This document shows, in pieces, positions 1-64,000 of a stretch of 64,000 nucleotides of DNA. Each line of letters starts with the position of its first letter. Position 1 is the stretch's first letter. The notes beneath the pieces were generated by a model that was given only the letters and a program-made list of their open reading frames with translations, did no database searches and was not told where the DNA came from. Made by a program: the position numbers and the translations under genes. Source of the stretch: Polyangiaceae bacterium (GTDB taxonomy: Bacteria > Myxococcota_A > Polyangia > Polyangiales > Polyangiaceae); assembly GCA_025936045.1 (NCBI GenBank), contig JAICUB010000003.1:62001-126000 (forward strand). Direction: 5' to 3'.

Positions 1-540
1 TTTCGGCGTGCCGAGCGTCGGTGTGTCGGTGATGCCGGCCGGACATGTCCATCCTGTCGAGCCCGTCCCGGCGCCGCCGCCAGCGGCCATCCCCGCCGTA
101 CCGGCGCCTGCACCGCCACCCGCGCTGCCGCCCATGCCGCCCATCGGCGCGCCGCCACCTCCACCGACACCCGATCCACCCGTGGCCCCTCCAGCCGTGC
201 CTCCGGCACCGCCCGCGGCCCCCGCTCCACCGCTGCCGCCGCTCGCGGTCGCTCCGCTCGTGCCACCGCCGCCGGTTCCGCCGTTGCCTCCGGCGCTGAC
301 GGTTCCGCCGCTGCCCGCGTTCGCCTTCATCCCGGCCGTTCCAGCCGTCGAGCCTCCGGTACCGGTTCCGCCCTGGCCCGCCGACGTCGAGCCGCCCGTC
401 GTCGCGCCACTTCCACTGCTGCCGCCGTTGCCCGAGCCGCCGTCACCGGGTGAGTTCGACGATCCGCAAGCAGACGCCGTGAGCAGAGCTCCCGTGAGCA
501 CGAAAGCGAGTGAAAGAAACCGCTGACCTTCGAAGCGCAT
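1..540 (-). CDS. Gly-rich lipoprotein, N-terminal part (runs off window)
   Basis: The reading frame opens at ATG 540-538 and continues past the left edge, so only the N-terminal 180 residues are visible. It begins with a basic n-region, a hydrophobic stretch and the lipobox TASAC (Cys about residue 25), which indicates Sec export and lipid anchoring. After the Cys comes a long low-complexity Gly/Ser/Thr/Ala linker, a common tether in myxobacterial surface enzymes. The globular domain lies outside the window, so the function is unknown. The proline-rich frame on the opposite strand is only its antisense image. The start is the only ATG next to a signal peptide; no strong ribosome site precedes it. 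Confidence 0.75.
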   Translation of the reverse strand, partial: MRFEGQRFLSLAFVLTGALLTASACGSSNSPGDGGSGNGGSSGSGATTGGSTSAGQGGTGTGGSTAGTAGMKANAGSGGTVSAGGNGGTGGGGTSGATASGGSGGAGAAGGAGGTAGGATGGSGVGGGGGAPMGGMGGSAGGGAGAGTAGMAAGGGAGTGSTGWTCPAGITDTPTLGTPK

Positions 541-636
541 AACCCGAGGAGTACACCATCGAACCGCTCGCGAGGCACGCCGCGCGCGAAAGTTCGCAGG
601 ATTTTACCGACCCTCCTTGGCTCGGTCCAAGCGGTA

Positions 637-2493
637 TCACCGTGTCGCGCAATATTTCCGCCACACGGTCCGGTACACGCTCTCGAGGTTGCGAGCGAAG
701 CGCGGCACGTCGCCGAGCGGCGATTGTTCGAGACGAGCGCGGAGTCCGCGGCGGAGCTCGGCTAGCCGCTCGAGATCGCGTGCGAGCGAGGCGGCCGTCT
801 CGACGAACTCGTCTTCAGTGTGCGCCACGAGCTCCGGAAGTCCCAGATTTCCAGCCATGCACGCGCCCGCACGCTGGAGCGCGCGCGGACCGCTCAGCGT
901 GACGACCGGCACGCCCATCCACGCCGCATCGAGCGTCGTCGTCGCGCCGTTGTACGGAAAGCTGTCGAGACCGAGGTCGATCCGCTGGTAGCGCTCGAGG
1001 TACTCGCGGCGCGAGGTTCTTCCGACGAACTCGAGGCGCTCACTCTGCACGCCCTCGCGAGCGAAGAGCGCGCGGAGTCGTTCGCGCACGTGGGCTTCGC
1101 CCGAGAGCAGCAGGCGTGAGCGCGGCACCTCGCGGAGCACGCGCGCCCACAGCCGAAATACGCCGTCGTGGAGCTTGCGGAACGCATTGAGACAACCGAA
1201 CGTGACGAAGCCTGAAGCGAGCGCGGGCAACGCCGTCAGCGCGGGCTCGGTCGCCAACGCTGAGTAGCACCACAGCGTCTCGGGCAAATGAATGGACGCC
1301 TCCGAGTACACGCCGAGATCGACATCCGGCGGATCGACGAAAGGGTCCGTGAGGCGATAGTCGATCGCGGTGAGGCCCGTCGTCCCCGGATAGCCGAGCC
1401 AACTCAACTGAACGGGCGCGGGGCGACGAGCAAAAAGGCCAAGCCGGCCGCCGGGGCTATGCAGCGCAAGATCCACGAGGATATCGATGCCGTCCTCGCG
1501 GACGATCTCGGCCGCTCGAACGTCGTCGATGCGTCGAATGTCCGAGTAGCGATCGCCCGCGAAAGAGCGATACCACTCCGTCACGCCATCCGGACGATCG
1601 ACCGAGGAATAGAGGAACGTCGCGTACATGGATTGATCGTGCTGCTCGAACAGCGGCACCAAAAACTGCTGCAGCGCGTGCGCGTGAAAATCCGGCGAGA
1701 CGTACCCGATTCGCAAGCGTCGCTCGGGCTGCTTGTCGTTCGGAGCCGGCCGAACCTGCTCTCGGAGCGGCTCGGCGTGTCGCTCGGCCCACGCGCGCGC
1801 TTCCCTCGAGATCGCGCCGTCATCGTGTTCCGGGCTCGCAAGCATCGCCACGATGAGACTGCTGTGAACGGCCTCGTCCGCAGGGTTCAGCTCGACGGCA
1901 CGGCGGTAGCTCGCGATCGCCGCCGCTTTCTCGCCGCTGCTGTCGAGCACGTCCGCGAGTTGCCGGTGCGCGGACGCGCTCTCCGGTGCGAGCTCGAGCG
2001 CGCGCTTTGCATGAAACAACGCGTCCTCGGGACGATTGAGCTGACGCAAGAGCCAAGATAGCGCCACGCGGAGCCGCGGCCCCTCGGCGCCACGCGCCAC
2101 CGCGTCTTCGAGCAGCGAAAGCGCTTGCGGGTACACGCCCGCTTCGGCCAGCGTCACCGCGAGGTTCAGACGAGCGTCCGGGAAATCGGGCAGAAACTCG
2201 AGAATGCGCCCGAAGGCTTCGGCCGCGACGTCCAAGCGACCGAGCGCCCGGTACGTTTCTCCCAAGTTCGTGAGGTACGTCGGGTTCGCCTCGACGGCGA
2301 CGGCGCGTTCGAAGTAGCGGCACGCCTCTTCGAGCCGGCCCCGCTCGTGAAGGAGCAGGCCGAGCGCAGAGAGCGCCCGATGATGGTGCGCGTTACGCGA
2401 GATGAGCTTGCGATAGATCGACTCCGCTTCTCCGCCGCGTCCGATCTCGTGGAGCCGGAGGGCGCGTTCGAGCGGATCCTGCCCGGCTGTCAG
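637..2493 (-). CDS. TPR-containing GT41 (SPINDLY/OGT-like) glycosyltransferase
   Basis: The N-terminal part (to about residue 240) holds several TPR units; the rest is a glycosyltransferase 41 domain, with IGYVSPDFHAH near residue 262 and SFPYNGATTTLDAAWMGVPV further on. The family transfers a sugar (GlcNAc, or fucose in SPINDLY) to Ser/Thr of proteins; the acceptor here is unknown. No ATG, GTG or TTG in this frame precedes the TPR region; the first such codon is an internal TTG at 2265 that would cut a TPR. The likely start is CTG 2493-2491, six bases after GGAG, overlapping the upstream stop as CTGA. That gives 618 residues and a normal TPR start. It is probably translationally coupled to the GH43-like gene. 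A broken C-terminal copy lies at 8146-8662. Confidence 0.85.
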   Translation of the reverse strand: MTAGQDPLERALRLHEIGRGGEAESIYRKLISRNAHHHRALSALGLLLHERGRLEEACRYFERAVAVEANPTYLTNLGETYRALGRLDVAAEAFGRILEFLPDFPDARLNLAVTLAEAGVYPQALSLLEDAVARGAEGPRLRVALSWLLRQLNRPEDALFHAKRALELAPESASAHRQLADVLDSSGEKAAAIASYRRAVELNPADEAVHSSLIVAMLASPEHDDGAISREARAWAERHAEPLREQVRPAPNDKQPERRLRIGYVSPDFHAHALQQFLVPLFEQHDQSMYATFLYSSVDRPDGVTEWYRSFAGDRYSDIRRIDDVRAAEIVREDGIDILVDLALHSPGGRLGLFARRPAPVQLSWLGYPGTTGLTAIDYRLTDPFVDPPDVDLGVYSEASIHLPETLWCYSALATEPALTALPALASGFVTFGCLNAFRKLHDGVFRLWARVLREVPRSRLLLSGEAHVRERLRALFAREGVQSERLEFVGRTSRREYLERYQRIDLGLDSFPYNGATTTLDAAWMGVPVVTLSGPRALQRAGACMAGNLGLPELVAHTEDEFVETAASLARDLERLAELRRGLRARLEQSPLGDVPRFARNLESVYRTVWRKYCATR

Positions 2494-3956
2494 GGCGGGC
2501 TCCAGGTCCCCGCGCCTACGTCGAGCTTCCAGCCGTCGAGGTACTGAGGAAGCCCGATAGCGGTTCCGGTAAATACGAGCGGCTGAAAAACGTAGGTCGC
2601 GAGGTAGTTATGAACGCCGGGAGCGGTCGTGTCTTGATTGCCGTCCCAATGGTCACCCCAATACACATAGGTGGTCCCAGTCGTACCGGCGACGGGGATG
2701 ACCCACGTGCTCTGAGACAGCCATGTGCGCTGATCAGAAGTTTGGTCGGTCGGATCCACCACGGGCGCGAGATAGCCCTGATACGTCCACGGTCCGGTCA
2801 TCGCCGGCGCCGTCGAGTAGAAGTTGTTGTTGGCGCGCCAGCCCGTTTTGTACGAACCAATCCAATAGTACGTATTGCCCGCCTTGAAGACAGTGGGCGA
2901 CTCCGAGCCGCCAGAATCGCCGTTCACGGCCGAATAGCTTTTGTCACTCACCCAACTATGGCAGTCAGCCGCGAGCGTATAAACGTGTCCGCTCTCCGTG
3001 ACGACGTACGCGTTGTCCCCGTCGGAGAGGGCGCTCATGTCGCTGTGCTCGGCTTTCGCGCCTGCGGAGCTGAGCAGGAGTCCCATATAGGTGTAGTCGC
3101 CGTTCACGGTGGGCGACGTTGCGTAAACGACTTCTCGATCCGTCGAGTAGTCTTCGGACGCCGCGTGCGCGAAGAGCACGAACTCGCCCGTGCTCGGACA
3201 TTTGACGATGTGAGGCCGCTCGCCCTTCCGATTGGGACCGAGCTCGCTCTTGGCCGGCTGTTGAGGCAAGATCATCTTCTCCCATTTCCAGGTCGCGAGA
3301 TCCTTCGACGAGTACATGGAGAAGCCGTTGAAGTCGTTGCTCGTCGTGGTGCTCAAGAAGTACTCGCCATGGAGGTAGTACGTGTCACCCTCCTTGATGG
3401 TGCCGCCACCGTGCGCATTGACGCGGTCCCCCTTGTCGTCGAGGAAGTTGATGCCGGTGGCGAGCGGGCCGGAGAACGTAGCGATGGGGCCCGACGCCGA
3501 TTGCCCCGCCGTACCGCCGCTCGTGCTGCCGCCCGTTCCGCCGATCCCGCCCGTAGCGCGCCCGCCGGCCGCCGAGCTCCCGCCACGTCCGGCTGCCGCT
3601 TTACCGCCGCTTCCCGCCGAGCCCGCGCGCATTCCACCGCTGCCTGCAAGCGCACCGCCGGCGCTCATCGCTTGCCCCGCAGCACTGCCGCCCACGGACA
3701 CGCTACTGCCCCCCAGGCCGTCGCCGGATCCGCCCGTTGACGAGCTCGAGCCGCCTCTCCCCGCCACGCCCGATCCCTCGCCCGCCCGCCCCGATGCGCC
3801 ATTGCCGCCGGTTCCGGATCCACCGGTGGCGAGCACGCCACCCGCGCCGTTGCCGCCGTGAGCGTCACCAGGCGGAGTCGAATGATCGCTCGGTCCCGAA
3901 CAGGCGAAAGCCGACAGCGCTCCGAGCCCGAGACCGATCAACGTGCGTGCGCGCAT
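2490..3956 (-). CDS. Secreted GH43-like five-bladed propeller glycosidase, lipoprotein
   Basis: The start is ATG 3956, giving a 488-residue lipoprotein: a signal peptide ending in a Cys after SAFA, then a Gly/Ser/Ala linker of roughly 130 residues, then a catalytic-type domain. That domain shows repeats typical of family-43 beta-propellers, including HGGGTIKEGDTYYLHGEYF, a SSKDLATWKWEK blade, ERPHIVKCPSTGEFVLFAH, and HSDMSALSDGDNAYVVTES. These resemble exo-galactanase/arabinanase-type GH43 members. It probably trims plant or microbial polysaccharide at the cell surface; the substrate cannot be read from sequence. An upstream in-frame ATG (4121) would add a non-signal extension and is rejected. 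It lies just upstream of, and overlaps by four bases, the GT41 gene. Confidence 0.8.
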   Translation of the reverse strand: MRARTLIGLGLGALSAFACSGPSDHSTPPGDAHGGNGAGGVLATGGSGTGGNGASGRAGEGSGVAGRGGSSSSTGGSGDGLGGSSVSVGGSAAGQAMSAGGALAGSGGMRAGSAGSGGKAAAGRGGSSAAGGRATGGIGGTGGSTSGGTAGQSASGPIATFSGPLATGINFLDDKGDRVNAHGGGTIKEGDTYYLHGEYFLSTTTSNDFNGFSMYSSKDLATWKWEKMILPQQPAKSELGPNRKGERPHIVKCPSTGEFVLFAHAASEDYSTDREVVYATSPTVNGDYTYMGLLLSSAGAKAEHSDMSALSDGDNAYVVTESGHVYTLAADCHSWVSDKSYSAVNGDSGGSESPTVFKAGNTYYWIGSYKTGWRANNNFYSTAPAMTGPWTYQGYLAPVVDPTDQTSDQRTWLSQSTWVIPVAGTTGTTYVYWGDHWDGNQDTTAPGVHNYLATYVFQPLVFTGTAIGLPQYLDGWKLDVGAGTWSPP

Positions 3957-4097
3957 AGGAACCTGTGACCTTTGTACCCGATTTGGGATCAATTCCCGCG
4001 GCGGCGGAGCAACTCTCTGGAATTGCATGATTTCGTTCGCGGCGACGCGGGCGTCGTGCGCGAGCAGGACCGCTCTTGCCCTCCACGTTCGCGGAGT

Positions 4098-4727
4098 ATG
4101 CTCTCGCCTAACAACATGCATCGTAGCTTCAAGGGAGCGGTGGGTCGATCAGCGCTGCCGCTTCTCATCGCGGCTGTTTCTTTGCAGTGCAGCGGGTCTT
4201 CGCGCGAGTTCCACAAGCCGGTCGAAAGGACCGGGGGCGCAGGGGGCATCGCTGCGGGTGCCGGAACGGCCGGGAGCAGCTTCGCCCGCTCGCCTAGCGG
4301 TGGCTCGGGCGCTAGGCTCGGGGTGGTGCCGGCGGGACGGCTGCGAATCCCGGCGCGGGCGGCACTTCAGCGCGGGGCGGCACTTCGGACGCGGGCGGCA
4401 CGAGCGGTACCAGCGGGGACGCGGGTCAATCAGCCGGTGGTAGCAGCGCGGACGGAGGAAAAGGCGGGAGCGGGGGGAAGGGCGGCACCTCGGCCGCAAT
4501 ACGGCGGCCTCTTCGTCAATAACCCTCCCGCGACGGGCCCGAAGCTCTTGAAGAACGTCACTTTCGAAGACGGGAACAGACCGAACGATGCGGTGTGTAC
4601 GGGAGCGATCACCGGCACGGGCGTCTACGCGCCCGACGCGAAGGTCGACGCCAACTGCGGCATCACGACGTGCTCGACGCCGAGCGCGTCGTGCGGCTCG
4701 ACGCTCATGTGGACGAACCCGGGTTGA
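4098..4727 (+). pseudogene. Frameshifted Gly-rich lipoprotein remnant
   Basis: A lipoprotein start is clear (ATG 4098 or 4116, signal segment ending LIAAVSLQCSG), followed by a Gly-rich linker. Near 4320 the frame changes: the Gly/Thr-rich linker continues in the next frame to about 4490, while the original frame becomes Arg/Ala-rich and then recovers a normal-looking domain (GLFVNNPPATGPKLLKNV onward) after 4500. That domain stops abruptly at 4727, just before the next gene, so the 3' end may also be lost. Two compensating frameshifts in a repeat-rich linker are the simplest explanation; sequencing error is possible. No enzymatic family is recognised. Confidence 0.6.
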
Positions 4728-4732
4728 CTTCG

Positions 4733-5440
4733 ATGAGCTTCGATCGGTTCGCAAGCGCTGCGCTCGTCGTTGCGCACCCTGACGACGAGGCACTCTGGTT
4801 CAGCTCGGTCGTCGGCAGAGTCAAGCGCGTCATCATCGCGTACGAGGCTTGCGACGCATTGCCGGGATTGGGGCAGGCGCGTCACGCGGCGAGTGAAGCA
4901 TATCCGCTTGCCTCGGCGCTCTTTCTGAGGCGTCCGGAGCCGTGCTCACTGTGGCACGTAGATTGGGCGAATCCACAGTCAACGGACTACGGCATGGCGC
5001 TGAATCAGCCCGAGGCAGAGGCTCGCTATCGAGACGCGTATGCGGGGTTGGTTGACGAGCTCGGCAGCCTTCTCGGCGGGATCTCCGATGTGTTTACGCA
5101 CAATCCTTGGGGCGAATACGGTCATCCCGACCACGTGCAGGTGTCCCGTGTCGTCACCACGCTCGGAAAACGGCTGGGCTTTCGAACGCATTTCTCGAAT
5201 TACGTCGCGCCGCGGTCGATGCGCTTCGCGTCGAATTTCATCCTCGAGCTGAAGAAGAGCGTGGCGCTGGAGTCAGATCACACGCTCGCTGACCGTCTGA
5301 AGGGCGTTTACGTCGAGCACGGCTGTTGGACCTGGCACGCCGACTATACGCCACCGGAAACGGAGGCGTTTCTCGTCCACGCGGAGCATGCACCAACGGA
5401 AGCGGACTCCGTGCCGCTCAACTGTTTGATGACAACCTGA
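4733..5440 (+). CDS. PIG-L/LmbE-family deacetylase
   Basis: This 235-residue protein has the PIG-L signature AHPDDE (residues 14-19: zinc His and Asp and the general-base Asp) and the later zinc-binding HPDH (131-134). Members hydrolyse N-acetyl groups from GlcNAc-type sugars in glycolipids, thiols or natural products. No signal peptide is seen, so it acts in the cytoplasm. The start is ATG 4733; an in-frame TTG at 4724 is possible and no good ribosome site is visible. It begins six bases after the broken lipoprotein stop and converges on the methyltransferase, which suggests a glycan or glycolipid modification pair, though the substrate is unknown. Confidence 0.8.
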   Translation: MSFDRFASAALVVAHPDDEALWFSSVVGRVKRVIIAYEACDALPGLGQARHAASEAYPLASALFLRRPEPCSLWHVDWANPQSTDYGMALNQPEAEARYRDAYAGLVDELGSLLGGISDVFTHNPWGEYGHPDHVQVSRVVTTLGKRLGFRTHFSNYVAPRSMRFASNFILELKKSVALESDHTLADRLKGVYVEHGCWTWHADYTPPETEAFLVHAEHAPTEADSVPLNCLMTT

Positions 5441-5466
5441 AAAGCCGGCGAGGGCCCGTCAATCCC

Positions 5467-6339
5467 TCAGGCAGAAGACTTTCTGCCGACTGCGATCATG
5501 TCGTTGCCCCAGCGATTGATCGGGATCCAACGCGACGCCGCCGAAAGCGCTTGGTGCAAGGCTCGCTCCCCATTGTACGGAAGGCGTCTCAGTGGACCTT
5601 CGAACTCGACGAAGCCGTGGCCCTGGGCTTTCAGAAATTCGAAGCCGGCGGCTTCGAGCAAGGAACGAAAACGCTCAGGACTGTAGCGGTGCAGGCCGAC
5701 ACCCCGCGACGGTGCCGGCCTCCGCAGACCGAGCTCGATGAGTTTGGCGCGAGCTTTGGTCGCGAGGCCCCAATAGTTCGCGAGACGAACCCGCGTAGGG
5801 CCTGAAAGGACAAGAATGCCGCCAGGCGCGAGAAGCTCGTGAAATCGGCGCAGCAGCTCCGCCTCGTCCACCTGATATTCGATGAAACCTAGCGCCGTGA
5901 TGCCGTCGAACGAAGCAGGCGCAAGCTCGGCCGTCTCGACTTCGCCGAGCGTGAGCGCGTAGTGGCGTTCATCGACCGTCGCATCGCGAAAGCGGCTGCG
6001 CGCCAGCTCGAGCATGGGTTCCGCGATGTCGATCCCGTGCAGGAAGAAACCGCGCTCTGCAAGATCGAGCGCGACCAGCCCCGCGCCGCAGCCAGCGTCA
6101 AGGACGCGGCCGCCGGGACGCACGAAGGAAGAGACCAGCTCGACCGCGAGCCTCCGCCTGTTCGCTAGCACGAGGTCGTTCACCCGTTGGGGCCGCGAAT
6201 AGAGGCTCTCCCATTCACGCGCACTCGCGCTGAAGTACGCCTCGACTCGCTCGATTTGCGCTCGCCTCGCAAACGGTCGTGGAGAATTTTCTGGAAACGC
6301 CGCTCCTCGATCACGGCTTCGTGTAGACAGGCCCATCAT
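5467..6339 (-). CDS. Class I SAM-dependent methyltransferase
   Basis: The 290-residue protein has a Rossmann methyltransferase core: motif I VLDAGCGAG near residue 80, an acidic residue ending strand 2 (LHGIDIAEP), FDGITALGFIEYQ as motif IV, and a post-motif segment LLAPGGILVLSGPTR. The family resembles small-molecule or lipid methylases of the UbiE/Methyltransf_11 type. No membrane or signal segment is present. It converges with the PIG-L deacetylase 27 bases away. The substrate is unknown; a sugar, lipid or natural-product acceptor is plausible from the neighbours. Two adjacent ATG codons mark the start at 6339. Confidence 0.8.
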   Translation of the reverse strand: MMGLSTRSRDRGAAFPENSPRPFARRAQIERVEAYFSASAREWESLYSRPQRVNDLVLANRRRLAVELVSSFVRPGGRVLDAGCGAGLVALDLAERGFFLHGIDIAEPMLELARSRFRDATVDERHYALTLGEVETAELAPASFDGITALGFIEYQVDEAELLRRFHELLAPGGILVLSGPTRVRLANYWGLATKARAKLIELGLRRPAPSRGVGLHRYSPERFRSLLEAAGFEFLKAQGHGFVEFEGPLRRLPYNGERALHQALSAASRWIPINRWGNDMIAVGRKSSA

Positions 6340-6427
6340 CCAAGCTCGTCGTCGAGTGTGACCGGCGGGTTCCGGGCCGTCAATGTGAGCGCCTTGTGCC
6401 AGCGCCCGCCCCGCGCGCTCGAGCGCG

Positions 6428-8026
6428 CTACGGCACCCAAACTTCGCGCGGGAGCAGCTGCTGCATCGCCCTGAAGTGCGCTTCCGCGACGGGTAACTCG
6501 AGCGACGCGAGCGGATTCCGATCGTCGGTGATGACGGGGCCGCTCGGCACTTGCTTCAGCACTTCCCAACTCTGGAACGAACGCTGGACCTCTTCGCAGG
6601 TTCGATTTTCGAAGGTCGCGTTCGAAGGGATCTCGAAGTCGATCGCCTCGTCCGCCGCGAAGAAGGCGAGATTCCCCGGCTCGTCGGCGTTTTCGGCAAG
6701 GGCGCTGTCCCAAAACACGCGCACGACCGGAAACACCGCTCGGAGCGTACGCAGCACGGCGTAGCTCGCGTCCACGTGAGGCCCTGCGCGAAACCCCGCG
6801 AAGTTCAACGCCAAGAGCCCGTGCGCGTTCAACGTTGCGTGAATCCGGCGTACCAGCTCGAGCGACAAGAGATGCTCCGGCGTCGTCCCACCCGTAAAGG
6901 TGTCGTGAATGATCAAATCGTATTTTTTCGGCGTACGTTGGAGCAGCGTTCTAGCGTCCTCGACATAGACGGCTCCGTTCGGCTCGAACCCGAAATACCG
7001 CTCGGCAAGACGAACGACCGCCGGATCGATCTCGACGACATCGACACGGATACTCTCCCGCTCCAGCACTCTTGCGACCGAGCCGATGCCGAGCCCCACT
7101 TGCAGCATATCTCGTGCATGGGGACGTGCAAAGCGGACCGCTTCGAGCAGATGCAGAAATGAAAAAGCGGCAGACTGATCGTGCGTGAATTGCGCGCCGA
7201 TTACGGAATGATCGGCCCGTAGCAGGCGAACGCCCCGCTTCGCGTCGTCAACGACCTCCGTCAACCCGTAGAGACTTTGGACGCTCTCGAGAACGCGCAC
7301 GCTCGGCGGCAGTGTCCGGTCAGGAGCACACCACGCCACAAAGGGCGGCACGAGCAATGCGCCCCAGAGCCGCACTGTGCCTGACGTTCCGACCAACGTT
7401 ACGCCGAGCAACGTCAGCACCGTAGCCGTCGTCGTGATGATCTCGTTCGTCCCGAAGCGTGGCACCAGCACGAAGCCGATCGCCAGCGTGCCGAGCAAGC
7501 TACCCACCGTGGACACTGCGTAAGCAGCCCCAGCACCTCGACCCGTTGCCGTGACGTCGCGAACCATGAGGCGAACCGCGATGGGACTCGTCGCGCCGAG
7601 GGCACAAAGCGCGGGGGCGAAGAGCAGCACGGCCGCTGCCAGCGGCCCCAAGCGCGGTCCCCAATCGCTCAACGCGGAGAGTGTGAAGCGCGCGTACCCG
7701 CGTTCGAGCCCGAGCAACATGCCCGCCGTCGTCACGGCAATGCCCATCACGCGAAGCGTCGGCCTCCGATCGATGAATCGCCCCCCGGCATAGTAGCCGG
7801 TCGCGAGCGATCCCAGCGTTACGGCTAGCAGCGCGGACCACACGAAGAGATTCACCCCGAACACAAGCGCGATCACGCGTGTACCCACGATTTCGATCGC
7901 CATGACCGCAGCGCCGGTAACGAATACGGTGCCGAGCAACGCGAGGCGGGATCGCGGCGTTGCGATCGCTATGGGCGTTTCAGCCGGGGTGGTCACGCTC
8001 GCAGCCTCGCACGATTGAGGCGGCAC
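6428..8026 (-). CDS. Fused MFS-like membrane / spermidine-synthase-like protein
   Basis: The N-terminal ~230 residues form multiple hydrophobic helices (for example LALLGTVFVTGAAVMAIEIV and ALLAVTLGSLATGYYAGG); the C-terminal part is a spermidine-synthase-type Rossmann domain with MLQVGLGIGSVARVLE, VDVVEIDPAVVRLA and DLIIHDTFTGG. This fusion family is common in Myxococcota and related bacteria; it is annotated as fused MFS/spermidine synthase, but its substrate is not established. The start used is GTG 8026. The first 390 bases of the coding sequence are duplicated almost exactly at 9529-9921. It is intact, unlike that copy. Confidence 0.8.
   Translation of the reverse strand: MPPQSCEAASVTTPAETPIAIATPRSRLALLGTVFVTGAAVMAIEIVGTRVIALVFGVNLFVWSALLAVTLGSLATGYYAGGRFIDRRPTLRVMGIAVTTAGMLLGLERGYARFTLSALSDWGPRLGPLAAAVLLFAPALCALGATSPIAVRLMVRDVTATGRGAGAAYAVSTVGSLLGTLAIGFVLVPRFGTNEIITTTATVLTLLGVTLVGTSGTVRLWGALLVPPFVAWCAPDRTLPPSVRVLESVQSLYGLTEVVDDAKRGVRLLRADHSVIGAQFTHDQSAAFSFLHLLEAVRFARPHARDMLQVGLGIGSVARVLERESIRVDVVEIDPAVVRLAERYFGFEPNGAVYVEDARTLLQRTPKKYDLIIHDTFTGGTTPEHLLSLELVRRIHATLNAHGLLALNFAGFRAGPHVDASYAVLRTLRAVFPVVRVFWDSALAENADEPGNLAFFAADEAIDFEIPSNATFENRTCEEVQRSFQSWEVLKQVPSGPVITDDRNPLASLELPVAEAHFRAMQQLLPREVWVP
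7622..8014 (-). repeat. Direct duplication, copy A (5' part of MFS/spermidine synthase gene)
   Basis: These 393 bases recur in the same orientation at 9529-9921 with only scattered substitutions and no indels (constant offset 1,907). The outer limits are sharp: sequences diverge immediately beyond position 8014/9921 and 7622/9529. The segment covers codons from near the start through the fourth or so membrane helix. No target-site duplication or transposase accompanies it, so it looks like a recombination or gene-duplication scar. Confidence 0.9.
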
Positions 8027-8145
8027 TGCACCGCAGGGTCATTCGATTCGGGCTCGAACGAGGGCTGGGTCGCCGATACCGACCCAGGTTTTCGGGTCAA
8101 CGGTGGCGGCGCAGCGAACGGAGTGACCGTCTTCTGAGTGGCCGT

Positions 8146-8662
8146 GCAGTAGTGCCGCCACGCCGTCCGGTAGACCGCCTCGAGATTGCGGACGAAGCGA
8201 GCCTCATCTCCCAAAGGCGATCCTTGGAGACGAGACCGGAGTCCACTGCGCAGCTCGCTCAAGCGGCCAAGGTCGGCCGCTAGCGTGCCTGCCATTTGGA
8301 CGAACTCGTCCTCGTTCGACGCCACGAGCTCGGAAAGACCGAGATTCGAGGCTACGCAGACGCCGGCCCGCTGCAGCGCCCGAGGTCCGGTCAGAGTGAC
8401 CACGGGCACGCCCATCCATGCGGCGTCCAGCGTCGTCGTGGCGCCGCCGTAAGGAAAACTATCGAGACCAACGTCGATCTGCCGGTAACGCTCGAGATAC
8501 GACCGGCGCGAGGTTCGCTCTGCGAAGTCCAAACGGTCGGCGTGAACTCCCTCTCGAGCGAACAACTGCCGCAGCCGATCGCGTGCGTATTCTTCTCCGG
8601 TGAGCACCATTCGACCCGGGCACTTCCCGCAAGACACGCGCCCAAAGCCGGAAGACGCCGTC
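8146..8662 (-). pseudogene. Fragment of a GT41 (SPINDLY/OGT-like) glycosyltransferase
   Basis: The translation matches the C-terminal third of the GT41 protein at 637-2493: DGVFRLWARVLREVP in one frame (8662 to about 8612), then the next frame from about 8607 with YLERYRQIDVGLDSFPYGG and AAWMGVPVVTL through to YRTAWRHYC (8146). The frame change plus loss of all TPR and most of the catalytic domain make it non-functional. The open frame continues to 7993, overlapping the start of the MFS/spermidine synthase gene with unrelated sequence. It is best read as a decayed paralogue left by a duplication. Confidence 0.8.
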
Positions 8663-8873
8663 GGATCTTCTCCGTACCAACCCAATCGCCGCGGGCGCTC
8701 GCCGTGGGACCAGCGAGCGAGCCTTTCGGGAAGGTCAGAAACTGCATTGCTAGCTCTTTCCGCGCTCGCGCGCATCAGGGTTACACGCGGCGAGCGTTGG
8801 CGGCTAGCCTGAGGTCGAGCACCGTGGGGCCGGCGTTCGAAACGAGCCATTCGACGCTCGCCGGAAAGTATTG

Positions 8874-9491
8874 CTACCAGGACGGCAATTGCCGGCGCGA
8901 GCTAACCAGGCGGACGTCGATGCCCGGAGTGGCCGCCGCTGCGACCCAGGCTAGGATCTCGTCCGGTCTGCGCGAATAAGCAACGCAATAGGCGCCCCAG
9001 TCGCTGTGCTTCCATTCCGCGATGAGCGCGGAATTATCGCAGAAGAAACTGAAAGCGACACCTTCGAGCTTGCCTTCTTCGCTCAGCCAGTGATCGAAAA
9101 CGCTGGCGGGTTGCGGCAGTGGCTCACGACCGAGTCGCAGCCGTACCTCGTTTGCTCTGCGCTGTTTCGTCGCGCTCTCGAGAGCGCTGAGCTCCTGGTG
9201 GACCCGCTCGGACGGCCGAACCAACGCAAAGATCCCGCGACCGAGATGGCGCCTCAGGAAAATGCGCGACGTTCCGGCCCCACCCGCCTGCCAGCGCGGC
9301 TCCGGCGCGCGCTCGACAAGCATGGCCTCCCCCAAAAGCGCATTCAGAAACTCCGTTGCCGTGTCATCGTCGAAGCCCAGGCTTCCGTCCTGGTGTTGAA
9401 AAACCACAATCCCAAACTCCCCTTCTGAGATCGTTTCCGCGTCGAAGGCCGGCTCCGGCTCGGAATGGGTGTAAATGAACGCGACCGGCAC
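8874..9491 (-). CDS. Hypothetical protein, 205 aa
   Basis: The open frame starts at GTG 9491 and encodes a cytoplasmic-looking protein without signal peptide or membrane helix. It has normal mixed composition (FGIVVFQHQDGSLGFDDDT, FDHWLSEEGKLEGVAFSFF, WKHSDWGAYCVAYS), so it is likely real, but no family is recognised. It sits between the GT41 fragment and the truncated MFS/spermidine synthase copy, in the interval bounded by the 393-bp duplication. It may be an accessory gene that came in with that rearrangement. The ribosome site is weak and the start is uncertain. Confidence 0.5.
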   Translation of the reverse strand: MPVAFIYTHSEPEPAFDAETISEGEFGIVVFQHQDGSLGFDDDTATEFLNALLGEAMLVERAPEPRWQAGGAGTSRIFLRRHLGRGIFALVRPSERVHQELSALESATKQRRANEVRLRLGREPLPQPASVFDHWLSEEGKLEGVAFSFFCDNSALIAEWKHSDWGAYCVAYSRRPDEILAWVAAAATPGIDVRLVSSRRQLPSW

Positions 9492-9525
9492 TTGCTACGA
9501 ACCTGGCGGGTATGTAACCACGAGC

Positions 9526-9921
9526 TTAGAGCAGCACGACCACGGCCAGCGGCCCCAAGCGCGGTCCCCAATCGCTCAACGCGGAGAGCGTGAAGCGCGC
9601 GTACCCGCGTTCGAGCCCGAGCAACACGCCCGCCGCCGTCACGGCAATGCCCATCACGCGAAGCGTCGGCGTCCGATCGATGAACCGCCCCCCGGCATAG
9701 TAGCCGGTCGCGAGCGATCCCAGCGTTACGGCTAGCAGCGCGGACCACACGAAGAGATTCACGCCGAACGCGAGCGCGATGACACGCGTACCCACGATTT
9801 CGATCGCCATGACCGCAGCGCCGGTAACGAATACGGTGCCGAGGAGCGCGAGGCGGGATCGCGGCGTTGCGATCGCCATGGGCGTTTCAGCCGGGGTGGT
9901 CACGCTCGCAGCCTCGCACGA
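9526..9921 (-). pseudogene. Truncated MFS/spermidine synthase copy
   Basis: The frame encodes the first ~130 residues of the protein at 6428-8026 with a few substitutions and then hits TAA at 9528-9526, losing most of the membrane domain and the whole synthase domain. Upstream of 9921 the sequence is unrelated to the intact gene's upstream region, and the same frame stays open to about 10155 without recognisable content. It is non-functional as a transporter or synthase. Confidence 0.85.
9529..9921 (-). repeat. Direct duplication, copy B
   Basis: This is the second copy of the 393-base segment at 7622-8014, same orientation, 1,907 bases apart. The interval between the copies holds the GT41 fragment and the 205-aa hypothetical gene. 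Homologous recombination between the copies would delete that interval. Confidence 0.9.
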
Positions 9922-10261
9922 ATGCGCCAGCGTGGTCTCGTTCGGAGGCGCACTTCGGGTGCCCGAGCTTGGCGCCGTGATGGCCCATCCGCCTCGACCG
10001 GCGAATGGGAGTTTGACACGCGCCTTCCTTGGCGTCATGACCCGGTCGAGATGAATGTCGGAACGCGGGCGGAGAGGGCACATGTGCTGACTGGACCTCC
10101 TCCACCATGGGGTACGCCAGCTTCGTTTGACGCGACGCGCTGATGCCCTATGCAAGCGAGCTTTGCGGGTCGTCGTCGTTCATCCTTTGCGTCGAGCAGT
10201 AAGTTCTCAAGGCACCCGCCTCCATTGCACACAACAATTAGCGCCCATCATCGTGATGGGG
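9922..10261. other. Non-coding or decayed stretch
   Basis: No convincing gene is seen in these 340 bases. Minus-strand open frames here are Arg/Ser-rich and have no recognisable motif. The region separates the truncated MFS copy from the 105-aa gene. Confidence 0.5.
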
Positions 10262-10579
10262 CTAAAACTCGAACGGGATTCTGTCGTCGTCGACGAGCTC
10301 TATGCGTGTCTGGGACCTGAGCCAATTGACCAATTGCGCGACGTCCTGGCGAAAGCTGCTCGTCGTCACACTAACCTCCACCGCGATGAACTCAGGCTTG
10401 AGGAAGAGCCTGACATCGTAGTCCCAAGGATTGTTGACGGTTCGATCCTTCAGCCATACCTCCTCGGGCGTTCCTCGCCGCACGAGGTGCGGCAAGGTAT
10501 CCAGGTACGCTGAGATCGCCTGCCGATGGGCGCTGTACCAGCGTCCGTCTTCGAAACGAATCGAGTATTCGTGGGCCAT
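10262..10579 (-). CDS. Small hypothetical protein, 105 aa (immunity candidate)
   Basis: ATG 10579 opens a 105-residue soluble protein with a mixed alpha/beta-like pattern (EYSIRFEDGRWYSAHRQAIS, RLFLKPEFIAVEVSVTTSSF, ending in acidic LVDDDRIPFEF). Size, acidic tail and position just downstream of a decayed toxin-like frame (10685-11355) fit an immunity protein, but no family is recognised. Codon use is less GC-rich than that of the chromosomal genes, consistent with horizontal arrival. The function is inference only. Confidence 0.45.
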   Translation of the reverse strand: MAHEYSIRFEDGRWYSAHRQAISAYLDTLPHLVRRGTPEEVWLKDRTVNNPWDYDVRLFLKPEFIAVEVSVTTSSFRQDVAQLVNWLRSQTRIELVDDDRIPFEF

Positions 10580-10684
10580 CCGTTTATTCGCCGTGTCCGC
10601 GGCCGGCGACCGCCGGGAAATCTCTGGCGACGCGGAGAGCGCTGCGCGGGGTATGCGCGGTCACGAGTCGCGCCTCGCTCATCC

Positions 10685-11355
10685 TCAGCATTTTCCGGTA
10701 TGAAATACCGAACGCGTCTTGGCTTGCAAGTCGGGAAGGTTGTCTCGCACGGTCTTTTTTGCCTTCTTCGATAGCGCCGGGTCGCCCGGATAAACCTCGC
10801 CCGCGCGGCCGACGACCTTCCCCTTTTTCACGTAATCCTGCATCAGCACCCGCGTCTCCTTCTGTCCCGCTTGCTCGACGTGCGCAAGTGCTCGATGCCG
10901 CCGGCGGGCGGTCCCGGATACGCGTTTACTTCGACGCCATTTTGGGTCAGACCCACTCTCGCGCCAGGGCGCGCAATGCTTCGCGCATCACGGTGAGGGT
11001 CTGGCACAGACCCTGCGCCAGAATGGTTTCGGGCTCGGCCCGTCCGGGCGCAGGAGGCTCCTGTGCGCTCTCGCGCCCGCACCACCATCGGCATTCGCGC
11101 TCGCGCTCGGCGCATGCGCGCCTTCTCGTCGCCACCGGACCTCGTGCTCAACCAACCACAACCTCGGTTGCGTCCTTCCATCGTCAAGTGCCCCTCGCAG
11201 TTACATCTGTGACTTCGTCTGCGCCAGCACGCGGCTCGTCCTCGAAGTTGATGGTGCGCACCCCACACCCGGCGTGCGGCCGCCACGCCCGCCGCGATGC
11301 CGTCCTCGCGCGGCTCGGCTAGCGTGGGCTGCACGTTGCCGCCGAGCGTCGTCAT
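10685..11355 (-). pseudogene. Decayed toxin-like gene
   Basis: Readable protein is scattered over several minus-strand frames: GGNVQPTLAEPREDGIAAG near 11340, VRTINFEDEPRAGADEVTD near 11255, ETILAQGLCQTLTVMREAL near 11020, and a clean 3' end from about 10890 (HVEQAGQKETRVLMQDY, then RAGEVYPGDPALSKKAKK) ending with HTGKC and TGA at 10687-10685. Stops and frameshifts separate the pieces. Position between Rhs fragments and a small acidic gene suggests a polymorphic-toxin C-terminal region. If one base is missing near 10690 the end would read HTGKCAEDE, a motif reminiscent of toxin deaminases, but that is speculative. Confidence 0.4.
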
Positions 11356-11576
11356 GCACGGCCTCGCAGAGGCGTTGGACGCGTGAGGAAGGCACTCGGG
11401 TGGGCGGCTCGACGCGTTCGAGCTTGATAGTCGACGATGAATACGCGACCTGCGATGGAACCTGGCTCAGGGCAGGTGTGCAACCCACCCCTGTTCTACA
11501 CCACCATTCGGACCGCTGCCGCACAGAGCTTTGCCATCGTCGGGATTCCGGTCACGGTCGTAGGTGGTGCTGTCTT

Positions 11577-11939
11577 CTACGGACCGATCGCTTCCCGAAC
11601 TGCCAATTGGAACGCCGCACGAACGCCTCCTTCGGTCAGAACCAAACCGAAGAAATCGACGCCGAGCGCCAAGCGGGTGTCCCCTTGTTGGAGCACGACA
11701 CCAAGCATCGCAAGATCCTCTTCGATACTGGCCATTACTGCAAAGGCGAGCTCGTCAGCCCCTGCAACGAGCTCTTTCAGCAGCCTTACTTCGATGCGAT
11801 CAGCTAAATCCAACAGCTGGCATCGACATAGGACATTCGATTTCGGATTAACCTGTGCAACGACAAAGTGCGCCAAATTCGCACCATCCACTCCTCGCAG
11901 AGTCATTGTCGCTCCAGGCCGAAGATCCAAAGGCGTCAT
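11577..11939 (-). CDS. Small hypothetical protein, 120 aa (orphan immunity candidate)
   Basis: ATG 11939 opens a 120-residue protein rich in hydrophobic and acidic residues (RCQLLDLADRIEVRLLKELV, ELAFAVMASIEEDLAMLGVV). In a second frame upstream, the sequence GFTPEDLSKLSSVFSNKSGL ends in a TGA that overlaps this ATG as ATGA, which is how toxin and immunity genes are often coupled. The first ATG is therefore preferred. No family is recognised. It follows the Rhs remnant at 11936-12770 and so is probably the immunity gene of a displaced Rhs toxin tip. Confidence 0.5.
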   Translation of the reverse strand: MTPLDLRPGATMTLRGVDGANLAHFVVAQVNPKSNVLCRCQLLDLADRIEVRLLKELVAGADELAFAVMASIEEDLAMLGVVLQQGDTRLALGVDFFGLVLTEGGVRAAFQLAVREAIGP

Positions 11940-12770
11940 AACCCGCTCTTATTCGAGAACACACTCGACAGCTTGCTCAAATCCTCTGGAGTGAAGCCCT
12001 TCCGTATCATAGCTGTACTCGACCCGCGTCTCGTTTTGAACGCGCGCAGAAAGGCGATTCACTCCAGAGTACTCGAACCTTACGTCGTATTGACGATCTT
12101 GTGCGCGAACGAGGTTGCCCTCTGCATCGTATGCCAGCATCCGCTGGTTGCCGTCGGGCTCGTTCACCTCCACGACCCGGCCGAGCACGTCGCGCTCGAG
12201 CCGGCGCACGTTCTGTTGCGCATCGCTCCAAGAGCGCGCGCGTCCGAGACCGTCGCAATTCCATTGACTGGCCGAACCACCGGGCGGCGTCACCGCCACC
12301 AGATTGCCGGCGGCGTCGTAGCCTAGCTGTGTGTGCTGCCCCGCCGGGTCGACCATGCGCGTCACACGCGCGCCCTCCCACTCGAACTGGGTCCGTTCAC
12401 CAAGAGGATTCGCGCGCCGATGAGCCGTCCGTCGCCGTCGTAGCCCCACTGCCACACGCCGCCGATCGCATCCACCATGCGCGCGAGCTGATTGGACGCG
12501 TTGTACTCGAGGTTAAGCTCGGCGCCCGCGGGATCCGTGAGCTTCATGAGGGTCCCCCGTGCATCGTAAGCCCGCGCCGTCACCGCCCCCGTCGGATCCG
12601 TCTCCTTCGTCTTCTGCCCGCTCGGATGCTCGTACTCGTACGTCGTGACTCCCCTGCACGCGTCCGTAATCGAGACCACCTGTCCCGCTTCGTTCAGCTG
12701 ATATAGCGTGATGAACCCGAGCGAGTTCTCGACGAGCGTGCCCCCGCGACGGGATCGCCATAGTCAGTGA
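11936..12770 (-). pseudogene. Broken Rhs core fragment joined to a displaced toxin tail
   Basis: The frames carry YD/RHS repeats almost identical to part of the intact Rhs gene at 13287-17558: SLGFITLYQLNEAGQVVSIT, GVTTYEYEHPSGQKTKETDP, NPLGERTQFEWEG and GYDAAGNLVAVTPPGG. At least two frameshifts are visible: a one-base deletion near 12742 (GCGGGGGCACG against the intact gene) and another near 12415. After VEYSYDTEG the match to the intact Rhs stops and a short unrelated tail follows. There is no N-terminal PAAR-like domain, so it cannot be delivered by itself. It looks like a toxin tip displaced by recombination. Confidence 0.8.
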
Positions 12771-12873
12771 TGTCCTTTAGCTGAACGGACGATTCTTGTT
12801 CGAGCCACAACTATGTTTCCCCGATACGGCGCACTTCTGCCGGCTGCGTCGTGCCCCTACGACTCGTACGCAC

Positions 12874-13287
12874 TTAGCTCTCTTTTATGGTCCTTCGCCC
12901 ATTCCGTGCGATCATATCTGACCACTCAACAGCTTTGCTTGTGGCAATTGCGCCCCGCTCGCACTGCGCGCGGATCGGTCCGACGAGTGCGCTTGTGCCC
13001 TCGTTTTCAAGCCAAAGCTCGATGGAATCGCAGACGTCATGGGCGAACAACCCCTCCGCGACCGCATACAAGCCCGTCATGAGCAAGATGGCCAGGTCCG
13101 GGGACAGTCCAGCGAGCCACTCCAAATCGCGCATGGCCCGCCGAACATTCTCGTACGAGGTAGAGCCAACAAGCATGACCACGATGTTCCCGAGGTCGGC
13201 CTCGCCCTTTGCGAGTGCCTCGAAGGCGGAGCGGAATTCGTCGGATGACGGTACCCGCTGACTAATGAGCTCGACGATTCTCCGCAT
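12874..13287 (-). CDS. Probable immunity protein for the Rhs toxin, 137 aa
   Basis: ATG 13287-13285 overlaps the TAA of the Rhs gene as TAATG, so the two are co-translated; this start is preferred over the GTG six bases upstream. The protein is soluble, alpha-helical and leucine/alanine-rich (RSAFEALAKGEADLGNIVVM, RAMRDLEWLAGLSPDLAILL). No immunity family is recognised, but a short gene directly following the toxin tip is the standard arrangement for Rhs cognate immunity. It would act in the cytoplasm by binding the tip domain. Confidence 0.7.
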   Translation of the reverse strand: MRRIVELISQRVPSSDEFRSAFEALAKGEADLGNIVVMLVGSTSYENVRRAMRDLEWLAGLSPDLAILLMTGLYAVAEGLFAHDVCDSIELWLENEGTSALVGPIRAQCERGAIATSKAVEWSDMIARNGRRTIKES

Positions 13288-16200
13288 TACCACTTGATCG
13301 GGATGTGGGCCTCGGCCTTGTTCGCGGCGGGCAAGCCCGCGTCGTTGAGCTTCGTGGCTGCTTTCGCTGGGTAGTTGCCATTTTGAACGGCTGAACTGGG
13401 AACGATCTCTTTGTGCGCGTGCGGAACCTCATCTGCCCATCCTTTGGGCGGCGATCTAACTTCAGCAGGATCCAGTCTGACCGCGGCAGTGGTGCCATCG
13501 GCCGTGGGCTTAGTCCAGACTTGACCGCCGCTATGTGCAGGCACAGCGTTATATCCCTTCGCGCGGAGCTCCGCCTCGATTTCGGTTCGGCTCTTACCCG
13601 CGAGCGGCCCCAGCGCATCCAGCTCTGCCTGCGCCTGACAGCTTAGACCGAGAGCATCGAACCAATGAAGCGGGTCTGGAACATATGCGTAGTAGCGGGG
13701 CCCGCCCGTAAGTTGGATCGGGTCTTGCCTCGTATACTGTCCGGCCGAGGCGTCATAGTACCTGAATCTATTGTAATAGAGCCCCGTCTCCTCATCCTCA
13801 TACTGCCCCGGCCACCTAAACGGACACGCCTGACGCTCCCCGCGCACGTTGCGCAAGTCGCCGTAAGCATCGATATCCGCGCCCCACACTTCGGCGCCGC
13901 GTGCGTCGAACATCGCTCTCGGCGTGCCCAAATAATCGGTGACAATGCCGTACGTCTCGCCCCCGACGAGCTTCGCGAGCGGAGCAAAGCTCTCCGGCTC
14001 GAACACCCACGTCACCGGAGCATCCGCCGTTCCGCCGTGCGCCGCTGCTTTGAAGCGCTGTTCCTGTTCAGCCGGTGGCCCTTGCGCGGGCCGTCCAGCG
14101 AGCAGCGCCTTCAGAGCGCGCTCGTTCGCGGCAACCCGGTCCTCTTCGCGCTCGCGCGCCGTGAAGTCTTCGTCCACTGCGTCTGGTGCGCGTTCGATCC
14201 ACTCGTGGAGCAGCACGTTGCCGTCCCAAATCCACCGCGTTGTCTTGCCCCGGTACGACTTCGAAAGTCTCCGCGCCAGCGCGTCGTACGTGAACTCGAC
14301 AACGTGCCCATTCGGTCGCACGACGCGCACGAGCATTCCGGCGCTGTTCCACGCGTAGCTCCACACCGCACCGTCCGGGTCCGTCTTGCGAATCAGATTG
14401 CCCTCGGCGTCGTACTCGTACGTGGTCACACCATGCGCGTCCCGCGCTTCGAGAAGCTGCCCCGCAGGACCGTATTTCCGATCGCTCCTGTCCCCTGTCC
14501 GAAAGAGGTTGCCTACAGCGTCCGGCATGCGCAGGTCGACTCGGCCGTCCGCGTATTTGGCCGCTGCGAGATTGCCGAACCCATCATGTGAGTAGTCGAC
14601 CGGCCCGGTCATGGCGTCAATGATGCGGGTGAGGCGGTCGTTCACGTCCCAGACGTACTGTTTGGCGCTTTGGAAGTCGGTGCCGCGCCAGATTTCGTGG
14701 CGGAGGGGGCGTCCGACTGAGTCGCGTTGCCAACGTGCGCGGATACCGCCGGGGAGGTTGCGCTCGAGCTCGAGGCCAAGTCGGTCACGCTCGAAACTCG
14801 CACTGAAATTTGCGCGCTGTGAGCCGTTCGAGTTGGCGCCACCCGCTGCGCGGGGGCCGCCGCTTGGCTTGCTGGACCCACCCGTGGACGCGGCGCCGCC
14901 ACCGACGACTTCAGCGTCGACGCCGAGGACGTCGCCCATCGAGTTGCGACGGATCTTTTGAAATAGCCCCTTCGAGGATCGAACGACCCGGCGAAGCCCG
15001 AGTGCATCGTACTCCGAGCTCACCCAGTTGCTGCCGATGCTCTCTCTGGTTATGCGTCCGAGCGGATCGCGCTCGAAGGTAAGCGCTGCGGCATCGTTTT
15101 CGGCACTGAGCATTGCGCCGTCGGAACGATAGCCATACGCCTCTTTGGTGCCGTCACTGTGCTCGACGCCGGTGACGCGACCCGCCGAATCGTAGACATA
15201 TTTGGTGGTCTGTCCTTTGGGACGCGCGACCTCGACGACGCGTCCTCCACCGTCTCGCAAAAAGCGGCGTCGTAAGTCGTCGAATCCCCACTCTTCGTCC
15301 ACATCGCCCGTTCCACCGAGCACGAAGCGATACACGAAGCCGTGCTCGTTCTGAATGCCGACGAGCTGGTCCTCCGTGTCGTACAGGAATTCGACGCGCG
15401 TATCGTTTTGAATGCGGGCCGCGAGGCGGTTCATTCCGCGGTACTCGAACGCAACGTCGTAGTGACGGTCCTGCGCGCGGGTGACGTTGCCTTCAGGGTC
15501 GTAGTTGAGGACACGTTGATTGCCGTCGGGCTCGGCCACTTGAACGGCTCGCCCAAGCGCGTCCCGCTCGAGGCGCCGCGTGTTGTTGTTCGGGTCGATC
15601 GTGCTGCGCGTACGACCGAGGCCGTCGTAACTCCACTGGGTGATGGCGCGATCGGGCGTGGTGAGGGCTTGGAGGTTGCCCGCTTGGTCGTAGGTGAGGT
15701 CGGTTTGTTGGCCGGCTGGGTCGATAACGCGGGCGAGGTGCGGGCCATCCCATTGGAATTGGGTGCGTTCGCCGAGCGGGTTTCTGCGGCCAATGAGGCG
15801 GCCGCTCGGATCGTAGGCCCATTGCCAAGAGCCGCCGATTGGGTCGACGGCGCGCGTGAGTTGGTCGAGCGGAGTGTATTCGATGCTGACTTCGGCGCCG
15901 GCGGGGTCGATGATCTTCGTGACGTTGCCGCGGTCGTCGTAGGTGCGCAGCGTCTCCGCACCCGTGGGATCTATTTCCTTCGTCTTCTGCCCGCTCGCAT
16001 GCTCGTACTCGTACGTCGTGACTCCCCCGCATGCGTCCGTAATCGAGACCACCTGTCCCGCTTCGTTCAGCTGATACAGCGTGATGAACCCGAGCGAGTT
16101 CTCGACGAGCGTGCGCCCTGCTACGGGATCGTAGGTGATGACGTGGTCGTAGATGCCGCCGTCGCCCCAAGTGCGGACGCAGCGGGCCGTCGAGTCGACG

Positions 16201-17558
16201 CCGTCGTATTGGAAGTAAAAGGAGAGGCCGTTGCGGTTGGTTTCTTTGACGAGGAGGTGCTCGACGTATTCGAAGCGGTAGGAGAAGCCGAAGGCGTCTT
16301 GGGCTTCGACGAGGTCGCCGGCAGCGTCGTAGCGGTAGCTGCCGACGATGTGCGCGGCGCGATCGGTGCCGATGACTTCGACGCGCACGAGGCGGCGCTG
16401 CGCGTCGTGGTGGAAGACGAGCATGCGGCCGGCGGGGTCCGTGACGCTTTGGAGCAGGCCGTCGGGGCCGTAGCCGAAGGTTTGTTCTTGGCCGAGCCGG
16501 TTCTTGATACGAAGGAGGCGCGCTTCGCGATCCGGGCCGCCCTGGACGCGCGTGAATTCACGCGTGGTGCCGCGCGCGTCGGTGACGCTGAAATGAAAGA
16601 GCCCGTGCGCTCGGAGCGTGAGGCGTTCGCGCTCGAGGTAAACTTCGCGGCCGGGTGCGATGACGTGGTCGGGGAATTGGAGGGTCGGGAATTCGATTTC
16701 GCGGCCGTCGGCTTCGCGTAGGACCATGGCGCCGCGCTCGGGGAAGATGCCCTGATCGAACGGGTGCGCCCAACCGAAGCCGAGAGGGCCGGGACGATTC
16801 GAAGCGGAGCTGTCGTAGCGGCGACTGAAGGCGAGCGGCAGCGCGCCGAAGAGCTCGAGATCCGTCTGGCTCGTGATCACGCGGCCGGTCGCGACGTCGA
16901 CGGGGTGACCGGTGAGAAAGCAAACGGCGTCGTTCCACGCTTGCTTGCGCCGGCTGCCCTTCGTTTCTGCGAATTTGAAGGCGTTCGAGAGCCTTTTGAA
17001 GAACCCGGAGAGGATGCCTTGCTGGAGCTTGCGGATCGCCTTACCGACGAGCTTGCCGAGCGCCTTGAGCAGCATGCCGGCGACCTTGAAGGCGAGCAGC
17101 GTCGCGATGAGCTTCAAATCCGGGACGGGCGGCCGCGGGATGAGCACCAGCGGACCTTTGGGCATGGCGAGCACGACGGAAGTGGGGAGCCGCACCGGGT
17201 CGTTGCAGCTCATCGCGATGTCGCCGAGGCGCACGGCGAGCGAGCCGCCGAGCTCGACGTTGAGCGCGCCGAAGATCAGGAGCGCGTCGTCGTCGAGCTT
17301 GCCTTTGGCGGGCGGCCCCGGCACCGGCAAGTGCGGCGGCAGGTTCATCACGTTCGTGCCGCAGTTGGTCGCGGGCAAGCTGTTCACGAGGATGAGCGAG
17401 CCGCCCATCGCCATGTTCATCGCCATGCCGGCGGGGTCGAGCACGATGCCCGTGAACGGCAGCGGCAACGGCGTCGGCACGGGGCCGGCCGGCGTCGGCA
17501 CGAGCATGATGTGCGTGTCGACGCCGAGCACCGGATCGGTCCACGTAGACGCGATCAT
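13287..17558 (-). CDS. PAAR-like Rhs polymorphic toxin (T6SS effector)
   Basis: The 1,423-residue protein has a DUF4150/PAAR-like N-terminus (about 1-150: DTHIMLVPTPAGPVPTPLPL, GTNVMNLPPHLPVPGP), a helical hydrophobic stretch (150-195), a DUF6531-type lead-in (FLTGHPVDVATGRV, about 213), many YD/RHS repeats, and the Rhs core end (ASAGQYTRQDPIQLTGG). The variable tip is residues 1308-1423 and contains HAHKE (1380-1384), a glycine-rich middle and a terminal His (1418); this His pattern suggests a nuclease-like toxin but no family is assigned. ATGA overlap with the TPR gene upstream and TAATG overlap with the immunity gene downstream show an operon. VgrG loads such PAAR-Rhs proteins onto the T6SS spike. 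Confidence 0.9.
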   Translation of the reverse strand: MIASTWTDPVLGVDTHIMLVPTPAGPVPTPLPLPFTGIVLDPAGMAMNMAMGGSLILVNSLPATNCGTNVMNLPPHLPVPGPPAKGKLDDDALLIFGALNVELGGSLAVRLGDIAMSCNDPVRLPTSVVLAMPKGPLVLIPRPPVPDLKLIATLLAFKVAGMLLKALGKLVGKAIRKLQQGILSGFFKRLSNAFKFAETKGSRRKQAWNDAVCFLTGHPVDVATGRVITSQTDLELFGALPLAFSRRYDSSASNRPGPLGFGWAHPFDQGIFPERGAMVLREADGREIEFPTLQFPDHVIAPGREVYLERERLTLRAHGLFHFSVTDARGTTREFTRVQGGPDREARLLRIKNRLGQEQTFGYGPDGLLQSVTDPAGRMLVFHHDAQRRLVRVEVIGTDRAAHIVGSYRYDAAGDLVEAQDAFGFSYRFEYVEHLLVKETNRNGLSFYFQYDGVDSTARCVRTWGDGGIYDHVITYDPVAGRTLVENSLGFITLYQLNEAGQVVSITDACGGVTTYEYEHASGQKTKEIDPTGAETLRTYDDRGNVTKIIDPAGAEVSIEYTPLDQLTRAVDPIGGSWQWAYDPSGRLIGRRNPLGERTQFQWDGPHLARVIDPAGQQTDLTYDQAGNLQALTTPDRAITQWSYDGLGRTRSTIDPNNNTRRLERDALGRAVQVAEPDGNQRVLNYDPEGNVTRAQDRHYDVAFEYRGMNRLAARIQNDTRVEFLYDTEDQLVGIQNEHGFVYRFVLGGTGDVDEEWGFDDLRRRFLRDGGGRVVEVARPKGQTTKYVYDSAGRVTGVEHSDGTKEAYGYRSDGAMLSAENDAAALTFERDPLGRITRESIGSNWVSSEYDALGLRRVVRSSKGLFQKIRRNSMGDVLGVDAEVVGGGAASTGGSSKPSGGPRAAGGANSNGSQRANFSASFERDRLGLELERNLPGGIRARWQRDSVGRPLRHEIWRGTDFQSAKQYVWDVNDRLTRIIDAMTGPVDYSHDGFGNLAAAKYADGRVDLRMPDAVGNLFRTGDRSDRKYGPAGQLLEARDAHGVTTYEYDAEGNLIRKTDPDGAVWSYAWNSAGMLVRVVRPNGHVVEFTYDALARRLSKSYRGKTTRWIWDGNVLLHEWIERAPDAVDEDFTAREREEDRVAANERALKALLAGRPAQGPPAEQEQRFKAAAHGGTADAPVTWVFEPESFAPLAKLVGGETYGIVTDYLGTPRAMFDARGAEVWGADIDAYGDLRNVRGERQACPFRWPGQYEDEETGLYYNRFRYYDASAGQYTRQDPIQLTGGPRYYAYVPDPLHWFDALGLSCQAQAELDALGPLAGKSRTEIEAELRAKGYNAVPAHSGGQVWTKPTADGTTAAVRLDPAEVRSPPKGWADEVPHAHKEIVPSSAVQNGNYPAKAATKLNDAGLPAANKAEAHIPIKW

Positions 17559-19069
17559 GCGTGCGCTCCGCCGTTCGTGCCGTTCGTGCCGTTCGTGCCG
17601 TTCGCGCCGTTCGCGCCGTTCGCGCCGTTCGCGCCGTTCGCGCCGTTCTGCGCGTCAGCGGGCGCGCTTTCGTCCGGGGGCGCCGGTACCTCCGCCTCCC
17701 AGCGTTTGACCTGATTTTCGAGCGCGTCCGCCTGCGCGCCGAGTCCGTGTCGCCGATAGAGCGCGGCCAGATCACGCGCGGCGATCGGCGCCGAGGACGC
17801 GACGCGCTCGACCGGCGGCGCGCCTTCGGCGATCTGGAGCGCGCGCTGCCAAGCCGTCGCGGCTTCCGACTCGTGACCGTTCGCGAGCAGGATTTGACCC
17901 ACCATGCGGTAACACTCGACGGCGAGCGACTTCGAGGGCGACCCTTCGGCGACTTGCGCGCCGACGCCGTACGCCCGCGCGGAGTCCAAGGGGCGCCCGA
18001 GCATCAAGAGTGCGCCGCCGCGCGCCATGTGGCTCTGCACCTCGAGCTCCGTCAAACCTTGCGCCTTCGCGCGCTTGGCCGCTTCGTCGAACACGCCGAG
18101 CGCCTGAGCGGAGCCGCCGCTCTGGAGCAGGTAGCCGCCGAGCATGAGCTGCATGAGGGTCGCTTCACGCACCATCCCGGCACGCTCCGCCACGTCCCGC
18201 GCCTTGATTTGCTGCTGAATCGCCTCTTCCGGCCGGCCCTCTTGCTGAGCGAGGCTCGCGGAGAGCGCCGCGACGCGCAGCTCCTTCATCAGCTCCGGCT
18301 GAGCGACGGCCGGCGAGAGGCCGGCGGCATGGAGCTCGCTCGCGGCGACCTCCGGCGGCGGTGCGCCGCGCCCTGCGCGCGGTGGGGGCGACTCACGCGG
18401 CCCGGCCATGCCGGCGACGCGATGCGGATCGGCGCCGGCGGGCGCGCTCTTCATCCCGTCGACCAGCGCGCGCAGGTAGCGGCGCGAGGCGGCCGGATCG
18501 ATGCGAATGTCCACCGAGTCACCGAGCCCGGCGAGCTCCGTCGCGAGCGCACGGCCCGGCGCCGGCTCCGTCTCGAGCACGATGAAGCGCACCTTCTGCA
18601 GCGAGCGATCCGTGAGCAGGCGTCGCAGATCGGCCAGCCACGCGGCGGGCTGCTCGATGCCCTGGGGCGCGAGCACGACGATGACCCCTTCGAACGCGGG
18701 CTCGAGCGCCTGCACGCTCCGGCGCAGCTGCTTGCAAAAGCCGGCAAACCCGGGCTCCGGCGAGCCCTGCGGCGCCCGCAGTTGTACCGGCGGCTCGCCC
18801 TTGCCCGCTTCCTCGGCGACCAGCGCGATGCTCTCCCCGAGCTCTTCACTCCGCGCCGTGAAGTCCGCCTCGCCGTCGACCACGGGCGCAGTGCACACCA
18901 GGATCGCTTCGCGACACTCCCGTCGTCCCTGCGCGCGCGCAATTTCCTCGAGGCCCGGCGTGCGAAGCTCGGGGCCGCTCGTCACGTGCAAGAGCAGGAG
19001 CTCGCGCACGGCGACGAACCAGCGCAGCGCCTCACGCAGTCGATCGAGCGGCTCCGAGTACGCTTCCAT
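17555..19069 (-). CDS. TPR protein, probable T6SS effector adaptor
   Basis: This 504-residue protein lies between vgrG and the PAAR-Rhs gene and overlaps the latter by ATGA. Residues 1-230 form an alpha/beta region (REALRWFVAVRELLLLHVTS, FEGVIVVLAPQGIEQPAAWL, RFIVLETEPAPGRALATELA); residues about 270-460 contain TPR-like helical repeats (SGGSAQALGVFDEAAKRAKA, EAATAWQRALQIAEGAPP). Proteins in this position usually chaperone the Rhs effector onto VgrG; that role is inferred from context. The C-terminus is a tandem Asn-Gly-Ala/Thr repeat. ATG 19069 is chosen because upstream frame sequence is the Arg-rich antisense-like shadow of vgrG. Confidence 0.75.
   Translation of the reverse strand: MEAYSEPLDRLREALRWFVAVRELLLLHVTSGPELRTPGLEEIARAQGRRECREAILVCTAPVVDGEADFTARSEELGESIALVAEEAGKGEPPVQLRAPQGSPEPGFAGFCKQLRRSVQALEPAFEGVIVVLAPQGIEQPAAWLADLRRLLTDRSLQKVRFIVLETEPAPGRALATELAGLGDSVDIRIDPAASRRYLRALVDGMKSAPAGADPHRVAGMAGPRESPPPRAGRGAPPPEVAASELHAAGLSPAVAQPELMKELRVAALSASLAQQEGRPEEAIQQQIKARDVAERAGMVREATLMQLMLGGYLLQSGGSAQALGVFDEAAKRAKAQGLTELEVQSHMARGGALLMLGRPLDSARAYGVGAQVAEGSPSKSLAVECYRMVGQILLANGHESEAATAWQRALQIAEGAPPVERVASSAPIAARDLAALYRRHGLGAQADALENQVKRWEAEVPAPPDESAPADAQNGANGANGANGANGANGTNGTNGTNGGAHA
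17570..17650 (-). repeat. 9-bp tandem repeat encoding Asn-Gly-Ala/Thr
   Basis: Nine head-to-tail copies of a 9-base unit (plus strand GCCGTTCGC or GCCGTTCGT) encode the NGA/NGT tail of the TPR adaptor. Units keep the reading frame, so copy-number change would lengthen or shorten the tail by three residues without frameshift. Three T-type units lie at the C-terminal end and A-type units precede them, which points to recent expansion. Confidence 0.9.
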
Positions 19070-19086
19070 GCTCGGGCGGCCTAAAC

Positions 19087-21270
19087 CTAGCCGATCTTGA
19101 TCATCGGACCGGCGATGGAGACCATGCCGGTGCCGTTCACATTGACCATCGGTCCGCCCACCTGCGTGCCCGCGGGGCTGCACTGCACGGAGCTGCCGCC
19201 GACCTGGAGCGTCGCCTGGACCTTGCCCTTCGCGGTGACGTTCAGGCCGTCGAGGGTCACGTCGGCGTTGGCCTTGAGCAATGCGTTCGTGTCGAGCTGC
19301 ATTTGGGCGGAGGCCTGCGATTGGGCGTTGACGGTCGCGTCGAGCTTGAGCTTCGCGCCCGTGCTCGCTTCGATGCCGGCGTCCGCGTCGAGCTTGAGCT
19401 GCGTCCCGGACTTCGATTTGGCGAGAATGTCGGGGTCGAGCACGATGCTCGCGCCGCCGTCGACGGCGATCGTGATCTTGCTCGGCTCGATCAGGATCGA
19501 GCTCGAGCCGCACACGAGCTTGATGTAGTTCGGCGCGTCGATCTCGATGTTGTCGGAGGCGTGGAGCTTGTGCTGGCCCGTCACGGTGTGCGAGCTGTGC
19601 GGCGGGCTGCCGCCCGAGCCGTCGACGCTCACGGAAAGATTGCCGTGCACGCTGAGCGAACGGTTGCCGGTCACCGACACCGAGTCGCTACCGCCGACGC
19701 TCGCGGAGCGATCCTTTTGGACGGTCGTCGACTGGTTGTTTTTCACCAGCGAAGTCATGTCCTTCTCGGCCTGGATGTGGAACTCCTCGGAGCCCTTCTT
19801 GTCCTCGAAGCGGATCTCGTTGAAGTTGTCGGGCGCGCCGTCGGGGGTGCTGCGGCTCTTGATGCCGCTCTGCGTCCGGTTGTCCGGCAGCGTGTACGGC
19901 GGCATGTTCTCTTGGTTGTAGACGCGGCCGGTCACGATCGGCCGGTCGGGGTCGCCCTCCAAGAACTCGACGATCACCTCCTGCCCGACGCGCGGCAGAT
20001 GCACGGCGCCCCATTGCGTGCCCGCCCAGCCTTGGGACACACGGACCCAGGCGTAACTGTTCTCGTCGTACTTTCCCTCGCGGTCCCAATGGAACTGGAC
20101 CTTCACGCGACCGTATTCGTCCGTGAAAATCTCCTGGTTCTCCTGCCCTACTACGATGGCCGTCTGCGGTCCTTCGACCACCGGCTTCTTGGTCACGCGT
20201 GGCGGGCGATACGGTCGCTTGGCGTCGAGCGCGCTGAACGTGAAGCGGAACTGCCGGTCGCTCTCCGTCAGCGCGTTCGCCTCGAACTCACTCACGTGGA
20301 TTTCGTAGGCCGCGCTCTGGATCACGTATTCTTTGTTCTGATCGTCGCGCGGGAATTGCGCGAGCGCGAAGCGAACACCCGCGCCGAGGCCGCGCGTGGA
20401 CCCGGCTCCCTGGACCAGCTCGTGCTCGACCTGCTGCTCCTCGAGACGCAGCTTGACGAGCGCGTCCCCGAGGTCGTTCGTATCGAAAATGCCGGGGTAC
20501 TCGTAGATCTCGGCGTTCGCCATCTCCGTCTTGAGCGGAGAGCTCGTGCTCGCCTGCACGATGGCGGCTTGCATGAAATCCCAGTCGGCGGAGCTGAACG
20601 TCCCCTGCCGGATCTCGCGCGACGTCGTCCAATGCTCGATGTGCTCGTCGTGCCGGCGCTCGACTTCGAGCGGCGGGTAGTAGAGGACACGTTCGTAGCC
20701 GGGCTGCGGCTTGTGAGCCGCGTTCGAGTCCGCGAGGACGAGGATGTGCTTACCGCCTTGGTGCTTGAAGAAGTAGTGGATGCCTTCGTGCTCGAGCAGG
20801 CGCGAGACGAAGTTCAAGTCCGACTCGCGGTACTGATTGATGTAATCCCACTTGCGGTACGAGCCCGACGCGATCGAAAGCTCGAAATCGCTGAAGCCGC
20901 GCTCGCGGAACAGCGCCGTCACGACGTTCGGCACCGTCTCGGGCTGGAAGACGCGCGAGAACACGTTCTGTCCCAAAAACCAGAGCCAGGGGCGCAGCAC
21001 GGCGCGGTACTTGGCGTAGTTCCCGTGCTCGCCCACGAGCGCGAACTGCGTGACGAGGCCGTTGAACTCGCGCTGAGTTCCGTCGGTGCGCTCGCAGACG
21101 ACCGACGCCGGCTTGCCGAGCAGCGCCAGCAAGTCGAGCGACTCGTCCTCGCTCAGGAGGTCGACCTCGTAAACGAACGGCCGGCTCAGCGCCTCTCGAC
21201 CGGACATCGAGTAAAGAGCGAGTTTTTCCCCCAGAGGGCTCGCGAACATCGCGGTTCGGCTGAGAAGCAT
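19087..21270 (-). CDS. vgrG: T6SS spike protein VgrG (TssI)
   Basis: The 727-residue protein has the standard VgrG layout: gp27-like N-terminal half (SGREALSRPFVYEVDLLSED, ESDLNFVSRLLEHEGIHYFF), gp5-like OB-fold (YGRVKVQFHWDREGKYDENS, LPRVGQEVIVEFLEGDPDRP, TGRVYNQENMPPYTLPDN) and a C-terminal beta-helix extension of repeated short strands (QLKLDADAGIEAS, MVSIAGPMIKIG). No extra toxin domain follows. It forms the trimeric spike tip that receives PAAR-type proteins. It is first in an operon with the TPR adaptor 17 bases downstream. No other structural T6SS genes are in the window, so this is an orphan vgrG cargo island. Confidence 0.95.
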   Translation of the reverse strand: MLLSRTAMFASPLGEKLALYSMSGREALSRPFVYEVDLLSEDESLDLLALLGKPASVVCERTDGTQREFNGLVTQFALVGEHGNYAKYRAVLRPWLWFLGQNVFSRVFQPETVPNVVTALFRERGFSDFELSIASGSYRKWDYINQYRESDLNFVSRLLEHEGIHYFFKHQGGKHILVLADSNAAHKPQPGYERVLYYPPLEVERRHDEHIEHWTTSREIRQGTFSSADWDFMQAAIVQASTSSPLKTEMANAEIYEYPGIFDTNDLGDALVKLRLEEQQVEHELVQGAGSTRGLGAGVRFALAQFPRDDQNKEYVIQSAAYEIHVSEFEANALTESDRQFRFTFSALDAKRPYRPPRVTKKPVVEGPQTAIVVGQENQEIFTDEYGRVKVQFHWDREGKYDENSYAWVRVSQGWAGTQWGAVHLPRVGQEVIVEFLEGDPDRPIVTGRVYNQENMPPYTLPDNRTQSGIKSRSTPDGAPDNFNEIRFEDKKGSEEFHIQAEKDMTSLVKNNQSTTVQKDRSASVGGSDSVSVTGNRSLSVHGNLSVSVDGSGGSPPHSSHTVTGQHKLHASDNIEIDAPNYIKLVCGSSSILIEPSKITIAVDGGASIVLDPDILAKSKSGTQLKLDADAGIEASTGAKLKLDATVNAQSQASAQMQLDTNALLKANADVTLDGLNVTAKGKVQATLQVGGSSVQCSPAGTQVGGPMVNVNGTGMVSIAGPMIKIG

Positions 21271-21411
21271 CGTCGGACCCGGACCCCGCTCCTAGGTATC
21301 ACCCCATGTTACCGCAGAGGCAACCGAAGTTTCACCCCGCCCATGTCACGCTCGATCGCCCGCATGCCCAGCCCGCTGGCCGGGGGCCGCGGATTCTCCT
21401 AAGCTCTCGAC

Positions 21412-22251
21412 GTGGAGTTTTGGCGAGCGTGGACGGTCGAGACGCCCGTCGGAGTGGTGCAGGTTCGGCGCTGGTCACGGGCGGACGGCACGTTCGACTG
21501 GTCTCCCGCGGCGGTGGAAAGGCGGGCGCGAGCGCGCTCGAACCTCGCTTACGAAGCGGAGTCGTCGCAAGCGGCCCTCGACGTCTTGCGCGAGCTCTTC
21601 AGCGCCGTCGCGGGCGGCAGCGCGGAGCTCGACGCTCGCAAGGGGACGACGCCGAACGAGCTCCGCGAGCTCACGCGCTTGGTCGATCTCGAGATCGCGC
21701 GCGAACGCCTCGAGCTCGAGTTCACGCCCTTCGCGGACAGCCTGCGCGAGCGCACCTTCCGCGAGCCCGAATTGCCGCCACTAAAGCCGCTGCCGCCGCC
21801 GGCGCCCGACGACAGCTTCATCGCCGTACGGCTCCTCGATCAACGAGGCAACGGCGTCGTGGGACGCGCCTGGACCATCGAGCTCCCCGACGGCACCCAG
21901 CACGAGGGCGTCACGGACCCCGACGGCTGGGCGCGCGTCGCCGGCTTCAAAGACGACGGCAACGCGAAGGTCTGCTTCCCCGACTTCGACGAGGTCGACA
22001 TGCAGACGCGTTCCGGCGCGACGCGCGAGATCATCCCCGTCGAAGGCGGCGACGAAAGCGGCCGCTTCCTCGAGCTTACCTTCGTGAAACCGAGCGGCGA
22101 TCCGATCCCGCGCGCGAAATTCAGCATCACGTGCGACGACGGCACCGTCTTCCAAACGGTGACCGACAAGGACGGCTTCGCGAAAATCATCGGCCTCACG
22201 AGCGCGTCGGCCGTCGTTCGTTTGATCAAAAACTCGGCGAGCGCGGCCTGA
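21412..22251 (+). CDS. Protein with two carboxypeptidase-regulatory-like repeats, 279 aa
   Basis: It starts at GTG 21412, 141 bases from the divergent vgrG start, so the two probably share a promoter region. Residues 1-120 are helical and charged; residues about 135-200 and 220-275 each form a beta-sandwich-like repeat (VRLLDQRGNGVVGRAWTIEL with VTDPDGWARVAGF, and LTFVKPSGDPIPRAKFSITC with VTDKDGFAKIIGL). Such repeats occur in T6SS-associated and LysM proteins of this group and may mediate binding to spike or cargo. No signal peptide is present. The function is otherwise unknown. Confidence 0.65.
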   Translation: MEFWRAWTVETPVGVVQVRRWSRADGTFDWSPAAVERRARARSNLAYEAESSQAALDVLRELFSAVAGGSAELDARKGTTPNELRELTRLVDLEIARERLELEFTPFADSLRERTFREPELPPLKPLPPPAPDDSFIAVRLLDQRGNGVVGRAWTIELPDGTQHEGVTDPDGWARVAGFKDDGNAKVCFPDFDEVDMQTRSGATREIIPVEGGDESGRFLELTFVKPSGDPIPRAKFSITCDDGTVFQTVTDKDGFAKIIGLTSASAVVRLIKNSASAA

Positions 22252-22271
22252 GGCACGGCGCGGCGGCGCCA

Positions 22272-22541
22272 CTACTCGAACGAGCCGGCTGCTTCCATGA
22301 TACCGGCGTCTTTCAGCGCCTGGCGCCCCAGGTCGTGCGTATCTGCATTCCACTCTTCGACCAACTCACCACAGACGTCACATTTGTATTCCACAAACCA
22401 ACTGCGGGCATCGTCCTCCGGCTCGAAAATTTGGACCAGGTCTCCCGTACTACGCATCGTGGCGGCGCCACGATGGTCATCGTGGTCGCGTTCGATGCCG
22501 AGTAATGCCAATGAATGAATGCGCTTTTTGACGTCGAACAC
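22272..22541 (-). CDS. Small HxxH/CxxC protein, third tandem paralogue (immunity candidate)
   Basis: GTG 22541 lies seven bases after GGAGG and aligns with the starts of the two paralogues, giving 89 residues; an ATG 21 bases upstream is less likely. The protein begins VFDVKKRIHSLALLGIERDH and carries HxxH (DHDDHRG) and CxxC (CDVCG), enough for one zinc site. It is last in a run of three copies following the RelA/SpoT-domain gene, so an immunity role is the simplest guess; none is proven. It converges on the 279-aa gene 20 bases away. Confidence 0.7.
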   Translation of the reverse strand: MFDVKKRIHSLALLGIERDHDDHRGAATMRSTGDLVQIFEPEDDARSWFVEYKCDVCGELVEEWNADTHDLGRQALKDAGIMEAAGSFE

Positions 22542-22582
22542 GGCTAACCCTCCAGCTTTCATTCGTGCCTCGCCCCGGAATG

Positions 22583-22852
22583 CTACTCGACCGTCCCTGC
22601 ATCCTTGATGATGTTGGCCTCTTTGAGCGCTCGACGTGCAAGGTCGAGGGTGTCCGGCGCGTAGAGCTGGATGATCTCGTTACAGACCTCGCACTCGTAT
22701 TCGAGAAACCAGTTGCGTGCGTCCGTCTCGTCGTCGAAAAACCAGACGAGGTCTCCGGTGCTATGCATCGGGGCCTTGCCCCGGTGATCGGCATGATCCT
22801 TGTCGATGCCGACCAGCACCTGCGAATGAATTCGTTTTTTGACGGCCGGCAT
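22583..22852 (-). CDS. Small HxxH/CxxC protein, second tandem paralogue (immunity candidate)
   Basis: ATG 22852 follows a GAGGGG ribosome site and gives 89 residues; a longer open frame upstream overlaps the first paralogue and is rejected. It begins MPAVKKRIHSQVLVGIDKDH and contains HxxH (DHADHRG), CxxC (CEVCN) and the conserved DLARRALKEANI helix. Differences from its neighbours are spread along the protein, so the copies are old enough to have diverged. This could reflect immunity to different toxin variants or simple dosage. Confidence 0.75.
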   Translation of the reverse strand: MPAVKKRIHSQVLVGIDKDHADHRGKAPMHSTGDLVWFFDDETDARNWFLEYECEVCNEIIQLYAPDTLDLARRALKEANIIKDAGTVE

Positions 22853-22878
22853 CGGCACCCCTCGAATACGGCGCAGCG

Positions 22879-23151
22879 CTACTTGAACGTGCCGGCCTCG
22901 GCGATGATGCCGGCCTCTTTGAGCGCCTGCCTGACGATGTCGAGCAAGTCGGCGTAGCCGCTGTGGACGATTTGATTGCAAACGTCGCACCTGAATTCGA
23001 CGTACCAGTTATGGGCATCCGTCTCGTCGTCGTCCCCGAACAAAACGAGATCGCCGGTGCCGTGCATCGGCGCCGCACCACGGTGATCGTCGTGATCTTT
23101 TTCGACACCGACCAGCAGCTGCGAATGAATTCGCTTTCTGACATCACTCAT
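22879..23151 (-). CDS. Small HxxH/CxxC protein, first tandem paralogue (immunity candidate)
   Basis: ATG 23151 lies 10 bases after the stop of the 883-aa effector gene, with GGAG just upstream, so it is in the same transcript. It encodes 90 residues: MSDVRKRIHSQLLVGVEKDH, HxxH (DHDDHRG), a conserved H/S-TGDLV strand, CxxC (CDVCN) and a C-terminal helix (IVRQALKEAGI). It is soluble and shows no signal peptide. Its direct adjacency to the toxin makes it the likeliest cognate immunity protein of the three. Confidence 0.75.
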   Translation of the reverse strand: MSDVRKRIHSQLLVGVEKDHDDHRGAAPMHGTGDLVLFGDDDETDAHNWYVEFRCDVCNQIVHSGYADLLDIVRQALKEAGIIAEAGTFK

Positions 23152-23161
23152 TGGTGCTCCA

Positions 23162-25813
23162 TCAATGCAGGAAGCTTTCCACGAATGCCGTACCCTTTAG
23201 TCTGACGAGCTCTCTCAGCAGCGCGCTCGCCTCCGCGTGTACGGCTTTGATCGTCGTTGCCAACTCGGCGGCGGGCACCGTCTCCCCGCCGAGGCGAGCC
23301 GCAAACTGTGCGACCTTTTGTCGGAACGGGTGCAGGTTCAGCTGCGCGGCCAGTTCTCGCAAGGCCTGCTGCTGATCGGCTGGGAGGTCCTTGTTCGGCT
23401 CGTCGATTGATTTGAAAATGTCGTATTCGATATCGTGAATGTTGGTGTTTCCGGGCTCGATGTGCACGCCAGCCGGATCGATACCCGGAGTTTCGTAGAA
23501 GTCGGTGACTTGCTGCGTGCCAATCTGCCATTCGTGCGTGATGCCCGTCTCCGGGTCCTCGACATCGATATGAAAGCGCGGGTAGCCGTTCGGGACGTCG
23601 GCCACGGCGCGAGGCCGCTGCCACTTGAGAGGCCTCGACTCGATCTGCGCGAGGATTGCCTGGTAGACCCGCTCCGCGTCCGCGGGATCCTCCACGTTGA
23701 CGCGACCGCGAATCATGTCCGTCATCCCGCCCACGGTCGGGTAGCCTTTGCGCCCGCCGACCTTGTCGATGATCTTCTGCGCGAAATCCGCCAGGGTCTT
23801 GCGCTTGGGGATCGACCGGCCGAAATCGGGGTTCAAGTCCAGGTCCGCGAGGATCTTCCGAATGAATTTGTTTTGGCGCGCGACCGCTTCACCCGCGCGC
23901 TGGAAGAGCTCGGACTGCGCGGGCTTGTCCGCGGCAAATTCCTGGGCGCTCTGATCGAGCGCCTTCGGGCGGTTGAGCTTGAAGTCCGGGGACGCCGGCT
24001 GCTTGCCCAAGACCTGCTCACCCTTGTACGCGTCGGGCTGTTCGACGGGTTTCGCGTCGGTACCTTCCGGCTGTTTCGCCGGTTCGATGCTGGAGGATTT
24101 GACGTCCGCCTTGACCTTCGGAGTCTTGACGTCCTTCATCGGATCGGTCGGCTCGATCTTGGTGATCGTGTCGTTTTCGATCGTAAGCTTGGACTTCGGT
24201 GCCGCGGCGTTCTTGAGCCCTCGCACCAACGCCGGCCCGAACTTGCTGGCCGCGAAGCTGCCGACCACGAGCACGCCGAGCGCGATGAAGTCGGCCATGG
24301 CGTCGAGCAGCGCGGCCGCACCCGCTTTGAGATGGCCTTCGGAAAGCTTGGTCAGCTGCGGCGTCTTGTCGCCGGACTCGCGGTGCAGCTGCTCCATCTG
24401 CGTGAAGTGGCGACCGGCTTGCGCGAGCAGCGACGTGTCGAGCAGGAGCTGGTTGAAGCCGAGCACGGCCCCCGCTCCCTTGAGCAGCAACATCAGGGCC
24501 ACGCCCGCCACCGGCTGCGCGCGCAGGAGCGCCGCGACGAACGCGTGAGCGACGAAGAAGCCGACGACGAAGGGCGCCATCGCAAGCAGGCGCTTGCCGA
24601 TTTCCCCGTTGTAACGGCGGGTGATCTCGGCGGTGATGAACAGGTGATACTTGTAGTAGCTCGCGACCAGCGCTTCGATTTCGCGGACGGGGTGACCGAG
24701 CTCTTGCTCGAGATTTCGAAGGAAGAGATAAAGCGCCCGATCCGAAACGTGGATATCGAGAAACGGGATATTCAGATCGCGGTTCACCTTTTCGAGATCC
24801 GTCGAGCGAAACTCGGTGTCGACGAAGCCGCTCACGATGCTACGCACCGCGTTGCCGAAACGATCGTAGAGCAGCAGTCGATCGCTGCCCGTGACTGACC
24901 GGCGGCGGACGCCGATGTCGTCCTTGAAACCGCGATCACCGTTCTCGGTCGTGAAGATCAGCGTGCCGATGGCGATCTCCAGCATGTTGCGGAGCGCGAG
25001 GCTGTTTTTCACCTTTTTCTGGAAGAAAATCGCCTCTTCCATGGCTTGAAATTCATCGAGTCCGGGCGCCGGGGTCGCATTCTTTTTGGCGGCGGAGAAC
25101 TCGCTGAACCCTTGCAGGAACAGATCGGTGATCGCGATGAGCTCCGGCTTATTTTGCTCCACCGTGTCGATCTCGTCGCGGGTGAGCCCGTCTTCGGCGA
25201 GGTTGAAATCGGGATCGACCCCGCCGAAATGCTGCATGAACTGGAGGTACATCAGCGCGAGCTTCGGGTCGGAGAGCGGATCGACGGGCGTGCCGGTGAG
25301 AGGCAGGTTGTCTCCCACGTTTTGCACGTTGCCGCCGGTCGCGCGCGAGTAGCTGACGACGACGCGGAGGTTCTTGCCGACGCTGCGCGCGAGCATGTTC
25401 GAGATGACCTTGTGATCCTCGTCCGTTTCGGCCCAGCGCAGCAAAGACATGCCTTGCTTGCTGGGATCGTTCAGCGAGTCGATCACCGACTGCGGGACGT
25501 TGGGCGCGAACAACGGCTTGATCCGCCCGGCCGAGTCGGCGACGGGATGCTCGATCAAGTAGGTGCCCGGCGGAAACAGCGTGTAGAGCAGCGCGACGGG
25601 GCGCTTGACCCCGGACTCGGTGACGAAAGTGACGCTGCCGCCGAGCTTGCCCTTGATGATCTTGCCGGCCTTGTCCTTGAGCTCGTCCGCGTAAATGTAG
25701 ATGGATTGCAGCGGATCGAGCGTGACGTGCAGCGTCGGCTTGCCGTCGTCGACCGTCCCGGCCGGCGCGGCGCGCTTGCTGAACTTCGGATTCTTGTCGT
25801 CACCGTCCGCCAT
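23162..25813 (-). CDS. Membrane-spanning effector with C-terminal RelA/SpoT-type synthetase domain
   Basis: The 883-residue protein starts at ATG 25813 after GGAGG. Residues 1-400 are a soluble region of unknown family; about 408-455 and 504-530 are hydrophobic helices of the kind that carry effectors across membranes; 530-640 is a charged linker; 640-883 resembles an alarmone synthetase. Visible synthetase features are a basic segment KRKTLADFAQK (about 671), DMIRGRV (Asp 699, Mg-binding position in Rel enzymes), GYPRFH (743-748, Tyr stacks the acceptor nucleotide), HEWQIGT (Glu 761) and HDIEYD (about 793). No HD hydrolase domain is present, so it would only synthesise. T6SS toxin Tas1 uses this fold to make (p)ppApp; that precedent supports but does not prove a toxin role here. 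Confidence 0.75.
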   Translation of the reverse strand: MADGDDKNPKFSKRAAPAGTVDDGKPTLHVTLDPLQSIYIYADELKDKAGKIIKGKLGGSVTFVTESGVKRPVALLYTLFPPGTYLIEHPVADSAGRIKPLFAPNVPQSVIDSLNDPSKQGMSLLRWAETDEDHKVISNMLARSVGKNLRVVVSYSRATGGNVQNVGDNLPLTGTPVDPLSDPKLALMYLQFMQHFGGVDPDFNLAEDGLTRDEIDTVEQNKPELIAITDLFLQGFSEFSAAKKNATPAPGLDEFQAMEEAIFFQKKVKNSLALRNMLEIAIGTLIFTTENGDRGFKDDIGVRRRSVTGSDRLLLYDRFGNAVRSIVSGFVDTEFRSTDLEKVNRDLNIPFLDIHVSDRALYLFLRNLEQELGHPVREIEALVASYYKYHLFITAEITRRYNGEIGKRLLAMAPFVVGFFVAHAFVAALLRAQPVAGVALMLLLKGAGAVLGFNQLLLDTSLLAQAGRHFTQMEQLHRESGDKTPQLTKLSEGHLKAGAAALLDAMADFIALGVLVVGSFAASKFGPALVRGLKNAAAPKSKLTIENDTITKIEPTDPMKDVKTPKVKADVKSSSIEPAKQPEGTDAKPVEQPDAYKGEQVLGKQPASPDFKLNRPKALDQSAQEFAADKPAQSELFQRAGEAVARQNKFIRKILADLDLNPDFGRSIPKRKTLADFAQKIIDKVGGRKGYPTVGGMTDMIRGRVNVEDPADAERVYQAILAQIESRPLKWQRPRAVADVPNGYPRFHIDVEDPETGITHEWQIGTQQVTDFYETPGIDPAGVHIEPGNTNIHDIEYDIFKSIDEPNKDLPADQQQALRELAAQLNLHPFRQKVAQFAARLGGETVPAAELATTIKAVHAEASALLRELVRLKGTAFVESFLH

Positions 25814-25849
25814 GACGCCTCCGGTGCGCTCGTATCGCGGTGCGCGTGA

Positions 25850-27115
25850 TCATGCGACGGCCTCGTCGCCGTCCGCGGCGTCTTCGTCAGCGCCGTCCGC
25901 CGCGTCTTCCTCGTCGCCGTCCGCGCTGTCCTGCTCGTCCTCGTCCGGCTCGAGTCCGGCGACGACCTCGCCACCGGACGTGTCGTCGTCGTCGTCGGGG
26001 CCCGGCTCGAGCTCTTGCGGGTCGATGGTCTCGACGTCGCCGGCGTCGGCGCTCTGCGCCGAAATGTCGCCGAAAGGAACGTGGTCGAGCAGCAGGTAGT
26101 CCTCGTCGTCGGGACACAGCACTTCGAGCGAAAAGACGGAGTCGGTCGGCACGTTCGTGAACGTGAGATCGACGAATTCGGAGTCTTCGTCCGCGTCCTC
26201 CGGCATGTCGAGGATCTGCTCGAAGCCGTCGTCGTCGAAGAGTCGGAACTGATCGTCGATGTGGATGACCTGGTCCGGGTCGGCGTGAATGCGCAACCTG
26301 AGCACGTCGCCCGTGACACCGCCCGTCCCCACGTCGACGGTCTCTTCGACCTGCGCGAGCCAGCGCGGGTATTCGGTCGACCCGCGCGCCGACGTCTTGC
26401 CCGGCGGAGGCGGCTCGATGGGTCCGTCGAAGAAGAAGATCTCGACGCGGCGGTTGTCCGGATCCTGCACGTCGTCCCCCGTGTCGTCGATCGGGAAATT
26501 CTCACCGCACCCGTGGGTCGTGAGCGACGTGCCGTCCGGCAACGTCGTGCCGTCGAGCGCCATGTAATCGCGGATCAACGCCGCCTGCGTGTCCGGCCCG
26601 GCGATGCCGTCCACCGCGAGGTCGCTCTTCTTCTGGTAGTCCTTGATCGCCTGCGTGGTCGCGGCGTCCTTTTCACCGTTCGGCTCCCCCGCGAAGAACG
26701 GAGGACCGTCCTCGGGCAGCACCGACAGCATGTATTGCACCTCGAGCGTGCCCCAGCGCTTTTCTTCCGGCTTGTCTGCGCCGAAAAACGCCTGCCACTT
26801 CGACGCGTCGTCCGTCAGGTACGCGGCGACCGCGTCGGCGCGTTCGAGCGACAGCGTCAGGTTGTACGCGTCGCGCCCGGAGGTGTCGGTGTGACCGACG
26901 ACCAGCAGATGCGCCTCGGGGTGCGCCTTGTACTGCTTGGTCAGGCGTTTCAAGCCGGGCACGGCGGTGGGCAGCAGGAAGCACTTGTCGAGGTCGAAGA
27001 AAAAACCGACGAGGCGCAGGCGCGTGGCCGAGAGCAAAGTGATGCGATGCGACGCGTTCGCGTCGAACTCGACCCCGTCCGTGAGCTCGGCGCTCGTGAG
27101 TTTTTGCTCGGTCAT
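25850..27115 (-). CDS. OmpA-like protein with nested peptidoglycan-binding domain, 421 aa
   Basis: The OmpA-family core is split. Its first half (GFFFDLDKCFLLPTAVP, VVGHTDTSGRDAYNLTLSLE, residues 35-100) is followed by an inserted PG_binding_1-like domain (DAATTQAIKDYQKK, GIAGPDTQAALIRDY, about 145-190), then the OmpA end (GCGENFPI, DPDNRRVEIFFF, about 205-230). A second beta-rich region (250-360) and a strongly acidic tail (DDDDD, EDAADGADEDAADGD) complete it. OmpA-like domains bind diaminopimelate of peptidoglycan. There is no signal peptide, so export would need a secretion system. The ribosome site is AGGTGG. It lies 36 bases upstream of the RelA-domain gene. Confidence 0.75.
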   Translation of the reverse strand: MTEQKLTSAELTDGVEFDANASHRITLLSATRLRLVGFFFDLDKCFLLPTAVPGLKRLTKQYKAHPEAHLLVVGHTDTSGRDAYNLTLSLERADAVAAYLTDDASKWQAFFGADKPEEKRWGTLEVQYMLSVLPEDGPPFFAGEPNGEKDAATTQAIKDYQKKSDLAVDGIAGPDTQAALIRDYMALDGTTLPDGTSLTTHGCGENFPIDDTGDDVQDPDNRRVEIFFFDGPIEPPPPGKTSARGSTEYPRWLAQVEETVDVGTGGVTGDVLRLRIHADPDQVIHIDDQFRLFDDDGFEQILDMPEDADEDSEFVDLTFTNVPTDSVFSLEVLCPDDEDYLLLDHVPFGDISAQSADAGDVETIDPQELEPGPDDDDDTSGGEVVAGLEPDEDEQDSADGDEEDAADGADEDAADGDEAVA

Positions 27116-27132
27116 TCAGCCACCTCGTGCGC

Positions 27133-28320
27133 TCACGGAGCGGTGCGCCCCGGAATCGCCTCCATGGTGGTGATCTGATAGCGGTGCTGTTTGTTCTTGT
27201 CGGCGCCGTTGCCGTCGCAGGTCACCGTGTCTTCCTGCAGGGCGGTGCCGAAGCGACCTCGTTGGAAAAAATTCGCGTCGTAGGCCGGACCCGAATCGCG
27301 CTTCGGGTCGCGCGCCGTGCCGACGTTCGACCCGCTCGCCGACTCGGAGCTCGCGACCTTGCCTTCGAGAAAGAACAAGAGCCCGAAGCCCGGCTCGAGC
27401 GCCGTCGTCACCGTCGCGTCCGGATCCCAAAAAGCGAACGCGAGATGCGGAATCGGATTGTTCCTCCGCTCCCACGTCAGGATCGGCAAGAAGTGGTCCG
27501 CCTGCTCGATCGGGCCGCCGAGCGTGATGCCGGAGACGACACCCGCGCTCAAGAGGTGCCCGTGGTCGAGCGCGCGCTGCGCCGCTTTCATGGCGGCGCC
27601 GAGGCCGGGACTATAGACGACGAGATCGCCGAGCGGCTGCAAGAAGCGCGCAATCTTCTTTTGTTGATCGAAGACCTGACCTGGATCGTTGACCTTGCGC
27701 GTCGGGGCCACGCCGATGCCGCCCTGCTTGGCCACGAAGCGACACACGGCGCGGGACATGTCGAAGCAGCTCGTCCCCGCGATCTGAAACATGCGCAGAA
27801 GGCCGCGAAAGCTCAAGACTGGCGCGGGAAAGCACTGCTGGAACTCCGGCGTTTGCGGCAGCACGCGCCGGCCGCCCGACAAGAAGGCGTTCGCCTTGCG
27901 ATAGGCCTTGGGTCCGCCGGCGCCCGCATCCTTGAGCCAGGTCGTGAGCTGCTGCGCCTGCAGCGAGCCGTCCTGCCAGCTCTTGTCGTCGAGCACCTTG
28001 CGAACGCGATCTTCGAAGTCCTGCGCGGCCGAGTCACCCGGCTTCCGGCTCGCGCGCGCCACGCGGATGAGCTCGCTCCCGACCGTCACGCGCGGACCCG
28101 ACTGTTTACTCCAGAAATCCTTGACCGGGCCGGGCTGGGCGATGATGACCGCGTTCAACGCCTTCTTGAACTCGAGCGTGTAGTGCTGGCCCCAGATGAA
28201 CTGGCCGTTCTTCAGGAGCTGCGGATCGCCGACGATCTCCTTGAAGCGCCGAATCGCGTTCGGGATGCTGACGTGCGTCGATTGCGCCGTCGCGACGGCC
28301 GTGAGCGAGGTTTCGGCCAT
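27133..28320 (-). CDS. Candidate papain-like (C39-type) cysteine peptidase/amidase, 395 aa
   Basis: The family is not firmly recognised. A plausible Cys-His-Asp arrangement is visible: Cys185 at the head of a helix (AGTSCFDMSRAVCRF), His276 in a strand (QADHFLPILTWE) and Asp299 in FAFWDPDA, with spacing and hydrophobic pattern like C39/NlpC-type enzymes. Residues 1-170 are a helical N-terminal domain (GQFIWGQHYTLEFKKALNAV). No signal peptide is present. It sits between two peptidoglycan-binding OmpA proteins, 3 bases after the upstream stop, which fits a wall-degrading effector. This is inference; it could equally be a structural component. Confidence 0.5.
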   Translation of the reverse strand: MAETSLTAVATAQSTHVSIPNAIRRFKEIVGDPQLLKNGQFIWGQHYTLEFKKALNAVIIAQPGPVKDFWSKQSGPRVTVGSELIRVARASRKPGDSAAQDFEDRVRKVLDDKSWQDGSLQAQQLTTWLKDAGAGGPKAYRKANAFLSGGRRVLPQTPEFQQCFPAPVLSFRGLLRMFQIAGTSCFDMSRAVCRFVAKQGGIGVAPTRKVNDPGQVFDQQKKIARFLQPLGDLVVYSPGLGAAMKAAQRALDHGHLLSAGVVSGITLGGPIEQADHFLPILTWERRNNPIPHLAFAFWDPDATVTTALEPGFGLLFFLEGKVASSESASGSNVGTARDPKRDSGPAYDANFFQRGRFGTALQEDTVTCDGNGADKNKQHRYQITTMEAIPGRTAP

Positions 28321-28323
28321 GGC

Positions 28324-29796
28324 TCAGGCGGGCTCCACGCGCGTCTGTTTCGGCTTGCCGCTCACGTGCGCGACCTCTACGGCGTCGTCGCTCGTGTCCG
28401 AATCGTCGTATTCGACGCCGAAATCCTTCCGGTTCAAGCGATTGGAGGTGTTTCGGTAGCCGAGGTTATAGAGCTGCCTCTGGGGGAGCCGCGCGTCCTC
28501 GTCGTCGGGGCCCGTGTTGAGGAGCACCTCCGCGAAGTTCGGCAGCACGGGGTCGCTGCCGTCGTCGTCGGCCGTGCCCCACTCGATTTCGCAGCTGATG
28601 CCCGCCATCACTTGCTGTTCGAAGGCGCGCCCGTCCTCGTCGCTCTTGCCCTCGCGCACTTCCGCGCCCGAGGTCAGCCGATACGGCGCGTTCTTCGACG
28701 GCGACCCGTCCTCACCCAACAAAAACACGACGATGTTCTGGCGCACGCCCTCGCAGGGCGACCCGCGCGCGATGCGGTCGTAGAACTTACACGCGAAGGT
28801 GCGTCCGTTCCGGAGATACTGCCGCTGCTTCTCTTGCGGGTTCCGGCGGTCGTCGCCGTCACTGAAGAACTGCGCCTTGCAGCCTCCGACGCCGTCCTTG
28901 ACGGTCGGGCACGGCCAGCTGCCTACGTCGATCGGTAACGCCGACGAAAACATGTAAACGACGACGCGCCGGTTCGAAAGGTTGTCGCCGTCCCGCTCGG
29001 CTTGCTTCTTCGGATCCTGATTCTCCTTGGCTCGTTCTTCGGAAAAAACGAGCACCGGATTGAACTCGCCGCAGCCCTGGCGGTCCGCCTTGCCGTCGCT
29101 GCTCGCGCCCTGCGACACGAAATCCGCCGGCTGGTACTGAAAGGGGTCGCTGCCGTCGTTGCAAATCACGTCCATGTAATCGGCGAACAGCTGTTTGCGT
29201 GTGGCGCTGTCGGGAGAGCCGCTCTCGGGCAAGCCGTTGTCGGCCTGGTATTGCTTGAGCGCGCTTTCGGTCGCGCGATCCAAGACCCCGGAGTTACTGG
29301 CTCCGTCTTGGCCCACGGCGCGCAACATGATCTGCACCGACGCGATCCCCCACTTGTCGTTTTTGAACGGCGACGAGTAAAGCTCCTCCCAGAGGTCGGT
29401 GTCGCGCACCAAGAGCCCGTACACCGCCGTCGCGCGCCGGCCGGCGAGCTGCTTGTTGTCGTCGTCTTTGCCCGTGGGGTCGGCGTGGCCGAACACCGCG
29501 AGCCGGAACGCGGCGTCCCCACTCGCGTCCGGCGCGCGGAGCCCGGCAAGCAGCGCGAACTCGCGAGCGGCATCCGGCCGAATGAACGACGAGGCGAAGG
29601 CGAAGCGCGCATCGTCGATGCGCCAACACGCGCTCGGTCGGAGCGCCGGGCGCAGCGTGTTGAAGCGACTGCTCGCCGACGGCGCGACGCTGAAAACCAC
29701 GCTGTCGCTCGCCGGCAAGAGCGCGGCCGCGCCCGCTTCCGTCGCCTGAGCACCGGGCGCGGCGCCGGCGTCCGCGTCGTCGTCTACCTCTGCCAC
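28324..29796 (-). CDS. OmpA-like protein with nested peptidoglycan-binding domain, 490 aa
   Basis: It starts at GTG 29796 and leads the minus-strand operon. As in the 421-aa relative, the OmpA-like fold is interrupted: FGHADPTGKDDDNKQLAGRR (about 100-120), then a PG_binding_1-like insert (GVLDRATESALKQYQADNG, TRKQLFADYMDV, about 165-210), then the OmpA end (GCGEFNPVLVFSEE, NLSNRRVVVYMF, about 245-285). A beta-rich domain (FLLGEDGSPSKNAPYRL) and a short YNLGY segment near the C-terminus resemble the LysM neighbour. No signal peptide is visible. Its neighbour on the plus strand starts 171 bases away, so a divergent promoter is likely. Confidence 0.75.
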   Translation of the reverse strand: MAEVDDDADAGAAPGAQATEAGAAALLPASDSVVFSVAPSASSRFNTLRPALRPSACWRIDDARFAFASSFIRPDAAREFALLAGLRAPDASGDAAFRLAVFGHADPTGKDDDNKQLAGRRATAVYGLLVRDTDLWEELYSSPFKNDKWGIASVQIMLRAVGQDGASNSGVLDRATESALKQYQADNGLPESGSPDSATRKQLFADYMDVICNDGSDPFQYQPADFVSQGASSDGKADRQGCGEFNPVLVFSEERAKENQDPKKQAERDGDNLSNRRVVVYMFSSALPIDVGSWPCPTVKDGVGGCKAQFFSDGDDRRNPQEKQRQYLRNGRTFACKFYDRIARGSPCEGVRQNIVVFLLGEDGSPSKNAPYRLTSGAEVREGKSDEDGRAFEQQVMAGISCEIEWGTADDDGSDPVLPNFAEVLLNTGPDDEDARLPQRQLYNLGYRNTSNRLNRKDFGVEYDDSDTSDDAVEVAHVSGKPKQTRVEPA

Positions 29797-29967
29797 CTGC
29801 CTCGGCCCATTCGCGGTCGGTCCAAACTCTTCCCACCTGCCGTAGCGGTCTCGGATGCTAGCCGCAACGCGGGCTCACCGCTATCCCCTCGTGCCCCGTG
29901 CCCCGTCACGCGCCACTCGCGTTCGGGCCGCCCCGTTTGGGCTACGCTCCAGCAAAGGAGGTACGCG

Positions 29968-30621
29968 CTGCCAGCGACACACATCGTCCGTCCGGGGGAA
30001 CATCTCGGCTCGATCGCCGAAGCGTTCGGTTTCGAGAACTACTCCGTCCTCTGGGAGCACCCGAAGAACGCGAGCCTGAAGGAGCTCCGCGGCGATCCGT
30101 TCCTGCTCGCACCCGGCGACGAGGTCTTCGTCCCGGATCACGTGCGACTCACCCTGAGCCGCGCGACGAGCTCGTCGCACGACGTGAAGGTGAACCTCGA
30201 CGTCCTGACGCTCAAGCTTCGCCTGCTCTTGCCCGACGGCAAGCCGAACAAAGACGCCGCCGTCACGCTGCGGGTGGAACCGCCGGACAACGGAGCCGAG
30301 ACCGCACCCGAAGAGCAGGAGCTCACGACCGACGGCGACGGCAACCTGAGCGTCGAAGTCGCGAAACACGTCACCCGCGGCACGCTCGTGATCGACGAGA
30401 TCGAGTACCCGCTCAACATCGGGGCGCTCGATCCCGTGGACACCGAGAGCGGCGTCGAGCAGCGCCTCATGAACCTCGGCTACCTGCTACGACCGAACGG
30501 CGAGGTCCTACCGGACGATTTGCGCATCGCGATCGAGGATTTTCAAGCCGACAACGGGCTCGAGGTCACGGGCGAGCGCGAAGACATCGAGAGCGACCTC
30601 GAAACCGCGCACGGGAGCTGA
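29968..30621 (+). CDS. LysM and peptidoglycan-binding protein, 217 aa, CTG start
   Basis: Coding sequence begins LPATHIVRPGEHLGSIAEAF, a LysM fold, with the start best placed at CTG 29968, six bases after a perfect AAAGGAGG; no ATG, GTG or TTG fits. Domains: LysM (5-50), a beta-sandwich repeat (about 70-140, RLLLPDGKPNKDAAVTLRVE) and a PG_binding_1 end (ESGVEQRLMNLGYLLRPNGE, DFQADNGLEVTG). No signal peptide is visible. It is divergent from the OmpA/PG-binding operon and shares its peptidoglycan-binding theme, so it is probably part of the same island. Confidence 0.8.
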   Translation: MPATHIVRPGEHLGSIAEAFGFENYSVLWEHPKNASLKELRGDPFLLAPGDEVFVPDHVRLTLSRATSSSHDVKVNLDVLTLKLRLLLPDGKPNKDAAVTLRVEPPDNGAETAPEEQELTTDGDGNLSVEVAKHVTRGTLVIDEIEYPLNIGALDPVDTESGVEQRLMNLGYLLRPNGEVLPDDLRIAIEDFQADNGLEVTGEREDIESDLETAHGS

Positions 30622-30644
30622 GCCGGCGCGCCGTTCGTGGGTGC

Positions 30645-31967
30645 TCAGAGCTTGTTCGCGGCGACGTTCGCGAGCTCGCTGCGCTCACCCTTGCTGAGCA
30701 CGATGTGGCCGACCATCGGCTCGCCGCGGAGGCGGTCGGAGCAGAAAGAAAGGCCGTTCGTCGCTGCGTCCACGTACGGGTTGTCGATCTGGAAGGGATC
30801 ACCCGTAAGGACGATCTTCGTGCCCTCGCCGCAGCGGGTGATGACGGTCTTGACCTCGTGAGGGGTGAGGTTCTGCGCCTCGTCGACGATGACGTATTGA
30901 CCGGGCAGGCTGCGCCCGCGGATGTACGTCAAAGGCTCGACCTGGAGCTGCCCGCTCTGGAACGGATCCTCGAAGCCGCGCATGCCGCTCCGGCCTTTTT
31001 TTCCGCCTGCAACCAGCAAAAACTCGAGGTTATCGTAGATCGGCTGCATCCACGGGTTCAGCTTCTGGTCGAGGTCCCCGGGCAAGTAGCCGATATCGCG
31101 GCCGAGCGGCATCACGGGCCGGCTCACGAGCAGGCGCGAATAAGCCCCGTCCTCGATGGTGCGCTTCACGCCTGCGGCGAGGGCGAGCAGCGTCTTGCCG
31201 GTGCCGGCCTTGCCGATGAGCGTGACCAGGCTGATCGAATCGTCGAGCAGGAGATCGAGCGCGAAGGCTTGCTCGCGATTGCGCGGCTTGATGCCGACGA
31301 CGGCTTCGCGCGGGGTCTTGAGCGCGCGAATTTCACCCTTGTCGGCGTGGTAGCGCCCGAGCGCCGTGCGCGGCCGCGGCGCGTCGTCACGCAGCATGAC
31401 GCTGAGGTTCGCGTAGAGCCGCTCGCCGCTCGGCGGCGCGAGGGCGCCCTCCGCGAAAAAGCGATCGAAGTCCGGCGCGCTGACGGCGAGCTCGACGATG
31501 CCCGTCTCGAGGCGCTCGGCGTCGACGGCTTGGTTTTCGTACGCCTCCGTGGCGAGGCCGAGCGCGTCGGCCTGGATGCGCAGGTTCACGTCCATCGTGA
31601 CGAAGATGGTCGGCTGATCCGGGTTTGCGTCCCGGAACAAGAGGGCCGTCGCGATGATGGCGTGATCCCCCGAGCTCGGGTTCAGCGCGATCGCGAGCTC
31701 CGGACGGCGATCGGGCACGAACACCGTGAGGCTGCCGCCGTCGCCGATGGGAACGCCCTTCGAGAGCGAACCGCCGCTTTCACGCAGGCTGTCGAGCAGA
31801 CGCACGACCGTGCGCGCGTTCCGGCCCCGCTCGGTGGATTCGCGCTTGAACTGGTCGACCTCCTCGATCACGTAGATCGGGAGGATCAAGTCGTTGTCCT
31901 CGAATTTCCGGATGGCGTGCGGGTCGTGGAGTAGGACGTTGGTGTCGAGGACGTAGGTCTTCTTCAT
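30645..31967 (-). CDS. PIN-PhoH ATPase (PhoH2-like)
   Basis: The 440-residue protein has an N-terminal PIN ribonuclease domain (YVLDTNVLLHDP, VIEEVDQFKRE, TMDVNLRIQA, residues 1-150) fused to a PhoH-type P-loop ATPase (Walker A GKAGTGKT near 250; Walker B YVIVDEAQNLTPHE; arginine-type sensor LTGDPFQIDNP). PhoH2 proteins are ATP-dependent RNA helicase/RNases. ATG 31967 is chosen because translation then begins at the PIN start; the longer upstream frame is Arg-rich. It converges on the LysM gene and is divergent from the membrane regulator. This is a conserved chromosomal gene. Confidence 0.9.
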   Translation of the reverse strand: MKKTYVLDTNVLLHDPHAIRKFEDNDLILPIYVIEEVDQFKRESTERGRNARTVVRLLDSLRESGGSLSKGVPIGDGGSLTVFVPDRRPELAIALNPSSGDHAIIATALLFRDANPDQPTIFVTMDVNLRIQADALGLATEAYENQAVDAERLETGIVELAVSAPDFDRFFAEGALAPPSGERLYANLSVMLRDDAPRPRTALGRYHADKGEIRALKTPREAVVGIKPRNREQAFALDLLLDDSISLVTLIGKAGTGKTLLALAAGVKRTIEDGAYSRLLVSRPVMPLGRDIGYLPGDLDQKLNPWMQPIYDNLEFLLVAGGKKGRSGMRGFEDPFQSGQLQVEPLTYIRGRSLPGQYVIVDEAQNLTPHEVKTVITRCGEGTKIVLTGDPFQIDNPYVDAATNGLSFCSDRLRGEPMVGHIVLSKGERSELANVAANKL

Positions 31968-32140
31968 CGGGACGCGCCGAGGGCGAGCGTTCACACCCGC
32001 CTTCCAGACTCTTTCGCGGATAGCCTTTCGTCCCCCTCCCGGCAATTGCAAATGCTCGCGGGCGAGCCACCCGGCGGGAAGCAGTGGCATTTTTCCCTCG
32101 TGCTTTTCCCTCGCGCTTTCTCCCAGGCTAAAGTCCCGGA

Positions 32141-34465
32141 GTGGTCCCGGCACGAAGAAGCTTCTGGCTGGCGGCGTTCTGCGTCGGCTACGTCGGGATC
32201 GCCGGCTCTCTAGTCGGGCGTGGCCCGGGGCCATGGCTCGCGGCAGCTCTGCTGGTCGGCCTACTCGCCGTGGCGTGGCGCAAGACGGCCCCCGGGCGAC
32301 AGCGCGGCGCGCGCGTGGTGCGTGCCACGGCCTTCGGCCTCGCGCTCTGGGTCACGGCGCGCGTCGGACCGGAGGGTAATGCCGCGCTCGACGCCGCAGC
32401 CAACGCCGGCATCGGGACGACGGCCGTCGCCGGACTCGTCGCGCTCGCCCGCATCGAGGGGCTCGGCGGCATGCTCACGCCGCCGCGCGCCGCCGCTTCG
32501 CTCGACGCGGCGCTGCTCGCCGGGTTCATGTGGGCGCTCGCGACCGCGTTCGCGCTCACCTACGCGCTCTTACCCGGTTACCGCGTCGTCCTCGACCCGC
32601 TCGCCATCGACTATGCGACGACGAGCGCGTCGGTCGCGACGTTGATCCTCACCATCGCCGCCTCGTATCGGCTGCGCGTGCTCCGGCGGCTCGAGCTCGG
32701 CGTGGGTGATCGGGCCGCGGGCGCGCTCGCGCTCGCGATCACCGCGTTCAGCGTGGCGGTACCCGCCGCGGCGCTCGACGTCGCGGCGCCGGATCGCGTG
32801 CTGCCGGTCGCCGTCGTGCTCGGCGCCGCACTTTCGACCTGGGCCTCGACGATCGCCGAGCCGACTACCGTGTCGAGCGCGCTCCGCGGAATTTTGGCCG
32901 TAATGATGCTCGGAACGCCGGTGGTGCTCGGCGCCTCCGTGCTCGGCCGCGAGGCGCCGGGCCACACGGGCGCGATCGTGCTCGGCTCGTCCGCGCTCGC
33001 CATCGTGATCGGCCTCGTCGCGCGCGCCGTGGCGCGGCCGCTCGGTCCCGAGCCGTCGCGCTGGCTCGCGGCGATCGACGCGGCCTCGCGCGGCTCGCTC
33101 CAACCGGAGCCCGACGCGGCGCTCACGGCGGCCCTCTACGCGCTCGATCGCGCGACGCAAGACACGAGCGTGCGCGCGGAAATCTGGCGCAACCATCCGG
33201 AAGAGGTGCTGAGCGTCGACGTCGCCGGCTACCTGCACATCGCGCCCGGGGAAGCTCCCGCGCGTCTCTACGAAGCCGCGCTCAGCGAACCCGAGCGCAC
33301 CGTCCGCACCGACGCGCTGCGCGAAGTCGAAGTGCGGCGTCCCGATCTGCGCGGCGTGCTCGCGTGGTTCGAGGCGCGGGAAGCGTTCTCCGCGACCGTC
33401 GTCATGGACCAGGACGGCCCGGTCGGCTTCATCCTCCTGCCGCGAGCCAAACGCACGAGCCTCATGACGCTCGAGGAAGCGCGGGCCGTGCGCGTGCTCG
33501 CCGATCGCATCAGCGCCCTGCTGAGCGTCACCTCCGCGCTCTCCCGCGCTCGCGAGCGCGAACAGAGCGCGACGGCGGAGGTCGCATCGCTCGTGACGGA
33601 GCGCGACCGTTTGGCTCAAGCCGTCGCGAGCCGCGCCGCCCGGCACCGCGCCGTCGCCGAGCGCTTTGCGGAGCGGGCTCGCAGCGCCGCGTACGCGCCG
33701 GCCTCGCGCCTCGCGCTCGACGGCCTCGAACGGCTCGGTCGTGCGGGCGTCGGCTTCGCGCTCGTGACGCCGCCCGGCATCGATCCCACGGGCTGGGCCG
33801 CGCACGCGCACCTCGCGAGCTCGCGCGCCGGGGGTCCCTTCGTGATCGCGGACGCGACGTTGCCCGCCGATCGCGCCCTCGAGCGCTGGAACGATCCGGA
33901 GCACGCGCCGAGCCGACTCTCGAACGGCGGGACGCTGCTCGTGCTCGGCATCGAAGCGCTGCCGTTACCGATCCAGGAGCACCTCGCGCGCACGCTGCTC
34001 ACGCGCGCTCCCGGCGAAGACGCGCTGCCCGCGCCGGTGCTCGTCGCGAGCGTACACGCGCCCGTCGAACCGCTCCTCGAGCTCGGCAAGCTGGTCCCGC
34101 CGCTCGCGCGCCTCTTGACGGCGGAGCTCGCGTTGCCGTCGCTCGCCGAACGCCCGGAGGATCTACGGGCGCTCGTGCTCGACGTGCTCGCGCGCACGAG
34201 CTTGCGCCTCGGCCGCGAGCCGCTCGGGGTGGATCCCGCGGCCTTGCGGCTGCTCGTCGAGCACCTCTGGCCGGGCAACGAGCTCGAGCTCGACGGCGTG
34301 ATCTTGCGCGCGGCGCGCGTCGCCCGCGGCCGCGCCGTCACGCCCGACGACCTCGCCGCGGCCGGCTTCGACCAGCGCACGCCCGCGCGCCCCGATCCCA
34401 CGCCCCTCGCGCCCGCCGCAACGACCAAGCGCCGCCGCGCCCCCCGACGCTGGGCGCGCAAATAA
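32141..34465 (+). CDS. Membrane protein with GAF-like and degenerate sigma-54-activator-like domains
   Basis: It starts at GTG 32141 (774 aa). Residues 1-300 hold about eight to nine transmembrane helices; 310-470 are a cytosolic sensor-like region (LSVDVAGYLHIAPGE, TVVMDQDGPVGFILLP); 470-530 a coiled coil (AREREQSATAEVASLVTERD); 530-750 resembles the AAA+ core of NtrC-type activators (RLSNGGTLLVLGIEALPLPI, PSLAERPEDLRALV, LRLLVEHLWPGNELEL). It lacks a recognisable Walker A P-loop and the GAFTGA loop that contacts sigma-54, and no helix-turn-helix follows, so it is unlikely to be an active transcription activator. It may act as a signal-sensing scaffold. Confidence 0.7.
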   Translation: MVPARRSFWLAAFCVGYVGIAGSLVGRGPGPWLAAALLVGLLAVAWRKTAPGRQRGARVVRATAFGLALWVTARVGPEGNAALDAAANAGIGTTAVAGLVALARIEGLGGMLTPPRAAASLDAALLAGFMWALATAFALTYALLPGYRVVLDPLAIDYATTSASVATLILTIAASYRLRVLRRLELGVGDRAAGALALAITAFSVAVPAAALDVAAPDRVLPVAVVLGAALSTWASTIAEPTTVSSALRGILAVMMLGTPVVLGASVLGREAPGHTGAIVLGSSALAIVIGLVARAVARPLGPEPSRWLAAIDAASRGSLQPEPDAALTAALYALDRATQDTSVRAEIWRNHPEEVLSVDVAGYLHIAPGEAPARLYEAALSEPERTVRTDALREVEVRRPDLRGVLAWFEAREAFSATVVMDQDGPVGFILLPRAKRTSLMTLEEARAVRVLADRISALLSVTSALSRAREREQSATAEVASLVTERDRLAQAVASRAARHRAVAERFAERARSAAYAPASRLALDGLERLGRAGVGFALVTPPGIDPTGWAAHAHLASSRAGGPFVIADATLPADRALERWNDPEHAPSRLSNGGTLLVLGIEALPLPIQEHLARTLLTRAPGEDALPAPVLVASVHAPVEPLLELGKLVPPLARLLTAELALPSLAERPEDLRALVLDVLARTSLRLGREPLGVDPAALRLLVEHLWPGNELELDGVILRAARVARGRAVTPDDLAAAGFDQRTPARPDPTPLAPAATTKRRRAPRRWARK

Positions 34466-34618
34466 CCGCGCGTCCGAGGTGAAGGGTTCCGCTTCACGGC
34501 ACGCGCGTCGCGTGCTGCCAGCAGGTTGCGCCGGCCGCTCCGCGGCGCGCCCAAAACTTGCCGCAGGAGCACGCCGCCTGACGCCACGGTGTCCGGGGTT
34601 TGGACGTGGAAATCGAAG

Positions 34619-34750
34619 TATGTATACGTAGACCGAACTTCATGCGTGTTTCCGAGTACTTCGCTCCTTCGCACCGGGTCTCCCGCGGTCCCCGAGCAAA
34701 AATGCGCAAGCGGCCGATTTCTATCGAAAATTCATAATATGTATACTTAG
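34619..34750. promoter_or_regulatory. Paired TATGTATACnTAG motifs upstream of kinase gene
   Basis: A 13-base motif occurs at 34619-34631 (TATGTATACGTAG) and 34738-34750 (TATGTATACTTAG), centred on palindrome GTATAC, 119 bases apart in the same orientation. The stretch is the most AT-rich between the membrane regulator and the kinase, so an operator or promoter function is possible. It may equally be part of the inverted-repeat element. Confidence 0.3.
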
Positions 34751-34791
34751 TTCAACTCTCACCTGCGCCGCATGCTACCCACACGCGGGGC

Positions 34792-38874
<4,083 letters not shown>

Positions 38875-38943
38875 GCGCGGTGATAACCCGCGTTCATGGC
38901 GGTCCTTCAGGAGAGCAGTATCATCGTTCGATGATTCGCAGCA

Positions 38944-39750
38944 TCACCGGAGGGCCACCAGTTTCGCCGCATCGATCGCGAGAGCATTCAAGATGGGAGA
39001 TTGCTCCGAGTACTCAAGCATGGACCGACCGTCGTTGGGATGACTCGCGTCGCACGTGGTGGAGCCGCCGGTAAATATCCCGATCACATTCCCGTTCGCC
39101 GTCCGCAGCACACCAGAGCCCGAGCTTCCACCGATCGCATCGAGATCATCGAAGCCAATTCGGCGGTCGTCGAGAAGCATCAGCGTCCCGCCGTCGATCT
39201 TCTTTGTCGACCCGCCCGGATGCTGAATGAGGGTGATGGCTTGCCCAGCCGGCTCCGAAAAGGCCGCGGGCACATTGATTCCCCAATCCGTTCCCGCCGG
39301 CCCATCGGTTTCCAGAATTGCATAGTCGAGACCGCCATTGCCGGACTCAATCACGTTGGCATCGTAACTTTGCTTCACCTCGAGCTGTCCTTGCGCATCC
39401 GTCTGGTAATTCATGTCAACCACGTATACCGGACTCTTCCCAGGAAACGTACAATGATGAGCTGTCAAGAAATAGCTGGGAGCGATCATTGTCCCGCTGC
39501 AGTATCCCGAATGATTCCCGTCTGTATCGGTATACGTAAAGTGCAACCTACCAACGGCAGCCTGGTGCTCCTCTACAAAATCTATCGTTGGACCACGGGT
39601 ACCATCGTAGGACTCGACCTCTTGCCAGTCAGTCGTGCCGCAAATCGCCGGCTCTCGAACGGTGCCCTGCGGCTCTGAGCCGGCTACGGAGCCGCCACAG
39701 CCGATAGACACCACTCCAATCAAGAATACTACACGAGGTCGCCTTGTCAT
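38944..39750 (-). CDS. Trypsin-like serine protease, lipoprotein
   Basis: ATG 39750 starts a 268-residue protein with a lipoprotein signal (VVFLIGVVSIGCGGS, Cys near residue 19). The S1 fold shows all catalytic residues: TAHHC (His), GGLDYAILE (Asp) and IGGSSGSGV (Ser). No zymogen cut site is apparent. It would be a surface or periplasmic peptidase. The upstream in-frame extension to 39900 lacks signal features. Codon use is less GC-biased than most of the window. A second, related protease lies at 41163-42008 with a methyltransferase between them. Confidence 0.85.
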   Translation of the reverse strand: MTRRPRVVFLIGVVSIGCGGSVAGSEPQGTVREPAICGTTDWQEVESYDGTRGPTIDFVEEHQAAVGRLHFTYTDTDGNHSGYCSGTMIAPSYFLTAHHCTFPGKSPVYVVDMNYQTDAQGQLEVKQSYDANVIESGNGGLDYAILETDGPAGTDWGINVPAAFSEPAGQAITLIQHPGGSTKKIDGGTLMLLDDRRIGFDDLDAIGGSSGSGVLRTANGNVIGIFTGGSTTCDASHPNDGRSMLEYSEQSPILNALAIDAAKLVALR

Positions 39751-40339
39751 TCGCACCTGGATAAGGCTCTGACTACCGCACAACATGCTTTCCTCCTGCC
39801 CAACAGTTACGTACCACGCCATCGACTGCACCGTTTGTCCGCAGCCTCGCGGCCCGCTTCCATCTTTCTCCCGCCAAATCAGCGCACTGCGCACGCGCAC
39901 GTGGGCACGGCACCCATGCCGAACGGCACCTTTAACCTCTACTTTATCAAGAGCACTCGTGCAACCAAAATTGGAAGCGACCCAGAGATAGGATTCGTGG
40001 AGATCGCCGCTAGTCGGTCAGCACGAGGCCGCAGGAAACCGGTCACAAAAGCCCAACTCAACAACGTACCAGTTTTCGCATTTTGAAACTAAGCATTGCC
40101 GTCGGCCAGGTCGAGATACCTTTGCAATCATGCATAGATGGCACGATGGGCCTCAGCATCCGATTATCCCGCAGTCGGCTGTCTCCAATAACAAATCCAA
40201 CGATCCCGTCGCCGAAACCCTATTCGGCATATATGAGCCCACTTGCGAGCACACAGTGACGCAGCGCTGGCCGGCGTTGCGCAAAGATGAAATTTTTTCC
40301 GTTCGAAGTGCCTCACGCGCGTCAGTCCCGGCGCAGCGC
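39751..40339. other. 589-bp stretch without a convincing gene
   Basis: Lower GC than the surrounding chromosome. Plus-strand open frames up to about 83 codons exist but lack ribosome sites and motifs. It contains the 5' region of the downstream protease gene. No tRNA-like or repeat structure was noticed. Confidence 0.5.
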
Positions 40340-40996
40340 TCAGCGCCGCGCTTCGACGAGCACCTTCGCGCGGAAGGTCCCGCCGACGACGGGCAGCCCA
40401 CTCAAAAAGTGCAGGCGCCGTAGTGCATTGTAGTGGGGTGTGAACGAGACGCGCACGTCGCCGAAACCAGATTGACGGAGCAGCTCGAGATACTCCGGTG
40501 CGGTCCGAACCGACGAGTACGGCGCGGCGCTCACGGGCGCCAAACCGCGTTTCTTGAGCCGTTCGAGCCAGAAAGCACCATTTGCCATGTACAGAAAAAG
40601 GCGTCCGCGCGGATTGAGGGAACCCCTAATCGCAGCATGAACGCGTTCAAACTCAGCGTCGTTCAGATAGCCGGCCATGTCGACGCTGACGGCGATATCG
40701 AACTCTGCTGGATGTCGAGCGCAAAAATCCACGATCTGACTGCATTCGAAGCGCGCGTTCGTGATGCCGGCCTCAGCCACTCGCTTCTCCGCATAACTGA
40801 TGAAGTCCGGCGAGAAATCGACACCGGTATAGTGCTCGATCCGGCTGTGGATGACATCTAAAAGACTGCCGCTACCGCAGCCAAAGTCGACAACATGATC
40901 GGTGGGAGCCAGACGAAGGGCAGGAATCAACCATCGAAACCTCGTGCGAGGTAGGCTGTCCATTTTCGCGACATAGTTTCCGCCGAAATTTTCCAT
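40340..40996 (-). CDS. Class I SAM-dependent methyltransferase, 218 aa
   Basis: ATG 40996 is chosen because the longer frame upstream (to 41638) is antisense to and overlaps the second protease. Motifs: VVDFGCGSGSLLDVI (motif I, about 34), YTGVDFSPDFISYAEKR (strand 2 Asp), FDIAVSVDMAGYLND (motif IV) and LNPRGRLFLYMANG. It belongs to the Methyltransf_25/11 group. The substrate is unknown. Its place between two protease lipoproteins on the same strand may indicate a shared operon with long intergenic spacers. Base composition is similar to theirs. Confidence 0.8.
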   Translation of the reverse strand: MENFGGNYVAKMDSLPRTRFRWLIPALRLAPTDHVVDFGCGSGSLLDVIHSRIEHYTGVDFSPDFISYAEKRVAEAGITNARFECSQIVDFCARHPAEFDIAVSVDMAGYLNDAEFERVHAAIRGSLNPRGRLFLYMANGAFWLERLKKRGLAPVSAAPYSSVRTAPEYLELLRQSGFGDVRVSFTPHYNALRRLHFLSGLPVVGGTFRAKVLVEARR

Positions 40997-41162
40997 AGCG
41001 GCGACACGTACCACAACGTGGGCACAGGGCCGCCCACTTCGTGGAGGCAAGGCGCTGCCTGCCATCCCTGCATGGCCGTGGCTTTGTTGGCTCGCCTTTC
41101 CCCGGAGCGCTGGCACGAAGGAGGCCGCTGCGCCGCAACCTCCACGCGCGACGGAAACGACC

Positions 41163-42008
41163 TCAGAGGAGGGGACCAAAGGGTGATTGCCAAACGCTGG
41201 TCGCGACCTGCGCCACGGGTTGGACGTTGCTAATGATGTATCCCATCTTCGTGCCCGCATTGTAACCGCCCGTGTCCGTGCAACCACTCGCGCGATGCAC
41301 CGCAACGAGGCGCCCCATCGCGTCCAGCACACCGGCACCCGAAGACCCTCCATACGTGTCAGCGGAGTAATCAAGATCGGTGCTGTTGCTACCAACGAGC
41401 GGGCCAAACGATACAACCTTTCGCCGATAAGCACCCGCGCGCATTTGTGGATGTTGAAAAACAGCCACTTCCTCGCCTGTCGGGACTCGATTTGAGGGAG
41501 TGATCCAACCGTAGGTCGCCCCAGGAGTCCCGTCGAGCCGAAGCACCGCAATGTCCGGATCACCGCTGCCACCAAGGTACAACACGTCGCTAACGGTATA
41601 GTAGTCGCAACGAGCGGCGGCAGCGGCGTTGGCAGCATCGACCTCCGCCTGAGTCGTCATGGGTGGGTACGACTGAGTACCATCGAGCTGACAATTGAAA
41701 CCAACCCTCCCACCCACCCCCGGCGTGCAATGTGCCACGGTGATGAAGATATCCTGCGAGATCAGCGTCCCCGAGCAGTACATTCCGAACGCACCTTGAT
41801 AGCGTGCCACGAACCCCGCATCAAAGCTTGAATCCGAGCCATCGTAGAACTCGACGTCTTGCCAGTCGTAGGTGGTACCACACCTAGTTTCCTGATGCTC
41901 CTCTGCTATCGGCTCGCCACTACCGTTACCGGAACATCCGACCGCAAATAGTGCGATGACCAGTCCAATAGATCTGTAGTCACTCCACCGACAACCATCT
42001 TTGGCCAT
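41163..42008 (-). CDS. Trypsin-like serine protease, lipoprotein (second copy)
   Basis: ATG 42008 begins a 281-residue lipoprotein (LVIALFAVGCSGNGS, Cys near residue 25). S1 signatures are present: FITVAHCTPG (His), GDPDIAVLRLDG (Asp), GGSSGAGVLDA (Ser). It shares with the 38944-39750 protease the post-signal sequence CGTT(T/Y)DWQ(E/D)VE(S/F)YDG, so the two are clear paralogues. A ribosome site AAAGGTAAAGCC lies upstream. It precedes the small secreted protein at 42119 in the same direction reversed order (minus strand). Targets are unknown. Confidence 0.85.
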   Translation of the reverse strand: MAKDGCRWSDYRSIGLVIALFAVGCSGNGSGEPIAEEHQETRCGTTYDWQDVEFYDGSDSSFDAGFVARYQGAFGMYCSGTLISQDIFITVAHCTPGVGGRVGFNCQLDGTQSYPPMTTQAEVDAANAAAAARCDYYTVSDVLYLGGSGDPDIAVLRLDGTPGATYGWITPSNRVPTGEEVAVFQHPQMRAGAYRRKVVSFGPLVGSNSTDLDYSADTYGGSSGAGVLDAMGRLVAVHRASGCTDTGGYNAGTKMGYIISNVQPVAQVATSVWQSPFGPLL

Positions 42009-42118
42009 TGGCTTTACCTTTCACCAGATGGGCCCGACGTGCGCTACTATTGCAGCAGCGCACGGCGCCGACGATGAGCTCTCTTTTACTAACTACGCGC
42101 GCATGAAGCAGGGCAAAT

Positions 42119-42463
42119 CTAGTCAGCCAAGTCTACTTTTGTAATGTAATTCTTGGAAGAGCACGTGTCATAAGTAACACTCAGATGCCTTCCCGCGAGA
42201 TAGGCAGACTGCGCGAGGCTTTGCCAAATCTTGATCGTATCCAGGTTCTGATTCAAACATGTCCCGGGAGTCCCAGAGACCTGTGCGTAGTAACTCACGC
42301 TTCCATCGAGTTGTAACCTCAGAGTAGCTTCCGAATATTCTACGATCTGTACGCTGACCCAGCCCGTCGAACTCGACGCCAGGGCCGGCCCGCTGACCAA
42401 TGTCGTCACGGCAACTGTCAAGATCGAAAAAAACGTACTCCGTCGCGATTTCAGTTCGTTCAT
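42119..42463 (-). CDS. Small secreted protein, 114 aa
   Basis: ATG 42463 follows an excellent ribosome site (GAGGAG) and opens with a clear Sec signal peptide (FFSILTVAVTTLVSGPALAS, cut after ALA). The mature ~80-residue protein has two Cys that could form a disulfide (GTCLNQNLD and DTCSSKN) and a beta-rich pattern (VSVQIVEYSEATLRLQLDGS). No family is recognised. It is the last gene of a run of tiny minus-strand genes and lies upstream of the trypsin-like lipoprotein genes on the same strand. Confidence 0.7.
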   Translation of the reverse strand: MNELKSRRSTFFSILTVAVTTLVSGPALASSSTGWVSVQIVEYSEATLRLQLDGSVSYYAQVSGTPGTCLNQNLDTIKIWQSLAQSAYLAGRHLSVTYDTCSSKNYITKVDLAD

Positions 42464-42479
42464 CGTATCTCCTCTTCCT

Positions 42480-42653
42480 TTATTCCTCATCAATCAACGA
42501 AACGCCCGCCGCGCGGGCGCGACAACATTCGTGCCCTTTAGGAACACGCGCATTCCACTCACGCCCAACCAAAACCGACGTCCCGGCAGGCCGCTCGAGC
42601 GATTTCTCAAGCTCTTCTAACCGGATAGGTCGGACACTGCTGTGATGACCCAT
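42480..42653 (-). CDS. 57-aa small protein upstream of the secreted protein
   Basis: ATG 42653 to TAA 42480 encodes 57 residues with a balanced, protein-like composition (PIRLEELEKSLERPAGTSVL, REWNARVPKGHECCRARAAG, ending VSLIDEE). Its stop lies 16 bases before the start of the 114-aa secreted protein, whose ribosome site sits in that gap, so they are probably co-transcribed. The first ~15 codons overlap the preceding peptide frame. No family is known. Confidence 0.45.
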   Translation of the reverse strand: MGHHSSVRPIRLEELEKSLERPAGTSVLVGREWNARVPKGHECCRARAAGVSLIDEE

Positions 42654-42763
42654 TCACCGCGTGGAAAGCAGAACCGGCGGTGTTGAAGCAGGTCGTCACG
42701 TTGACCGTCGGAACGATAGCAACGAGACCGGTGCCCAAGATTCCCCAAACTGCTTTTTTTCAT
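42607..42763 (-). pseudogene. 51-aa signal-peptide-containing peptide, out of frame by one A
   Basis: ATG 42763 is followed by seven A residues (plus strand T 42754-42760). With six, the frame reads MKKAVWGILGTGLVAIVPTV and continues through VTTCFNTAGSAFHAVNGSSQ to a stop at 42607, a typical signal peptide plus a short two-Cys peptide. With seven it becomes a basic, signal-less frame. It is either a slippage-switched gene, a recent mutation or a sequencing error. A GGGG-rich ribosome site precedes it. Confidence 0.45.
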
Positions 42764-42933
42764 GCCCCAACCCCTTCTTTGGCTGTCCCAGAGTTCGCGG
42801 AATGTTCGATACCGCAGCAGGCGGGGTAGGCCAATAGGTCTTTTATGAGTCCCTCGACTCTTGCGCGCGACTTGACCCTGTCACCGCAATGTCGGCAGCG
42901 CAGTCTGTAACTCCGCCAGCAGCACGGACACAT
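42760..42933 (-). CDS. Small zinc-ribbon-like protein, 57 aa
   Basis: From ATG 42933 the frame reads MCPCCWRSYRLRCRHCGDRV and ends GTAKEGVGA with TGA 42762-42760 overlapping the next ATG as ATGA. CPxC and CxxC pairs 11 residues apart match a zinc ribbon; a further CC pair follows (YPACCGIEH). An in-frame ATG at 42975 is an alternative start. Coupling to the signal-peptide frame downstream argues that it is a real gene. The function is unknown. Confidence 0.4.
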   Translation of the reverse strand: MCPCCWRSYRLRCRHCGDRVKSRARVEGLIKDLLAYPACCGIEHSANSGTAKEGVGA

Positions 42934-42989
42934 ACGCCGAGAGGGGGGTCTTCGGCGATCTGCCGGCCGCGGCATCCTGCCGCTCCCGC

Positions 42990-43113
42990 GCGCGCTGCAG
43001 GCACCCCGTACCCACGTCTATTTCTGGCAGACCTCCCCGCGAACCCAGCTCACTGCGCTCGCCGAAGACGGGGGTCTCTTATCCTATTGTTTCACCATGC
43101 CCTCGAGCGCACG
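42990..43113 (+). pseudogene. Tail fragment of a kinase/TPR protein paralogue
   Basis: The translation AGTPYPRLFLADLPANPA matches the last residues of the 1,360-aa kinase (AGTPYARLFLTDLPANARLI), then shifts frame and ends with HALERT against ALERT at the kinase C-terminus. The rest of the gene is missing upstream. It is a decayed remnant of a duplicated STK/AAA/TPR gene. Confidence 0.7.
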
Positions 43114-43434
43114 GATACACGGCCATACCGATTCTGCGCTCGGGGAAACGCGCCGATGCGCAGCTCGAGAGGAGAACAATCCCTCAATCCAAGACGCCCG
43201 TGGACCCCTGCGCTTCTCTTGGCGCACCAAAGGTCGCAAAGAAGGGCGACTGCAACCGCACCAAAACCGCCTCAACACGAAATCCGACCTCGCGGGACGC
43301 ATCGCCCTTGCGCATGCCCAAAGCGCCCCGGTGAGGCGACCTCGCGTCTGCGACACGCCGCGGCGCGCACCCAACAACCACAAAAGTCGGCACGAAGCGC
43401 TCAGCTTGGCCCACACCTTGCTCGCTCGTAGGGT
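43114..43434. other. 321-bp stretch without a convincing gene
   Basis: No gene or motif is recognised. Open frames here are Arg/Ser-rich. It holds the 5' region of the DJ-1/PfpI gene. Confidence 0.5.
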
Positions 43435-43968
43435 ATGGCCAAGCTCACTGGGAAGCGCATTGCGATCGTGGTCACGGACGGATTCGAACAGGTCGAAATG
43501 ACGGAACCGCGCAAAGCCCTCGAGGACGCGGGCGCGGAGACGGTGCTCGTCTCGCCGAAGACCGGTCAGGTGAAAGGCTGGAAGCACACCGAGTGGGGCG
43601 ACTCGTTCCAGGTCGACATGAAGCTCGCTGACGCGCGCGCGAACGACTTCGACGCTCTCCTACTCCCGGGCGGCGTGATGAACCCCGACAAGCTGCGGCT
43701 CGAGCCGGACGCCGCCCGCTTCGTGCGCACGTTCTTCGACGCGGGCAAGCCCGTCGCCGCAATTTGTCACGGACCATGGCTCCTCATCGACGCCGGAGTC
43801 GTGAAAGGACGGACCGTGACGTCGTGGCCGTCGATTCGCACCGATCTCGCCAACGCGGGGGCCAACGTCGTCGACAAGGAGGTCGTCGTCGATCACGGCC
43901 TCGTCACGAGCCGGAAGCCCGACGACATTCCCGCGTTCAACCGGAAAATGATCGAGGAGTTCGCGTAG
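43435..43968 (+). CDS. DJ-1/PfpI-family class I glutamine-amidotransferase-like protein
   Basis: The 177-residue protein matches PfpI/YhbO-type proteins: IAIVVTDGFEQVEMTEPRK (with the conserved Glu), DALLLPGGVMNPD, and the nucleophile elbow VAAICHGPWLL (Cys111, His112). Family members are glyoxalase/deglycase-like or stress-protective; the exact activity of this subgroup is debated. It is cytoplasmic. The aldo/keto reductase starts two bases after its stop, so the two form an operon that may deal with reactive aldehydes. Confidence 0.9.
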   Translation: MAKLTGKRIAIVVTDGFEQVEMTEPRKALEDAGAETVLVSPKTGQVKGWKHTEWGDSFQVDMKLADARANDFDALLLPGGVMNPDKLRLEPDAARFVRTFFDAGKPVAAICHGPWLLIDAGVVKGRTVTSWPSIRTDLANAGANVVDKEVVVDHGLVTSRKPDDIPAFNRKMIEEFA

Positions 43969-43970
43969 AG

Positions 43971-44948
43971 ATGCTGACGACACGCAAGCTCGGACGACAG
44001 GGGGCCGAGGTTTCGAGCCTCGGGCTCGGCTGCATGGGGATGAGCCACGCCTACGGCGTGCCGAACGATCCCGAATCGATCGTGACGATCCACCGCGCGC
44101 TCGAGCTCGGGGTCACCCTCTTCGACACGGCTGAAATCTACGGCCCCTTCACGAACGAGGAGCTCCTCGGCCGCGCGCTCGAAGGGCGCCGCGAGCAAGC
44201 GTTCATCGCGACGAAGTTCGGTTTCCGGATCGAGAACGGCAAGAGCATCGGCACCGACAGCCGACCCGAACACGTGCGCGAAGCGGTCGAAGGTTCGCTC
44301 CGCCGCCTCGCCACCGATCACATCGATTTATTGTACCAGCACCGCGTCGACAAAGCCGTGCCGATCGAGGACACGGTCGGAGCGATGTCGGCGCTCGTGC
44401 GCGAAGGCAAGGTGCGCTTTCTCGGGCTTTCCGAAGCCGGTGAAGACACGCTCACGCGCGCGCACCGCGTCCATCCGATCACCGCGCTCCAAAGCGAATA
44501 TTCGCTGTGGGAGCGCAACCTCGAGCATCGCATCATCCCGCTCCTCCGCCGGCTCGGCATCGGCCTCGTGCCGTTCGCGCCGCTCGGTCGCGGCTTCCTC
44601 ACGGGCGCCGCGCAGCGCGCCGAAACGTATCCGGAAGGTGACTACCGCCGCGGGGATCCGCGGCTGCAAGGGGCGAACTTCGACGCCAACGTGCGTCTCG
44701 CCACGCGCGTGCGCGAGATCGCCGAAACGCTCGGAGCCACGCCGAGCCAGGTCGCGCTCGCATGGCTGCTCGGACGCGGCGAGGACATCGTGCCCATCCC
44801 CGGCACCAAGCGCCGCACCTACCTGGAAGAGAACCTAGCCGCCGCGGACGTCGAGCTCACGCAAGCGGCGCGCGCCGAGCTCGACGCGCTCACGCCACCC
44901 GCGGGACCACGCTACAACCCGAAGCAAATGGCGCTCGTCGACCGGTAG
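43971..44948 (+). CDS. Aldo/keto reductase
   Basis: The 325-residue TIM-barrel reductase has the AKR pattern: LGRQGAEVSSLGLGCMGMS, catalytic Asp and Tyr in FDTAEIYGPF, Lys in ATKFGF, His in YQHRVD, and the NADPH-binding end IPGTKRRTYLEENL. It is of the YakC/AKR13-like group that reduces aldehydes and ketones. ATG 43971 follows the DJ-1 gene by two bases and indicates coupling. The cytosolic location is inferred from the lack of a signal peptide. Confidence 0.9.
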   Translation: MLTTRKLGRQGAEVSSLGLGCMGMSHAYGVPNDPESIVTIHRALELGVTLFDTAEIYGPFTNEELLGRALEGRREQAFIATKFGFRIENGKSIGTDSRPEHVREAVEGSLRRLATDHIDLLYQHRVDKAVPIEDTVGAMSALVREGKVRFLGLSEAGEDTLTRAHRVHPITALQSEYSLWERNLEHRIIPLLRRLGIGLVPFAPLGRGFLTGAAQRAETYPEGDYRRGDPRLQGANFDANVRLATRVREIAETLGATPSQVALAWLLGRGEDIVPIPGTKRRTYLEENLAAADVELTQAARAELDALTPPAGPRYNPKQMALVDR

Positions 44949-45130
44949 CTCGGCAGCGAGCACGGTGGCGGCCGGCCGGCCCCTGACAATTGCAGACGCC
45001 GCAGGTGCGAGCAGGCAGCACCTTCGAGTACCGTCGACCACTCGATCGTTACCGGCAATGAGAACATTCGAGTGCAGCCCCCACCCAATGCTGAGCGGGG
45101 CCGTCTCGGCCGCGGCGAAAGGTACCATTC

Positions 45131-46795
45131 ATGCGTTTCGGACCCTCGTTTGCCACGATGTTGCTCGGTGGATTCGGTTTGGCCGCCCTCACCGGCTGCG
45201 GCGGCGGCGATACCAAGGCGCCGCAACAGGGCGCTCTCGGCAGCAGTTGCGATCCGAGTGGAGCGGCGTCGTGCGCGGCGGGACTCGAATGCACGGCGCT
45301 GAACACGGGCGGCGACGTTTGCACGCTTCCGGCAGGTGCCGCGTGCGATCTCACGAACGACACGGTGGCCCGCGGCGGCTGCGCGGAAGGAGACAGCTGC
45401 GCGAAGAAGGACGGCGAGACCGCGACGACTTGCCTCGTGGGCGAGGGCGGCGAGTGCGACCCGGCGAACGACCACTGCGACGACTCGCTCGTCTGCTCGG
45501 ACGTCGAGGACGGCACGCACCACTGCTTCGGCGAAGTCGTGCTCAAGGGCCAGGTCGAAGACGCGAGCGATCACGGCCCGATCATGGACGCGCTCGTGAT
45601 GGCACTCAACGACGAGGGCGTCGCCGTCACCACCGTGGCGCATACGGACGCGATGGGCAATTACGAGCTCCCCCTCCCCGTCGCGCGCCACACCGACGGC
45701 ACGCCCGCCGCGGCACAATTCACGCTGCGAGCGGCCGCACAGAACTACCAAGCTTTCCCGAGCGGCGTGCGCGTCGCGCTGCCCATCGACGTGTCGACCG
45801 CGGTGGCCGACGCCAAGCGCTACGTCGTCGAGAACTCCCTCACGACCATCGATCTCATCGAGCTGCCCGCGGGCGCCCGCTCCATGATTTCCGGTTCGAT
45901 CGTGGCGCTCGAGGGAGGCGGCGGGGGCAGCGTCGCAGGCGTGCTCGTCGTCGCCACGGGCGCCACGGGCGCCACGAGCGGCCTCAGCGACAAGGCAGGC
46001 GACTTTACGATCTTCAACGCAGATGTCGGCGACTACACGCTGAAGGCGTACGGAGCCGACATTCAGATCGAGAGCAAGTCCGTATCCGTCACTGCGTCGC
46101 CGCTCGAGGGCGTGACACTCGACCAACTGGATCAGCCGACGACGGCCGTCTCGGGCAGCGTGCAGCTCGTCAATGCCAGCGGCAGCGCCGCGACGAGCGT
46201 CATTCTCGTCGTCGAGGATACGTTCGACGCGGACGCGGCGCGCGGCGAGGTGCCGCGCGGGCTGCGGGCCCCGAAGAGCGGAGCCCCCGACGTGGCGGGC
46301 AGTTTCAGCATCAGCGGCGTGCCCGCGGGCAAATACGTCGTGCTCGCCGCGTACGAAAATGACGGCTTGGTGCGCGATCCCGACACCAACATCGCCGGCA
46401 CGGACTTCGTGCATCTGGAGGTGACGCCCGGAGAGCCGGCAGTGACGCTCAGCACCTCGTTCAAGGTGACCGCCGCGCTCGGCACCGTGAGCCCCGGAGC
46501 GGACGCCCCCGAAGCCGTCCAGGCCGCGCCCGACCTCGTCTGGGTCGACGATGCCAGCGAGGATTGGTACGACCTGCACGTCTTCGACGCGCTAGGCAAC
46601 GAAGTCTGGAGCAGCCTGAAGCTCCCCGCCGTGAACGGCGCCGAGAACGTCAGCGTGAAATACGCGGGGCCGCTCGACCCGGGCATGTACTACCAGTTCC
46701 GCGTGAGCTCCTGGCGCCAGCCCGGCAAAGGCAGCGCCGCGGCCATCTCGACGACCGAAGATCTGCGCGGCGTGTTCTATCTGCCCGCGAAGTGA
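45131..46795 (+). CDS. Cys-rich lipoprotein with carboxypeptidase-regulatory-like repeats, 554 aa
   Basis: It starts at ATG 45131 with ribosome site AAAGG. A lipobox (GLAALTGCGGG, Cys about 23) precedes a Cys-rich region (residues 35-135, CxxG-type spacing, for example ECDPANDHCDDSLVCSD), as in myxobacterial Dickkopf-like lipoproteins. It is followed by three carboxypeptidase-regulatory/SdrD-like beta repeats (VVLKGQVEDASDHGPIMDAL, MISGSIVALEGGGGGSVAGV, AVSGSVQLVNASGSAATSVI) and a fibronectin-like end (DLVWVDDASEDWYDLHVFDA). It is probably a surface protein; its ligand is unknown. Confidence 0.8.
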   Translation: MRFGPSFATMLLGGFGLAALTGCGGGDTKAPQQGALGSSCDPSGAASCAAGLECTALNTGGDVCTLPAGAACDLTNDTVARGGCAEGDSCAKKDGETATTCLVGEGGECDPANDHCDDSLVCSDVEDGTHHCFGEVVLKGQVEDASDHGPIMDALVMALNDEGVAVTTVAHTDAMGNYELPLPVARHTDGTPAAAQFTLRAAAQNYQAFPSGVRVALPIDVSTAVADAKRYVVENSLTTIDLIELPAGARSMISGSIVALEGGGGGSVAGVLVVATGATGATSGLSDKAGDFTIFNADVGDYTLKAYGADIQIESKSVSVTASPLEGVTLDQLDQPTTAVSGSVQLVNASGSAATSVILVVEDTFDADAARGEVPRGLRAPKSGAPDVAGSFSISGVPAGKYVVLAAYENDGLVRDPDTNIAGTDFVHLEVTPGEPAVTLSTSFKVTAALGTVSPGADAPEAVQAAPDLVWVDDASEDWYDLHVFDALGNEVWSSLKLPAVNGAENVSVKYAGPLDPGMYYQFRVSSWRQPGKGSAAAISTTEDLRGVFYLPAK

Positions 46796-46835
46796 CGGCA
46801 GCCGGCCTGGCGGGCCGCCCCGAGGGGCCCGCCGA

Positions 46836-48059
46836 TCACGCCCCCGCGGCGCGCTTCGGCACGGCAAACAGCCGCCCGATGCGCTCGCACGCTTCCGCGA
46901 TGCGCGGCGGATCTTCGATCAGCGCGAAGCGGACGTGAGTGTCGCCGCCGGGACCGAAGCCGATGCCCGGCGCGACCGCGACGTGCGCCTGCTCGATGAG
47001 CCGCGTGGTCGCGTCGAGCGAGCCCTTCGTCGAAAGCACCCGCGGAATCGGCGCCCACACGAACATGGTGCCGCTCGGCTCCGTCACGCCTTCCCAACCG
47101 GCGCCGCGCAGCCCCGCGGCGAGCGCCTGCGCGCGCAGCACGTACAAATCGCGGAGCTCCTCGGCGAAACGATCGCCGTTCTCGAGCGCCCAGGCCGCGG
47201 CGTATTGGAGCGGCGCGAAAGTGCCGTAGTCGAGGTACGTCTTGATGTGATGGAGCGCGCCGACGAGCCGCGCGTTGCCGGCCATGAACGCGATGCGCCA
47301 GCCCGGCATGTTGTAGCTCTTCGACATCGAGAACGTCTCGACCCCGAACTCCTTCACTTCGTCCGCGGGCAGGCCACAGTCGAAAATGCTCGGCGCGTAG
47401 CGCGACCTGAAGTCGAAATCCGCGTACGCGATGTCGTGAAGCAACATCGCGCCCGAGCGCTGCACCACGCGCACGAGCGCCCCCATCTGCTCGCGTGAAA
47501 TCACCTGCCCCGTCGGATTCTGCGGGTAATTCGTGATCACGAGCTTCACGCGCTTGCCGCTCTTTTCGACGCGCTCGATCCCTTCCGCGATCGCATCCGC
47601 CGGCTCGACGTCGAGCGCGGCGCGATAAAGCGCGACGTCGGCACCCGCGATGCGCGGCGCCCCCGCATGAATCGGATAGCAGGGGTCCGGCACGAGCGCC
47701 GTGTCACCGCGATCGAGGATGGCGAGACAGAGGTGACTCATGCCCTCCTTCGCGCCCATCGTGATCACGAGCTCTTGCTCGACGTCGAACTTCACGCCGT
47801 AACGCTTCGCGTACCAAGCGGCTGCGGCCTCACGCAGCGGCAAGATGCCGCGGCCCGGGTGATAGCGATGGTTCTTACCGATCACCGCCGTCTCGAGCAG
47901 GCGATCCACGATGGGCTTCGGCGTCGGCTGGTCGGGATTGCCGAGCCCGAGATCGATGATGTCGGCGCCCGTAGCCAGCACGCGAGCCTTCACGGCGTCC
48001 GTGATCACGAACCCGTACGGGGGAAGGCTTTCAGCGCGTGGAAAGGACCATGACATCAT
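46836..48059 (-). CDS. PLP-dependent class I/II aminotransferase
   Basis: The 407-residue protein carries fold-type I aminotransferase motifs: DLGLGNPDQPTPKPI, VTMGAKEG-type Gly-rich turn (ITMGAKEGMSHL), LVPDPCYPIHAG, NYPQNPTGQV, and the PLP lysine in SMSKSYNMPGWR (Lys247). It resembles AlaC/LL-diaminopimelate aminotransferase relatives, making glutamate-pyruvate or diaminopimelate-type transamination plausible. Two consecutive ATGs mark the start. It is divergent from the AstA-like gene across 276 bases with no other feature noticed. Confidence 0.9.
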   Translation of the reverse strand: MMSWSFPRAESLPPYGFVITDAVKARVLATGADIIDLGLGNPDQPTPKPIVDRLLETAVIGKNHRYHPGRGILPLREAAAAWYAKRYGVKFDVEQELVITMGAKEGMSHLCLAILDRGDTALVPDPCYPIHAGAPRIAGADVALYRAALDVEPADAIAEGIERVEKSGKRVKLVITNYPQNPTGQVISREQMGALVRVVQRSGAMLLHDIAYADFDFRSRYAPSIFDCGLPADEVKEFGVETFSMSKSYNMPGWRIAFMAGNARLVGALHHIKTYLDYGTFAPLQYAAAWALENGDRFAEELRDLYVLRAQALAAGLRGAGWEGVTEPSGTMFVWAPIPRVLSTKGSLDATTRLIEQAHVAVAPGIGFGPGGDTHVRFALIEDPPRIAEACERIGRLFAVPKRAAGA

Positions 48060-48335
48060 CGACTTCACCGGTAGCTCGCTCGTGAACACGCCGCGTTTGG
48101 GCGTGAAATCATCGGAGCGGGCTCGTTTATCACGAAATCTTTCGAAGAGGTTCCAGGAATCCGGCCGGCGCCCCGGGGACGAAAGCTGCTCGCGCCGGGT
48201 GATTTTGAGTTTGTAGCGGCGGGCCCGGTCCGTCGAGATTTGGCCGCCTGGCCGCTCCGTTCCAGCCGGCGGCCCCGGACGAGACGGACGCGCTCCCGGA
48301 AAAGCCCCTGAGCTCGCTGTGTTACGAAAGAGTTC

Positions 48336-49364
48336 GTGTCTCGCTACGAGATTCGGGGCGCGCTCGGCGCGGACGAAGAAGCGCTGCTCGAGCTCGCGCG
48401 GCACCTGAACAGCGTGAACCTGCCGAACGATCGGGGGCACGTCCGCAGGCTGCTCGAGCACAGCGAGAAGAGCTTTCGCGGCGAGGTGCCGGAGCGAAAG
48501 CGCAAATTCGTCTTTTTGATTTGCGACCGCGAGAACGGTCGCGCGCTCGGCACCTCGACGATCATCGCGCAGCTCGGCCGCCGCGACGCGCCGTACATCT
48601 ACCTCGACGTCATCGACGAGGAGAAATACTCGAGCGCGCTCGATCGCCACTTTCACCACACGGTGCTGCGCATCGGTTTCTCCTACGACGGCCCGACCGA
48701 GCTCGGCGGCCTGGTGGTCGCGCCCGAGCACCGGAACGCTCCCGAGCGTTTCGGCCGTCTGATTTCGTCCGTGCGCTTCCTCTACATCGCGGAGCACCGC
48801 ACGCTCTTTCGCGACCAGCTGCTCGCCGAGCTGCTCCCGCCGCTCGAGCCCGACGGCACGAGCCACTTGTGGGAGGCGTTCGGCCGGCGTTTCACCGGCA
48901 TGAGCTACGCCGAAGCGGACCTGCTCTCGAGCGAGAACAAGTCGTTCATCCGCGATCTTTTTCCGAGCGGCAACGTGTACGCGTCCTTGCTCTCGGCCGA
49001 CGCGCGCTCCGTGATCGGCAAGGTCGGCGCGCAAACCAAGGGTGTCGAGAAGATGCTGCGCCGCGTCGGCTTTCGCTACGCGCGGCGCATCGATCCGTTC
49101 GACGGCGGCCCGCACTTCGTGGCACCGGTCGAAGAGGTCACGCTGATCCAAAATTCGCTCAGGCTGCCGCTTCAGCGGAGCGCGGCGGAACCGAGCGCCG
49201 GCACGCCTCACGCGCTCGTCGCGCGGAGCTTCGCCGAAGCGCCATTTTTTCGCGCCGTGAGCGTGCCCGCCGCGACGAGCCGCGAGCACGTGACGATCGC
49301 CGAGAGCGCGGCGTCGGTGCTCGGTGCCGCCGACGGCGACGTCCTCGCCGTGCTGCCGCTATGA
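48336..49364 (+). CDS. Arginine N-succinyltransferase-like acyltransferase
   Basis: GTG 48336 starts a 342-residue GNAT-fold protein similar to AstA (LGTSTIIAQLGRRDAPYIYL, ELGGLVVAPEHRNAPERFGR, HLWEAFGRRFTGMSYAEAD). AstA succinylates arginine in the AST catabolic pathway; no other ast genes are nearby, so the acceptor could differ in this organism. It overlaps the YkgJ-family gene by ATGA and is probably co-translated with it. Confidence 0.8.
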   Translation: MSRYEIRGALGADEEALLELARHLNSVNLPNDRGHVRRLLEHSEKSFRGEVPERKRKFVFLICDRENGRALGTSTIIAQLGRRDAPYIYLDVIDEEKYSSALDRHFHHTVLRIGFSYDGPTELGGLVVAPEHRNAPERFGRLISSVRFLYIAEHRTLFRDQLLAELLPPLEPDGTSHLWEAFGRRFTGMSYAEADLLSSENKSFIRDLFPSGNVYASLLSADARSVIGKVGAQTKGVEKMLRRVGFRYARRIDPFDGGPHFVAPVEEVTLIQNSLRLPLQRSAAEPSAGTPHALVARSFAEAPFFRAVSVPAATSREHVTIAESAASVLGAADGDVLAVLPL

Positions 49365-49966
49365 GCTCGCCGCACCTCGCCGCTGCCGCGCCCTCGCGCG
49401 CGGCGCTGCCGAACCTCGGCTTTCGCTGCACCGGCTGCGGCTCGTGCTGCCGCACGCTGCGCGCCGCGGTGACGCATCACGACGTCTCGCGCCTGACGGC
49501 GGCGACCGGCTTGCCGGCGCGCGACTTCGTCGCCTGGCTCGCGCCGGACGAAGTCGACATGACCGGGGAGCCGGACGCGTTCGTCGAGCTCGCCGCCGGA
49601 CGCCGGCTCATGGTGCTCGCTCAGCGCGCCGGCGGGGCCGCGTGCACCTTCCTCGGCGCGGACGAGCTCTGCCGCGTGCACGCCGCGCGCCCGCGCGACT
49701 GCGAGCTCTGGCCGTTCGACCCCGAGCTCGACGAAGCCGGCGGGCTCGCACGCCTGCCGTTGCTCCCGACCACGGCGTGTGAAGCCGACTTCGAGGGCGC
49801 GAACGACGCGCACGAGCTCGCCCGCGCCCACGCGCGGCGCGAACGCGAGCTCGCCGAGTACCGCGCGCGCGTGGCGACGTGGAATCGCTTCGCGGCACGG
49901 CGCCGTCGCTTTCGTCACCCCGTCGGCGACGCGGCCGCCTTCTTGGCGTTCGTCGGCTGCGAGTGA
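49361..49966 (+). CDS. YkgJ-family cysteine cluster protein
   Basis: The 201-residue protein carries the YkgJ CxxCxxCC cluster (CTGCGSCCRTL, near 23-33) and later CTFL, CRVHAARPRDC and TACEADF cysteines that can bind Zn or Fe-S. Family function is unresolved. ATG 49361 overlaps the AstA-like stop. lysS follows 107 bases downstream in the same direction, so the three may be one transcription unit. Confidence 0.85.
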   Translation: MSSPHLAAAAPSRAALPNLGFRCTGCGSCCRTLRAAVTHHDVSRLTAATGLPARDFVAWLAPDEVDMTGEPDAFVELAAGRRLMVLAQRAGGAACTFLGADELCRVHAARPRDCELWPFDPELDEAGGLARLPLLPTTACEADFEGANDAHELARAHARRERELAEYRARVATWNRFAARRRRFRHPVGDAAAFLAFVGCE

Positions 49967-50073
49967 ACGAAAGAGTACGGGTTTCTCTGCGCGACCGCGA
50001 GCTACGGCTGCGATCACTCGCAACGCTGCAGGCTCCTTTACGCGCCCCGAGCATCGGGGTATTGCGCCGCCCC

Positions 50074-51750
50074 ATGGAAAGCGGCGAAGAAGCCCTCCTC
50101 CTGGCACGCCGCCAGAAGCTCGAAAGCATGCGCGAACGCGGAAAAAACCCGTTCGCGAACGCCGTCGACACGAGCGATCGCAAGCTCGTCGCCGAGCTGC
50201 GCGCGGGGTTCGCTCCGGCGCTGCTCGACGCCGCGGAGCTCCGTTACGACGCCGAGCGCGTGACGACGCTCGCCGGGGGCAGGAGCTTCCACGTCTTCGG
50301 GCGCCTGGTCGCGCGCCGCGGCTTCGGCAAGGCGAGCTTCTTCCGCCTGCGCGATCGCAGCGGGGAGCTCCAACTCTTCGCGAAGCAGGACGTGATGGGC
50401 ACGGCGTTCGCCGCGCTCGAGGACGTGGACCTCGCCGACCACGTCGAGGCGCGCGGCCGCGCCATGGTGACGAAGACGGGGGAGCTCTCGCTCGAGCTCT
50501 CCGAGCTCCGCGTGCTTTCGAAAGCGATGCGCCCCTTGCCCGACAAGTGGCACGGCATGACCGACGCCGACCTCCGCTACCGGCACCGCTACGTGGATTT
50601 CGTGGCGACGCCCGAGGCGGCGGCCGTCATCCGAGCGCGCGGCGTCATCGTGCAGGGGCTGCGCGACTTTTTGGACGGCGAGGGCTTTCTCGAAGTCGAG
50701 ACGCCGACGCTCGGGACGCTCGTCGGCGGCGCGACGGCGCGTCCGTTCACGACGCACCACAATGCGCTGGATTTACCACTGTTTTTGCGGGTCGCGCCCG
50801 AGCTCTACCTGAAGCGCCTGCTCGTGGGCGGCTTCGAGCGCGTCTACGAAATCGGCCGCTGTTACCGCAACGAGGGCATCAGCACGCGCCATAACCCCGA
50901 GTTCACGCTGCTCGAGTTCTACCAGGCGTACGCGACGTACGACACGCTCATGCACACGACGGAGGCCCTCTTCCGTTACGTGGACGAGTTTTTGACGACG
51001 ACGCTCGAGGAGCTCGGGTTCGGCACGCTCGTGAAGCGCTGGCACGCGGAGCGGCCCTTCACGCTCGCGGAGCCGTTCGCGCGCGTACCGATGCGGACGA
51101 GCGTGGAGCGCTCGCTCGAACGTGCGTCGCTCGGCAGCGAGGTGCTCGACCGGCTCGAGGCGCTCGCCTTCGACAACAAGACGAAGGCGGCCGCGCACGC
51201 CGACGCCGACGGCTGGGTCGCGATCTGGCGGACCAGGAGCGAACGCGCGAACCGCGTCGATTGGCCGAACCTGCGCCGCGCGCTCGCGGCGTGCGGCTCC
51301 GCGGGCGAGCGCCTGTTCGTCGCCTACGAGTACCTGGTCGAGCCGTTCCTCGCCGAGGATTACCGGAACGCCGACGGCACGAAGAGCGTCCCCGTGTTCA
51401 TCATCGACTATCCCTTCGAGGTCTCGCCGCTCGCCCGCAAAAAAGACGCGGATCCGACGCTGGTCGACCGCTTCGAGCTCTTCGTCGACGGCCGCGAACT
51501 CTGCAACGCCTTCAGTGAGCTCAACGATCCGGCGGACCAGGAGGCGCGCTTTCGTCACCAGGTCGAGCTCAAGAACAAGGGCAACGCCGAGACGATGGAC
51601 TACGACGCGGACTACATCCTCGCGCTCGAGCACGGCATGCCGCCCGCGGCCGGCTTCGGGCTCGGCGTCGATCGGCTCGCGATGGCCCTCACGTGCCAGC
51701 CCTCGATCCGCGACGTGATCGCGTTCCCGCTGATGCGCCCCGAGGAATGA
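50074..51750 (+). CDS. lysS: Lysyl-tRNA synthetase, class II
   Basis: The 558-residue protein has the LysS N-terminal OB-fold (anticodon binding; VFGRLVARRGFGKASFFRLR) and class II catalytic motifs: motif 1 FLDGEGFLEVETPTL, motif 2 CYRNEGISTRHNPEFTLLE, motif 3 GFGLGVDRLAMAL. It charges tRNA-Lys. ATG 50074 is chosen because translation then aligns with family N-termini; an earlier in-frame ATG adds Arg-rich sequence. The ABC permease start overlaps its stop (ATGA-type), suggesting coupling. Confidence 0.95.
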   Translation: MESGEEALLLARRQKLESMRERGKNPFANAVDTSDRKLVAELRAGFAPALLDAAELRYDAERVTTLAGGRSFHVFGRLVARRGFGKASFFRLRDRSGELQLFAKQDVMGTAFAALEDVDLADHVEARGRAMVTKTGELSLELSELRVLSKAMRPLPDKWHGMTDADLRYRHRYVDFVATPEAAAVIRARGVIVQGLRDFLDGEGFLEVETPTLGTLVGGATARPFTTHHNALDLPLFLRVAPELYLKRLLVGGFERVYEIGRCYRNEGISTRHNPEFTLLEFYQAYATYDTLMHTTEALFRYVDEFLTTTLEELGFGTLVKRWHAERPFTLAEPFARVPMRTSVERSLERASLGSEVLDRLEALAFDNKTKAAAHADADGWVAIWRTRSERANRVDWPNLRRALAACGSAGERLFVAYEYLVEPFLAEDYRNADGTKSVPVFIIDYPFEVSPLARKKDADPTLVDRFELFVDGRELCNAFSELNDPADQEARFRHQVELKNKGNAETMDYDADYILALEHGMPPAAGFGLGVDRLAMALTCQPSIRDVIAFPLMRPEE

Positions 51751-53552
51751 TGCAGTTTACGCCGCTGCTCCTGCTCGCGCCGTCTTCCTCGCGCCCCATC
51801 CCCGTCCCGAAGAACTCGACGATCGTCGGCGGCCAGACAGAGCCCGCGCTGATTCGACTCTGGGAGTCGTTCGGCATGTGGCCGCGCATCGTCATCGTCG
51901 GCATCCTCGCGGCGCTCGTACTCGGCGTCGCAGTGTGGGCGCTGCTCCAGCTCTCCCGCGGGCGCTGGCGCCGGCTCGTGGGCGGCTTCACGTCGCTCGC
52001 GTTCGTGAGCCTCGGCATTTTCGGCCTGTGGGCGGTGCGGCTGCCCACGCCGAGAGGCACGTATTTCGTGCTGTGGCACCAGATCGTGCGCCTCGCGGCC
52101 GTGCTCTCGGGGATGGGCTTCGTCTTCGGCGCGATGGTGCTCTTGATTCCGAAGGCGTTCGACCGCTTCGAGGGCAAAAGCTTCGTCGCGTTCATCGCGG
52201 CGCGCCACGTGCGCTCGCAAAAGAGCGGCTTCGTCACCGTCATCAGCCTGCTCTCGATCGCCGGCGTGTGGGTGAGCTCGTTCGCGCTCTGTATCGTCGT
52301 GTGCGTGATGGGCGGCTTCGGCTCCGATCTCAAGCGCAAGATCCTCGGCAACAACGCGCACGTCAAAATCGAAGCGACCAACGGCGGCAGCTTCAAGGAC
52401 TGGCACGACCTGCTCGACCAGGTACGCAAGGTGCCGGGCGTGCGCGCCGCGACGCCCGTGGCCGGCGGCGAGGCCATGGCGTCGAGCTCGTCGAACACGG
52501 CCGGGGTGCTGCTGCGCGGCATCGACCCGAACACGATCGGGGACGTGATCGACCTGAAGAAGAACGTCGAGGTCGGCCGCTGGAAGTACCTCACGGACTG
52601 GAAGAGCCTCGCGGAGCTCCCGCCCGACGAACCCATCGGCCTCGGTCCGGGCGGGGAAACCTACCTGAAGGGCCCGAGCCTCAAGTTCGACAGCGACACG
52701 AAGGGCGAGGACAAGCTCGATCCCGCCGTGAAGGACGCGCTCGTGCCGTCCGACGCGTACCCCGGCATCGTGCTCGGCCGCGAGCTCGCGAAGACGCTCC
52801 ACGTCTACATCGGCGACGAGCTCACGCTCGTCTCGCCGCTCGGTGATCTCGGCCCGATGGGCGTCTTGCCGAAGAGCCAGCGCTTCCACGTGGCGGCCGT
52901 GTTTTACAGCGGCATGTACGAGTACGACCAGAGCCAGGCGTACGTCACGCTCGAGGTCGCGCAGGCGTTTCTCGACGTGCCGGGTCGCGTGACCACGCTC
53001 GAGGTCAAGGTCAACGACGCCGAGAAGGTCGGCGACGTGCGCCCCGGCCTGCTCCAGATCATCAAGGATCGCCCCGACCTCAGAGTGCGCGACTGGAAGG
53101 AGTCGAACCGGAACCTCTTCAGCGCCCTCCAGCTCGAAAAGATCGCGACCTTCGTCATCCTCTCGCTCACGATCTTGGTCGCGAGCTTCTGCATCATCTG
53201 CACGCTTTTGCTGATGGTGACGGAGAAGAGCAAGGAGATCGCCGTGATGAAGTCGCTCGGCGCGAGTGATCCGGCCATCCTGCGCATCTTCATGACCGAG
53301 GGCATGATGATCGGCGGCATCGGCACGCTGCTCGGCGTCGTCACCGGGCTCTCGGGCGCGCTCGGCCTCCTGTGGTTCGGCGTCCGGCTCGACCCGGAGG
53401 TCTATTACATCGATCGCCTCCCCATCTCCGTCGATCCGCTCGACTTCTTGATCGTCGCCCTCTCGGCGTTCGCCATCACGACGCTCGCCACCCTGTACCC
53501 CGCGCTCGCAGCGAGCCGTTTGCGTCCCGTAGACGGGATCCGCTACGAATAG
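51747..53552 (+). CDS. LolC/LolE-type ABC transporter permease (FtsX-like)
   Basis: The 601-residue membrane protein has a 140-residue extra N-terminal region with three helices, then the LolCE pattern: helix near [20 protein letters not shown], a large periplasmic domain (about 185-460) and three C-terminal helices ([60 protein letters not shown]). LolCDE releases lipoproteins from the inner membrane. ATG 51747 (or the adjacent 51750) overlaps the lysS stop. The ATPase follows 23 bases downstream. A single permease for both LolC and LolE is common outside gammaproteobacteria. Confidence 0.9.
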
Positions 53553-53575
53553 CGCGCGTTTTTCGAAAGCCGACC

Positions 53576-54268
53576 TTGGAAGCACTCGTTCTCATCGAAG
53601 GGCTCAAAAAGAGCTTCGACCACATGGGGCGCACGCTCGACGTGCTGCGCGGCATCGACCTCAACGTCTACCCCGGGCAAATCCTCGCCATCGTCGGGCC
53701 GAGCGGCGCCGGCAAGAGCACGCTGCTCCACTGCGTCGGCACGCTCGACCTGCCGACGAGCGGCCGCATCCGCCTGGGCAAGGAAGAGCTCACGACCATG
53801 TCGAGCTCGCGGCTCGCGGCCGTGCGCAACCGCGACATCGGTTTCGTCTTCCAGTTCCATCACCTCCTGCCCGAGTTCACCGCGCTCGAGAACGTGATGA
53901 TCCCCGGGCTCATCCAGGGCCGGCCGCGGCGTGAAATGGAAAAGCGCGCGAACGCGCTGCTCGAGGAGGTCGGCTTGCTCTCGCGGGCCACGCATCGTCC
54001 CGGTGAGCTCTCCGGCGGCGAGCAGCAGCGCGTCGCCGTCGCGCGCGCCCTCGCGCTCGATCCGAAGCTCGTGCTCGCCGACGAACCGACGGGCAACCTC
54101 GACACCGCGACGAGCCACGCGATTCACGACCTGTTTTTCCAGATCAACCGCGAGCACGGCACCACGATCATCGTCGTCACCCACAATCCGTCGTTCGCCG
54201 AGCAAATGCCCCGCGTCGTCCGCATGCGTGACGGGCTCGTCGAGGCGGACGAAAACCGCGCGGTTTAG
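53576..54268 (+). CDS. lolD: LolD-type ABC transporter ATPase
   Basis: The 230-residue ATPase has Walker [10 protein letters not shown] (about 43-51), Q-loop [12 protein letters not shown], signature LSGGEQQRV, Walker [13 protein letters not shown] and H-loop VVTHNPS. The LolD-like pairing follows from its permease neighbour. No ATG is suitable; TTG 53576 gives the normal family N-terminus ([14 protein letters not shown]). It energises lipoprotein release from the inner membrane. Confidence 0.9.
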
Positions 54269-54273
54269 CGTGC

Positions 54274-56580
54274 ATGGCGGGCGCGCGCACCGGAACGCGG
54301 CGTGCCGGGTCCCGTGCGCGTCGTGCCTGGAGTGCGCGCGGAATCGCGCTGTGTTTTGGTTTGGTTTGGGGGCACGGCGCCGCGAACGCGGCTGACTCGC
54401 GGCCCGCCGGCGCGCCACCGAGCGCTCCCGAGCTCGCCCCGCCGCGCCTCGTCGAAGGGGGGGAGGTCGCCTACCCCGACGGGGCGACGGGCGACGCGCT
54501 CGTCACGCTCAGGCTCGTCGTGAATCGCGACGGCACGGTGCGCTCCGCGGAAGCGACGCACGGCGACGAGCCGTTCGCGAGCGCGGCCGCGCGCGCCGCA
54601 CGGAGCTTCCGCTTCGAGCCCGCGACGCGCGGGGGGCAAGCCGTCGCCGCGACGATCCGCTTCGAGGTGCGCTTCGTGGCGCCCGCGGCCGACGCGAACA
54701 CGCCGAACGGCTCCGCTCCGGCTCCGAACGGCTCCGCTCCGGCTCCGAGCGGCTCCGCTCCGGCTCCGAGCTCCTCGCCCCCCCTCGCCGAACCGACTGA
54801 AGTCGTCGTCGAAGGCGAACGCCCGGCGCCGGCCGTGACGTCGCTCAAACGCGCCGAGGTGCGGCAGCTGCCGGGCGCGTTCGGCGACCCTTTTCGCGCC
54901 ATCGAGTCGATGCCCGGCGTCACGCCCATCGTCTCGGGGCTGCCCTACTTCTACATCCGCGGCTCACCACCCGGGAACGTCGGCTACTTTCTCGACGGCA
55001 TCCGCGTTCCGTACCTCTACCACGTCGGCTTGGGGCCCTCGATCGTCAACCCGGCGCTCGTCGACAGCGTCGACCTCTACAAGGGCGGCTATCCGGCGCG
55101 CTTCGGACGCTTCGCCGGCGCCATCGTGTCGGGTGAGACGACGGCGCCACGCAGCGATTTTCACGGCGAGGGGAACTTACGCATCTTCGACGTGGGCGGC
55201 GTCGTCGAAGGCGGCTTCGCGGGCGGCCGCGGCACGGTGCTGCTCGGCGGCCGCTATTCCTACACGGCGGCCGTGCTCTCGCTCGTCGTGAAAGACGTGA
55301 AGCTCGACTACCGCGACTACCAAGCGCGCATCAGCTACGACTTCACGCCGCACGATCGCGTGACCGCGTTCGCGTTCGGCTCCTACGATCTGCTCGGCCA
55401 AGAGCAGCCCGAAGGGCTGCGCGTGCTCTTCGGCACCGAGTTTTATCGCCTCGATCTTCGCTACGACCACACGTACGGCGCGGACAATCGGCTGCGCTTC
55501 GCCGTCACCCTCGGTTTCGATCAGACGCACCTGGACGTGCAGCGCAATTCGCAGGACAGAATGCTCGGCGTGCGCACGGAGCTCACCCACCGCCTCCGCT
55601 CGAACGCCGTGCTGCACGCGGGCGCCGACGGCACCCTCGACGCGTACGGCGTCGCGCGCGCCCGCTACGTCGATCCCGACGATCCCGAGGTCAACACGTT
55701 TGCCGCGCTTTTTCCGCCGCGCAACGACTACGCGTTCGGCACCTACGCCGACGTCGTGCTCGACGCCGCCCCCGGTTTCGAAATCACGCCGGGGCTTCGC
55801 GCCGATCTCTTTCAATCGAACGGCACCACCAAACCGAGCCTCGACGGCCGGCTCGCGACGCGCCTGCGGCTCACGCGCGACGTAAAGCTCGTCGGCGCCT
55901 TCGGCCTCGCGCACCAGCCGCCCGCCTTCGTCGTGCCCGTGCCCGGGCTCGTGCCCGCGACGCTCGGCGGCGGCCTCCAGACGAGCGTGCAGACGAGCGC
56001 CGGCACCGAGTTCAGATTGCCCGCCGGCATTTCAGCCACGGCAACGCTCTTTCACAACGCCTTCTTCGACATGAGCGACGCTCTCGGCACGAGCCTCGCG
56101 GTGACGAACGACACGCGCTCGCTCGGCGAGGCGTACGGCCTCGAGCTCTACGTGCACCGCGACCTCACCGCAAAACTCGGCGGCCTTTTCTCGTACACGC
56201 TGTCTCGCACCACGCGCAGCATCGGCAACGAAAAATTCGTGAGCGCGTTCGACCGCACGCACATCGTGAACGTCGCGCTCGCCTACGCTCTGGGGGCGAA
56301 CTGGCGCGCGAGCTCGCACGTCATTTACTACACGGGCCTGCCGCGGCAGCCGGACGTGCCGAACGGACTCATCAAGCCGCCGCACCCGACCCACGTCGCG
56401 CGCGGTCCCGGCTTTTTTCGCCTCGACTTGCGTCTCGAGAAGCGCTGGAACATCAAGCAAAGCGGGTGGATTTCCTGCGTGCTCGAGCTGCTGAACGCGA
56501 CCTTTCACAAGGAGACGGTGGGAGACACCGAGATCGGCCCCGTCACGATTCCGAGTATCGGCGTGGAGGGCGGCTTCTGA
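54274..56580 (+). CDS. TonB-dependent receptor with N-terminal TonB-C-like domain
   Basis: ATG 54274 lies 6 bases after lolD. After a signal peptide (about 1-40) comes a TonB C-terminal-like domain (about 55-135, AYPDGATGDALVTLRLVVNR, RSFRFEPATRGGQAVAAT), a Pro/Ser repeat linker (about 140-170), a plug domain (VTSLKRAEVRQLPGAFGDPF, YFYIRGSPPGNVGYFLDGIR) and a 22-strand-type barrel ending EKRWN...GGF. A TonB-like domain on the receptor is unusual and may strengthen its own coupling. No ligand can be named. The last codon overlaps the downstream lipoprotein start. Confidence 0.85.
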   Translation: MAGARTGTRRAGSRARRAWSARGIALCFGLVWGHGAANAADSRPAGAPPSAPELAPPRLVEGGEVAYPDGATGDALVTLRLVVNRDGTVRSAEATHGDEPFASAAARAARSFRFEPATRGGQAVAATIRFEVRFVAPAADANTPNGSAPAPNGSAPAPSGSAPAPSSSPPLAEPTEVVVEGERPAPAVTSLKRAEVRQLPGAFGDPFRAIESMPGVTPIVSGLPYFYIRGSPPGNVGYFLDGIRVPYLYHVGLGPSIVNPALVDSVDLYKGGYPARFGRFAGAIVSGETTAPRSDFHGEGNLRIFDVGGVVEGGFAGGRGTVLLGGRYSYTAAVLSLVVKDVKLDYRDYQARISYDFTPHDRVTAFAFGSYDLLGQEQPEGLRVLFGTEFYRLDLRYDHTYGADNRLRFAVTLGFDQTHLDVQRNSQDRMLGVRTELTHRLRSNAVLHAGADGTLDAYGVARARYVDPDDPEVNTFAALFPPRNDYAFGTYADVVLDAAPGFEITPGLRADLFQSNGTTKPSLDGRLATRLRLTRDVKLVGAFGLAHQPPAFVVPVPGLVPATLGGGLQTSVQTSAGTEFRLPAGISATATLFHNAFFDMSDALGTSLAVTNDTRSLGEAYGLELYVHRDLTAKLGGLFSYTLSRTTRSIGNEKFVSAFDRTHIVNVALAYALGANWRASSHVIYYTGLPRQPDVPNGLIKPPHPTHVARGPGFFRLDLRLEKRWNIKQSGWISCVLELLNATFHKETVGDTEIGPVTIPSIGVEGGF
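54706..54768 (+). repeat. 21-bp tandem repeat, three copies
   Basis: Three near-identical 21-base units encode (N/S)GSAPAP in the linker between the TonB-C-like domain and the plug of the receptor. They keep the frame, so copy changes alter linker length only. Confidence 0.85.
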
Positions 56581-57524
56581 TGCGCCTGCGCTCGCTCGTG
56601 CTCGCGCCGCTCCTCTGCGCCGGCTGCTTGCCGGACGACACGCGGCCGCCCCCCGCGAAGGTCACGATCACGGTGACGAGCAGCTCGCTCACGACGGGCG
56701 ACATTCCGAGCTCGCTCACGGCGGACGGCTTCGCCATCACCATCGAGCGTTTCGTCGTGAACCTCGGCGAAGCCGAGCTCGGCGGGGACGCGGATTCGAG
56801 CTGCAACGTTTACTCGAACCCGAGCTACACGCGGATTTTCGACTTCAAACGGCTCGCGGCGCCGGCGACTCTCGGCGTCGCCTACGCCACGGGCGAGTGC
56901 TCGTTCGGCTTTCGCATCCGCCCGCCCGACGACACGAGCCTCGTCGGCGCCGGCGCCGACGCGAGCGACGACGACTTCATGCGCACGCGCGGCGCCGACC
57001 CCGACAGCACCAACGTCGGGATCGCCGTCTACGTCGAGGGCGAAGCCGTCCGCGGCGACCAGACTTTTCACTTTGCGTGGCCCTTCCGCAAGAGCGTCCG
57101 TTACGCCGACTGCGCCGGGCGACCCGACAGCACGAGCGACCTCGGCGTGCTCGATCTCGCGAGCGGTGAGCAGGCGACACTCGACATCGAGCTCCACGCC
57201 GAGAAGCTCTTCCAAGGTGATCCATCGACGCCGCTTCATTTCGAGCCCTTCTCGCTCGCGGACACCGACGGCGACGGCGAGATCACCTTCGACGAGCTCT
57301 GGAACGTCCACGTCGAGGATTTCGCGACGAGCGGCCTCTACTTCGCGCCGAGCGACGGCGCGGGAACCTCGGCGCCGTGGCGCTGCTTCACGCAAGGCGG
57401 CGACCCCATCGTCGTCGCGACCCTCGGGGATTTCGCCTACTGCGCGCTCTTACCGAACATCGCCGCGTACGAAGGCGCGGGCTCGTGCAGCGCCATCACG
57501 GGCCGAAACCCCGGCAACGACTGA
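56580..57524 (+). CDS. Lipoprotein with EF-hand-like motif, receptor partner
   Basis: The 314-residue protein starts at ATG 56580, overlapping the receptor stop (TGATG), so the two are coupled. A lipobox (LLCAGC, Cys about 16) marks an anchored surface lipoprotein. Beta-rich sequence follows (FAITIERFVVNLGEAELGGD), with a calcium-binding EF-hand/dockerin-like loop (DTDGDGEITFDELW). It probably captures substrate for the TonB-dependent receptor, like SusD-type or HasA-type partners, but it does not resemble SusD. Confidence 0.75.
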   Translation: MRLRSLVLAPLLCAGCLPDDTRPPPAKVTITVTSSSLTTGDIPSSLTADGFAITIERFVVNLGEAELGGDADSSCNVYSNPSYTRIFDFKRLAAPATLGVAYATGECSFGFRIRPPDDTSLVGAGADASDDDFMRTRGADPDSTNVGIAVYVEGEAVRGDQTFHFAWPFRKSVRYADCAGRPDSTSDLGVLDLASGEQATLDIELHAEKLFQGDPSTPLHFEPFSLADTDGDGEITFDELWNVHVEDFATSGLYFAPSDGAGTSAPWRCFTQGGDPIVVATLGDFAYCALLPNIAAYEGAGSCSAITGRNPGND

Positions 57525-57557
57525 GCAGCGGAGACCCCGTTCGCTGCGGCAGCGCCC

Positions 57558-64000: not shown

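Follow-up and report, generated by a model that had tools for sequence, protein, structure and literature searches.

CTG start codons and the coupling of neighboring genes through an NTGA overlap are both already known. In E. coli, output from CTG is quoted as 0.86% of that from AUG, and CTG is quoted as 0.024% of bacterial start codons (PMC11497404), while 2 of 61,358 ancestral AUG starts were found to have switched to CUG (PMC5622118); because CTG is thus weak and rare, the codon itself counts against a start that is proposed at it. The rep gene of the FIB replicon of F-like plasmids has a CTG start with a good ribosome-binding site, was mis-annotated at a downstream canonical start, and loses its expression when the CTG is changed to CTC; the CTG is said to hold expression low (PMC11983097). 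Rare start codons missed by gene callers are also found in sigR-rsrA of Streptomyces (GTC start) and in infC (ATT or ATC start), and in sigR (PMC5472188) and infC they set a low, IF3-sensitive expression. For coupled genes, NTGA (−4 nt) is the commonest geometry (PMC12548453), and in the majority of prokaryote groups most overlapping starts are preceded by SD-like motifs (PMC6728339).

We analyzed a 64,000-nucleotide stretch of a Polyangiaceae genome (positions 62,001 to 126,000 of contig JAICUB010000003.1; hereafter, the window), in which a TPR-GT41 glycosyltransferase gene (GT41; 637-2493, minus strand, 618 codons plus stop) lies directly behind a gene for a GH43-like secreted lipoprotein with a Gly-rich linker (GH43; 2490-3956, minus strand, 488 codons). 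Pfam matches, orthologues and codon signal identify both as real protein-coding genes. GT41 matches PF13844 (E-value 9.1e-50; 169.8 bits against a curated cut-off of 25), with TPR families covering its N-terminal part from about residue 22, and GH43 matches PF04616 (E-value 1.4e-10; 41.4 bits against a curated cut-off of 32.2). The candidate CTG start of GT41 (2493-2491) overlaps the TGA stop of GH43 (2492-2490) on the same strand, forming the 4-nt overlap CTGA (2490-2493) in the −4 arrangement. A Shine-Dalgarno-like GGAG (2500-2503, minus strand), contained in the GH43 codons TGG AGC, ends 6 nt before the CTG, so that the minus strand reads GGGGACCT, GGAG (2503-2500), CCCGCC (2499-2494), CTG (2493-2491) and A (2490). 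The coordinates, frames and spacing of CTGA and GGAG given in the initial annotation were thus confirmed on the sequence. RNA structure around the GT41 start was indistinguishable from that of shuffled sequences (z = −0.05). The 16S tail carrying the anti-SD was not seen; the one match to the 16S-tail pattern (C87) is, by Rfam, no rRNA.

The junction shares features with each of the described systems. Its stop/start geometry is identical to that of NTGA termination-reinitiation (PMC6728339, PMC12548453), and its SD-like motif likewise lies inside the upstream gene; however, NTGA coupling is described in the literature with ATGA, whereas GH43-GT41 has CTGA and its coupling is putative. Like FIB rep, GT41 combines a putative CTG start with a ribosome-binding site and a downstream canonical codon that invites mis-annotation, but the FIB start is experimentally proven, and an overlap with an upstream stop is not described in the available portion of that report (PMC11983097). 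In contrast to the proposed GT41 start, the rare starts of sigR-rsrA and infC use different codons and are conserved across species, and that of sigR belongs to the upstream gene (PMC5472188) whereas that of GT41 belongs to the downstream one. We found no described case of CTGA coupling in the open-access literature, which is weak evidence of absence.

The GT41 frame is open from 2607, just inside a closing TAA (2608-2610, minus strand), down to its stop at 637. The only NTG codons in this frame before the TPRs are CTG 2532, CTG 2505 and CTG 2493, and the first canonical in-frame start is TTG 2265 (2263-2265, minus strand); the initial annotation was therefore correct that no in-frame ATG, GTG or TTG precedes the TPR region. 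No canonical start fits the conserved GT41 N-terminus. The 76 strongly coding codons that precede the TTG are the feature of the junction that is unlikely by chance (p about 0.01, assuming 5.8% ATG, GTG and TTG together per codon).

To place the N-terminus, we compared GT41 with its orthologues from G033 (69% identical), G001 (64%) and G049 (64%; PMCK01000419.1, a MAG titled Myxococcales bacterium). One of these three relatives belongs to the same genus, and the other two represent other genera of the family. More distant homologues differ at their N-termini and were left out of the start placement. The N-terminal region aligns without gaps, as (M)TAGQDPLERALRL in the window, MKVSQDPIESAQDL in G049, MKARKASQDLLERALRL in G033 and MKKPKTSRERLQRALEL in G001. 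CTG 2493 stands exactly opposite the ATG of G049, and the starts of G033 (ATG) and G001 (TTG) lie three codons upstream of it; CTG as such is not conserved. Orthologues with an ATG elsewhere, which the initial annotation had said would speak against CTG 2493, were looked for in G049, G033 and G001, and their starts leave the CTG standing. The orthologous frames are closed 13 (G049), 21 (G033) and 8 (G001) codons upstream of their starts, so the GT41 N-terminus is bounded and little further extension is possible.

Codon usage was evaluated with a start-agnostic score, for which long frames of this genome served as the training set. The score places the onset of GT41 coding at 2508, or at 2511 with a larger training set. 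The signal leaves the GH43 frame and enters that of GT41 within 2517-2487, at about 2510-2490. Scored in steps of 30 bases, the GH43 frame gives +4.8, +1.1 and +5.6 before it drops; the GT41 frame stays below or close to zero as far as 2517 and, with one exception, is positive from 2487 onward. Two independent lines, the codon-usage switch and the orthologue alignment, thus provide good support for CTG 2493 as the predicted start of GT41.

We assessed how unusual such a junction is in 1.45 Mb of this genome (about 23% of it; 1,137 called genes). Outside overlap pairs, 321 of 591 TGA stops (54%) are preceded by C, so a CTGA overlap comes cheaply by chance. CTGA geometry alone is therefore weak evidence, being the default at TGA stops in a genome of 67-69% GC; the likeness to ATGA coupling drawn in the initial annotation holds for the geometry but counts for less than was supposed there. 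Among 190 pairs with the second gene in the overlap frame, the base before TGA is G in 74, A in 62, C in 42 and T in 12, so CTGA is under-represented at junctions that require a start. The start base of the NTGA pairs in this genome is nearly always A or G, unlike that of GH43-GT41. Of the 42 CTGA-frame pairs, 38 offer a canonical start no more than 60 nt away, and three of the remaining four have one slightly farther on (GTG +69, ATG +96 and ATG +63), leaving GH43-GT41 as the only one without a plausible canonical start in the 1.45 Mb. CTGA starts as a genome-wide habit are ruled out by the plausible canonical starts of the other 41 pairs in the 1.45 Mb, which counts against the proposed GT41 start. 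A GGAG 5-8 nt upstream accompanies 11.8% of predicted ATG starts, compared with 4.1% (4 of 97) for CTGA stops and 1.9% for coding positions chosen at random; the spacing is supportive of the CTG start and does not decide it.

A test for genes whose coding signal begins before their first canonical start, applied to the same 1.45 Mb, returned GT41 as the strongest non-repetitive case. The first canonical start lies at least 75 codons past the coding onset in only 4 of 736 well-scored genes, and the listed late-start candidates, judged by eye, mostly look like wrong-frame calls. As a positive control, the test recovered the programmed frameshift of prfB (release factor 2), which lies in the window at about 57558-58613 on the minus strand and carries the classic programmed +1 frameshift site GGGGGTCTCTTTGAC.

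The GH43 orthologues in G004 (79% identical) and G049 (73%) have no GT41 gene behind them, the GH43 and GT41 genes of G049 lying on separate contigs; the GT41 gene of G001 lies 24 nt after a different secreted protein gene. Conservation of the overlap in relatives, which the initial annotation had proposed as a check, is hence absent, GH43 and GT41 orthologues not being neighbors in the relatives examined, and the junction looks lineage-specific, with the overlap formed there. The GH43 C-terminus (...LDVGAGTWSPP*) compares with ...LDVGAGTWSE* in G004 and ...LDVGLGTWQ* in G049; truncation or chimerism of GH43 is ruled out by these orthologues, which end at most two residues from the same point. 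GT41 would have come to sit directly behind GH43 in this lineage, its original start having been replaced at the junction or, alternatively, converted from ATG through a single substitution. Such an ATG-to-CTG change would be silent in GH43 (CCA to CCC, Pro), and we infer that the simplest route led from an ancestral ATGA through this A-to-C substitution.

Taken with the published behavior of NTGA overlaps, the reading best supported is reinitiation by ribosomes that terminate at the TGA, and we consider it probable that GT41 is translated from CTG 2493-2491 in this way, coupled to GH43. Ribosomes finishing GH43 at the overlapping TGA, positioned by the GGAG, would restart one base back, and the CTG would be decoded as Met by initiator tRNA. 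With a start as weak as CTG, GT41 would be made in small amounts and in dependence on the upstream gene; a low output would fit an enzyme. It is distinctly unlikely that the CTG has been retained on purpose, in that termination-reinitiation relaxes start-codon choice, an overlapping CUG outperforms a free-standing one, and a low GT41 dose is tied to the output of the GH43 lipoprotein as its possible substrate.

About a quarter of the probability goes to two rivals combined, an incorrect base at 2493 and a start lost only very recently. The first, a consensus error or minority strain variant at a true ATG, GTG or TTG of an ordinary NTGA overlap, is unlikely. In its favor, the assembly consists of 87 contigs and is 86.6% complete, one base would restore the ordinary overlap exactly where G049 has ATG, and the rarity of CTG starts means that errors could compete with them even at a low rate. 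Against it, the contig is 231 kb long, the codon signals and the two proteins on both sides of the site are undamaged, and there is no sign of local error. Rescue of a canonical start by an indel is ruled out, since all frames lack ATG, GTG and TTG from 2649 to 2323, so that a nearby one-base indel error would uncover none either. It is likewise unlikely that the start was recently lost and that GT41 is a young pseudogene or nearly silent. A decayed, frameshifted GT41 copy 5.5 kb away (7993-8850) and local duplications show a neighborhood that tolerates broken copies, but the 618 codons of GT41 are intact, and GGAG with CTG is not a null start. The GT41 branch (0.33) does not exceed in length the branches of G049 (0.33) and G001 (0.39), two of the three orthologues, and differences are concentrated at third codon positions, a normal pattern; both observations indicate purifying selection until recently.

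Initiation at the in-frame CTG 2505-2503 (minus strand), four codons upstream, is very unlikely. It would give a length fitting G033 and G001, whose starts lie three codons upstream of 2493, and an AGG stands 9 nt before it; however, the conserved Thr-Trp codons ACC TGG of GH43 account for it and carry the same CTG in G004 with no GT41 behind, and the nearest G-rich stretch is one nucleotide off. Even less probable is translation from the internal TTG 2265 with the upstream stretch untranslated in the GT41 frame. This first canonical codon is probably what a gene caller would choose, but it is poorly placed, without a Shine-Dalgarno and inside a TPR helix. The stretch of 76 codons ahead of it shows codon signal, includes residues matched by TPR families in Pfam and aligns to the orthologues (about 51-61% over the first 85 columns), so that a start at the TTG would lose 76 conserved residues and begin inside a TPR. 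A −1 ribosomal frameshift fusing GH43 and GT41 would agree with the relative frames at the stop and can be practically dismissed, as CCG CCC TGA offers no good −1 re-pairing, the product would combine a lipoprotein that is exported with a TPR-GT41 enzyme that is expected to be cytoplasmic, and the orthologues are separate genes.

The neighborhood provided further observations. The decayed GT41 copy (minus strand) is 72% identical to the intact one over the last 158 residues. A membrane-protein gene at 6428-8026 (minus strand), with a spermidine-synthase-like C-terminus judged from sequence only, has a truncated near-copy at about 9526-9903 (minus strand); this near-copy and the GT41 fragment suggest local tandem duplication. 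GT41 genes adjoin secreted, often Gly/Ser/Thr-rich lipoproteins in the window (1-540, 2490-3956) and in G001, G026 and G155. These lipoproteins could be GT41 substrates, or the adjacency could be due to chance; Gly/Ser/Thr/Ala-rich proteins account for 66 of the 1,137 genes in this genome. A lipoprotein-like gene elsewhere, at 2668-4189 of the reverse complement of G000:C11 (L098, minus strand), has its LAGC lipobox and mature part in different frames, owing to a frameshift, an error or a pseudogene.

These results support well an isolated, credible and well-localized CTG start in an NTGA overlap, which is rare, non-conserved and no general practice of this genome. Being one non-conserved example from an uncultured genome, it has modest general weight. 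Genes starting at CTG are normally mis-annotated at a downstream start, which here costs 76 residues, about two TPRs. If real, the GH43-GT41 pair would provide a natural test of whether reinitiating ribosomes tolerate starts that fresh initiation rejects.
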